Positions 1-31,620 of a stretch of DNA of 31,620 bases are shown here, piece by piece; the stretch's first letter is position 1; each line of letters opens with the position of its first letter. Below the pieces are notes generated by a model. It ran no database searches and was not told the origin of the DNA. It was given only the letters and a program-made list of their open reading frames with translations. The translations under genes and the position numbers were made by a program. The stretch comes from a virus. Location: the IMG/VR virus record IMGVR_UViG_3300027836_000026, positions 1-31,620 of that record, one strand, 5' to 3'.

Positions 1-309
1 GCTGAAGCACCTGGGACCCGTGAGCCTTGGGTTGACTTGGCTATGTTTACTTACAGGGCAAGCATGTGGGTTGATGGTTATTCAGCAGCAAAGAATGCCT
101 TGCTGATAACTGACAAAGCTCTTGTCTACACAATGGACCCTAGTGTCTGGACTGAGAAACCTTTGGACTTGGCTTCTATCTGTGCTTGGCATCTTGGTCA
201 CAAGGATGAAGCAATTGAATTCTGCAAAAAAGCCTTAGAATTCAACCCAACTGATGCCCGTCTTATCAGAAACTTAGAACAAATGACGGAACCAACAATG
301 GTGGATTAA
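1..309 (+). CDS. C-terminal part of a TPR-containing protein, possibly a glycosyltransferase (5' end outside window)
   Basis: The frame is open from base 1, so the gene starts upstream of the window; the 102 visible codons are only its C-terminus. The end of the protein, with HKDEAIEFCKKALEFNPTD followed by ARLIRNLE, is a canonical tetratricopeptide-like helix pair. The earlier segment TREPWVDLA followed by a GYSAAKNALLIT helix resembles the TPR tail of family-2 glycosyltransferases with a C-terminal repeat domain. That assignment comes from family memory, since the catalytic domain is not visible. The gene lies one base ahead of a virion gene, so it is co-transcribed with structural genes and may modify virion or host surface glycans. 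It could equally be another TPR protein. Confidence 0.6.
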   Translation, partial: AEAPGTREPWVDLAMFTYRASMWVDGYSAAKNALLITDKALVYTMDPSVWTEKPLDLASICAWHLGHKDEAIEFCKKALEFNPTDARLIRNLEQMTEPTMVD

Positions 310-310
310 C

Positions 311-1924
311 ATGAGCGATTACAGCCGTCTGAGAACCCCATTTACTAACATGTCCTTTACACCGGATGTGCCTAGTAATGCTTTGGGTCCAAATGAATAT
401 AACAACGGACGGAATGTAGAAGCTGATGTTCGTGGGATCAAGAAGATCTTTGGTGAAGAAGAGATTCTGACTGCTATTCCTGCTGATCCCATCTTCATGG
501 AGGGTGGTTATCGCACAGAAACCCAGTGGGTATACATTGTTGCCACCAGAAACGCCTCTAGCCAAGGCAAATGGTACATGCTGACCTCTGCTGGTATTAG
601 CAACATTACCCCTGGTGTTGGTGCTAATCCTTCTGTGTTTCTGCCTGGATATACCGCTGGTTTGAATATCACCACTTCATGGGTTGGTGGTGTTTTCTTT
701 GCAAACGATACATTGACCAACCCCATGTATTTCTTGCCAACCTCTAACGAAATGACGGTTACGTCTAACGCCTCTTGGAATTACGATGTTGGGGTGACTA
801 GCACTACTGCTGGTTTTGTCAGAAACTATTGCTCTCCAAACGTAGGCAACATTTTGATTGCAGGTAACCTAACCAAGGTTTCTGGTGGTATTCAAAGTAA
901 CTTTCCAACAACAGTTCGCTGGTCACAATCTTTTGCCAATACAGGTATTCCCAATACATGGGAGCCTACTCTGTCAAACATTGCCAACGAGCAAGAGGTT
1001 CCTGTTCGTGGTCCATTGATTGACGGCTTCTTTTTTGGTGGCAACTTCTATGTTTGCTCCTATTGGGATACTGTTGTTTTTTCTCCAATCAACTACCAAA
1101 ACTCCACTGCTCCAGTATTTGGTTTGCGCCTGTTAAACCAAGGTAGGGGGTTGCTGAACAACAATTGCTGGTCTGGTACTGACGCTAATGTGTATGGCGT
1201 AGATTCTCGGGATATCTGGGTATTTGATGGCAACACCTTCCAATCACTTGGCAACCAAAAAGTAAAAAACTACTTTTACAACAATATAAGCACAACATAT
1301 TCTGACCGTATATTTATGGTCAACAACACTCAAAAGAACCAGATTGAGATCTATTACCCTGATCTAACTTCTACTGGCTATTGCAACAAAATGCTTTCTT
1401 GGAGATATGACATCCAAGTTTGGAATGCTCCTAAAGACATTGCCAATGCTTGCATGGGTACAGAGGGCCCTCAGTTTATTTCTGGTAGTTTTAAACTGGC
1501 TTCTCGTGTTGTTACTTATGCCCGTGGTGGTGTGACTGATCAAAAACTGATCCAGACCAACATTGGTAATTCGTTTATTAACGCTGCTGCAATTCCTGTG
1601 TTGTTTGAGCGTAACAACGTGGTTTTGCAATCAGACAAAGGTCCGATCCCATACAGCTCCAAAGTGTATATACACAGACTGCTTCCTGAGATCTCGGGTA
1701 CTGGTGCTATCAACATCTCTGTTGGTGGTGCTAACTCAACTGCTCAAACCCCTGTATATGGTCAAACAGGAACCACTGAAATTGATACAAATAGCCCCTG
1801 GGTGACAACTCAACAAAACGCTGTTCGCACTGTATCGGTTAAGGTTGAAACCAATGATGCGACAAACACTTGGAACATGACTGCTATGAACTGGCAAGCA
1901 ACCCTTGTTGAGGATGCTTTCTAA
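311..1924 (+). CDS. Virion protein, probable tail-hub/DNA-stabilisation (propeller-like) protein
   Basis: This 537-residue protein follows the TPR gene after one base and ends in a TAATG overlap with the tail-fibre gene. Its middle and C-terminal parts contain repeated short beta-blade-like segments rich in aromatic residues, such as DIWVFDGNTFQSLGNQKVKN and the later SWRYDIQVWNAP. Such segments are typical of propeller-like head-completion or tail-hub proteins of podoviruses, for example the P22 gp10 type (about 470 residues). No signal peptide or membrane segment is seen. The ATG has no strong Shine-Dalgarno sequence and is probably reached by translational coupling. The structural role is well supported by its neighbours; the gp10-like assignment is inference. 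Confidence 0.5.
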   Translation: MSDYSRLRTPFTNMSFTPDVPSNALGPNEYNNGRNVEADVRGIKKIFGEEEILTAIPADPIFMEGGYRTETQWVYIVATRNASSQGKWYMLTSAGISNITPGVGANPSVFLPGYTAGLNITTSWVGGVFFANDTLTNPMYFLPTSNEMTVTSNASWNYDVGVTSTTAGFVRNYCSPNVGNILIAGNLTKVSGGIQSNFPTTVRWSQSFANTGIPNTWEPTLSNIANEQEVPVRGPLIDGFFFGGNFYVCSYWDTVVFSPINYQNSTAPVFGLRLLNQGRGLLNNNCWSGTDANVYGVDSRDIWVFDGNTFQSLGNQKVKNYFYNNISTTYSDRIFMVNNTQKNQIEIYYPDLTSTGYCNKMLSWRYDIQVWNAPKDIANACMGTEGPQFISGSFKLASRVVTYARGGVTDQKLIQTNIGNSFINAAAIPVLFERNNVVLQSDKGPIPYSSKVYIHRLLPEISGTGAINISVGGANSTAQTPVYGQTGTTEIDTNSPWVTTQQNAVRTVSVKVETNDATNTWNMTAMNWQATLVEDAF

Positions 1925-4203
1925 TGCCATTCGCACTAGACTCCAATCCATCCAACATTGAGCTGTCGGATGCTATCAATTACCTGCTGGGTAACTTTGG
2001 TGCAAACCTGAGTGCTGACCCCAATACAGGTCTGATTACAGGCCCAACAGGTCAAACCATTGCTTACCTGTACAAGTATCTGTCTATCAAATACGCAGAC
2101 AGTGCTGACGGCTCACTTAACTTCAGCAACTCACCAACTAACCGTTTGTATTACGGTGCTAGAAACAACAACAGTTCTGTTGAGTCAACAAACCCTGCTG
2201 ACTACATTTGGCTTCAAGTTGCTGGTGGTTTTAGCACTACCAAGTTTCTGTTTTACAGGGTAAGTGGTGGTCGTCAGATTGAGTTCTTTGTTGGAACAAC
2301 TGCTCCTGGTTATGGGTGGGAGCAAGATGACGGTACTGCTATTGATCTTGATGCCATCAGCATCACCATTACTGCAACGCCAACCATCTATTTATGGACA
2401 GGATCGTCTACTCCTCCTGCTAGACCATCGACATCAACGACCTACACTTGGCTTACAGGAACTTACACAGCTCCTGCTGGGTGGTCTATTGATGTTCCTT
2501 CAAACACCACCCCTGGTGATTTTCTGTGGGAAATCTCTATCACCATTGTGCAAACTGGTGGCATTAACACGGCAACACTGGATTGGCCCAATGCTATCTA
2601 TCCTATTCGTGCTGTTGGCTACAACGGTGAAGATGGAGCGCCTGGAGCCAACGGCAACAGTGCTTTAACGGCCTACAGAGCGCAAGATCAGGCTCTTGCT
2701 GCACCTACCTTTACCACCCCAACATCAGGCCCTAATGCCCCTGCTGGATGGAGTCTTGGTACACCTGCTGTTTCTGTTGGTCAGGTGCTTTGGTACATCC
2801 AAGGTGAATACAACAGTTCAGCAACAGTAACCATCAACGGTGTGGCTCCTAACACCACTCGTTGGACAGGTCCTATTGCTGCAAGTGTTTTCCAAGACAT
2901 CAGGTCTGACAACTGGAACGGTTCTAACCCTCCAACTTTTGGATCTCCCGGTACTTGGGGCACTGCTGGTTACTACATCTCTAGGTCTACTGGCACAGCC
3001 ATTCTGAACAACCTTGGGGCTAGGGGAACAATCCAATCGGGCTCATCTCCTGCTATCAGTGGCTCATCTATGTCAGGTGCTGGTGCTGTTATCAACAATG
3101 ACGGAACATTTGCTGTTGGTGACTCTTCAAACAACATTACTTACAACGGCTCAACAATCAATTTGAATGGCAACATTGTTGCTGCTGGTAACTTGAAAGA
3201 AGGAACATCTACCACCCAAAGTGGCAACACCTTTGGTTTTGGTAACGGCACTTCAGTGTTTGGTATTGCAACTGCTGGCTTCTTTAAAAGCTCTAACGCA
3301 GGAACTGCTGGCTTAGCTGGTATTGCAACTCAAAGCGTTGGTATCGCTGGGAATACGGCTTCTACAAGCTCGTATGGCGCTTTGTTTTCAAACACCTATG
3401 GCTATGACAGCATCAGTGCCATTTATGTTGTTACAGGTTTGAGTGTTGCTGGACCCAACTTTGGCATATTCACACAGCGCAGAAGCTCCCAGTCAGGCGC
3501 TGCCTCTGAAGGCGCTCCTGGACCAAACACTGCTGCGTATTCCTATCTAGCATACCTGTCCGGCACAGACCATTACGGCGGCAGACTGTTCACGACAAAC
3601 ACCAGTGGCGTGGATGTCCGTGGAATTGTTGCTGGTGGTCCAACTTACGGTCTGACTGTTGTTGGTGGAACTGCTCCATTTACTGGTTGCCACGATGGCT
3701 TGATGCTCAAAGGAACTACTGCTGTTCCCGGTGACATCATTGTTGACACTGGCGTTATCGTTGCAACGTCTGGCGTTACCGATACGATTACTGAAGTTAC
3801 ACCAAGCACAACTGCCAACCAAAAGGGTGCTATCGGGGTGTTTGCTGCTATCAGTACGGTGACCCCTTACATCTTGCAGGTTCCTGTCATTGTTCCTGTT
3901 TGGCAACATGACGAGTGGGTTGATACGGTGGAATATGAGTTGAACCCGATTTACCAACCTATTGTTGATACGCACGACTATGTGGCAATTAACAGTGTTG
4001 GTGAAGGCCAGATTAACGTCTGTGGTGAAAATGGGAACTTCCAAGTTGGTGATTTGATTGTTTGCTCTTCTACTGCTGGCAAGGGGATGAAGCAGGGTGA
4101 CGATATTGTCAGAAGCAGCACTGTTGCCAAAATCAGGGAAAATGTGGCATTTACTTCATCTACAGAAGTAAAGCTTGTTTCGTGCATTTACATGTGCGGT
4201 TAA
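1924..4203 (+). CDS. Tail fibre / receptor-binding protein with peptidase-G2-like C-terminal domain
   Basis: This 759-residue protein is rich in Gly, Ser, Thr and Asn, with very few charged residues, as usual for phage fibres. An N-terminal region of about 170 residues is followed by two related modules near residues 170-215 and 260-300, each containing an APAGWS motif and an aromatic LW pair. A Gly/Ser/Asn-rich beta-structured shaft follows (around 380-600). The last 150 residues, with GDIIV and DYVAINSVGEGQINVCGENG and ending in VKLVSCIYMCG, resemble the peptidase-G2/intramolecular-chaperone domains that trimerise fibres. The start codon overlaps the upstream stop (TAATG). It probably contacts the host receptor. 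I cannot tell whether the C-terminal domain cleaves itself. Confidence 0.75.
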   Translation: MPFALDSNPSNIELSDAINYLLGNFGANLSADPNTGLITGPTGQTIAYLYKYLSIKYADSADGSLNFSNSPTNRLYYGARNNNSSVESTNPADYIWLQVAGGFSTTKFLFYRVSGGRQIEFFVGTTAPGYGWEQDDGTAIDLDAISITITATPTIYLWTGSSTPPARPSTSTTYTWLTGTYTAPAGWSIDVPSNTTPGDFLWEISITIVQTGGINTATLDWPNAIYPIRAVGYNGEDGAPGANGNSALTAYRAQDQALAAPTFTTPTSGPNAPAGWSLGTPAVSVGQVLWYIQGEYNSSATVTINGVAPNTTRWTGPIAASVFQDIRSDNWNGSNPPTFGSPGTWGTAGYYISRSTGTAILNNLGARGTIQSGSSPAISGSSMSGAGAVINNDGTFAVGDSSNNITYNGSTINLNGNIVAAGNLKEGTSTTQSGNTFGFGNGTSVFGIATAGFFKSSNAGTAGLAGIATQSVGIAGNTASTSSYGALFSNTYGYDSISAIYVVTGLSVAGPNFGIFTQRRSSQSGAASEGAPGPNTAAYSYLAYLSGTDHYGGRLFTTNTSGVDVRGIVAGGPTYGLTVVGGTAPFTGCHDGLMLKGTTAVPGDIIVDTGVIVATSGVTDTITEVTPSTTANQKGAIGVFAAISTVTPYILQVPVIVPVWQHDEWVDTVEYELNPIYQPIVDTHDYVAINSVGEGQINVCGENGNFQVGDLIVCSSTAGKGMKQGDDIVRSSTVAKIRENVAFTSSTEVKLVSCIYMCG

Positions 4204-4212
4204 AGGAAAAAT

Positions 4213-4482
4213 ATGGGAATGCAATCAGCTCAAGTCCAATCAGGGACTCAACCTCAAGGCAAGGGGTTTGCACAACCTGTAAACCCTCCTACTCAGGGCA
4301 ATATGCCCCAAGGGATGCCACAGTCCAGCAGAGGCAAGGGTAGTACAACCAATGCTGCCACTTCTGGTCAACCAACTTATGGTCAGCCAAACAACTATCC
4401 AAATACTGTTGGACAGTGGGATAATGCAAGCATTCAACGAACTAACCAGCAACCTATGGGTGGCGGGAAAGGCAAAGGCTAA
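4213..4482 (+). CDS. Small Gly/Gln/Pro-rich protein of the virion cluster
   Basis: This 89-residue, low-complexity protein is full of Gln, Gly, Asn and Pro with almost no hydrophobic core, so it is probably disordered. It starts after an AAAGGA ribosome-binding site nine bases past the fibre gene. It ends in MGGGKGKG, and two bases later the next gene begins with MGGGKG, an apparent local duplication. No family is recognised. Its place between the fibre and the ejection-type proteins suggests a minor virion or assembly protein, but this is inference from position. Confidence 0.6.
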   Translation: MGMQSAQVQSGTQPQGKGFAQPVNPPTQGNMPQGMPQSSRGKGSTTNAATSGQPTYGQPNNYPNTVGQWDNASIQRTNQQPMGGGKGKG

Positions 4483-4484
4483 AT

Positions 4485-5309
4485 ATGGGCGGCGGAAAAG
4501 GTAGCAGTTCTTCGGCTCCAGTAGTCACAGAAGAACAAAAAGAACTTCTAAGACAGCAAACTGGGTTTCTCACAAACACAGCATATCCTGCTTACCAAAG
4601 AACAATTGGTGAAGCTAGTGATGTCTACAACCAAGTTAACCCTGCTACAACCACTGTTGCTCAAACGGCAATGGATGTCAGCAATCGATCTGGTCAACTG
4701 CAAGAAACTGCTGGACGGGGTGCTTTGACAACAGGCATTACTGGTCAGGGAAACTTAGCAGGGTTTCAAGAAGGCATGGGCCGTGGTTTGTTTGCGGGTG
4801 GTGCTGGTCAACTTGGCGCACTGTTCTCGCCTCAATACAAGCAAGAGCAGATCCAAGCATCCTTGCAACCTGCTCGTGAAGAGATTCGTGAGCAAATGGG
4901 TCAACAAGCAGCTTTGTTTGGTGGATCTGGTGGTTTAGGGTCTTCTCGTCAAGCACTGGCTTCTCGCAACCTTGCATCTCTTGGTGAACAGCGCTTGGGA
5001 TCTGTTGCTGCTCAAACATCCGCTGGTGTTGAAAGCCAACGTCAACGTGCTGCTGAATCCTTAATGGGTGCTGGTGCTGGTGCTTTGGGTCAAGCAGGTA
5101 GCTTGTTTGGCTCTTTGACAGGTGCTGGTCAACAAGGCTTAACTGCTGCCCAACAATCGGCTGCTAGTCGTATTGGTTTTGCTGGCGCTCCACAGGATGT
5201 GTTGTCCAAGTACGCATCTGTTATTTACGGTACACCACAAGCTTCTACAACGCCCAACTTTGCTGGCACACAAGGCCAGAAAACAAGCAGCAAGGGCTTT
5301 GGCTTCTAA
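4485..5309 (+). CDS. Putative ejection/internal virion protein
   Basis: This 274-residue protein is rich in Gly, Ala, Gln and Ser. Residues 1-60 hold a Gly/Ser tip and an EEQKELLRQQTGFL helix. The central part, around residues 115-200, has long amphipathic helices with QPAREEIREQMGQQAALFGG and a GSSRQALASRNLASLGEQR stretch. This pattern recurs in podovirus internal or pilot proteins that are ejected with DNA. The C-terminal third is Gly/Ala-rich (GAGAGALGQAGSLFGSLTG), compatible with membrane insertion after ejection. It is followed by three more genes of similar composition, much like the P22 gp7/gp20/gp16 cluster. No catalytic motif is seen. Confidence 0.55.
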   Translation: MGGGKGSSSSAPVVTEEQKELLRQQTGFLTNTAYPAYQRTIGEASDVYNQVNPATTTVAQTAMDVSNRSGQLQETAGRGALTTGITGQGNLAGFQEGMGRGLFAGGAGQLGALFSPQYKQEQIQASLQPAREEIREQMGQQAALFGGSGGLGSSRQALASRNLASLGEQRLGSVAAQTSAGVESQRQRAAESLMGAGAGALGQAGSLFGSLTGAGQQGLTAAQQSAASRIGFAGAPQDVLSKYASVIYGTPQASTTPNFAGTQGQKTSSKGFGF

Positions 5310-5318
5310 GGAACAATC

Positions 5319-5906
5319 ATGGCAGCAGAAACACCTTTCGGCGCAAGCTTTGGAGATCCTCGCAGATACATGGGGCAAAGTCCTCTTGCTGAAATTGGCA
5401 AGGCGCTTAAAACTGGCGGCATTCTTTATGGGTTGCAAAAGTCTGGCGCTATAGAAGCTTTGGACCAAATGGGAATTAAGTCCGATGGAAAAGGTGGGTT
5501 TAATCTTCCACAACCTGCTGGCTCTGTTCCTCCTGCCACTCGGTCAATGGGCGCTCAACCTGTAGCTCCTCAACAGTTTGGGGCAGTTCCTCCTGCTCCT
5601 ATGGCTCCTATGGCTCCTGCTGCTCTTGGGCCTCAAATAACGCCATTGCCGGACTCTGGCCCTTCTAATGTTCAGATCAATACATTTGCTCCACCACCAC
5701 CAGATGCTGGTCGGCAAATATTGGATGGAACATTTAAGCCTCAGTCTTCTGCTGTTGATGTAACCAATGAAACTGACTTCAACCCATTTGTTCCTGATAC
5801 AGGCAATCAAGTTGCTTTGACAGGCAATGAGTATCAGCAGACTCCTGGCTTTGGAAGTTCTAAAGACAAAGCTGGCAAACTAATGAAAATCATGGGGATG
5901 GGATAA
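5319..5906 (+). CDS. Pro/Ala-rich putative internal virion protein
   Basis: This 195-residue protein has a short structured N-terminus (about residues 1-55, with ASFGDPRRYMGQSPLAEIGK). A long Pro/Ala-rich segment follows, including a tandem APMAP repeat near residues 88-100 and a PPPP run near 125. The C-terminus, ending in KLMKIMGMG, is weakly basic. The ATG follows the previous stop by nine bases with AAGGAACA upstream. No known family is recognised. Composition and position suggest a minor internal or ejection protein with a disordered linker. Confidence 0.55.
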   Translation: MAAETPFGASFGDPRRYMGQSPLAEIGKALKTGGILYGLQKSGAIEALDQMGIKSDGKGGFNLPQPAGSVPPATRSMGAQPVAPQQFGAVPPAPMAPMAPAALGPQITPLPDSGPSNVQINTFAPPPPDAGRQILDGTFKPQSSAVDVTNETDFNPFVPDTGNQVALTGNEYQQTPGFGSSKDKAGKLMKIMGMG

Positions 5907-5911
5907 ACATC

Positions 5912-7498
5912 ATGCAAGACACAATGAACCCTCCAGCTCCAGCAGTCACTGCATATCCAAGTGCATTGATTGATGCTGCCCAAATTAAAAATCAAGCCAA
6001 CCAAGACCTTCAAACAAGGAACGTAGATGGTTTGTTAAGCACCGCAACAAAGATGGGCTCAGGCACTCCTGAAGGCCGTGCAATTGTTGAAACAGTTAAA
6101 GACATTCAAGACCGTGGCTTTCAATTTAAAACACTGACTGCTCCTATTGAGAATGCTAAGTCTGACAGTGAACGCAACCTTGCTGCTGCAAATGCTTTGC
6201 GTAACGTGACTGAGCAGCCTTTGTACGGTCAAGCTTTAGTTGCTTTTATGATGGGCAACAAAGAAGCTGCGTTTAACTTGGCAACAGGTGGTCAAGTCAA
6301 AACATCTGTAGAGTTTGCCAAAGACAACGGCAACATTATTGAAGTACGGGCTAATGCCCTTGGTCAACCTCAAAGCTACTTTGATCGTGGCTTGGGCAGG
6401 GTTCTAACACCCGAAGAATACTCTCAGCGTGGTGGTAGTGTTACCGACTTTGACCGAACTCTTGCAGGTAAAAACCTTGAGCAAAACCGTGGCAAGTACA
6501 ACCAAGCCTTCAGTGAAGAAAAGGTTGCAAACAGGGCTTTGTTTACAGCGTTTAACGGCATCAATGGCAAGGTAGATACGTTAGACAAGCTTGTGTCTAA
6601 TTTGAAGTTTGGCCTTCCTGGTGATGTGTATGCCAATCTGGTTGGCACTTTGTCTACCGCACAAGGTCAGTCAAGCACCAAATCTGATTCATCCACTTAC
6701 TTGAACCAAATCCAAGAAAATGCTTCTGCTGGTCGAGGCCAGAAAATTGACGCTGCCCTTGCTGCAAAGCTTGGCATCCCCAATAAGTATCTTGGCGAAA
6801 CATTCTCGATTGATGGCAAATACTTGGTGTCAAAAGACAACTCGGTTCGAGTTAGCACAGATGGATTGAAGCAACAAACAGACAGTGCAAGTCTTGCTTC
6901 TGAAACATCTAAAAACACTAATTCCAACTTAGAAAGTGTTTTGACTTCAGAAAGCTTTAAGGCTGCTATTGCTGGCAAATCTAAAGAAGAGCAAGGAAAA
7001 ATTGTTCAGCAAATGAGAGCTGCTCTGACCTTGAGCAACGAGATTGGTTCTGAGATTAACAAAACGGTAGACAAGTACGGTAAGCCTTCTTTTATCTCTT
7101 TGCCTACATCTGTAACTTTTGCAGATCCTCAATCCCAGTTCATGATTCAACTTGAAACATTGCGTCAGAACAGGGACATGATTAATGCGTATGCTCCATA
7201 CTTTGAAGAGACTGCTGGTGTTTACGACAATGCAAAAACATTGCCCGTACCTGGGACCATTGGGGCCAACTTTGTAAACAAAGACATCTTCAAAGAGATC
7301 CGTAACAATTACGCTGAAAAGATTCAGCAGATTGTAAATACAGATTTTTCAAATCGTTCTGCAAGACAAGCACAACCAACAGCACAACCAGCAAAATCAT
7401 CTGCTCCTGTTGCCCCTCCAAAGGCTTCCACTGGTGGCGGTGGTTCACTTGCCGAGCAAGCTGCAGCAGAATTAAAACGCCGTCAGAAAGGTAAGTAA
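5912..7498 (+). CDS. Putative large internal virion/ejection protein
   Basis: This 528-residue protein is largely helical in appearance and hydrophilic, with Ala/Gln/Asn-rich helices throughout and a Pro/Ala-rich tail (about residues 490-515) before a basic LKRRQKGK end. No transmembrane helix, signal peptide or enzymatic motif is evident. It sits five bases after the previous gene and one base before the next, inside a run of four low-complexity genes after the tail fibre. By position it matches the larger ejection proteins of P22-like phages, but sequence similarity to them is not evident by eye. Confidence 0.55.
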   Translation: MQDTMNPPAPAVTAYPSALIDAAQIKNQANQDLQTRNVDGLLSTATKMGSGTPEGRAIVETVKDIQDRGFQFKTLTAPIENAKSDSERNLAAANALRNVTEQPLYGQALVAFMMGNKEAAFNLATGGQVKTSVEFAKDNGNIIEVRANALGQPQSYFDRGLGRVLTPEEYSQRGGSVTDFDRTLAGKNLEQNRGKYNQAFSEEKVANRALFTAFNGINGKVDTLDKLVSNLKFGLPGDVYANLVGTLSTAQGQSSTKSDSSTYLNQIQENASAGRGQKIDAALAAKLGIPNKYLGETFSIDGKYLVSKDNSVRVSTDGLKQQTDSASLASETSKNTNSNLESVLTSESFKAAIAGKSKEEQGKIVQQMRAALTLSNEIGSEINKTVDKYGKPSFISLPTSVTFADPQSQFMIQLETLRQNRDMINAYAPYFEETAGVYDNAKTLPVPGTIGANFVNKDIFKEIRNNYAEKIQQIVNTDFSNRSARQAQPTAQPAKSSAPVAPPKASTGGGGSLAEQAAAELKRRQKGK

Positions 7499-7499
7499 C

Positions 7500-8987
7500 A
7501 TGTCATTAGACCTTTCCAAGTTTTCCGATGAAGAGCTTAAATCTATTGCTTCTGGCAATTTAAAAGATTTGTCGGAAGACACTTTGCGTCTAATTTCAGG
7601 CGCACAACCTCCTGCTGGCGCTGTTCCACCTTCTGCAATTAGCAGTGGACCCGATACTGCTGCTAAATTTCAAGCAGAAGCTGACACTAAGAGGGCTGCA
7701 ATTGTTCAAGGCTATGAGGAAAGCAGCAAGAAGGACGCATCACAATCTCCAATGACAATGGAGGGTGTTTTAACATCAACCCCTGCATTAGTTACTGGTG
7801 CTGCTTTGCTTGGCGCACTGACTACATATGCTGCCCCTAAGGTGTACAAGGGCATCAAAGAACGCTACATGACCCAAGCACCTGAGATCAATCGCAACAT
7901 TGATATCCCTACTGGTGGGTTCTTTGACGTTCCACCAAATCCAAACATAAACCCTGTTAATCAACCTGAAGCTCAAGCTATGGACAAGCTTCGCAGAGCA
8001 GAAGAATTGGCTGAAGCCAACAGGCAGCTTGGCATAGGTGATAACAAGCCTGTAGCTCCCGGTCCAATTGCACGGATTCCATTGCCAAGGGGTGCTGTTA
8101 ACCCTGCTATGTTTCGCTCATCACCAAAGGCTCCAAAATTTGATACGCCGCCATCAACACCATTTAGCGCAGCCCCTCTTGACGCTCCTGCGCCAACACC
8201 TACTGCTGGTCCCGGCTCTCCTGTAACAACCATAGTTACTGACACCGTCAAAGATATGATTCAGGAAGCACCTGCTCAACCTATGGCACAACAGCCTGTT
8301 CCGCCTGTGTATCCAAAAGCAGGAACAAAATTTAAGACTGAAGCTGATCTTCCACCAGGGTTTGTCGCTCGTTACGATGTTGGCAACAAAGACCGATCAC
8401 TAGGCAATATTCTTGGCCTAGAAAATCGTGCATATGCTCGTGACATGTTTAATGAAGGTAAGCCATTTGGGCAATCACTACCTGGAAAAAACCAAGCAAA
8501 CATTGATGTTTCCAATTTAACAAGAAGGTATTTTGAAGAACTTCAAAGTCAAATCCCAGAAACATTACTTGGTCGTGATGCAAGGCAAGCACAAAAAATA
8601 CCTTCTGAATTTGGAGTATTTGCAAAAAATACAAACTTTGGCACGGGTGTAAAAATTGGCGGTAGAGCTGCAACAATTTTTGCTGCTGCGGATATTGCTA
8701 ATGCTGCCCAACAAGGAAATTATGGCGGGGCTGCCGTACAAGCTGCCGATGTTGCAACTGATTATTTGCCTATCATTGGTCAAATTAAACAAGCTTTAAG
8801 CCCATCATCTGCTGGTGAGGGCTCTACACTCCCCGCAAACATTCGACAAATGCAAAATGAAGCAATGCTTCTTGGAAGCCCTTACGCTCAATCTCCACAA
8901 TCTGTAAAGTTTAGGCAAGAGCAGGAATACATTCGTAAAATTGGTGGTCGTACAGGGGCTGCTGTACCTCCTCAATATCGGAGATGA
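7500..8987 (+). CDS. Putative internal virion/ejection protein with a hydrophobic segment
   Basis: This is a 495-residue protein. Residues 1-35 form a short charged helix-loop-helix region (LSKFSDEELKSIASGNLKDL). A hydrophobic stretch follows around residues 92-112 (TPALVTGAALLGALTTYAA), and a Pro-rich central linker spans roughly 135-270. The C-terminal half has another Ala/Ile-rich weakly hydrophobic region near 395-430. The hydrophobic patches would fit a protein that enters the host envelope during DNA ejection. It is the last gene of the structural run before the lysis cassette. No family is recognised, and no lytic transglycosylase motif is visible. Confidence 0.55.
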   Translation: MSLDLSKFSDEELKSIASGNLKDLSEDTLRLISGAQPPAGAVPPSAISSGPDTAAKFQAEADTKRAAIVQGYEESSKKDASQSPMTMEGVLTSTPALVTGAALLGALTTYAAPKVYKGIKERYMTQAPEINRNIDIPTGGFFDVPPNPNINPVNQPEAQAMDKLRRAEELAEANRQLGIGDNKPVAPGPIARIPLPRGAVNPAMFRSSPKAPKFDTPPSTPFSAAPLDAPAPTPTAGPGSPVTTIVTDTVKDMIQEAPAQPMAQQPVPPVYPKAGTKFKTEADLPPGFVARYDVGNKDRSLGNILGLENRAYARDMFNEGKPFGQSLPGKNQANIDVSNLTRRYFEELQSQIPETLLGRDARQAQKIPSEFGVFAKNTNFGTGVKIGGRAATIFAAADIANAAQQGNYGGAAVQAADVATDYLPIIGQIKQALSPSSAGEGSTLPANIRQMQNEAMLLGSPYAQSPQSVKFRQEQEYIRKIGGRTGAAVPPQYRR

Positions 8988-8990
8988 TTC

Positions 8991-9224
8991 ATGGACAAAG
9001 AAGTATCACATGCAGAAATCTATGCTCGTTTAATACTGGTTGAAGAAAAAGTAGATCGTATTGATACCAATACCCAAGGCGTAGTAAAAGCTTTTGAGGC
9101 TGCTGCTGGTGCTTTTTTGGTTCTTGAAATGCTTGGAAAGATTGCAAAACCTGTACTGTTTATAAGTGGGTTATTTGCTTTTATTGCTATTTGGTGGCAA
9201 ACAATTAAAGACCACATAAAATGA
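8991..9224 (+). CDS. Holin-like small membrane protein (one TM segment)
   Basis: This 77-residue protein has an N-terminal charged coiled-coil-like helix (residues 8-34, EIYARLILVEEKVDRID) and an amphipathic Ala-rich helix (33-50). One membrane segment follows at about 52-69 (AKPVLFISGLFAFIAIWW), then a short lysine-containing tail. This layout is common among small phage lysis-cassette proteins. Its stop codon overlaps the start of another tiny membrane protein. It could be a holin, antiholin or accessory membrane protein; the sequence alone does not decide. Confidence 0.6.
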   Translation: MDKEVSHAEIYARLILVEEKVDRIDTNTQGVVKAFEAAAGAFLVLEMLGKIAKPVLFISGLFAFIAIWWQTIKDHIK

Positions 9225-9316
9225 AAGATTGGGCCATTGCATTTATTGCAGCGGCTCTATTGGTTTCATTCATCGTCTGGTGTTTAAAGATTTTCTGGTG
9301 GGCTTATGCTGGCTGA
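9221..9316 (+). CDS. 31-residue single-TM peptide in the lysis cassette
   Basis: The ATG overlaps the upstream TGA (ATGA). The 31 codons encode one almost uninterrupted hydrophobic helix (WAIAFIAAALLVSFIVW, then LKIFWWAYAG). The stop lies 11 bases inside the next gene, so it is translationally embedded between two lysis genes. Its tight coupling on both sides and its clear membrane character argue for a real gene despite its size. A regulatory role such as antiholin is conceivable but not shown by the sequence. Confidence 0.55.
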   Translation: MKDWAIAFIAAALLVSFIVWCLKIFWWAYAG

Positions 9317-9755
9317 ACTTGCTGCCGCCAATGCGGCCTTTGCTGTTATTAAAGGCGCACTAGCAAATGGCAAGGACTTGTCTGACCTTGGCTCACGGGT
9401 CTTTGACTACTTTGATAACAAAGCCAAGATACAAGCAAAGGTCAATGAGAAGGGTAATCGCTCAGACATTGAAGAGTTCTTTGCCCTTGAAAAGCTAAAC
9501 GCTCAAGAAGTTGAACTGCGTGAACGCATGATCTACGCTGGTCGTCCAGGTATGTGGCAGGATTGGCAGAAGTACCAAGCAGCAGCAGCTCGTAGACGTA
9601 GGGAAGAAAAAGAGGCAGAGATCAAGGCCATCAGGGCTCGTAGAGCAAAGACAAAGCAATTGATTGAGTATTTTGCAATTGGTATTTCTACAGTTATTCT
9701 GGCTGTTATGTTGATCTACGGCATCATCATCTACATGATGTACATCAAAAAATGA
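9306..9755 (+). CDS. Membrane protein with charged helix and C-terminal TM
   Basis: This 149-residue protein has a mixed N-terminal domain (1-85, with EEFFALEKLNAQEVELRERM and an AGRPGMWQDWQ motif). A highly charged Arg/Glu/Lys helix follows (about 90-118), then a hydrophobic segment at about 123-146 and a KK tail. It overlaps the 31-residue gene by 11 bases and the next gene by four. I know similar proteins in the lysis regions of related phages only as hypothetical proteins. The topology fits a lysis-cassette accessory protein. No lipobox or spanin signature is seen. Confidence 0.55.
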   Translation: MLAELAAANAAFAVIKGALANGKDLSDLGSRVFDYFDNKAKIQAKVNEKGNRSDIEEFFALEKLNAQEVELRERMIYAGRPGMWQDWQKYQAAAARRRREEKEAEIKAIRARRAKTKQLIEYFAIGISTVILAVMLIYGIIIYMMYIKK

Positions 9756-10360
9756 GCGACAAACCTGAAACCATTGTGGACAAGGTACTGGCTTATGTAG
9801 ACAGTCCCTTTAAGCTTTTTTCAGCCATTCTTATGGGGGTCATTGTTTTCTCTGGTTACTTTCTTTGGCAGAACCAAGAGTTTATGAGGGATGCTTACAA
9901 GGAATCTAAAAAGCTGCCTGAGATCAATACAGCAAGAGCCGATGATGCAAGCTCAATGCTTTTAAAGAAGACGGGGGCTACTGTTGTTGCAGTGTTTAAA
10001 GTCAACCCATTGTTTAACAGTCGTGTGCTTTACAAGGCTTACACAAAAGATGGCAGGGACAAATCCATTGAGGATATCGATGTAGGGCTGTTTAGTCAGA
10101 ACACTGCTAACAATAGCGATGTCGTCAAGTTGATGACCAATGAGATTCCTTGCGGGGATTACCGCTATGCCCAATCAGAAGTGGGACTGTGGTACTTAGA
10201 GAAAGGTGTGACCTATACATGCCGTATAAGCGTTCCACCTGACTCACATCGTTTTGTAGGCCAGATAACTGTGGGTTGGGCTGAACCACCTACGGATATT
10301 GAGCAGACAAAGTTCATGCTGGAGATTGCCGGCGCAATGCTAACCAAGAGAGGTAATTGA
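9752..10360 (+). CDS. Lysis-region protein with N-terminal membrane anchor
   Basis: This 202-residue protein has one N-terminal membrane segment at about residues 22-39 (LFSAILMGVIVFSGYFLW). A soluble domain of about 160 residues follows, with two cysteines in EIPCGDYRY and VTYTCRISV that might form a periplasmic disulfide. It begins in an ATGA overlap and ends in a TGATG overlap with the holin gene. It is probably an envelope protein with the large domain on the periplasmic side. That topology would suit superinfection control or lysis timing, but no family is recognised. Confidence 0.5.
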   Translation: MSDKPETIVDKVLAYVDSPFKLFSAILMGVIVFSGYFLWQNQEFMRDAYKESKKLPEINTARADDASSMLLKKTGATVVAVFKVNPLFNSRVLYKAYTKDGRDKSIEDIDVGLFSQNTANNSDVVKLMTNEIPCGDYRYAQSEVGLWYLEKGVTYTCRISVPPDSHRFVGQITVGWAEPPTDIEQTKFMLEIAGAMLTKRGN

Positions 10361-10785
10361 TGTTTCCATTAACCGCATTACTTGAAGTAGGTGGCAAGCT
10401 TATTGATAAGCTTATCCCTGATCCTGAAGCCAAAGCCAAAGCACAACTTGATCTAGCAAAGATGGCTCAAGATGGTGAGTTGGCAAAAATGGCTAATGAG
10501 ACTGAGCTTTACAAAACAGAGCAAAACAACCTTACAGACCGCCTTAAAGCAGATATGAGTAGTGACTCATGGCTGTCCAAAAACATTCGCCCTATGACCC
10601 TTCTGATGATCCTGGGAGGGTATTTCACCTTTGCCATGATGTCAGCCTTTGACTACGACACTAATCAGTCTTACGTCCAGTTGCTGGGCCAGTGGGGAAT
10701 GCTGGTCATGTCCTTTTACTTTGGGGGACGGACCCTTGAAAAGATCATGGACATGAAGGCAAATAAAGACAAGGAAGCAAAGTGA
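10360..10785 (+). CDS. Holin of the 3TM/GTA-holin type
   Basis: The ATG at 10360 shares a base with the upstream TGA and has GAGAGG upstream, so it is preferred over the in-frame TTG at 10357. The 141-residue product has a soluble amphipathic N-terminus containing AKAKAQLDLAKMAQDGEL, then SWLSKNIRPMTLL. Two clear membrane segments follow at about 79-96 and 105-123, with a lysine-rich tail. The W-x5-RP motif before the first helix is characteristic of this holin family. It would make the inner-membrane lesion that releases the endolysin encoded directly downstream. Confidence 0.75.
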   Translation: MFPLTALLEVGGKLIDKLIPDPEAKAKAQLDLAKMAQDGELAKMANETELYKTEQNNLTDRLKADMSSDSWLSKNIRPMTLLMILGGYFTFAMMSAFDYDTNQSYVQLLGQWGMLVMSFYFGGRTLEKIMDMKANKDKEAK

Positions 10786-11378
10786 TTACTGCTGAACAAC
10801 TTAAAGAACTCAAGATTGATGACGATTGGCTAGAGCCTTTGAATGAAGCTATGCAAAGGTATGAAATCAACACACCATTGCGAATGGCGGCGTTTATTGG
10901 TCAATGCGCTCACGAGTCAGGTAACTTCAAGACTTTGCAAGAAAACTTAAATTATTCAGCAGAAGCTTTATGCCGTGTTTGGCCTAGCCGATTTCCAAAT
11001 CTTCAGGCAGCACAGCCGTATCACCGCAATCCCGACAAGATCGCAAACAAGGTATACGGTGGTCGTATGGGGAATGGAACCGAAGAAACCGAGGAAGGTA
11101 GTCTGTATAAAGGCCGTGGCCTGATCCAGTTGACCGGGAAGGATAACTACACTCTCTGTGGGGATGCCTTGCAAGAGGACTTTATTCATTCGCCTGACCT
11201 TTTGTTGTCTCCAAAATATGCCACTTTGAGTGCTGCATGGTTTTGGAATAAGCGTGGCCTAAACAAAGAGGCCGATGCAAAAGACTACACCGCCATGACC
11301 AAGAAGATCAATGGGGGTGTAATCGGGTTAGAGGACCGTATCAAGCACATTAATCATGCGCTAGAAGTCTTGGCCTGA
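10782..11378 (+). CDS. GH19 (chitinase class I-like) endolysin
   Basis: This is a 198-residue single-domain muramidase-type endolysin. It starts at a GTG that overlaps the holin stop (GTGA). The GH19 signature is clear: FIGQCAHESGNF around residues 38-49 with the likely catalytic Glu45, ENLNYS with the second acidic residue Glu54, then YKGRGLIQLTGKDNY at 109-123 and AWFWNKRGLN near 150. No signal peptide or SAR helix is present, so export depends on the holin. It would cleave peptidoglycan glycan strands. Its 3' end overlaps the convergent DUF3310 gene by 25 bases, and no terminator is seen between them. Confidence 0.92.
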   Translation: MITAEQLKELKIDDDWLEPLNEAMQRYEINTPLRMAAFIGQCAHESGNFKTLQENLNYSAEALCRVWPSRFPNLQAAQPYHRNPDKIANKVYGGRMGNGTEETEEGSLYKGRGLIQLTGKDNYTLCGDALQEDFIHSPDLLLSPKYATLSAAWFWNKRGLNKEADAKDYTAMTKKINGGVIGLEDRIKHINHALEVLA

Positions 11379-11650
11379 TACTCAAGCTCAAGCAGCAGTT
11401 CTAGGTAATGAATTGCTTTCTTGATGTCAGCAGCTCCATTTTTTTCCTTGTGACGGGTAACGTATTTCACTACGTTGCCTTCACAAAACCCTAAATCGTT
11501 AGCAAGAATGTAAACAATGGGCTGGATGCCTTTGTCTTTGTAGTGGTTACCTGATACCTGTTTATCAAGGGCAGATGGCGGTACACACACAATTGGTGTG
11601 CAGCCATGTATTTCACAGATCTCTGGTGTTGGGCAAGTATCGCAAAGCAT
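11354..11650 (-). CDS. DUF3310 family protein
   Basis: The conserved core SGNHYKDKGIQPIVYILAND, followed by GFCEGNVVKYVTRHKEK and DIKKAIHYLELLLEL, is the DUF3310 pattern common in phages; its biochemical role is not settled. The ATG at 11650 overlaps the MazG-like gene's stop and has AAGGAG five bases upstream, so it is preferred over the GTG at 11653. The product has 98 residues. Four or more cysteines in the first 25 residues (CDTCPTPEICEIHGC) suggest an added metal-binding or redox-sensitive N-terminus. It is the last gene of the leftward replication/nucleotide operon. Confidence 0.85.
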   Translation of the reverse strand: MLCDTCPTPEICEIHGCTPIVCVPPSALDKQVSGNHYKDKGIQPIVYILANDLGFCEGNVVKYVTRHKEKNGAADIKKAIHYLELLLELEYQAKTSSA

Positions 11651-11955
11651 CACAACTCCTTAACAAAAACACCATTTGGCATCAAAGTTCCTTTACGGTC
11701 CTTGATTTCTTGGTAGGCCATCTTTATGCAGCTCACCAAATTAATGTCTTGCAAAGCGCAATAGTTGATCAAGCAGACCATCACATCGCCAACTCCATCA
11801 ACAATGCCTTCAGGATCTCTCTTGATGGTGGCATCTGCCAGCTCACCAAGTTCAGACATTGCCTTTAACAGTTGTGTTTCAGGGCTTGAATTTGGAATAA
11901 TCCTTCGAGCTTCTGCCCATTGGATAATTTGCATTTCGACATCTGCGTAACTCAT
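11650..11955 (-). CDS. MazG-like NTP pyrophosphohydrolase
   Basis: This 101-residue all-helical protein carries the MazG/dUTPase-like metal motif SELGELAD (Glu35 and Glu38) and the second acidic motif IVDGVGDVMVCLINYC (Asp53 and Asp57). The Glu usually found just after the first Asp in classical MazG is Gly here; phage members often vary at this site. Starts at 11979 and 11961 are in frame, but AAAGGA stands at the right distance only from the ATG at 11955. Such enzymes hydrolyse NTPs or dNTPs, or lower alarmone levels. A nucleotide-pool or anti-starvation role is inferred from the family. Confidence 0.8.
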   Translation of the reverse strand: MSYADVEMQIIQWAEARRIIPNSSPETQLLKAMSELGELADATIKRDPEGIVDGVGDVMVCLINYCALQDINLVSCIKMAYQEIKDRKGTLMPNGVFVKEL

Positions 11956-11957
11956 AT

Positions 11958-12179
11958 TCATCCTTTGGCAAGCAGCCAAACACGCAATCCACCCTCTTCC
12001 TTACGGGTAGAGATCACCTTATCAGGGTAGACCTTCTTTGAGTTATTGATCTGTGCTCGGATGTAGCTGATCTTTTTAGAGTCAGTACAGGGGATCAAGA
12101 AAGAATCACCCACTTCCATTTGGTCAAATGGATAAGCTTTTCTTGAAGACAGGGGAATGTTTTTTTCAATTGTGAACAT
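11958..12179 (-). CDS. Conserved small phage protein (DUF7303-like)
   Basis: This 73-residue basic protein starts MFTIEKNIPLSSRKAYPFDQ and continues with MEVGDSFLIPC, then a lysine-rich helix and a beta-rich end with GGLRVWLLAKG. The MEVGDSF motif is familiar from small phage proteins with this fold, and I associate it with DUF7303, function unknown. Only a weak Shine-Dalgarno sequence precedes the ATG. A strongly structured RNA element lies 18 bases upstream in the leader. That makes this gene a candidate for RNA-level control. Confidence 0.7.
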   Translation of the reverse strand: MFTIEKNIPLSSRKAYPFDQMEVGDSFLIPCTDSKKISYIRAQINNSKKVYPDKVISTRKEEGGLRVWLLAKG

Positions 12180-12196
12180 GGTTTTCTTTTATAAAG

Positions 12197-12262
12197 GGGG
12201 CCTACTCGCTGCGTCTGGTCGTGGATGAACCCACAAGTTCGCCAGCATCCGCTTTCGGCCCC
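12197..12262 (-). ncRNA. Highly structured leader RNA candidate
   Basis: On either strand this 66-nt segment folds into one long irregular hairpin with four nested complementary blocks. In plus coordinates these are 12197-12202 with 12257-12262 (6 bp), 12211-12213 with 12250-12252 (3 bp), 12215-12218 with 12242-12245 (4 bp) and 12221-12224 with 12231-12234 (4 bp). The blocks are collinear and separated by small internal loops. The element lies in the 126-base gap upstream of the 12179 start. It has no T-run after it, so it is not a simple terminator. It may be a cis-regulatory leader, an RNase processing site or a small RNA. Confidence 0.45.
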
Positions 12263-12305
12263 AAAAATTAATGGGTTTTAGTAACTTACATTACTAGTTG
12301 CAAGC

Positions 12306-12563
12306 CTAAAAAGGCATATCGTCATCAATAAAATCAGGCTTAGGCTTACGGGTAGGCTCAGAACTTTGACGGGGGGTGTCTTGTTTTTCACGAACAGAAA
12401 GGCTCAAGAAAGTCTTGCCTGTCTTCTCTGACTTCTTCTTCCATCCAGAAAGCCAGTAGTCCTTACCCCCTATGTTGATAGACCCGTTGTAATCAGGGTG
12501 CTTTTCTGTTTCTTTTTTGTCATTGGTAAACAATGAGCCTTTATCAGTTTTATCGTATTCCAT
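12306..12563 (-). CDS. Small ssDNA-binding-like protein with acidic SSB-type tail
   Basis: This 85-residue protein has a single beta-rich domain: GSLFTNDKKETEKHPDYNGS, then a GGKDYWLSGWKKK segment and FLSLSVREK. A basic Pro/Arg linker follows, and the protein ends in FIDDDMPF, very like the DDDIPF tip that bacterial SSBs use to recruit replication and repair partners. It resembles the DUF736-like group of small phage proteins (my recollection, not a search). It is encoded three bases after the ERF annealing protein, which supports a role on single-stranded DNA. AAGGGT precedes the ATG. Confidence 0.7.
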   Translation of the reverse strand: MEYDKTDKGSLFTNDKKETEKHPDYNGSINIGGKDYWLSGWKKKSEKTGKTFLSLSVREKQDTPRQSSEPTRKPKPDFIDDDMPF

Positions 12564-12566
12564 GTA

Positions 12567-13181
12567 TTACCCTTTTGCTTTTTTAAGTGCTGAACGCACA
12601 GTGGATGACATTTGGTTAGCCAACCAGACACGCTGATCAGCTTCCAATGCCTGTTCATCAATCATTGCAAGGGACTCTGCTGCCTTCCCCTGGTTGACCA
12701 ATTCTTCTACGCTACTTGCCAAATCACGCAAGAAACTCTTAATGTCCTCAGGAAGGTCGTCACCAATGCCACCACGAGGGGTTACAACAGGTGCTGTACC
12801 CTTGACCCCAGTAGTTGCATCCAACGCATCGTGTTCAACGATTTCAAGCGCTGCAACCCACAAATAGCGTCTAAGGTAGGTCTGTACTGCCCCAAGGTTT
12901 TGGACCTCGTGACAGCCCTTTAAAGCTGCGCTAGACATAGGTGTTTCAATGACGATCATCTCTTCTGGTTTGTCGTTGTTGACAATCCGCATGTCTGCTG
13001 TTTCTTTGCCAAAGCTGATGATGGCTGTCAATCCAACCTCATCCAAAATTCTTAAGGCTGGAATGATGAAGTCACCAAGCTCAAAGTATTTGTAGCCAGC
13101 AAACTTGTTGTGGCCTGACTTTTTCAATTCAATACTGTGAAACTTATGACGAGCATCATTAAGTTTTTTATAGACATTCAT
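12567..13181 (-). CDS. erf: ERF family single-strand annealing recombinase
   Basis: The 204-residue product begins MNVYKKLNDARHKFHS. It contains HNKFAGYKYFELGDFIIPAL, IVIETPMSSAALKGCHEVQN and LGAVQTYLRRYLWVAALEIV, the ERF core for annealing complementary strands during phage recombination or circularisation. The frame stays open upstream to 13298, but GGAAAG lies seven bases before the ATG at 13181, and the upstream gene ends at 13186, so that start is chosen. The C-terminal part after residue 140 is a Pro/Gly linker and a helical tail. It forms a recombination pair with the SSB-like gene just downstream. Confidence 0.9.
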   Translation of the reverse strand: MNVYKKLNDARHKFHSIELKKSGHNKFAGYKYFELGDFIIPALRILDEVGLTAIISFGKETADMRIVNNDKPEEMIVIETPMSSAALKGCHEVQNLGAVQTYLRRYLWVAALEIVEHDALDATTGVKGTAPVVTPRGGIGDDLPEDIKSFLRDLASSVEELVNQGKAAESLAMIDEQALEADQRVWLANQMSSTVRSALKKAKG

Positions 13182-13185
13182 TGCA

Positions 13186-13422
13186 TTACTTTCCAAATGT
13201 TGCATCGTATTCATCTTGAATGATGTCACGTTGGGTGTCATCATCAAAGTCTTCAAAGTTGATAAAGTGGTTTTCCTCGCAGCATGAGCGCTTGTCATTG
13301 CGGGGCTCTAAGCAGTAAGGGCAGTACTCCACACCCTTGAGATCTTCTTTCGCTTGTTCTAAAAAGTCTTTCATGTGTTCCTCTTGACGTTGGACTGTTT
13401 CATAAAATTCTTGTTGGCTCAT
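13186..13422 (-). CDS. Small acidic protein with Cys cluster (zinc-ribbon-like)
   Basis: This is a 78-residue protein if it starts at the ATG at 13422, which overlaps the stop of the preceding 50-residue gene (ATGA). The frame is open up to a GTG at 13485, but those starts lack a Shine-Dalgarno sequence. The N-terminal 35 residues form a Gln/Glu-rich helix (SQQEFYETVQRQEEHMKDFL). CPYC and, ten residues on, CC could bind zinc, and the C-terminus is strongly acidic (FEDFDDDTQRD). The role is unknown; its place just upstream of ERF suggests recombination or regulation. Confidence 0.6.
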   Translation of the reverse strand: MSQQEFYETVQRQEEHMKDFLEQAKEDLKGVEYCPYCLEPRNDKRSCCEENHFINFEDFDDDTQRDIIQDEYDATFGK

Positions 13423-13571
13423 AATTTGCCCAAAGGAGTTGCCAAGAGCCATTTGTTGCCCAAGAAGCGAAGGGACCGTACCCACTGAAGGCAGTTATGA
13501 CGTTGTGTGTGTGTTGGCACACCATCTACGCAGTACAGTCGTCTGACTGTTTTCAATGCTTGAACATTCAT
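13419..13571 (-). CDS. 50-residue basic protein, first gene of the leftward operon
   Basis: An ATG at 13571 with a very good AAGGAG six bases upstream opens a 50-codon frame that stops at 13419 in an ATGA overlap with the next gene. The protein starts MNVQALKTVRRLYCVDGVP and continues with a conserved-looking QWVRSLRFLGNKWLLA block. It is basic, with two cysteines. Strong initiation signal, exact coupling and natural composition make it a real gene although it is short. I do not recognise a function. As the promoter-proximal gene it should be expressed early. Confidence 0.75.
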   Translation of the reverse strand: MNVQALKTVRRLYCVDGVPTHTQRHNCLQWVRSLRFLGNKWLLATPLGKL

Positions 13572-13680
13572 TTGTATCTCCTTTTTGTTAAGCAGGGTGT
13601 GAATGTATCAGGCTTTTTATATGTTTTGTATAGGTGTTTTCCCTAGTGTACTTTTGTTTTTTTTGATGTAGGCTCACCCT
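13572..13680. promoter_or_regulatory. Divergent intergenic region
   Basis: These 109 bases separate the leftward recombination operon from the rightward replication genes, so both promoters should lie here or nearby. The region is T-rich on the plus strand with TATATG and TATAGG blocks around 13618-13634. No hexamer pair with good -35 and -10 matches at 16-18 bases was found on either strand. The leftward ribosome-binding site AAGGAG is at its left edge. I therefore call the region regulatory by position only. Confidence 0.4.
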
Positions 13681-13875
13681 ATGAGCCACCCTAACATCAT
13701 TGAACACCAATTGGCCTATGAACTTATTGTTCAGGCTACAGACCGTCTGGAACCGTTGCTGCGTCCAGATGACTTAGAAGCTGGTATTGTTGCTTCACTG
13801 GCAACAGCACTACAAATCGCTAGCAAACGTCAACTAAAGGAGATGCATGAAATCTACAAAACCAACGCCATTTGA
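13681..13875 (+). CDS. Small hypothetical protein
   Basis: This 64-residue helical protein starts MSHPNIIEHQLAYELIVQAT and has an acidic RPDDLEAGIVASLATALQIA helix and a short basic end. It is the first rightward gene after the divergent region. Its ATG lacks a clear Shine-Dalgarno sequence, so weak or leaderless-like initiation is possible. It overlaps the next small gene by 29 bases in another frame. No family is recognised. Confidence 0.55.
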   Translation: MSHPNIIEHQLAYELIVQATDRLEPLLRPDDLEAGIVASLATALQIASKRQLKEMHEIYKTNAI

Positions 13876-13999
13876 TTGGCAAACAAAAACCCCGTCCTTG
13901 TTTACAGCAACAGAAAAAGCAACCATGAACTTTTTTGCTGTAGCTAAGAGTACTGAGCGTAAGCAGCTCAAAATTTACTCAAAAGCAGGTGCAAAATGA
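13847..13999 (+). CDS. 50-residue hypothetical protein
   Basis: The ATG at 13847 follows an excellent AAAGGAG with a four-base spacer, and its TGA overlaps the next ATG (ATGA at 13996-13999). The product starts MKSTKPTPFDWQTKTPSLFT and is basic, with a C-terminal KSTERKQLKIYSKAG segment. Initiation signal and coupling support it as real. Function is unknown; it sits in a run of tiny genes leading to the replication initiator. Confidence 0.7.
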   Translation: MKSTKPTPFDWQTKTPSLFTATEKATMNFFAVAKSTERKQLKIYSKAGAK

Positions 14000-14178
14000 T
14001 CTTTAACGCATTGGCAGAATTTCCTAAAGCTGGTTTGACACCAGATGAAAACGGTGAGTACCATATGGGCTTGTCAGAAATGGCAAGATTCAGTGCTTAT
14101 CAAGATCAACAACAGCGTGACCGTGAGTTCGAGACTCGCCTTGATCGTTGGATGACAGACAACAGGAGTGAACTGTGA
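13996..14178 (+). CDS. Small hypothetical protein
   Basis: This 60-residue, hydrophilic protein has a short N-terminal segment (NALAEFPKAGLTPDENGEYH), an MARFSAYQDQQQRDREFETR helix and an acidic end. It begins in an ATGA overlap and ends in a GTGA overlap, so it is firmly embedded in the small-gene run. No family is recognised; the charged helix could mediate protein contacts. Confidence 0.6.
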   Translation: MIFNALAEFPKAGLTPDENGEYHMGLSEMARFSAYQDQQQRDREFETRLDRWMTDNRSEL

Positions 14179-14327
14179 AACAAGGACTGTATGCAAACAT
14201 TCATGCTAAACGTGAGCGCATTGAAGCTGGCTCTAAAGAGAAGATGCGTAAGCCTGGGAGCAAGGGCGCACCATCTGCTGCTGACTTTAAAAAATCGGCT
14301 AAAACTGCCAAAAAAGTAAAAAAGTGA
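14175..14327 (+). CDS. 50-residue basic GLYANIHAKRERI-type protein
   Basis: A GTG at 14175 overlaps the upstream TGA (GTGA), with AGGAG seven bases before it. The 50 codons encode a very basic protein starting MKQGLYANIHAKRERIEAGS, with KMRKPGSKGAPSAADFKKSA and a lysine-rich tail. I recall the same motif from many phage genomes, always as a hypothetical protein. The basicity suggests nucleic-acid contact, which is inference. Its stop codon forms part of a promoter-like extended -10 element. Confidence 0.75.
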   Translation: MKQGLYANIHAKRERIEAGSKEKMRKPGSKGAPSAADFKKSAKTAKKVKK

Positions 14328-14333
14328 TATAGT
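14305..14333 (+). promoter_or_regulatory. Sigma70-like promoter upstream of the replication initiator
   Basis: CTGCCA at 14305-14310 (four of six to the -35 consensus) is followed after exactly 17 bases by TATAGT at 14328-14333, with the extended -10 dinucleotide TG at 14325-14326. The TG belongs to the stop codon of the preceding gene. Transcription would start about seven bases downstream and give a leader of about 90 nt before the initiator ATG at 14432. Hexamer quality and spacing are seen in the sequence; activity is inference. Confidence 0.5.
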
Positions 14334-14431
14334 TATTTGAAACGTGGCTAGGGTAGCTCCTGAAAAGACGATTCTTCACCGTCCTGCCAATGTTTCTTCA
14401 GTGAAGTGAACCGATGAAGTAAGGTGCGAAT
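14328..14431 (+). other. Noncoding leader of the initiator gene
   Basis: About 100 bases with no credible ORF separate the basic small gene from the initiator. Possible pairings include GACG at 14369 with CGTC nine bases after it, flanked by GGTAG and CTGCC, and CTTCAC with a later GTGAAG. These alternatives exclude each other. A switch-like leader controlling initiator translation is conceivable, but the pairings are short. Confidence 0.3.
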
Positions 14432-15145
14432 ATGCTTTTACAGCCAAAAAATTGGGCCGTCTTTCAACATTACAAAGACCGTTGCCCACCATGGATCAAA
14501 CTCCATCGTGACCTCCTTAACGACCGTGTGTTTATATGCTTGCCACTTGCTAGCAAGGCGCTTGCACCTTTGCTTTGGTTGCTAGCATCAGAATCTAAAG
14601 ACGGTACTTTTGATGGCTCATTGGATGAGCTAGTGTTTCGGTTGCACATCACACCTAAAGACTATCAAGATGGCATTAAGCCGTTGATTGATAAAGGTTT
14701 TTTTGTTCTTGCTAGCGGAGTGCTAGCAGATAGCTATCAAGATGCTATCCCAGAGACAGAGAGAGAGGGAGAGACAGAGAGAGAGGTAAAGACGGAAAAG
14801 AGGCAGATAAGCAATCGCGGTTCGCGTTTGCCAGCAAACTTTGTTTATCCAAAAGAGTGGGCTGATTTTTGTTTACAAACAAGACCTGAACTTAATTTGC
14901 AAAACACGTTTGACCAGTTTAAAGATTATTGGATTGCTCAACCTGGACAAAAAGGTGTGAAGCTTGATTGGGAAGCAACATGGAGAAATTGGGTGCGTAG
15001 ACAATCTGCCCCAAGAACAGGCTTTGTCAAACCATTGACCCCTGCTGAACGAGCAACCAACATTGCTCTTGGTAGACCAGCAGACCAACGACTACTTACC
15101 CCTGAAGAACAAGCTGAACGGACTAAACGGATTGCAATGCGATGA
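14432..15145 (+). CDS. Phage replication initiator / helicase-loader protein
   Basis: This is a 237-residue protein. Residues 15-95 (PPWIKLHRDLLNDRVFICL, later GSLDELVFRLHITPKDYQDG and LIDKGFFVL) look like the winged-helix N-terminus of phage replication (O-type) proteins. A charged Glu/Thr/Arg linker follows at about 107-125. The C-terminal block LPANFVYPKEWADFC, then NTFDQFKDYWIAQPG and DWEATWRNWVRRQ, is DnaT-like, a domain used in ssDNA binding and helicase loading. A DnaB-like helicase lies one gene downstream. The DNA encoding the linker carries an iteron array, as in lambda O. AAGG precedes the ATG. Confidence 0.75.
   Translation: MLLQPKNWAVFQHYKDRCPPWIKLHRDLLNDRVFICLPLASKALAPLLWLLASESKDGTFDGSLDELVFRLHITPKDYQDGIKPLIDKGFFVLASGVLADSYQDAIPETEREGETEREVKTEKRQISNRGSRLPANFVYPKEWADFCLQTRPELNLQNTFDQFKDYWIAQPGQKGVKLDWEATWRNWVRRQSAPRTGFVKPLTPAERATNIALGRPADQRLLTPEEQAERTKRIAMR
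14547..14811. other. Probable replication origin inside the initiator gene (iterons plus purine-biased tract)
   Basis: GCTAGC or GCTATC recurs at 14711, 14722, 14733 and 14744, an exact 11-base period, so it is not a codon-frame effect. Two more copies sit upstream, the perfect 10-bp palindrome TTGCTAGCAA at 14547-14556 and TTGCTAGCAT at 14579-14588. Directly after the array, 14752-14810 is almost all purine on the plus strand (six pyrimidines in 59). Iterons followed by a strand-asymmetric tract inside the initiator gene mirror lambda ori within O. Initiator binding is inferred. Confidence 0.6.
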
Positions 15146-15489
15146 AAGGCCATCAACCACTCATCCACATGAGGATGTACGGCAAAGCTCCTCAAGCAGT
15201 CACCATTGAAGACCACAGGTCCTTGAACAGCCATGATTGGCATCTCTTTGGTGAAACCCCCACTATCAGTGTTTACGGTGATGAGCTATATGACATCGAC
15301 TTGCGTTTTTGTGTTGACTTGATTGTGAGCATTAGTAGTTTTTCAGAGACAAGAGCGAAAACACTGTTTTTACTTGCAAAAAGTGCAAAAGCTAGGGTTA
15401 TCACTAGTTGTGTGCTGATTCCTGATGCTCCACACTGGATGCAGACAGGTTGGTCTGACATACACATACAAGCACATACAAGCACTTAA
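15142..15489 (+). CDS. Conserved phage hypothetical protein
   Basis: This 115-residue protein starts in an ATGA overlap with the initiator. It has a beta-rich N-terminal half (MRMYGKAPQAVTIEDH, WHLFGETPTISVYGDEL) and an alpha/beta C-terminal part (LRFCVDLIVSISSFSETRAK, then a helix and ARVITSCVLIPDA). I have seen proteins of this pattern between initiator and helicase genes of similar phages, without a known function. Position and coupling suggest a replication accessory role. Confidence 0.6.
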   Translation: MKGHQPLIHMRMYGKAPQAVTIEDHRSLNSHDWHLFGETPTISVYGDELYDIDLRFCVDLIVSISSFSETRAKTLFLLAKSAKARVITSCVLIPDAPHWMQTGWSDIHIQAHTST

Positions 15490-15503
15490 ACAAGCATACG
15501 AAA

Positions 15504-16484
15504 ATGATTATCAACAAAGATACAGTTGATTTTGCTCTTTACATGAAAGAGACTGACGCTCAGGCAAAGGTCAAGAGTGCTTTCATCTATTCTGAAGCAC
15601 TGAAAAACAAGCTCCGATTGAAGAAGTCGGTGAACCCCATCGTTTTGCCTTGGTACGGACAGAAGGACAACTTCGAGTTTCGCAAGGGTGAAGTGACCAT
15701 CTGGGCAGGACAGAACAGTTCAGGCAAGTCACTGGTGACCTCTCAGATTGCTTTGTCCTTGATGGGCCAAGGTGAGAAGGTAGCCATTGCGTCTTTCGAG
15801 ATGAAGCCTGTCACTACGCTACAGCGCATGGCAAGGATGTGGATAGGGATGAACCCTATGGCTCCTGAGTTCCAGACTGATGAGGGTTTTAAATCCATTG
15901 ACGACCTGTTTGACCAGTTTAGCTATTGGACTGATGACAAGCTTTGGTTGTACGACCAAATGGGTGCAGTTGACCAGGATGTGATTATCGGAATGTGCAG
16001 GTACTGTGCAAAGGAGCTAAGTATTGGTCACATCTTTATTGATAACCTAGCCACTTGCGTTATGGGTGAAGACGACATGTCAGGTCAAAAGAACTTTGTA
16101 TCTGAGTTGATTAACATTGCTCGTGATTACAACGTCCATATTCACTTGGTTCACCATTTGCGTAAACCATCGAACGAATACGCTATCCCCAACAAGTACG
16201 ACACCAAGGGATCAGGTGCGATTGTTGACCTTGTGGACAATGTCTGGATGGTTTGGAGAAATAAGGAAAAAGAGGACGAAGTCAAAGATATTGGTCCTGC
16301 ATCAGCGAAGTTTCATGATGCTGACCAGATGTTGTTTTGCCGTAAGCAAAGGAATTATGAGGGATCTGCTAACGGTGAACCGACTATCAAGCTTTGGTTT
16401 CATTTGGATGCACAGCAATATTTGGAGAGAGCTGGTGATGACACTATGTTCTTTCCTAACTGGCCCCACACACGATCAGGGTAA
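15504..16484 (+). CDS. DnaB/T7-gp4-like replicative helicase (RecA fold, no primase domain)
   Basis: This is a 326-residue helicase. A short N-terminus precedes Walker A GQNSSGKS (residues 69-76), the SFEM motif with the likely catalytic Glu99, and Walker B HIFIDN with Asp180. The H3/H4 region has HIHLVHHLRKP (212-222), then GSGAIVDLVDNVWMVWRN and the late CRKQRNYEG. This is the C-terminal half of DnaB-type hexameric helicases that unwind 5'-3' using ATP. The N-terminal collar domain is much reduced, so priming presumably relies on host DnaG or another protein. No strong Shine-Dalgarno sequence precedes the ATG. Confidence 0.88.
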   Translation: MIINKDTVDFALYMKETDAQAKVKSAFIYSEALKNKLRLKKSVNPIVLPWYGQKDNFEFRKGEVTIWAGQNSSGKSLVTSQIALSLMGQGEKVAIASFEMKPVTTLQRMARMWIGMNPMAPEFQTDEGFKSIDDLFDQFSYWTDDKLWLYDQMGAVDQDVIIGMCRYCAKELSIGHIFIDNLATCVMGEDDMSGQKNFVSELINIARDYNVHIHLVHHLRKPSNEYAIPNKYDTKGSGAIVDLVDNVWMVWRNKEKEDEVKDIGPASAKFHDADQMLFCRKQRNYEGSANGEPTIKLWFHLDAQQYLERAGDDTMFFPNWPHTRSG

Positions 16485-16490
16485 TCACTG

Positions 16491-16703
16491 ATGTACGAGT
16501 ACAGAAAAAAACAATCAAATCAGGGTGACCGAGTTCAAATCGAACAAGGTGAAGCAAGAGTAATTTTCAGATCCTGGCAAACAACACAAGACAACGAGTT
16601 TGTTAGAGGAATGCTAGAAAGATCAGAAAAAATGTATGGCATGGGTGCAAAGGAAAGAATCAGGTCTTATCTAACCCAAATGAAAGAAGGAACATTGGAA
16701 TGA
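16491..16703 (+). CDS. Small hypothetical protein
   Basis: This 70-residue charged helical protein starts MYEYRKKQSNQGDRVQIEQG and contains EFVRGMLERSEKMYGMGAKE and a C-terminal helix. It starts six bases after the helicase stop and ends in an ATGA overlap with a 30-residue zinc-finger-like gene. Similar short proteins occur in replication regions of related phages; no function is assigned. Confidence 0.55.
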   Translation: MYEYRKKQSNQGDRVQIEQGEARVIFRSWQTTQDNEFVRGMLERSEKMYGMGAKERIRSYLTQMKEGTLE

Positions 16704-16792
16704 ATGATTGCAAACACATGTGGGAGCCCATAGAGGGCCAAGGTATGTACAAATGCATTAGATGCAATGCTTTTCGGAGGATTATCAAATGA
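16700..16792 (+). CDS. 30-residue CxxC zinc-finger-like peptide
   Basis: Coupled by ATGA on both sides, this 30-codon frame encodes a peptide starting MNDCKHMWEPIEGQGMYKC and ending with CIRCNAFRRIIK. Cys4, His6 and the CIRC pair give a plausible four-ligand zinc site in a minimal knuckle. Size is at the limit of credibility, but the cysteine spacing and double overlap support translation. Function unknown. Confidence 0.55.
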   Translation: MNDCKHMWEPIEGQGMYKCIRCNAFRRIIK

Positions 16793-16896
16793 ATGATGAC
16801 GAAAAACCAACCCCGGCTGACGATCAGCTACTCTGGATCGTAATAGCGTTTATCGCCTTCATGCTGACACTGATGACGCTGAGGAGTTGTTTATGA
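16789..16896 (+). CDS. 35-residue single-TM peptide
   Basis: The ATG overlaps the upstream TGA and the TGA overlaps the next ATG. The peptide has an acidic N-terminus (MNDDEKPTPADD) and one hydrophobic helix (LLWIVIAFIAFMLTLMTL), then RSCL. It would be a small inner-membrane protein with its N-terminus probably cytoplasmic or periplasmic; topology is uncertain. An AGG lies six bases before the ATG. Function unknown. Confidence 0.55.
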   Translation: MNDDEKPTPADDQLLWIVIAFIAFMLTLMTLRSCL

Positions 16897-17201
16897 GTCG
16901 AGAAGCAATAAAGCTGGCGCTGGAGGCGTTGAAACAAATTGATGGGTCAATGCCATTCCCATCGGCTAAGCGGGCTCAAGCAGCCTTGCGAGAAGCACTG
17001 GCAGAGCAGCCAGCACAGCAGGAGCCAATTATCAAAAGTTATCTTAAAAAAGATAATTCACAGCCTGTCACATTTTTTGACTACGAGCCCGATGGGATGC
17101 ACCACAACAAGCCACAGAAACGCCCCCAAAACTGCGGGACAGGCTATTGCTCTTGCATTGAGTGCGTGATGGAGCCAGCACAGCAGGAGAAGAACACATG
17201 A
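16893..17201 (+). CDS. Conserved phage protein with C-terminal CGTGYCSCIEC motif
   Basis: The ATG at 16893 overlaps the previous stop and follows GAGGAG; an in-frame start at 16887 lacks these. The 102-residue product has an N-terminal helix SREAIKLALEALKQI, an AQAALREALAEQPAQQEP segment typical of variable-length phage proteins, and a Cys-rich tail CGTGYCSCIECV that could bind metal. Such proteins are frequent next to RusA-type resolvases, with unknown function. Confidence 0.65.
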   Translation: MSREAIKLALEALKQIDGSMPFPSAKRAQAALREALAEQPAQQEPIIKSYLKKDNSQPVTFFDYEPDGMHHNKPQKRPQNCGTGYCSCIECVMEPAQQEKNT

Positions 17202-17626
17202 CCTTTTCTGTGATCTTTCAAGTTGAAGGTACACCAGTACCCAAAGGTCGTCCAAGGTTTGCTAGGAGAGGCAAGTTTGTCTCAACTTACAGCCCAAAAA
17301 CCACGGTTGACTACGAATCCAAGGTTTCTGACGCTGCCAAACTAGCAATGGGCTCACAGAAGCCCTTAGAAGGGCCCATAGTGGCCTGTATTTACATCAC
17401 CCTACCTATCCCAGCCTCCTACAGCAAAAAGCGCTTAAACGCCTGTTTATCAGGTGAGGAGCGTCCAACCAAACGCAGTGACATCGACAACTTCTGCAAA
17501 GCTATCTTTGATGGCATGAACGGAATTGTTTTTGAGGACGATAGTCAGGTGGTGTCTTTGCATGCAACCAAGGTGTATGGGACTGTAGGTTTGGTTGAGG
17601 TGATGGTGCAAGAACATCTCCTATAG
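17198..17626 (+). CDS. RusA-like Holliday junction resolvase
   Basis: This is a 142-residue protein. The start at 17198 overlaps the upstream TGA (ATGA), and the product from it begins exactly at the family N-terminus. Diagnostic motifs are TPVPKGRPRF (12-21), YSPKTTVDYE, and KRSDIDNFCKAIFDGMNG with Asp95, Asp97 and Lys101, followed by FEDDSQVV with Asp114 or Asp115 as further metal ligand. RusA dimers cut four-way junctions symmetrically. Here it would resolve branched replication or recombination intermediates before packaging. Length is close to the usual 120-140 residues. Confidence 0.88.
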   Translation: MTFSVIFQVEGTPVPKGRPRFARRGKFVSTYSPKTTVDYESKVSDAAKLAMGSQKPLEGPIVACIYITLPIPASYSKKRLNACLSGEERPTKRSDIDNFCKAIFDGMNGIVFEDDSQVVSLHATKVYGTVGLVEVMVQEHLL

Positions 17627-17641
17627 GGTTTGTCCTAATAC

Positions 17642-17656
17642 CAATCAAGTTGATTG
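17642..17656. promoter_or_regulatory. Perfect dyad, operator-like
   Basis: CAATCAA at 17642-17648 and TTGATTG at 17650-17656 form a perfect 7-bp inverted repeat with one central base, in the short gap between the RusA-like gene and the next gene. Its arm length is right for a small dimeric DNA-binding protein, but no T-run follows. Binding partner unknown. Confidence 0.3.
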
Positions 17657-17692
17657 ACCATCACAATTGAGGCTCCACAACAGGAGAGCATC

Positions 17693-17896
17693 ATGATGCA
17701 AGAGCAAATTGAAATTGAAAAAACTATTCGTGCTGAGAGCGGCAGTTATTTGCATGTTTCTGAATGGGACGATGGTGGAGCATGGCTGAAGTTGGGCGAA
17801 AACCGCTCAAACATTTACACCCCATTGACTCGTTCTGAAACGGAGCAATTGGTGGAAGCTTTGCAAGCTATCTTGGCAAAAGAGGCTGAGGCATGA
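17693..17896 (+). CDS. Small acidic hypothetical protein
   Basis: The chosen start is the ATGATG at 17693-17698, preceded by AGGAG; the frame is open to a TTG at 17654 without a ribosome-binding site. The 67-residue product has RAESGSYLHVSEWDDGGAWL followed by KLGENRSNIYTPLTRSETEQ and a C-terminal helix. It is acidic, compact, and coupled by ATGA to the next gene. No family is recognised. Confidence 0.6.
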   Translation: MMQEQIEIEKTIRAESGSYLHVSEWDDGGAWLKLGENRSNIYTPLTRSETEQLVEALQAILAKEAEA

Positions 17897-18369
17897 GAAA
17901 GAAAAGCAAATACAAACCCAAGGGTGTACGGCTAGATGCTGTTAACTGGGTACTAGCTGGCATGAAAAAGGTAGGAACACTACCAACTGCTGGTGTTGGT
18001 CTAAAGTTGAAAAACCATGAAGCTTTGGATTCCATCATGACAGGCCAAGGAACAAGGGCTCATGTTGATGTGCTGATCCATGCTGTGAACATGGCAGAGG
18101 CTTTGATCCGTATTCGTGATGATTTAGGTGCTGATTGGGCAACAGAGATCAGAGCCGCTCAAGACGCCATCTACACAATGGGTAAACGAGGTGTGGAGAG
18201 GAACCGTTTTGCCTTTACAGGACCAGAGATGACTGCTGTGAGGGTGGTGATGGATGTCCATGATGCCCAGCTAGATGATTGTTCCGTGAAGGAAATGGAA
18301 AAGGCTTTGGAGCTGGTTGCGGAAGAGATCCGGCTGAAGAAGTGCCGACCAATCGTGGAGACAGCATGA
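17893..18369 (+). CDS. Conserved phage hypothetical protein
   Basis: This 158-residue protein has a very basic N-terminus (MRKKSKYKPKGVRLDAVNWV) and an all-helical body (HVDVLIHAVNMAEALIRIRD, GADWATEIRAAQDAIY, KEMEKALELVAEEIRLKK). It starts and ends in ATGA overlaps. The basic KYKPKGVR start is a motif I recall from many phages of aquatic betaproteobacteria. Its role is unknown, though nucleic-acid binding or transcription control would suit the basic start. Confidence 0.6.
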   Translation: MRKKSKYKPKGVRLDAVNWVLAGMKKVGTLPTAGVGLKLKNHEALDSIMTGQGTRAHVDVLIHAVNMAEALIRIRDDLGADWATEIRAAQDAIYTMGKRGVERNRFAFTGPEMTAVRVVMDVHDAQLDDCSVKEMEKALELVAEEIRLKKCRPIVETA

Positions 18370-18641
18370 TGGACGATCCATACCACTACGAAAAGCCTGA
18401 ATGGTTGGTACTCAAGCAAAGGGAACACAACCGCAAGTTAAGAGAGAAGCGACTAGGTAGGCCAATAGGAACCTGGGGTGGTAAACGTCAGGGTGCAGGT
18501 CTGAAGAAAAAGACAGAAGAACCCAAGTACACCAACCTAATCGCATTAACTCTAAACAGCATCCAAAAACAAGTACTCATAGAAATGGGTAATGGTGATC
18601 TGGATACTGGTGTACAGAACTTAATCAACCAACACATTTGA
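18366..18641 (+). CDS. Putative small DNA-binding protein (GGKRxGAG motif, RHH-like tail)
   Basis: The ATG at 18366 overlaps the upstream TGA; the longer frame from 18279 overlaps the previous gene and is rejected. The 91-residue product is basic, with LGRPIGTWGGKRQGAGLKKK in the middle, a motif common at the N-terminus of phage ribbon-helix-helix-like proteins. A NLIALTLNSIQKQVLIEMGN strand-helix and a second helix follow. This fits a CopG/Arc-type repressor fold, which is inferred from the pattern. It may regulate neighbouring operons. Confidence 0.5.
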   Translation: MMDDPYHYEKPEWLVLKQREHNRKLREKRLGRPIGTWGGKRQGAGLKKKTEEPKYTNLIALTLNSIQKQVLIEMGNGDLDTGVQNLINQHI

Positions 18642-18650
18642 AAGCAAAGC

Positions 18651-19037
18651 ATGACTAAAACAGAAATCCTTGACCACTTTGCCTTGTACGCAATGCAAGC
18701 GCAAATTGAAAAAATGGGAATTACAAACCCGTTTGCTATGGCTCAGACATCGTATCGGTTAGCAGTAGAAATGCTAGAGCACCGTGACCGCATATTGCGA
18801 GAGTGGCAAAGGGATCAAGAGATGCAACACAAGCAATTAAATTCTGACATTAAAGAGCTTGATTTGCCAATCAGGTATCACCGATGCTTGGTTTCTGAGC
18901 AAATCATGATGAAGCAAGATCTTTGTAACTGGACGGAACGTGAGATGAGAAGGATTCCAAATTTAGGAGTTAAGGGATTGCAATTTGTTAAAGAAGCAAT
19001 GGCTTTGCATGGATTGAAATTTAAAGGCCAAGAATGA
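18651..19037 (+). CDS. Protein with RNA polymerase alpha-CTD-like domain
   Basis: This is a 128-residue protein. Residues 67-122 read like the bacterial RNA polymerase alpha C-terminal domain: IKELDLPIRYHRCL, then a helix with TEREMRRIPNLGVKGLQFVK and EAMALHGL. Aligned by eye to E. coli alpha, Arg265 (here Arg75), Cys269, Leu270, Gly296 and Lys298 are kept, while Asn268 is Arg, Ser299 is Gly and Glu302 is Phe. The first 66 residues are helical and not alpha-like. It might bind promoter DNA or compete with host alpha-CTD. The fold match is strong; the function is inferred. Confidence 0.75.
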   Translation: MTKTEILDHFALYAMQAQIEKMGITNPFAMAQTSYRLAVEMLEHRDRILREWQRDQEMQHKQLNSDIKELDLPIRYHRCLVSEQIMMKQDLCNWTEREMRRIPNLGVKGLQFVKEAMALHGLKFKGQE

Positions 19038-19198
19038 TTGAACAAAAAAAAGATGCTATTGGAAACCCACCGTACTGGGTTTGCACAAAATGCAACTGGG
19101 CTTTCCATGTGTTGCAGGAAGCCAACAGACATCAGTGCGGGATAACAAACAAAACAACTCCAACCTATGTGAGTTATTCAAGGAAAAGCAATGATTGA
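19034..19198 (+). CDS. 54-residue zinc-finger-like protein
   Basis: An ATGA overlap starts this frame, and its stop lies eight bases inside the next gene. The peptide starts MIEQKKDAIGNPPYWVCTKC and continues with NWAFHVLQEANRHQC, so C-x2-C and a later H and C give a complete zinc-ligand set. The C-terminal 19 residues are Thr/Ser/Lys-rich. It directly follows the alpha-CTD-like gene and could be a transcription or nucleic-acid cofactor, which is inference. Confidence 0.65.
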   Translation: MIEQKKDAIGNPPYWVCTKCNWAFHVLQEANRHQCGITNKTTPTYVSYSRKSND

Positions 19199-19517
19199 AA
19201 TCAACCCAGAAAAAGCTATCCGTTACATCCAAGAACATGCAGAGCAATATGCAAAAGCAAAAGGTGATGTAGCGTACACAGAGAACTACCTGAAGGTGGT
19301 CAAGTCACAACAGATGAACAAGAGTGATTCCAGTTCCCTTGGTCAACGAGAAGCAGATGCTTATGCAAGTCCTGAGTATGTGCAATCGATATTGGCCCAC
19401 AAACAGGCAGTAGAAGAGGAAGCACATCTGAAGTGGATGCTGACTGCTGCTCAAGCAAGGATTGAAGTTTGGAAAACGCAGGAATATTCAAAACGTGCAG
19501 AGATGAAAAATCTTTGA
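19191..19517 (+). CDS. Conserved helical phage protein
   Basis: This 108-residue all-helical protein starts MIEINPEKAIRYIQEHAEQY and continues with an AKAKGDVAYTENYLKVVKSQ helix. The later READAYASPEYVQSILAHKQ and HLKWMLTAAQARIEVWKTQE blocks are typical of a conserved family in temperate and lytic siphovirus and podovirus genomes, function unknown. It overlaps the zinc-finger-like gene by eight bases. Its stop codon TGA forms part of an extended -10 element. Confidence 0.7.
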   Translation: MIEINPEKAIRYIQEHAEQYAKAKGDVAYTENYLKVVKSQQMNKSDSSSLGQREADAYASPEYVQSILAHKQAVEEEAHLKWMLTAAQARIEVWKTQEYSKRAEMKNL

Positions 19518-19523
19518 TATACT
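19515..19523 (+). promoter_or_regulatory. Extended -10 promoter element before a structured noncoding region
   Basis: TGATATACT contains the extended -10 TGn motif and TATACT (five of six to consensus). The TGA is also the stop codon of the preceding gene, the same construction as at 14325. No good -35 hexamer lies 16-18 bases upstream, which extended -10 promoters tolerate. Transcription would enter the structured RNA at 19536-19627. Confidence 0.4.
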
Positions 19524-19535
19524 GACCTTGTTGCC

Positions 19536-19634
19536 GTGGAAAGCGACAGATTAGAGCCGTTACTCATGCCTTCGCCCTTGGTTTTTACTTTAGGGTTTCC
19601 ACCGAGGGCAGTAGTAACGGCTTTTTTGTTTTTC
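19536..19634 (+). ncRNA. Structured RNA with terminator-like end and possible pseudoknot
   Basis: An outer 10-bp stem pairs 19555-19564 with 19613-19622 and is followed at once by six Ts, then GTTTTT, as in an intrinsic terminator. Inside it, 19574-19581 pairs with 19602-19609 (8 bp, one G-U), leaving a 20-nt loop. The upstream GTGGAAA at 19536-19542 is fully complementary to TTTCCAC at 19596-19602 in that loop, so a pseudoknot or an alternative fold is possible. A small RNA, or an attenuator separating upstream and downstream genes, would fit. Confidence 0.5.
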
Positions 19635-19639
19635 ACGAT

Positions 19640-19675
19640 GACTCGGACACCATGCGGTACGTCAGTGGTGGAGTC
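19640..19675 (+). repeat. Hairpin in noncoding region
   Basis: GACTC at 19640 pairs with GAGTC ending at 19675, and CACCA at 19648 pairs with TGGTG at 19666, giving a 10-bp stem with a three-base bulge and a 13-base loop. No T-run follows. Together with the preceding hairpin it shows that the region between 19518 and 19775 is dense in RNA structure. The rest of that gap, to 19775, has a weaker CCCTG/CAGGG pairing and no credible ORF. Confidence 0.35.
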
Positions 19676-19775
19676 TTAAATAACCCTGTTACACGAGCAA
19701 GCCAAAGCAGGGACGGTGGGCGAATTCCTAGAGCCGGGTGGTTGAAATAAGTCTGGGATAGTGCAGTGCGAGGAC

Positions 19776-19865
19776 ATGGCTCCGAAGATCACAGGCACAG
19801 AGCGAACTGTATTTGCTTACGGTAAGGCTGTGCTTTGCTCCAACATTCACCAAAGATCACTTTAA
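19776..19865 (+). CDS. 29-residue leader-type ORF coupled to the HNH gene
   Basis: An ATG with GAGGA directly upstream opens 29 codons (starting MAPKITGTERTVFAYGKAVL) that end in a TAATG overlap with the next ATG. Exact coupling suggests a translated leader that delivers ribosomes to the HNH gene, which lacks its own Shine-Dalgarno sequence. The spacer between GAGGA and the ATG is very short, which lowers confidence. It could be chance. Confidence 0.35.
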   Translation: MAPKITGTERTVFAYGKAVLCSNIHQRSL

Positions 19866-20131
19866 TGAATAACAAATTGAATAGCAAAGAGAGATTGCAT
19901 TTAGCTAGGGTCAAGGAGCTACCCTGTTCAGTCTGTGATGCACCTGGACCAAGTGATGCACACCATGTAAAACAGGGTTTGCAGTACACTTGCGTAGCAT
20001 TGTGCAAAGATTGTCATCAAGGTAGTTTTCTTGGTTGGCATGGACAAAAAAGAGCATGGTCCATCCGCAAAATGGATGAAATCGATGCTTTAAATAAAAC
20101 CATTGAAAGGTTAGTCAATGAACTACGGTGA
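19865..20131 (+). CDS. HNH / Ref-like nuclease
   Basis: The ATG at 19865 begins the 88-residue product MNNKLNSKERLHLARVKELP. It contains CSVCDAPGPSDAHHVKQG and LCKDCHQGSFLGWHG, giving two CxxC pairs and a His-His pair as in HNH/Ref-type beta-beta-alpha-metal nucleases from phages. P1 Ref is a RecA-dependent nuclease that aids recombination. An analogous role here, next to RusA and ERF functions, is inferred. The frame is open upstream to 19835, but the TAATG junction favours 19865. The last 14 bases overlap the next gene. Confidence 0.7.
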   Translation: MNNKLNSKERLHLARVKELPCSVCDAPGPSDAHHVKQGLQYTCVALCKDCHQGSFLGWHGQKRAWSIRKMDEIDALNKTIERLVNELR

Positions 20132-20474
20132 ATTCCTGCTGACGCTGATGCATTCGTCAACAAACACACAGATCCTGCATCGCCAAACAAAAAGCTATGC
20201 AGAGCACATGGCATTGGGTGAGTTCTATGAAGCCATCATTCCTTTGGTAGACACCCTCACGGAGTCTATTCAGGGCCTAGAAGGCGAGATCATCGAGTAC
20301 CCTGTGGATTACTATGGCCCAGCATCTAGTGGCCTTGAAGAGCTGTCTTCACTGAAGGACTACGTTGCTGATGAGCGCATCAACCTGCCAGCAGCCAGTG
20401 AGATCCAAAACATTTGCGATGAAATCTCTGATCTGATTAACAGTACGCTATACAAGCTCAAATTCCTGAAGTGA
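20118..20474 (+). CDS. DUF5856-like (ferritin/Dps-like helical) protein
   Basis: This 118-residue all-helical protein has HRQTKSYAEHMALGEFYEAI and VDTLTESIQGLEGEIIEYP, followed by two more helices. The pattern H-x-QTKSYAEHMAL with a later E-x2-QG resembles Dps-like small helical-bundle proteins of phages that I associate with DUF5856. The ferroxidase ligands are not obvious to me, so iron storage should not be assumed. It ends the rightward early operon just before a terminator. Confidence 0.6.
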   Translation: MNYGEFLLTLMHSSTNTQILHRQTKSYAEHMALGEFYEAIIPLVDTLTESIQGLEGEIIEYPVDYYGPASSGLEELSSLKDYVADERINLPAASEIQNICDEISDLINSTLYKLKFLK

Positions 20475-20496
20475 TTTTCCCTGAGTGAGTGACTTT

Positions 20497-20523
20497 AGAC
20501 CTCCTAACCGAGGTCTTTTTTTT
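20497..20523 (+). terminator. Intrinsic terminator of the rightward early operon
   Basis: AGACCTC at 20497-20503 and GAGGTCT at 20510-20516 form a perfect 7-bp stem with a six-base loop, followed by an eight-T run. It lies 22 bases after the last rightward early gene. Strong by inspection. Confidence 0.85.
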
Positions 20524-20835
20524 GGTCAAAAGTTTTTGAACCTGCCGAAAATCCAGAAATGCCCTGGTTAAAAAATAGGGAGGCCCAAAAAATTTGACGG
20601 GGGGGGTCCTTTTATTTCTACAGAAAGACCCTGCCAAAGGTCAGTTGACCCCATCAAGGCCCGTCAACCCCCCATCGACACCTATTGCTGGTCAACAATC
20701 CAAAGGGGGCTACAAAGCCACTATAAGGCTTATAAAGGGCCTAATTTCAATCCATGCACCATAGCCCTACAAAATACAGATAAAGCCTCAAAAGCCCGAT
20801 TTTGTGAAGTAAGTGCTTACTAACTTAACAAACCC
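20524..20835. other. Noncoding region between two convergent terminators
   Basis: About 310 bases lie between the rightward terminator and the leftward one. They contain a GGTCAAAA/TTTTGAACC-type dyad at 20525-20542 (one bulged base), an eight-G run at 20597-20604, and three GTTGAC/GTCAAC sites at 20644, 20663 and 20691, the first inside the dyad GGTCAGTTGACC. A 56-codon TTG-initiated open frame is judged not credible. No promoter or RNA gene was identified. Confidence 0.4.
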
Positions 20836-20859
20836 AAAAAAACCCGGAACGAATCCGGG
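20836..20859 (-). terminator. Intrinsic terminator of the leftward accessory operon
   Basis: On the minus strand CCCGGA and TCCGGG form a perfect 6-bp GC-rich stem with a five-base loop, followed by seven Ts (plus-strand A-run at 20836-20842). It lies 19 bases after the stop of the last leftward gene. Strong by inspection. Confidence 0.88.
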
Positions 20860-20877
20860 ATTCTTTGAAATTGTTAG

Positions 20878-21066
20878 TTAGATGCTGTCAACAAGTACCC
20901 AAAAAAAGTCAGGCTTAACGCTTCGCCATTGTTTAGGGTTGTCGCATGATTGAACGATCAAGCCCAATTCATGTACACCAGTAACTGTCCAGAGGGTCAC
21001 ATTGTCAATTGTGGTGATAACCCCTATTTGTCCAATTTGGTTTTCTATGTGCATATGTTCTTTCAA
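20878..21066 (-). CDS. Small hypothetical protein, last gene of the leftward operon
   Basis: This 62-residue, beta-rich protein starts MKEHMHIENQIGQIGVITTI, has DNVTLWTVTGVHELGLIVQS and ends in SVKPDFFWVLVDSI. Its ATG overlaps the stop of the upstream gene (ATGA). Strand-turn-strand periodicity suggests a small beta barrel (SH3 or Tudor-like), which is inference. Family not recognised. Confidence 0.6.
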   Translation of the reverse strand: MKEHMHIENQIGQIGVITTIDNVTLWTVTGVHELGLIVQSCDNPKQWRSVKPDFFWVLVDSI

Positions 21067-21269
21067 TGTGTTGAACGGTAATAGCGTAAACCGTCATAAG
21101 GACAAACAATCCAGCGTTTGATTGATCCGTCAGGCTTTGTCCACAATTCACGGGGAAAGTCTTTGTAATGTGTTGCACCGTAACCAAAACGGATTTCGGC
21201 GGGTGTTGGGTTTCGGTGCGCAGTAAGCGAATCACTGCCGGATTTGGTGCGATAAAAGTCATATGTCAT
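21063..21269 (-). CDS. Conserved small phage protein
   Basis: This 68-residue protein has AEIRFGYGATHYKDFPRELW and KRWIVCPYDGLRYYRSTH, aromatic-rich blocks that I recall from small phage proteins near host-takeover genes. GAGGGC stands six bases before the ATG and overlaps the preceding gene's end. Function unknown; the many Tyr, Arg and Trp residues would suit nucleic-acid or protein surface binding. Confidence 0.65.
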   Translation of the reverse strand: MTYDFYRTKSGSDSLTAHRNPTPAEIRFGYGATHYKDFPRELWTKPDGSIKRWIVCPYDGLRYYRSTH

Positions 21270-21272
21270 TGT

Positions 21273-21425
21273 TTAGCCCTCTGGATGTTCTTGTTGAAAC
21301 AGAGACACTGCCTCTTTTTTGGTGTATCCCATGTACTGTTTAGAGACTAGGTAACCGTCAACAATGGCACTAATGCGCCAGGCCCCTTGAAATGTGCGCT
21401 CAATCTCCAATGAATATTTGCTCAT
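21273..21425 (-). CDS. 50-residue hypothetical protein
   Basis: The ATG at 21425 overlaps the upstream stop (ATGA) with GGAG seven bases before it; the frame ends at 21273. The product starts MSKYSLEIERTFQGAWRISA and continues with IVDGYLVSKQYMGYTKKEAV and a short acidic end. It looks like a compact beta-beta-alpha unit resembling dsRBD-type or AP2/integrase-type N-terminal folds, only weakly. A real gene by coupling and composition. Confidence 0.65.
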   Translation of the reverse strand: MSKYSLEIERTFQGAWRISAIVDGYLVSKQYMGYTKKEAVSLFQQEHPEG

Positions 21426-21898
21426 GCCATGTCTCCATCTTCGGTAAATTCGTATTCGTTAATTTCCATATGTTCTTGAATGGCTTCATCAGAGTAATGC
21501 CAAGCAATGTCCCGCCTAACTGACGACAAAAAAGCATCAATTGCAGTCTCAAAGGCGTGATGAGCATTGCCCGTTTTTTTAAATTCATCGTGAAATGTGT
21601 AGCGTAAATCACTGTCAAAGCAAAATCCAGTAGGCATTGCTTCACGATTAAAGCTGGATAGTCTTACGCCCCGGAAGTGTTTCGGTGTTGCATCTGTAAC
21701 GATTGAAGCCCGATAACAGTCTGACAATGTGCATTCTGTGACTTTGATGCAAAATTCATCGCAAAAAGCATTGAGACTATCTAAACAGTCTTTTGTCCAC
21801 GGGTATTCCATGTAATAACGCTGTTTCTCAATGGCCCGTTCTTTAGCTTTGTCTGACAATTCATCAAAGGTGTAAATTGTGGTTTCAATTGTTCTCAT
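21422..21898 (-). CDS. Conserved phage protein (MRTIETTIYTFDELSD family)
   Basis: This is a 158-residue protein. The ATG at 21898 follows AAGGGG and begins the conserved start MRTIETTIYTFDELSDKAKE; the longer frame to 21946 would overlap the previous gene and is rejected. Further blocks are LDSLNAFCDEFCIKVTECTL, PTGFCFDSDLRYTF and a C-terminal NEYEFTEDGDMA. I recall this family as widespread in phages of Pseudomonas and betaproteobacteria, without an experimental function known to me. Six cysteines are present. It is the largest gene of this operon. Confidence 0.7.
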   Translation of the reverse strand: MRTIETTIYTFDELSDKAKERAIEKQRYYMEYPWTKDCLDSLNAFCDEFCIKVTECTLSDCYRASIVTDATPKHFRGVRLSSFNREAMPTGFCFDSDLRYTFHDEFKKTGNAHHAFETAIDAFLSSVRRDIAWHYSDEAIQEHMEINEYEFTEDGDMA

Positions 21899-21908
21899 GG
21901 TGTACCCC

Positions 21909-22238
21909 TTAAAAGATTTGGTAAACAATTTCGCAGTCTGTTTCACCTAAAACAACAGTGTTTTCATTCAAATAGTCAAGGACTTGTTGTTTTTGCTCAT
22001 CTTCGTTTTCGTTTTCGTCAATCTCGATTGAGTAGTTAGCCGCTATATCGTGCCAATTGTCTGTTGCATATTCACAACAAATGGCAATAACATCTAATTC
22101 CAATTCTTGGCCCGTTGATTCTTCCATCTCTTCCAAGTACTCAAAAATAACCATTAGGGCTTGATACCCGAATTGATCGTATCGGTCATATGCCCTAAAA
22201 GCATCAACAAAGTCTGAAAAATTTATTGTCTGTTTCAT
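21909..22238 (-). CDS. Conserved acidic phage protein
   Basis: This 109-residue, very acidic protein starts MKQTINFSDFVDAFRAYDRY, continues with DQFGYQALMVIFEYLEEMEE and ELELDVIAICCEYATDNWHD, then an Asp/Glu/Asn-rich segment and a C-terminal beta hairpin. The strong negative charge invites comparison with DNA-mimic inhibitors, but charge alone proves nothing. Commonly seen as a hypothetical protein next to the MRTIETTIYTF family, which supports functional linkage. Confidence 0.65.
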   Translation of the reverse strand: MKQTINFSDFVDAFRAYDRYDQFGYQALMVIFEYLEEMEESTGQELELDVIAICCEYATDNWHDIAANYSIEIDENENEDEQKQQVLDYLNENTVVLGETDCEIVYQIF

Positions 22239-22253
22239 GGTGTTTCTTTCGGT

Positions 22254-22349
22254 TTAATAGGTTAAAACGTCAAAGTAAGCAAGGGCAAAGCCAGCAAGGA
22301 CAAGGCCCAAAAGAACGGCGGTAAGGATGTCAAAAATTGTGTCTTTCAT
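22254..22349 (-). CDS. 31-residue single-TM peptide
   Basis: An ATG at 22349 with GGAG seven bases upstream encodes a peptide starting MKDTIFDILTAVLLGLVLAG and ending FALAYFDVLTY, one clean membrane helix. It starts two bases after the upstream gene's stop and fills the gap to the next gene. Small membrane peptides of this kind in early operons may act in superinfection exclusion, but nothing here shows that directly. Confidence 0.6.
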   Translation of the reverse strand: MKDTIFDILTAVLLGLVLAGFALAYFDVLTY

Positions 22350-22351
22350 GG

Positions 22352-22588
22352 TTAGTCTCCCAATTGATGTGCGTCTTTATCTGGATTGAATTCGCCTACA
22401 TTGCCGCCCGAATAGGCGTGCTCAGCTTCCATTGACAGTGCTGTCAAGGTTTGCTTGTCAAGGATTGACGTTACATCGGTGCATTCAAAGTAGACCGCTA
22501 TCAATCGGTCAAGATATGACGGGATTTCAAGATCCAGCACTACAGTAACGATTCCACCGTTTAAGGTTGTTTTGTACTCATGCTCCAT
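22352..22588 (-). CDS. Small acidic hypothetical protein
   Basis: This 78-residue protein has TLNGGIVTVVLDLEIPSYLD, VYFECTDVTSILDKQTLTAL and an acidic, Gly-rich end with FNPDKDAHQLGD. AAGGGG precedes the ATG by six bases, one base after the upstream stop. Mixed alpha/beta with no recognised family. Confidence 0.6.
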   Translation of the reverse strand: MEHEYKTTLNGGIVTVVLDLEIPSYLDRLIAVYFECTDVTSILDKQTLTALSMEAEHAYSGGNVGEFNPDKDAHQLGD

Positions 22589-22589
22589 A

Positions 22590-22796
22590 TCAAGCCCCTT
22601 GATTCAAAAATTGCTCATAAGCAACCATGTCAGCATGGACACGGTTAAAAAGCCCGGAAAATGCCTTTAAAAGGGTTTCGCGGTTGTTTTGATCTGCAAG
22701 CATGTATGCACATGCAATAGCGCTTGCAAAGCTCCCGTAATGGTCTTGCATGCGTTTTGCTGTTTTGTATGCCTGATCTTCAGTGAGTGTATGCAT
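22590..22796 (-). CDS. Small hypothetical protein, first gene of the leftward operon
   Basis: This 68-residue helical protein starts MHTLTEDQAYKTAKRMQDHY, continues with GSFASAIACAYMLADQNNRE and ends in a third helix. AAAGGA lies nine bases before the ATG. As the promoter-proximal gene of an eight-gene operon it should be made first. Similar short helical proteins are frequent in phage early regions, but I know no function. Confidence 0.6.
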   Translation of the reverse strand: MHTLTEDQAYKTAKRMQDHYGSFASAIACAYMLADQNNRETLLKAFSGLFNRVHADMVAYEQFLNQGA

Positions 22797-22841
22797 GTTA
22801 TCGATTCCTTTCGATTGTTGATAAAAGTAGTGCCCTACACC

Positions 22842-22850
22842 TATATAGCA
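22842..22850 (-). promoter_or_regulatory. Extended -10 promoter candidate of the leftward operon
   Basis: On the minus strand TGCTATATA combines an extended -10 TG with a TATATA hexamer, 46 bases before the first ATG of the leftward operon. No good -35 hexamer is present at 16-18 bases. It is the best candidate in this intergenic region. Confidence 0.4.
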
Positions 22851-23127
22851 TGGAAGAATCGTGCCAGTTGCTGTAAGTTGTTGATTCTATTGATCCCTCC
22901 AAAACCCTATGAGGGCAAACCCTTACAACCATGTTATTCATATCAAATGAATTCAAATGCACTGTAAATTGTGCATAACCTGTGAATAACTTTAGGATTG
23001 TTGACCTGCTGGAATTTTGGTCAAGAGCAAGGCAAAAAAGAAAAGAAAGAAAACCCCGGATTGTCTTGTAAGCCACTATCCATAAGGAATAGACAAGGGA
23101 ACAGACAAGCTCTCAGGTTTCCAGCGC
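22851..23127. other. Noncoding region with paired DnaA boxes
   Basis: No credible gene is seen here. Two perfect TTATNCACA-type boxes lie on the minus strand at 22970-22978 and 22981-22989, with 11-base spacing, and a one-mismatch copy in the opposite sense is at about 22935-22943. CCCTC/GAGGG can pair at about 22894-22915. A purine-rich A/G stretch follows at 23031-23055. The region could serve replication or DnaA-linked regulation. Confidence 0.45.
22970..22989 (-). promoter_or_regulatory. Two DnaA boxes, 11-base period
   Basis: The minus strand reads TTATGCACA and TTATTCACA, both perfect matches to the consensus TTATNCACA, in the same orientation and one helical turn apart. This lies in noncoding DNA between divergent operons. 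Same-phase DnaA boxes are typical of origins and DnaA-regulated promoters. Confidence 0.55.
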
Positions 23128-23289
23128 ATGACTATTCCAGAGACTACAAAACACTGGAAAACAACAAAGACATTGGGCCCTCCCCCAGACATTTATTTGT
23201 TCGCTCTACAGAGTGATAAAGCACCTAGGAGCTACTACCCCCCAAGGAATCTACAGACCCCCCTAGAATCGCCTTTAAATGCGTTTTAA
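23128..23289 (+). CDS. Possible 53-residue Pro-rich protein
   Basis: An open frame of 53 codons starts MTIPETTKHWKTTKTLGPPP and continues with DIYLFALQSDKAPRSYYPPR. Composition is protein-like with Trp, Tyr and His, and part of the local C-runs would be proline codons. Only a poor AGG ten bases upstream precedes the ATG, and no coupling to a neighbour exists. It may be a small gene or chance within a noncoding region. Confidence 0.35.
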   Translation: MTIPETTKHWKTTKTLGPPPDIYLFALQSDKAPRSYYPPRNLQTPLESPLNAF

Positions 23290-23587
23290 CCCCCCTGGAA
23301 ATGGGAGGGGGTAGGGCTGGAACTGGAGCAAAAAGAGGGGGCCCACTCCCCCACAGTCAATTTTTTTACAAAAACTTTTTCCACCTGTCTCAATCTGGAA
23401 ACGCAAACTAAACCTGAGTATTACTTCTCTAGAAGAAAAACCCTTAAAACTAGGAAAAGTGCCAGTTTTACCGGGGTTATATAAAAGATTGCCAAGCAGA
23501 AATGTAGTACTCGCAGTCCTGTATAAATTTTTTTGCTCAAAACTTTTCTGGTTGTTAGAATGCAGCCATCGTATTGAAAGGCAATGT
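23290..23587. other. C/G-run-rich noncoding stretch before the packaging genes
   Basis: Homopolymer runs (C6 at 23288-23293, G5 at 23306, G5 near 23336, C5 at 23349) can pair into short hairpins around 23288-23310 and 23336-23353. TATATAAA at 23478-23485 and TATAAA at 23522-23527 resemble -10 boxes, but I find no matching -35. A GTG-initiated frame from 23459 reads into the GNAT-like gene but lacks a ribosome-binding site. A packaging site or promoter region is possible. Confidence 0.35.
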
Positions 23588-24100
23588 ATGGAATGGACAC
23601 TGGCGCATCCTTTGCATGATGTTGATGACATTGTTGAACTGGCAGACAGTGTGTTTGGCATGGAAGCTGATGGGATTCTTACCAGGGACAGGAATGTGTT
23701 TCGTAAGAATGTGACGATTACGGCTACTGTCCAACTGTTTGACAAGGGTAAAGAGTTCTTAGCTGTCTGTAGACCTGTGGATAAGTCTGTGGATAACTTA
23801 TTGGCTTACTGCTGGTTTGACCGTGGTGGGTATACGACTTACGCAAACGAGGAGATCTCAAACGCCAAGTTCCACCATGTTGACTTGTCTCTTCCTGTTA
23901 GACAACGTGTTAAATTGATCCATGAGATGATTGACCAACATATCCTGTGGGCACATAGTTGGGGTATTCCTGTTATCTGCTCAACCAGTATCCGAAGTGA
24001 GCATGATGGGTTTATGAGAATCCACAAGAAACGTGGATTTACCACTAACGGTAGTTATGCTTGGATAAGAACCGAGAATGCTATAAAAGGTTTGACATGA
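23588..24100 (+). CDS. GNAT-like acetyltransferase fold protein
   Basis: The ATG at 23588, with AAAGG five bases upstream, gives a 170-residue product starting MEWTLAHPLHDVDDIVELAD. The middle has beta strands (KEFLAVCRPVD, LAYCWFDRGGYTTYANEEIS). The C-terminus contains GIPVICSTSIRSEHDGFMRI followed by HKKRGFTTNGSYAWIRTE, the typical end of GNAT-type acyltransferases where a His/Lys-Gly-Phe segment closes the fold. The acetyl-CoA loop (R/Q-x2-G-x-G/A) is not obvious. Similar proteins often lie just ahead of phage terminase genes; their substrate is unknown. The gene overlaps terS by ATGA. Confidence 0.55.
   Translation: MEWTLAHPLHDVDDIVELADSVFGMEADGILTRDRNVFRKNVTITATVQLFDKGKEFLAVCRPVDKSVDNLLAYCWFDRGGYTTYANEEISNAKFHHVDLSLPVRQRVKLIHEMIDQHILWAHSWGIPVICSTSIRSEHDGFMRIHKKRGFTTNGSYAWIRTENAIKGLT
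23776..23796 (-). promoter_or_regulatory. Two strong DnaA boxes inside the GNAT-like gene
   Basis: TTATCCACA, the strongest DnaA-box form, occurs twice on the minus strand at 23776-23784 and 23788-23796. The 12-base period equals four codons and encodes a V-D-x repeat, so protein constraint could explain it. The match to another pair 800 bases upstream makes it notable. Confidence 0.4.
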
Positions 24101-24588
24101 AAAAACCCAAAGACGCTGATATTCTTTTTGGTGAGATCAGACCAGAAGGCAGCAACGTGACCAATCCTGAAGAGCTGGAGAAGAGAAAACACTACATGAG
24201 GATGAAGAGAGCCGAGAAACGGGCTATGGGTTTGGCTACTGGTGAGAAGTTTCCCAAGCAAGAGGCTTCTAAACCTCAACAGAGACAGCAGAAATCGATT
24301 GTTAATCGGGTTACTGAATACGGCGCTTTGTTCAACAAGCTGAATGAGGAGAGGTTGGCTAAAGGTCTGCCTCCTTTAAAAACAGCAATGGAGGTACTGA
24401 TTGATGCGATGCAATCTGATGAAATTGATATCAAGGATAAAGCCCGTATTGCTGATAAGCTGGCTCCGTTTGAATCATCTCGTGCCCCAATCATTTCTAT
24501 TGAGCATGTGAACAACGTCAACAGAGAAGAAGAGGTGTCTGCTGATGACGCTTTGGACGACTTCTTGACGGCTTTGCGTAAAGTGTGA
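24097..24588 (+). CDS. terS: Small terminase subunit (putative)
   Basis: This 163-residue, basic then acidic protein starts at the ATG at 24097 that overlaps the GNAT-like stop (ATGA). Residues 1-70 are Lys/Arg/Gln-rich (PEELEKRKHYMRMKRAEKRA). Then come the helical LPPLKTAMEVLIDAMQSDEI and IKDKARIADKLAPFESSRAP blocks, a pattern of terminase small subunits that recognise packaging sites and stimulate the large subunit. A C-terminal acidic DDFLTALRKV helix follows. The call rests on pattern and on position upstream of the large subunit with four genes between. Confidence 0.6.
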   Translation: MKKPKDADILFGEIRPEGSNVTNPEELEKRKHYMRMKRAEKRAMGLATGEKFPKQEASKPQQRQQKSIVNRVTEYGALFNKLNEERLAKGLPPLKTAMEVLIDAMQSDEIDIKDKARIADKLAPFESSRAPIISIEHVNNVNREEEVSADDALDDFLTALRKV

Positions 24589-24592
24589 TAAT
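24565..24592 (+). promoter_or_regulatory. Strong sigma70-like promoter for the virion genes
   Basis: TTGACG at 24565-24570 (five of six) and GATAAT at 24587-24592 (five of six) are 16 bases apart, with an extended -10 TG at 24584-24585. It lies at the end of the small terminase gene and 25 bases before the next ATG. It is the best-matching promoter in the window. Confidence 0.6.
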
Positions 24593-24617
24593 TCAATTAC
24601 TTTCATGAAAGGTTAGT

Positions 24618-24884
24618 ATGTCTACCAACTTCCTGTACGCCCAAGCGCCTAACCGCACTGGCAACATGTCCAAGCACTGCCCAACCAAATCTGGTGGTGC
24701 AACCAATGTAACTGGTCCCAAGCACGGTGTGTCTGGCCCCAAAGGTCAACAAGGCGCTCCTAAGGCTGGTGGCAACATCGCTAGTCGCAATCAAAAGGTT
24801 CAGGTCAGCACCCATGCTGATTACTGTGGGACCATCAAGAACGATGGCTACATGGACAAATCTGTTAAAAACTATCTGGGGTAA
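24618..24884 (+). CDS. Small basic hypothetical protein
   Basis: This 88-residue, Gly/Lys/Asn-rich protein starts MSTNFLYAQAPNRTGNMSKH, with TSGG-like loops and a GPKGQQGAPKAGG stretch, then QVSTHADYCGTIKNDGYM. It lacks hydrophobic helices and is probably disordered in part. AAAGG precedes the ATG. It follows a strong promoter and lies in the packaging block; a minor virion or head protein is likely by position. Confidence 0.55.
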   Translation: MSTNFLYAQAPNRTGNMSKHCPTKSGGATNVTGPKHGVSGPKGQQGAPKAGGNIASRNQKVQVSTHADYCGTIKNDGYMDKSVKNYLG

Positions 24885-24887
24885 ATC

Positions 24888-25118
24888 ATGTCCTACGGAA
24901 AAGTAATCTCTGGCGGCGCTCGAATGACCAATGGTCTGACGAAAAACATTAACAACAAGCTCAAAGGCTTTGAAGAAGGCCACAAACGTGGTCAGACTCT
25001 GGCTACTGCTGTTGGCAAAGCTTTCAACCAAAACCCTCTTTCTGATAACCACTTGAATAACATCAACGTGGCAGCAGCTAAGAAGTTCACCACCCCCAAG
25101 CTCCCAACCAACGTATAA
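24888..25118 (+). CDS. Small basic hypothetical protein
   Basis: This 76-residue basic protein starts MSYGKVISGGARMTNGLTKN, with an NKLKGFEEGHKRGQTLATAV helix and a Pro-rich end. It lies three bases after the previous gene. No family recognised; possibly a minor head protein. Confidence 0.55.
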   Translation: MSYGKVISGGARMTNGLTKNINNKLKGFEEGHKRGQTLATAVGKAFNQNPLSDNHLNNINVAAAKKFTTPKLPTNV

Positions 25119-25126
25119 GGTAATGT

Positions 25127-25768
25127 ATGGCAACGTATGATATTGCGGCACTGAAAGAAGATCTACCAACGGCAAAAGACCTTGCTCAATTTGTCTATGA
25201 CAAAACGAGCATTGCTCTTGACCTTGTTGGCAAACCCAAAGAAGAACAATACCAAGTCGCTAAAAACGCCTTGGAAGGCAAAAAGATTCCGACTGAATTC
25301 CAGACGGATCTGAACCCTTACATTGATCGAAAAGAACTTATCCCTGCTGATGAAAAGCGGATTCTTCCTCCTCGGAGTAAAGATCTGCCTGACGAGGGAT
25401 CACAGGTTCATTTCTTTGGGGCTACCAACATGCCTCACCCGTCAGACCCTCAGTCCGACAAGAAGGTGCAGATCAACTTCCGCAAGTACGACAACGGCGT
25501 AATTACTTTCCAGGTGATGGGTCCATTGGAGCAAGTTGCTATTGGCGAACGCATCAACAAGTTTGGTCAGAAGCAACCTGAGAAGTATTCTTGGATTGAC
25601 CCTCGTACTGAAGAAATGGTGTTGCGCCGTGCTGATGGCACATACACTGAAAAAGGCCGGGGCATGTATGCTTACTGCATTGGTGAAAAGGGTGGTGGTA
25701 TCTGGTCCCTGATTGACCGTGACATGCTTAACATTGTCCAGAAGAACGTCACCAATCCGTGGGTCTAA
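25127..25768 (+). CDS. Hypothetical protein of the packaging block
   Basis: This is a 213-residue protein. Residues 1-60 form a helical region (YDIAALKEDLPTAKDLAQFV, then EQYQVAKNALEGKK). A loop-rich segment with ADEKRILPPRSKDLPDEG follows, then a beta-rich C-terminus (QINFRKYDNGVITFQVMGPL and later GRGMYAYCIGEKGGGIWSLI). It ends in a TAATG overlap with the next small gene. Similar proteins precede terminase in related podoviruses; a packaging or head role is inferred. Confidence 0.55.
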   Translation: MATYDIAALKEDLPTAKDLAQFVYDKTSIALDLVGKPKEEQYQVAKNALEGKKIPTEFQTDLNPYIDRKELIPADEKRILPPRSKDLPDEGSQVHFFGATNMPHPSDPQSDKKVQINFRKYDNGVITFQVMGPLEQVAIGERINKFGQKQPEKYSWIDPRTEEMVLRRADGTYTEKGRGMYAYCIGEKGGGIWSLIDRDMLNIVQKNVTNPWV

Positions 25769-25956
25769 TGGAAGATCACAGCGCAACTTTTCGGCAGAAG
25801 TTATCTGCCCAGGCAGAGACTTGTGCAAGAAAAACTCTTGAGTGGTTGCAAAAAGATCTTCAAGGAGATCGTGTACTAAACCCTGAAGAGGTTTTTTACC
25901 TAGCATCTGCTGCTGATCTGCTGCTGACCATGCGTGACACTTATGGCAAAAAGTGA
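25768..25956 (+). CDS. Small helical hypothetical protein
   Basis: This 62-residue protein begins at the ATG that overlaps the upstream TAA (TAATG). It is all-helical: TFRQKLSAQAETCARKTLEW, LQKDLQGD and NPEEVFYLASAADLLLTMRD. It overlaps the large terminase gene by 14 bases, so a role in packaging is plausible. No family recognised. Confidence 0.6.
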   Translation: MEDHSATFRQKLSAQAETCARKTLEWLQKDLQGDRVLNPEEVFYLASAADLLLTMRDTYGKK

Positions 25957-27535
25957 AGCCAGTGATTACATCCTTCCGATTTACAAAGATCGGGCGCTAA
26001 AGCATTTGATTAAGTTGGCTGGAGGTAAGGCTGCTATCAAGCACCTTGATTCTGAACAGCTTAAAAAGATGAAAGACGCTAGGGATGTAATCGCCAAAGA
26101 CATGCAGTACAACACCTTGAAGTGGTTTAGACCCTTCAAGTACCAATCTGAGTTCTTTGAAACTGGCTCTCGCTTTACCCGTAGGGGAATGATTGCCGCT
26201 AACCGTGCTGGCAAAACAGTAGCTTCTACTTATGAGGCTGCTTATCACCTGACAGGCAGATACCCCAAGAACTGGAAAGGCAAGGTTTGGGACAAACCCA
26301 TCATTGCCATGTGTTCTGGTGAATCCTGGGAGCAGGTGGCAAAAACACTGCAAAGCAAACTGCTTGGATGTGATGACATCAAGCAATCGTACAAATTAGG
26401 AACAGGCTCCATCCCGCTTGAGTGTATTGACGATAAGTCATACCGCACAGATGGGGCCAACGTCCTGTCTATTGAAGTCTGGCATATCTCTGGTGGCAAA
26501 TCAAAACTCTACTTCTCCAACTACACACAGCAAGTGCGTCATCTGCAAGGTTTTGAACTTGACCTTGTTGTCTTGGACGAGCAACCACCAGACGAGATCT
26601 TCTCGGAGCTTGTTGTCCGTACCGCACAAAGGAACGGGCAGGTATTGTGTTCATTTACCCCACTCAAGGGCATGTCAGGACTTGTTCGCAAGTTCTGGGA
26701 CAAGATAGAAGGCTACACCCATGTCCGTGTAACCTGGGACGACATCCCTTTTGAAAACGAGTGGAATGAGAAGTTCTTTAGCCAAGAAGAACGTGATCAA
26801 CTGTCTCGAGACTTTATGCCGTGGGAGCGTGATTGCCGAATGAAAGGCATCCCCCTGGTTGGCAAAGGCGTGGTATTCCCACTACTTAGCTGGCCTACCT
26901 ACAAAGCAATTGATGTTGACCTGAAGAGCAACGAGAAGATGGAACGACTGATCTCATTTGACTTGGGCATTAAGAATGACCCAACGGTGATCAGCTTCTT
27001 CTTTCGGGATCCTGTGGAAGAGGTCATCTACCTGCACCGACAGATCAAGGTGGCTCAAGGCGAAACCCCAGACGAGTACGTCCATTACTTGATGGACAAA
27101 GACACCAAGGGTGTTCCTATTGCCCTGCCCCATGATGCAACCCAAGCAGGACGGTACACTTTGACAGAACAATCGGTGCGTGAGGTGTTTGAGGACAACT
27201 ATGGCCTAAACTGCATCGCAGGTGCTATATTGAACCCAGTGAACGACCAAGGCAAGGTAACCAACCATAAGTCCTACGGAATCAATATAATGCGGCTAGG
27301 CATGGAGCGTGGCACATTTAAAATAAATGAGTCTTGCGTGGATTTTTTGGATGAATCAAGAAACTATGCCATTGACGAAGCTGGACGATTTAGTGATCCC
27401 GATGACCACATTGACTCTGCTCGAATTGGTATTCTGGCTTTGATTCAGGGTCATGGAGAATCTATGGTTAGCCGAGCAAACGCATTCCAATACCGTAGAC
27501 CAACAGCCGTTGATGGCAAGGTGCAACGAATATGA
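25943..27535 (+). CDS. terL: Large terminase subunit (packaging ATPase and nuclease)
   Basis: This 530-residue protein is chosen to start at the ATG at 25943. The ATPase has a Walker A ANRAGKT (86-92, with Lys91), Walker B LDLVVLDE (Asp212, Glu213) and the coupling motif SFTPLKG near 237. The nuclease begins at ISFDLGIKNDPT with Asp340 and closes with SDPDDHIDSARIG near 490, giving the acidic cluster of an RNase H fold. It drives DNA into the capsid and cuts concatemers. The class (P22/T7-like, possibly headful) cannot be fixed from sequence alone. The stop overlaps the homing nuclease start (ATGA). Confidence 0.93.
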   Translation: MAKSEASDYILPIYKDRALKHLIKLAGGKAAIKHLDSEQLKKMKDARDVIAKDMQYNTLKWFRPFKYQSEFFETGSRFTRRGMIAANRAGKTVASTYEAAYHLTGRYPKNWKGKVWDKPIIAMCSGESWEQVAKTLQSKLLGCDDIKQSYKLGTGSIPLECIDDKSYRTDGANVLSIEVWHISGGKSKLYFSNYTQQVRHLQGFELDLVVLDEQPPDEIFSELVVRTAQRNGQVLCSFTPLKGMSGLVRKFWDKIEGYTHVRVTWDDIPFENEWNEKFFSQEERDQLSRDFMPWERDCRMKGIPLVGKGVVFPLLSWPTYKAIDVDLKSNEKMERLISFDLGIKNDPTVISFFFRDPVEEVIYLHRQIKVAQGETPDEYVHYLMDKDTKGVPIALPHDATQAGRYTLTEQSVREVFEDNYGLNCIAGAILNPVNDQGKVTNHKSYGINIMRLGMERGTFKINESCVDFLDESRNYAIDEAGRFSDPDDHIDSARIGILALIQGHGESMVSRANAFQYRRPTAVDGKVQRI

Positions 27536-28095
27536 ACAATTTTTACATTTACGTGCATACAAAAACAACTGACAACAGCATTTTTTATGTTGGTCGTGGA
27601 GTTGGTCGTAGATGTACAAATGTGAAAAATAGAAATGCCCATTGGAACAACATTGTTGCCAAGCATGGATTTTTTTCAGAAATCATTGAAAGCAAATTGA
27701 CTTCTGATGAGGCAAATGAAAGAGAAATGTTCTGGATAAAAAACTTTCGAGATTCTGGAAATCAGCTTTGCAACCTTACTGATGGCGGAGGCGGATTGGC
27801 GGGAAGATCTCGTCCAGAATCTGAGAAGCAAAAGATAAGTACCGCATTGACTGGAGTGAAGAAATCAGAGCAAATGCGTGAAAAATTGCTTGGCAACAAA
27901 AACTCGCTTGGAAAGCTTCACTCAGATGAAGCCAAAGAAAAGATGTCATTGGCCTTAAAAGGCAAGCCGAAAAATGAAGAACACAAAGCAAAACTAAGCC
28001 AAGCACTGAAAGGAAGACCCCTGTCTCCCGAACGCCGTGCTAAAGTTGTGGCTGCAATTTTGGCAAGAAAAGCCAAAAAAGATATGGGGATTTAA
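27532..28095 (+). mobile_element. GIY-YIG homing endonuclease with NUMOD3 repeats
   Basis: This is a 187-residue product. The N-terminus MNNFYIYVHTK, then IFYVGRGVGRRCTN, is the GIY-YIG core, with Arg22/Arg26-27 candidates and an EREMFWIKNF helix carrying the catalytic Glu. The C-terminal 90 residues have three or more DNA-binding NUMOD3 repeats (KISTALTGVKKS, EKMSLALKGKPK, AKLSQALKGRPL). It is coupled by ATGA to terL and lies two bases ahead of the portal gene, so it invaded a packaging cassette without an intron. It would spread by cutting related phages; it is not expected to be needed for growth. Confidence 0.9.
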
Positions 28096-28097
28096 TC

Positions 28098-30260
28098 ATG
28101 CTAGACAAACAAAATATCATCGTTGAGTACATCGAAGCACCTGCTGGCAACAAAGGGATTGTTTTCCAAGTAGCTCACGAAGTCTATTTGAAAATGGTGG
28201 ATTATTTGCGATTAACGCAAGCAAAAAACACTTTTAACCGTCTTTCTGATTACCATTACCTGAATATTGCTGTCAGCAACTCCACTGAGCCAATCAGGGG
28301 GATTGATTACATCCACCCCGTGGTGACTCCTGGTGTTGATTACGCTACAGCCATCATTACAAAATGCCTGATGCCCAACGGCAAGGTTAATTTTGAGTTT
28401 GAGCGCTTTAGTGAGATGGACAGTGAGCAATCCAATCAGGCTACCGAGATGGTCAAGTACATGATCAACTCCAAGAATGATTCTTACGCTTGCATCCGAG
28501 ATTGGGCCCAAGACTCTTTGCTCCACAAGAACGGTATTGTTATGGTGTCGCCTGTGCGTGACCCCATTACCCAGTACAAGGAAGTGGAAGGCACAAAAGA
28601 CCAATTGCGTGTGTTTGAGACTATGGCTGCTGAAAAGGGCCTGACAGTTAAGCGTCAAAACATGCGTAAGATTGACGTAAACCTTGAAGGCGTGATGCAG
28701 GAGATGATGACTCCTGATGACGAGCCAGGGACGATGCAAGAAGAAGTCAATGATGCCATTTTGGCAAACACTGTCTACCGTGCCAAGTACAAGATGACGG
28801 GATTCTCGACATCCGTCCGAATCAAGCATGTTGCCCAGCATTACTTTGTGTGCAACCCCACAATCCCCAACATTCAAGATCAAGACTTCCTTGGGTTTTA
28901 TGACCCAATGACGATCCATGAATGCAAAGCCCAATTCCCTTATGTTGACCTTGAAAAGCTTGCTGAACACGCTGCCTATGGTCCTGCTGGTGCTTATCAG
29001 GCAGGTGCATTGGAAAACGATCTTGCTTTGCATGCTCGTGATTCCACTCCTGTTCCCGGTCAAGGCGTAATTGCGTCTGCTGGTGCTGACAGGTACAGCC
29101 GAGTGATCATGCTGACTACGGCATGGATCCGCAAAGACGTAGATGGTGATGGGGAAGAGGAAATCGTTGAGGTTTGCTTCTCAGGCTCTTACGTTCTGTA
29201 CGTCAAAGAGGTGGACTTCATTCCCTTGGCAGCAATGTGCCCCAAACCCATCACAGGAAACTTCTTTGGTTACTCTTTGGCAGAGCGTTTGGTTCCTATG
29301 CAGGAATACGCTACATCAATTGCCCGTGCTGAGATGGCTTTTGCCATGCAAGCCTCAACTCCTCGTATTGGCGTAAACCCAGAGTTCATTGATGCCGAAG
29401 AGATCCAACGTGGCGTGTCTGCCATGTTCATCTTGGACCGCAAGTTTGATGCTACCAAGCACATCTATGAGTTTGGAGCCATGCAGGGCAATCTGGCCTA
29501 CGTTCAGTCGTCTATGCAGCGTTTTGAAGCTGACAAGATGGCAATGATCGGCATGACAAGCCCCAACGATGTGCTAAACCCTGAAGTAATGAAGGACGGC
29601 AACTCAGGTTTCAAATTGCAACTGGCAATGGGCCCTAACCAGTTGATCCAAGACGAGATGGTCAAGAACTGCGCTATTGGTTTGCGTGACATGATCTATA
29701 TCGTGTGGAAAACCCTGATCCAGTACTCTGATGACTACAACATTCAGCAGTTAGCTGCCATTTGCGGCAAAGGTAAGCCATTCATGGATGCCATCTCAAT
29801 GGATAACTATGAATTCATTGACCGCAAGCTGATTAACATCGATTTGGCCTTGGGTTTCTTGTCTGACGAGAACCGTTTGACTCGCCAACAGTTAATCGGT
29901 CAAGCCCAACAGCAATTTGGTCAAGCAATGATGGCTTTGGACCCAAGTGTTCCTGAGTTGTTCTCTAAGATTCGCCGTCCATACGAAGACACCTTGCGTG
30001 TTCTTGGAGTTAAAGACGTTGATGCTTATTTGCCAACCTTGGAAGAAGCCGCTAAGATTATTCAAGCACAAGCAGCCAAAGGACCAAGTGCTGAACAGCA
30101 AGAAACTCAATCTAAGACTGATTTGAACAAGGCCAAGACAGACGAGACTATTGCCAATACATTGTTTACGCAGAAGAAAGCTGAAGACATTGATACTGAC
30201 AACATGTTCGAAGCTTTGGCAGCAAAACGTGATAAATTGCATTCTGTTCAAGTAGATTAA
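28098..30260 (+). CDS. P22-like portal protein
   Basis: This 720-residue protein is close in length to P22 gp1 (725). It starts MLDKQNIIVEYIEAPAGNKG, has stem- and wing-like helices, and shows family-typical segments: NGKVNFEFERFSEMD, a WAQDSLLHKNGIVMVSPVRD stretch, FIPLAAMCPKPITGNFFGYS, and LVPMQEYATSIARAEMAFAM. The C-terminal 70 residues, rich in Gln/Lys/Asp with long helices, resemble the barrel of P22-type portals. It forms the dodecameric ring that holds the terminase and later the tail. Confidence 0.85.
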   Translation: MLDKQNIIVEYIEAPAGNKGIVFQVAHEVYLKMVDYLRLTQAKNTFNRLSDYHYLNIAVSNSTEPIRGIDYIHPVVTPGVDYATAIITKCLMPNGKVNFEFERFSEMDSEQSNQATEMVKYMINSKNDSYACIRDWAQDSLLHKNGIVMVSPVRDPITQYKEVEGTKDQLRVFETMAAEKGLTVKRQNMRKIDVNLEGVMQEMMTPDDEPGTMQEEVNDAILANTVYRAKYKMTGFSTSVRIKHVAQHYFVCNPTIPNIQDQDFLGFYDPMTIHECKAQFPYVDLEKLAEHAAYGPAGAYQAGALENDLALHARDSTPVPGQGVIASAGADRYSRVIMLTTAWIRKDVDGDGEEEIVEVCFSGSYVLYVKEVDFIPLAAMCPKPITGNFFGYSLAERLVPMQEYATSIARAEMAFAMQASTPRIGVNPEFIDAEEIQRGVSAMFILDRKFDATKHIYEFGAMQGNLAYVQSSMQRFEADKMAMIGMTSPNDVLNPEVMKDGNSGFKLQLAMGPNQLIQDEMVKNCAIGLRDMIYIVWKTLIQYSDDYNIQQLAAICGKGKPFMDAISMDNYEFIDRKLINIDLALGFLSDENRLTRQQLIGQAQQQFGQAMMALDPSVPELFSKIRRPYEDTLRVLGVKDVDAYLPTLEEAAKIIQAQAAKGPSAEQQETQSKTDLNKAKTDETIANTLFTQKKAEDIDTDNMFEALAAKRDKLHSVQVD

Positions 30261-30269
30261 GGAATTGTA

Positions 30270-30587
30270 ATGAAAAGCTTGGTATTAAATATCCGAAACT
30301 ATTTCAATCAACGGACTCGTGCCGTTGATGCACAAAAGGAAGCTGATGTAACTCGCAAAACTCTAGTAATTGAAAATGGCGAAAGCGCCATGCGCCTTAT
30401 GAAGAATGAGGATTTTGCACTGCTGTTCAACCTTTACAGGTTCAACATGCTGGAGAGGCTTGAAGACAGTAGAGCTGATCCAGAACGTATTGAAAATGCA
30501 CATTATGTTGCTGGAGTCCGAGATTTCATTGGTTTCATTGAGAAAACAGAATATCTTGGAAAAGTGGCAAAGAAAACAAACACTTAA
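30270..30587 (+). CDS. Small helical protein between portal and scaffold
   Basis: This 105-residue helical, charged protein starts MKSLVLNIRNYFNQRTRAVD, with LVIENGESAMRLMKNEDFAL and YRFNMLERLEDSRADPERIE. It lies nine bases after the portal gene with AAGGAATTGTA upstream. Likely a minor head-assembly protein by position; no family recognised. Confidence 0.6.
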   Translation: MKSLVLNIRNYFNQRTRAVDAQKEADVTRKTLVIENGESAMRLMKNEDFALLFNLYRFNMLERLEDSRADPERIENAHYVAGVRDFIGFIEKTEYLGKVAKKTNT

Positions 30588-30603
30588 CCAAAGAGAGTAA
30601 ACT

Positions 30604-31620
30604 ATGTCAGACGTAATCGCAGATGCGACCGCCCCTGAGCAAACTGGCGCTGTGAATCCCGCCGATGCCATCGCTGCAATGATTGCCGCTAACAAGCGTA
30701 ACAATCCGCAACCCGAAGGCAGTTCACAAACGACAGCAGGACAAGATGAGGTGAAAGCCAAATCCCCTGAGGCGGCTCCTGTTGAAGGAACCGAACCTGA
30801 AGATGGTATTGCAAGTGAGTCAGAAACTGTAGATTTGGAAGATGATGCTGAAGCCACCGATGGTGTAACTGACGCAGTTAACTTCCTAGAGTTTGCAGAG
30901 CAGAATCCCGACATGATGTGGAGGATTCCTAATAAGGACGCAGAAGGCGGCTTTATTGAGATCCCTGTATCCAAGGCTGCTGCTATTTTGGGTCAAGGCA
31001 GTGCTATCCATGAAAATGCTCGCAAGCTTAAAGCTGAACGAGCCGATTTTGAAGAATATGAATCGAAGCGCAAGAGTGAACTTGATGGTTTGCAGATAGG
31101 CTTGGAGTTGACAATTGTTCCTCAGTTGCAAAGTGCTGCTGATGAACTGATTACGATCCAAGAATATAACCAGCAATGGCAGCAGATCTATCAAAGCACG
31201 AACGATCCTAGTCAAAGGAGCCAAGCTGAAGCAGCAATGCGACAGAATGCCCAGTTGATCCAGGATAAGTCGGAGTTCATTAAGGCGAATCGGCCTAAAG
31301 TTGAACAGTTTTATCAGCATCGATCTGCAATGGTCCAAGAAACCTTGGAAAAAGCTAGGCAGTCCTTTACTGATAAAGAATTGAGCAACAAGGCAATCTT
31401 TGGTGAGATTCGAGAGAAACTCAGTAAGGATTGGAAAGGTTCTAGCGGTTCTTTTGTTCCTGGTGTGCCAAACATTGATTTGGTTTCTAGTGACGAATAC
31501 TTGCTGGGTCTATTGCGGGATGGTATGAAATTCCGAGAAGGCCCTAAGGTAAAGAATGCTGGTGGATCTCTGGCTGCGGCTAGTCGTCCAGTAGCAAAAG
31601 CTAAAACAGCTCCCGATAAT
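30604..31620 (+). CDS. Scaffolding protein (3' end outside window)
   Basis: An ATG with AAAGAGAGTAAACT upstream opens 339 codons to the right edge without a stop. The N-terminal part is Ala/Asn/Pro/Glu-rich (DATAPEQTGAVNPADAIAAM) and very acidic around 65-95. A long hydrophilic coiled-coil-like helix spans roughly 130-270 (HENARKLKAERADFEEYESK, then many Gln/Glu/Ala). No hydrophobic core is seen. These are typical traits of phage scaffolding proteins, placed as in P22 between portal and coat. It guides coat assembly and is released during maturation. Confidence 0.75.
   Translation, partial: MSDVIADATAPEQTGAVNPADAIAAMIAANKRNNPQPEGSSQTTAGQDEVKAKSPEAAPVEGTEPEDGIASESETVDLEDDAEATDGVTDAVNFLEFAEQNPDMMWRIPNKDAEGGFIEIPVSKAAAILGQGSAIHENARKLKAERADFEEYESKRKSELDGLQIGLELTIVPQLQSAADELITIQEYNQQWQQIYQSTNDPSQRSQAEAAMRQNAQLIQDKSEFIKANRPKVEQFYQHRSAMVQETLEKARQSFTDKELSNKAIFGEIREKLSKDWKGSSGSFVPGVPNIDLVSSDEYLLGLLRDGMKFREGPKVKNAGGSLAAASRPVAKAKTAPDN

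Follow-up and report, generated by a model that had tools for sequence, protein, structure and literature searches.

The gene at positions 14432 to 15145 of the window, that is, the whole analyzed stretch of 31,620 nucleotides of the viral record IMGVR_UViG_3300027836_000026, very probably encodes a replication initiator and also contains the replication origin of the phage, which would be bound by the gene product. Phased direct repeats (iterons) lie within the coding sequence of the initiator and are conserved as DNA, the pattern by which an intragenic iteron origin is recognized. We infer that the protein binds to these repeats, that the DNA opens and that replication starts at this site. 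The features of the window are as follows.

14432 to 15145, plus strand: replication initiator gene, 237 aa (open reading frame, PHROGs matches, AlphaFold model).
14549 to 14586, plus strand: iteron array A, with GCTAGC at 14549-14554, GCTTGC at 14560-14565 and GCTAGC at 14581-14586, offsets 0, 11 and 32 (sequence).
14669 to 14710, plus strand: AT-rich stretch ending in ...GGTTTTTTTGTTCTT, directly 5' of array B, a candidate unwinding region (GC content compared with codon shuffles).
14711 to 14749, plus strand: iteron array B, with GCTAGC at 14711-14716, GCTAGC at 14722-14727, GCTATC at 14733-14738 and GCTATC at 14744-14749 (sequence).
14750 to 14788, plus strand: purine-rich tract CCAGAGACAGAGAGAGAGGGAGAGACAGAGAGAGAGG, with fixed codons, common to both iteron classes and encoding a disordered linker (junction comparison, codon counts).
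15504 to 16484, plus strand: DnaB/RecA-type replicative helicase-like gene (PF03796 DnaB_C, E 2e-13; phrog_239 DNA primase/helicase, E 3.6e-60).

The four hexamers of array B, reported in the earlier note at 14711, 14722, 14733 and 14744, are read directly in the sequence and follow each other in exact 11-bp steps. The two further copies that it described upstream of array B are present as TTGCTAGCAA (14547-14556) and TTGCTAGCAT (14579-14588), and we add to them a third copy, GCTTGC at 14560, phased 11 bp after the first upstream GCTAGC (14549). A single array had been proposed; array B stands as such, but a second one, array A, is located about 160 bp upstream, within the sequence coding for the DNA-binding domain, and both lie inside the initiator gene. 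Over the whole window GCTAGC is not enriched (5 found versus 4.75 expected), and four of the five fall in the 714-bp initiator gene. For the window gene alone, 5 of 5000 synonymous-codon shuffles reached the observed 4 exact copies of GCTAGC within the first 420 nt, and 49 of 5000 reached a four-copy chain with 11-bp steps and at most one mismatch per copy. The signal in the window alone is moderate and becomes decisive only with the relatives, which were therefore needed.

GCTAGC-like words are found almost throughout 80 IMG/VR relatives at gene positions 118, 129 and 150 and at 280, 291, 302 and 313. The distant phage phiPLPE carries them at gene positions 118/129/150/198/280/291/302/313, phage Cr-LKS3 has a third array at 198/209/220/231, and the same holds for prophages or contigs of Variovorax, Bradyrhizobium, Micavibrio, planctomycetes, Desulfopila, Mesorhizobium and others. 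The exact 11-base period claimed beforehand applies to the steps in the window, but across the relatives the spacing is better described as one turn of the helix, 10-11 bp with multiples close to 10.7. The Mesorhizobium locus L217 alternates 11- and 10-bp steps (280/291/301/312), array A of locus L193 advances by about 10.5 bp per step (118/129/139/150), and in 36 divergent genes the distances between hexamer pairs peak at 11, 21/22, 32/33 and 43/44 bp, that is, in helical phase.

A second iteron class has GATATC in this location, likewise in 11-bp steps; it is found in the Xanthomonas phage PBR31, in MW202462, in the Limnohabitans phage DC33 and at about 60 IMG/VR loci. The consensus words of the two classes, YGCTAGCR and YGATATCA, differ at one position per half-site. 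In a tree of the N-domain, the GATATC-class sequences cluster with a single class change (few columns, moderate support), and, as judged from these sequences, the iteron class covaries with the N-domain clade. Residue 14 is Tyr in 36 of 36 GCTAGC-class and Phe in 19 of 19 GATATC-class representatives; because of common ancestry, this difference remains a lead and no proof of DNA contact. Some loci depart from the usual layout. In a Paramagnetospirillum prophage (L199), a single gene holds two full GATATC arrays of three copies each, at gene positions 170/181/192 and 271/282/293. GATATC arrays with 11-bp steps, followed by purine-rich DNA, also occur at L467:1200-1260 (five copies) and L503:200-230 in genes for which the A1 profile detects no N-domain; here the iterons may have arisen convergently or may have spread to other initiators. 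At L392:1269-1320, five to six phased GCTAGC/GATAGC copies are crossed by no open reading frame, with no N-domain gene in the stretch fetched, and this array is possibly an intergenic version. Phage DC33 (L622, PQ492659.1) is a 39-kb record labelled Inoviridae in the database, a label that does not fit its size and is probably a taxonomy error.

That selection acts on the DNA and not through a protein repeat, as the earlier note had argued, is borne out by 36 divergent genes of the GCTAGC class (representatives with less than 75% identity). These contain 134 exact hexamers versus 18.3 (sd 3.7) in synonymous-codon shuffles preserving protein and codon usage, and 114 lag-11 hexamer pairs versus 14.0, counts that are not independent events since the relatives share ancestry, the exact ones being somewhat inflated because the hexamer itself served to assign the classes. 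GCTAGC translates to Ala-Ser in one frame and to Leu-Ala in another, and contains TAG within the third. Phased GCTAGC copies are exact in 43 of 73 and 54 of 71 cases in the two permissive frames and in 0 of 41 in the TAG frame, which instead has 26 copies of GCTTGC and 10 of GCAAGC. GATATC, stop-free in all frames, is exact in 19/23, 14/18 and 19/21. In the window, the third copy of array B (GCTATC at 14733) is read in the frame that would turn GCTAGC into a TAG stop, and the avoidance of such in-frame stops accounts in part for the GCTATC-type copies. Across the relatives, this third iteron encodes 12 distinct peptides (RLQ, CYQ, CKQ, GKQ, CQQ and others), and a word with at most one mismatch to GCTAGC is found there at a frequency of 0.76 versus 0.19 expected. 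The comparison with related phages that had been called for thus shows phase and hexamer kept while peptides vary; loci L174 and L180 have even moved iterons 3 and 4 to another frame, with an altered peptide and the motif retained.

Both iteron classes end in the same CYAGAGACAGAG purine tract, the last iteron running on into CCAGAGACAGAG or CTAGAGACAGAG in either class. The codons of the tract are nearly fixed: Glu is encoded by GAG 230 times and by GAA 27 times (300 and 316 elsewhere in the same genes), Thr by ACA in 124 of 126 cases (89 of 367 elsewhere), and Arg by AGA in 21 of 22, with no such preference elsewhere in these genes. Selection at the DNA level acts on the hexamer, on the helical phase and on the purine tract. 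On the other side of array B, the 40 nt directly 5' of it have a GC content of 0.475 in 27 GC-rich relatives versus 0.532 (sd 0.008) in codon shuffles, and the dip seen against shuffles in GC-rich phages extends from about 65 bp before to about 85 bp after the start of the array. The T-rich stretch before array B and/or the purine tract are candidates for the opening region. In L218, a Nitrospira relative, gene positions 264-350 hold GCTAGC copies and then a pyrimidine-rich tract (CTCTTCTCTTCTC), the purine strand being reversed.

The arrays are nearly restricted to initiator genes among the IMG/VR matches listed: in two scans for three-copy arrays, 110 of 120 and 103 of 120 contigs have the array in an open reading frame with this N-domain, and some of the exceptions among these matches are other initiator-like genes or simple tandem repeats. 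An IMG/VR search with the N-domain of phiPLPE alone yielded no confirmed relative. The N-domain is also found fused to an HNH nuclease (L183:2001-3038, L200:2998-3969 and L207:194-1276), and the three fusions carry neither iterons nor purine tract; they are a natural control indicating that the array is no by-product of coding for the N-domain. By analogy with ICP1 Odn, these fusions may be origin-directed or homing nucleases. Most matches in an IMG/VR search for further fusions were plain HNH genes, and the search also brought up a divergent N-domain clade. This clade (L550-L560 and L563; KIKNWEKFNLY..., e.g. L555:3385-) has a GAGAAGAGAAGA purine tract after the N-domain and no iteron array. 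Like this clade, three relatives without HNH (L203, L221 and L222) are devoid of clear arrays, and the homolog from the Methylophilales phage Venkman has neither array nor tract, all of which speaks against an origin in the initiator gene. De novo searching of the array-less relatives brought up no third iteron class, only the purine repeat.

The initiator is laid out as a predicted N-terminal winged helix (codons 1-95), a disordered linker (about 97-130) and a DnaT/primosomal-like C-domain (about 131-195), and in the AlphaFold model the N-domain (1-95) is predicted with confidence, residues 97-130 are disordered and the C-domain follows. Array B and the purine tract together code for the disordered linker. 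The match to phrog_26426 (replication protein, E 9e-32) covers residues 1-138 and that to phrog_3992 (primosomal protein, E 8e-16) residues 116-196, the C-domain also matching phrog_1408 (E 1e-10). Judged by these matches, the C-domain qualifies as a putative DnaT/DnaD-type primosomal domain; the structure of the DnaT C-domain (2ru8) aligns to it with a Z of 3.7 only. It is common to initiators of mycobacteriophages and Pseudomonas phages, whose matches begin only at residue 127-129, so that N- and C-domains are exchangeable. For the N-domain model, the closest structures are N-domains of plasmid RepA initiators (5kbj, 4pql, 4pt7 and 4pta, Z 6.8-7.3; next N-domain match 4.3), Z values of 5-7 being the range where the tool warns of a possible common fold only. 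The model of a GATATC-class N-domain reaches the same RepA family with Z 5.2-5.9, tied with LexA, DnaB and DnaD N-domains, so that the resemblance of the predicted winged helix to plasmid RepA_N/DnaD domains is suggestive only. A sequence-profile search of the PDB gave a weak DnaD match (2vn2, E 0.27) and otherwise unrelated ones, and the N-domain had no match in the plasmid collection. No Pfam family matched the window protein at E<=0.1, and RepA_N (PF06970) was absent from the matches of this protein and of 15 family members at E<=1; the RepA_N search of the source genome was uninformative, as control genomes gave no match. Because the profile tests failed, we do not claim membership in lambda O or RepA_N.

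The helicase-like gene of the window follows downstream, and genes for a helicase, a helicase loader or a primase-helicase are found downstream of the initiator in several relatives. Between initiator and helicase, an open reading frame at 15142-15489 has no PHROGs match and shares 4 bp with the end of the initiator gene. The GC-skew check proposed at the outset placed the minimum of the detrended cumulative skew about 1 kb or less from the initiator gene in 4 of 4 genomes, but these minima coincide with divergent transcription and are confounded with gene direction. Farther along the window, between the terminase and portal genes, the open reading frame at 27532-28095 looks by eye like a GIY-YIG homing endonuclease.

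The arrays might have arisen without any role as an origin. The DNA repeat could be a codon by-product of a conserved peptide (LAS..VLA..Q.A), and some copies do encode the same dipeptides (Ala-Ser, Leu-Ala); yet codon shuffles that preserve the protein abolish the signal, the third iteron is retained under its 12 peptides, and neither the avoidance of the TAG frame nor the frame shift in L174 and L180 has a protein explanation. Constraint at the protein level, refuted on these grounds as a sufficient explanation, is thus very improbable, and a protein repeat and codon bias were likewise considered and rejected as sources of the signal. Least probable of all is chance, or the shared ancestry of a random repeat: the four-copy chain of the window gene was indeed reached in 49 of 5000 shuffles, but the phase is kept in 36 and 19 divergent genes of the two classes, including prophages of several bacterial phyla, which refutes this explanation.

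Other functions for a DNA site have also to be weighed. It is unlikely, if less so than any other alternative, that the arrays are operators through which the initiator or a Cro/CI-like regulator controls transcription of the early operon, the origin being elsewhere. Palindromic hexamers resemble operators, and in Cr-LKS3 and PBR31 the gene belongs to an early operon beside repressor genes. However, the arrays lie 120-320 bp inside the gene, away from the promoter, they keep the helical phase over three to five copies before a conserved purine tract, and they covary with the initiator's own N-domain. The roles of operator and origin could coexist. ParR binds one-turn repeats at parC of plasmid R1, and partition sites with 11-bp direct repeats in helical phase are known, which lends some credit to a partition, incompatibility or packaging site bound by another protein in a ParR/parC-like manner. 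Such a site is quite improbable here, given that no partition gene was noticed beside the arrays, that the iteron class goes with the initiator's N-domain and that, among the matches listed, the IMG/VR arrays are nearly confined to the initiator gene.

For an origin carried by the initiator gene itself, a sequence of events can be proposed. The initiator would be produced, as the open reading frame and protein families suggest, and its N-terminal winged helix would bind the 8-bp palindromic iterons (YGCTAGCR), one unit per turn, as phasing and covariation suggest. At array B, several protomers would line up along the same face of the helix, array A forming a second cluster. In the weakest step of the scheme, neighboring AT-rich and/or purine-rich DNA would be melted by the complex so assembled. 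A linker that the origin itself encodes would tether the C-terminal DnaT/DnaD-like domain, and this domain would then recruit the helicase encoded just downstream, as the primosomal family and the neighboring genes suggest. A wider proposal, possible though on balance doubtful, is that this is a widespread and hitherto undescribed kind of phage origin: a portable cassette of winged-helix N-domain, one-turn intragenic palindromic iterons and GAGACA tract, on which an initiator filament would form with one unit per turn on one face and then enter the purine tract. Helicase-recruiting C-domains would be exchangeable, and specificity would have switched between TGCTAGCA and TGATATCA, which differ by one base in each half-site; nucleases reusing the N-domain (the HNH fusions) may have exerted the pressure to do so.

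The origins of most environmental phages are unknown, and with the signature described here (GCTAGC or GATATC every 10-11 bp and a CYAGAGACAGAG tract in an initiator gene) sequence alone suffices to propose one for hundreds of phages and prophages from Proteobacteria, Planctomycetes and other groups. The signature is also an unusually clean case of one DNA stretch being both a protein code and the presumed binding site of that protein, in which the conflict between coding and binding is visible, a near-perfect site being used where the perfect one would be a stop codon. The two natural specificity classes within one fold open the recognition between origin and initiator to direct testing. The nuclease fusions, for their part, hint at a weapon aimed at origins, as ICP1 Odn is.

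The iterons of phage lambda measure 18-20 bp. The likeness to lambda O, drawn in the earlier note, is apt as a working comparison, but with no Pfam match the protein is not classed as a lambda-O homolog. The two systems have in common intragenic iterons, a helicase-recruiting gene nearby and a variable number of iterons, and the region to be opened that flanks the lambda iterons has a candidate counterpart here. Lambda has 4-6 longer iterons beside an AT-rich tract, whereas here 8-bp palindromes recur every 10-11 bp in two or three arrays, and are thus not iterons of the lambda kind (long, about two turns); unlike in lambda, one array lies within the code of the DNA-binding domain and a purine GAGACA tract follows. 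In ori-lambda and the origins of Stx phages, the iterons bound by the initiator are located in the middle of its gene and vary in number (PMC7466680). In the staphylococcal plasmid pSK41, the origin is central in rep, a RepA_N gene, and encodes the linker between an N-terminal winged helix that binds boxes and a DnaD-like C-domain (PMC5703833). Our system has counterparts to these in a proposed origin within the initiator gene, a predicted linker that this origin would encode, a predicted winged-helix N-domain and a putative DnaD-like C-domain, and its N-domain model has RepA N-domains as its closest structures; pSK41 differs by its four Rep boxes with A-tracts and its family of mainly Firmicutes plasmids, whereas PF06970 is undetected here. 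In the Vibrio PLE, the RepA_N-like N-domain of RepA covaries with the origin, and the ICP1 nuclease Odn borrows this domain and cuts the origin (PMC7145576, PMC8263062). This reuse of an N-domain by a nuclease parallels our N-domain-HNH fusions, known by their sequence only, but PLE iterons are about 30 bp and intergenic, and Odn is discussed with GIY-YIG nucleases while the partner here is HNH. The iteron plasmids RK2, F, P1 and R6K have iterons of mostly 17-22 bp, about two turns, in separate origin regions (PMC4980987); they also use direct repeats as initiator sites and show cooperativity that depends on helical phase, but the unit described here spans one turn and lies inside the gene. 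Neither an origin with 11-bp iterons nor one with GCTAGC words in an initiator gene was found in the literature searched, which mostly did not extend to subscription journals, and the paper on the phiPLPE group makes no mention of iterons. Intragenic origins as such are known, and what seems new against that literature is the use of one-turn, 8-bp palindromic iterons in two or three arrays, combined with two classes of specificity and a purine tract that is conserved.

Follow-up and report, generated by a model that had tools for sequence, protein, structure and literature searches.

A small gene of an aquatic phage encodes a real copy of the C-terminal domain of the RNA polymerase alpha subunit (alpha-CTD) joined to a small helical phage domain. 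The gene was analysed within a stretch of 31,620 nucleotides of viral DNA (the window), and its reading frame lies exactly where a preliminary description of the sequence had placed it (Table 1). Related genes on other viral contigs carry the same pairing, which is joined in two different layouts and is often found among phage recombination genes.

Sequence and fold of the alpha-CTD

Residues 56–117 of the encoded protein scored 49.5 bits with PF03118 (curated cut-off 23.8 bits; E 3.4e-13), and no other gene of the window's 31,620-base virus record matched this model. A phmmer search against solved chains returned alpha-CTDs, the best being 3gfk (E 7.9e-9). NCBIfam RpoA models were matched in their C-terminal part only, far under their full-length cut-offs, and the alpha N-terminal domain (alpha-NTD) is absent from the 128-residue protein. 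The AlphaFold model, built from an alignment of 35 distinct relatives (A2), has a mean pLDDT of 91 and comprises helices at residues 3–22 and 27–63 followed by the alpha-CTD, with a pTM of 0.66 that leaves the orientation of the domains uncertain. Among the Foldseek matches listed, the top PDB rows were RNA polymerase alpha, and VIA-align gave 1z3e as the best match (Z 11.8, 1.4 Å over 62 residues), with helix-hairpin-helix (HhH) domains of Dmc1 and RAD51 as the first non-polymerase rows (Z 8.2–8.9). This fold margin over Dmc1/RAD51 is modest, yet the sequence homology is clear. The preliminary description had proposed an alpha-CTD-like domain, and Pfam, phmmer, Foldseek and VIA-align agree on it; the model superposes better on RNA polymerase alpha (Z up to 11.8) than on a different HhH fold, the RAD51/Dmc1 rows scoring below the best RNA polymerase rows. 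A chance match is excluded: PF03118 was recovered, at an E threshold of 1 and with a best value of 2.2e-15, in each of the 35 distinct full-length relatives, and the pLDDT, the Foldseek rows and the low dN/dS values given below point the same way.

Table 1 Features of the alpha-CTD gene and its surroundings in the window.
Feature	Coordinates	Strand	Basis and remarks
Phage alpha-CTD protein gene, 128 aa (P0001)	18651..19037	+	ORF, ATG to TGA; PF03118 E 3.4e-13; 56 related viral-contig loci
N-terminal helical hairpin, residues 1–52	18651..18806	+	Diverged RDYFAA-type phage domain by profile match, hhalign and model helices 3–22 and 27–63
alpha-CTD, residues 56–117	18816..19001	+	Pfam, Foldseek, VIA-align
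R75 codon (E. coli R265)	18873..18875	+	Invariant, 35/35 relatives
R101–K108 codons (E. coli 291–298), including N104 and G106	18951..18974	+	HhH turn and DNA contacts; E. coli contacts according to PMC7822876
C2HC zinc-finger-like protein, 54 aa (CTKCNWAFHVLQEANRHQC)	19034..19198	+	Start overlaps alpha-CTD gene stop by 4 nt; metal binding putative
Core gene, left flank of insertion, GGKRQGAG basic protein	18369..18641	+	Start set at likely ATG
Core gene, right flank of insertion, 108 aa	19191..19517	+	ORF list, flank comparison
Terminator-like hairpin	20497..20516	+	Consensus match; closes the rightward gene run holding the alpha-CTD gene

Residue conservation and selection

Adding 190 to a window residue gives its E. 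coli equivalent. As the preliminary description had read them, R75, C79, L80, G106 and K108 keep R265, C269, L270, G296 and K298, and R78, G109 and F112 replace N268, S299 and E302. Column counts over the 35 distinct window-family sequences revealed that R265, C269, L270, E273, N294 and G296 are invariant (35/35), that the K291 position is Arg in 27 and Lys in 8, and that the K298 position is Lys in 33 and Arg in 2. The N268 position is Arg in 31 sequences and Asn in 4, the S299 position is Gly in all 35, and the E302 position is Phe in 21, Leu in 8 and Tyr in 3, with three others; N268 and S299 are present in all eight RpoA rows fetched for comparison. The DNA-contact set is kept and its neighbours N268 and S299 have drifted in a lineage-specific manner. 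Positions 259/261 and 287/288, which we take to be sigma- and activator-contact determinants, vary across the window family and a second subfamily described below, and the DNA-contact surface is common to both. Position 259 is acidic in 35/35 window-family sequences, with D, N or E at 261.

At the E. coli rrnB P1 promoter, R265 and N294 of the alpha-CTD reach into the minor groove and phosphates are contacted by K291 and K298 (PMC7822876), and substitutions of N268 abolish or reduce function in E. coli (PMC11434276). Since N268 is mostly replaced by Arg and S299 always by Gly, the affinity or specificity of the phage domain may differ from that of E. coli, and N268R and S299G are available as natural variants at positions conserved in RpoA. 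Comparison of 12 pairs in two halves gave dN/dS of 0.00–0.20 in the 22 of 24 comparisons for which dS was computable, and of 0.02–0.12 for the alpha-CTD half in the 10 of 12 pairs for which it was; the gene is under purifying selection.

The N-terminal hairpin

The preliminary description had called the N-terminal region unrelated, and this has to be revised, as profile search, PHROG and hhalign match it to a group of small phage proteins. The profile of residues 1–52 recovers proteins with the pattern TLRDYFAAKAMQ...AYxxADAMLxAR, here termed RDYFAA proteins after a name coined in the present analysis and found nowhere as a name in the open-access literature searched. These proteins match PHROG 2201, 37111 and 20565, to which no function is assigned there, and less strongly a PHROG that carries the label transcriptional regulator (30599, best E 5.5e-6); in named phages, the domain is mostly annotated ‘hypothetical protein’. 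An hhalign comparison of the window hairpin with the RDYFAA set (1 of 12 rows dropped) gave a probability of 96% and 33% identity over 43 columns, with an E-value that refers to a single comparison, and indicates homology of residues 5–47 to the RDYFAA two-helix region. Directly compared with PHROG, the window protein matched only phrog_2869 (E 0.24), and phrog_2201 was matched by 18 of the 35 relatives with E values no higher than 1 (best 0.0022). VIA-align rows on the window model cover residues 64–128 and give no fold name for the hairpin. These profile matches place the N terminus, as a divergent member, in a PHROG 2201-like hairpin family that is widespread in phages and uncharacterised.

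Two layouts of the alpha-CTD and hairpin

Scans of viral contigs returned 57 loci. In 56 of these the architecture is complete or present in truncated form; the distant L072 was left out of the window family. Identity to the window protein ranges from 55 to 98% across the 34 other A2 rows. A second subfamily of 24 loci has the same domain order, and the predicted fold of one member (L203) resembles that of the window protein. In its 19 residue rows (24 loci minus 4 partial ones and L194), R265 is present in 19/19, and the alpha-CTD is more RpoA-like, with S299 in 17/19 and E302 in 19/19, and with Lys at 259 and Asn or His at 261 in 15/19. The best PDB matches of this subfamily are RpoA chains, presumably of gammaproteobacterial species. 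Two loci (L206 and L207) combine a second-subfamily start with a window-like xKG turn and, by these sequence features, bridge the window family and the second subfamily.

A different layout was found in L277, in which an alpha-CTD stretch lies inside the loop of an RDYFAA hairpin and aligns to E. coli RpoA 240–324, with a best E of 1.7e-29 (PDB phmmer) and 61% identity to Salmonella RpoA. Four loci (L385 and L390–L392) have a start near-identical to that of L277 and a similar end, and lack the insert. Among 30 distinct RDYFAA cores, counted before the last, query-biased scan from which these four loci came, L277 alone has a long loop (>55 residues), the others having at most 38 residues; across all loci, two long loops were present in 77 RDYFAA cores and both are alpha-CTDs, with no other loop domain among the cores sampled. 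The alpha-CTD and the hairpin have thus been joined in two layouts, as a C-terminal fusion in the window family and second subfamily and as a loop insertion in L277. That phages made this join more than once implies that the pairing probably does a job, and we consider it probably functional.

The near host-like alpha-CTD within the RDYFAA loop is encoded at L277:2043-2504 and also in L380 and L381; the gene overlaps the ERF and YqaJ genes by a few nucleotides. In L382–L384:3001-3438, the loop of an RDYFAA protein holds another alpha-CTD insert, which is more diverged and in which the K298 position is apparently Val.

Genomic context

Neighbours were counted at 54 loci (the window and 53 of its 56 relatives, the 5'-truncated L068, L069 and L071 being left out), near-identical contigs being counted separately, with neighbour classes defined by short motifs and representatives checked by Pfam (ERF 2e-20, SSAP_Sak 1e-37, YqaJ 3.7e-28). 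An annealase (ERF or Sak) lies within 150 nt upstream in 27/54 loci and a YqaJ exonuclease within 700 nt downstream in 27/54; both are present in 24 loci and at least one in 30. A C2HC gene is adjacent in 19/54 loci, and a recombination or C2HC neighbour was found in 45 of the 54, leaving nine with neither kind, among which L015, L019 and L039 have a C2HC gene 463 nt further on. The sharing of the arrangement by two unrelated annealase families argues that it reflects more than the descent of one operon. In the window itself, the alpha-CTD gene adjoins neither an annealase nor an exonuclease, and the ERF gene (12567–13298, minus strand) lies away from it. Window-type loci and the second subfamily are both outside the recombination operon; of 20 loci of the second subfamily (24 minus 4 partial), 16 have a C2HC gene immediately upstream. 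Homology of the two C2HC groups is not claimed, as their comparison gave a probability of 98% with a misplaced row (L190) and of 14% without it.

The slot preceding YqaJ was surveyed in the best 80 loci of each of two scans (160 loci, 5 without an upstream ORF being dropped). In the remaining 155, an annealase lies directly before YqaJ in 68 and an RDYFAA-type protein in 28, nine of the latter with an alpha-CTD and all 28 recovered by the RDYFAA profile, the rest being mixed small ORFs. RDYFAA-type proteins, with or without an alpha-CTD, are therefore the commonest small residents of this slot in the sample. The slot is variable, so the neighbours may reflect an insertion hot spot.

Several further arrangements were recorded. 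An XF1762-family gene (L019:10384-10854, NCBIfam 5.4e-51) lies between the alpha-CTD and C2HC genes of L019, and in L015 and L039 the alpha-CTD gene is followed by a sequence starting like this gene, with L183:8849-9373 (minus strand) also listed. Homologues of the window's C2HC gene occur without an adjoining alpha-CTD gene at L179:7494-7691 and L180:7627-7782.

Distribution and accessory status

The insertion in the window consists of the alpha-CTD gene and the 54-aa C2HC gene. From 80 terminase relatives, 33 contigs of at least 37 kb were searched, and three carried PF03118. In 18 regions fetched from the 30 PF03118-negative relatives, the flank genes lie within 60 nt of each other or overlap in nine, are separated by other sequence in seven, and do not show this arrangement in two. 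The alpha-CTD gene is accessory. Gene position had suggested a late regulator, a reading that was abandoned since 30 of the 33 long relatives, records whose completeness is unstated, lack the gene.

The closest named phage by terminase is MW202484.1 (80.9%), in which a profile search found no alpha-CTD. A tblastn search of 50,697 named phage records returned none with the full window protein, its matches being RpoA-like genes, many in bacterial-looking records, and three Microbacterium phage proteins. Scans of the genome collection, in which the family alignment or the terminase served as query, returned no relative and so indicate no host, and the window protein was unmatched in PADLOC. Six records filed as phages (L213–L218: OR846589, OR847224, OR844994, MT835508, MT836419 and MT837710) contain rpoA-like genes, with frames of 314–327 aa open in five and one cut by the contig end, and are probably host contigs. 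A third phage alpha-CTD-like protein (L063:3764-4135, minus strand) has Met at the R265 position followed by a WIGLT-type tail, and stand-alone alpha-CTD ORFs outside the window family occur on viral contigs at L396:2920-3303, L397 and L404:2860-3189.

Proposed role and alternative explanations

We favour, at what we judge to be even chances, a tethered minor-groove DNA-binding adaptor acting in early phage DNA metabolism and regulation. A free-standing alpha-CTD, derived from bacterial rpoA, would have been joined to the small phage hairpin; the alpha-CTD half would grip A/T-rich minor-groove DNA with the residues that RNA polymerase uses at UP elements, and the hairpin half would attach it either to itself or to another protein; tethered in this way, a weak DNA binder would become useful in trans within the phage early DNA-metabolism and regulation programme. 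Given the operons, the phage recombination machinery and host RNA polymerase are nearly equal candidates for the partner. As each layout attaches the alpha-CTD to a different end of the hairpin, the secondary structure points to a flexible tether as more likely than a rigid joint. Against an adaptor in a recombination operon, the window's own alpha-CTD gene lies outside that operon.

The preliminary description had offered a decoy or an adaptor that redirects host polymerase. The adaptor fits an alpha-CTD carried on a separate helical domain and redirection is possible, although the gene neighbourhoods speak at least as strongly for DNA recombination, with an annealase and/or YqaJ in 30/54 loci but not in the window. 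A pure decoy is less likely, given the retained DNA-contact surface and the variation at the positions that we take to contact activators.

A transcription adaptor is a possible though doubtful alternative, in which the hairpin would bind host RNA polymerase or sigma, and the alpha-CTD would supply a further contact, with DNA or an activator, that either biases transcription towards phage promoters or substitutes for the host alpha-CTD. The domain itself is an RNA polymerase domain, the window family has acidic 259 and D, N or E at 261, RDYFAA proteins weakly match the PHROG labelled transcriptional regulator, and phages are known to target the alpha-CTD, with T4 Alt/ModA ADP-ribosylating R265 (PMC2988021) and LUZ19 Rac having the host alpha-CTD cut off (PMC7552054). 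However, a protein without an alpha-NTD has no known way onto the polymerase core, the acidic 259/261 pair is lost in 15/19 second-subfamily rows, and a sigma-70 promoter scan of the window was uninformative, as it found 8 promoter-like sites where shuffled sequences gave 17.6 on average.

Domain-fusion (‘Rosetta stone’) logic would extend the link to RDYFAA mini-proteins in general, which would act with the alpha-CTD of host RNA polymerase, some phages having captured it, on one or more occasions as a C-terminal tail and on one or more within the loop. We consider this unlikely; if true, RDYFAA proteins would be a large unrecognised class that links the host polymerase with recombination or gene control in the phage.

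We regard as quite improbable a DNA-binding HhH module that belongs to an accessory protein of recombination or replication, its tie to transcription gone, which would leave the recombination branch of the tethered adaptor alone. The presence of ERF or Sak upstream with YqaJ downstream in 24/54 loci and the RAD51 and Dmc1 HhH domains as next fold matches would suit such a module, but the sequence stays alpha-CTD-like in 35/35 relatives and both the window-type loci and the second subfamily are outside the recombination operon. A soluble decoy that sequesters host activators, UP elements or factors aimed at the alpha-CTD and so shuts host transcription down is highly improbable, since, despite the kept fold and the nearly host-like copy in L277, the positions we take to contact activators diverge between subfamilies and a decoy needs neither the conserved hairpin nor the recurrent place between annealase and exonuclease.

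Comparison with known systems

The alpha-CTD is a meeting point of RNA polymerase with many bacterial activators and with several phage takeover proteins. The window protein shares with the polymerase domain (PF03118) its fold, its HhH and the R265, C269, K291, N294, G296 and K298 positions, but differs from RNA polymerase alpha in lacking the alpha-NTD, in its fusion to a phage hairpin and in the window-family changes at N268 (mostly Arg), S299 (always Gly) and E302 (mostly Phe, Leu or Tyr). RDYFAA-type phage proteins (PHROG 2201, 37111 and 20565) share the two-helix region and the pre-YqaJ slot, but normally lack an alpha-CTD, and their motif has diverged to LLDHFA...YRxAxxM...R in the window family. 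Two further phage examples, LUZ19 Rac (PMC7552054) and T4 Alt/ModA (PMC2988021), act on the host alpha-CTD but are modifying enzymes rather than alpha-CTD copies.

Phage alpha-CTD proteins are already known as automatic annotations, and membership of PF03118 is not new. A protein of an uncultured Caudovirales phage, A0A6J5MNY7, belongs to the same family (128 aa, 58% identical over 128 columns) and is known by name alone, as ‘RNA polymerase, alpha subunit, C-terminal’ in BFVD/UniProt; several further phage proteins carry alpha-CTD names in BFVD. An alpha-CTD-like stretch is also present in gp24 of Microbacterium phage Morrill and in further actinophage proteins named for the alpha-CTD, but their N-terminal part differs and the C269 and K298 equivalents of Morrill gp24 are changed. 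The open-access literature yielded enzymes acting on the alpha-CTD (Rac and Alt/ModA) and no functional study of a phage-owned one. A phage family that owns an alpha-CTD with selected DNA contacts, repeatedly joined to a hairpin, offers a direct way of probing what that hairpin does. What is new relative to these known proteins is the recurrent fusion pattern, the loop insertion with its insert-free siblings and the annealase–alpha-CTD–YqaJ arrangement.
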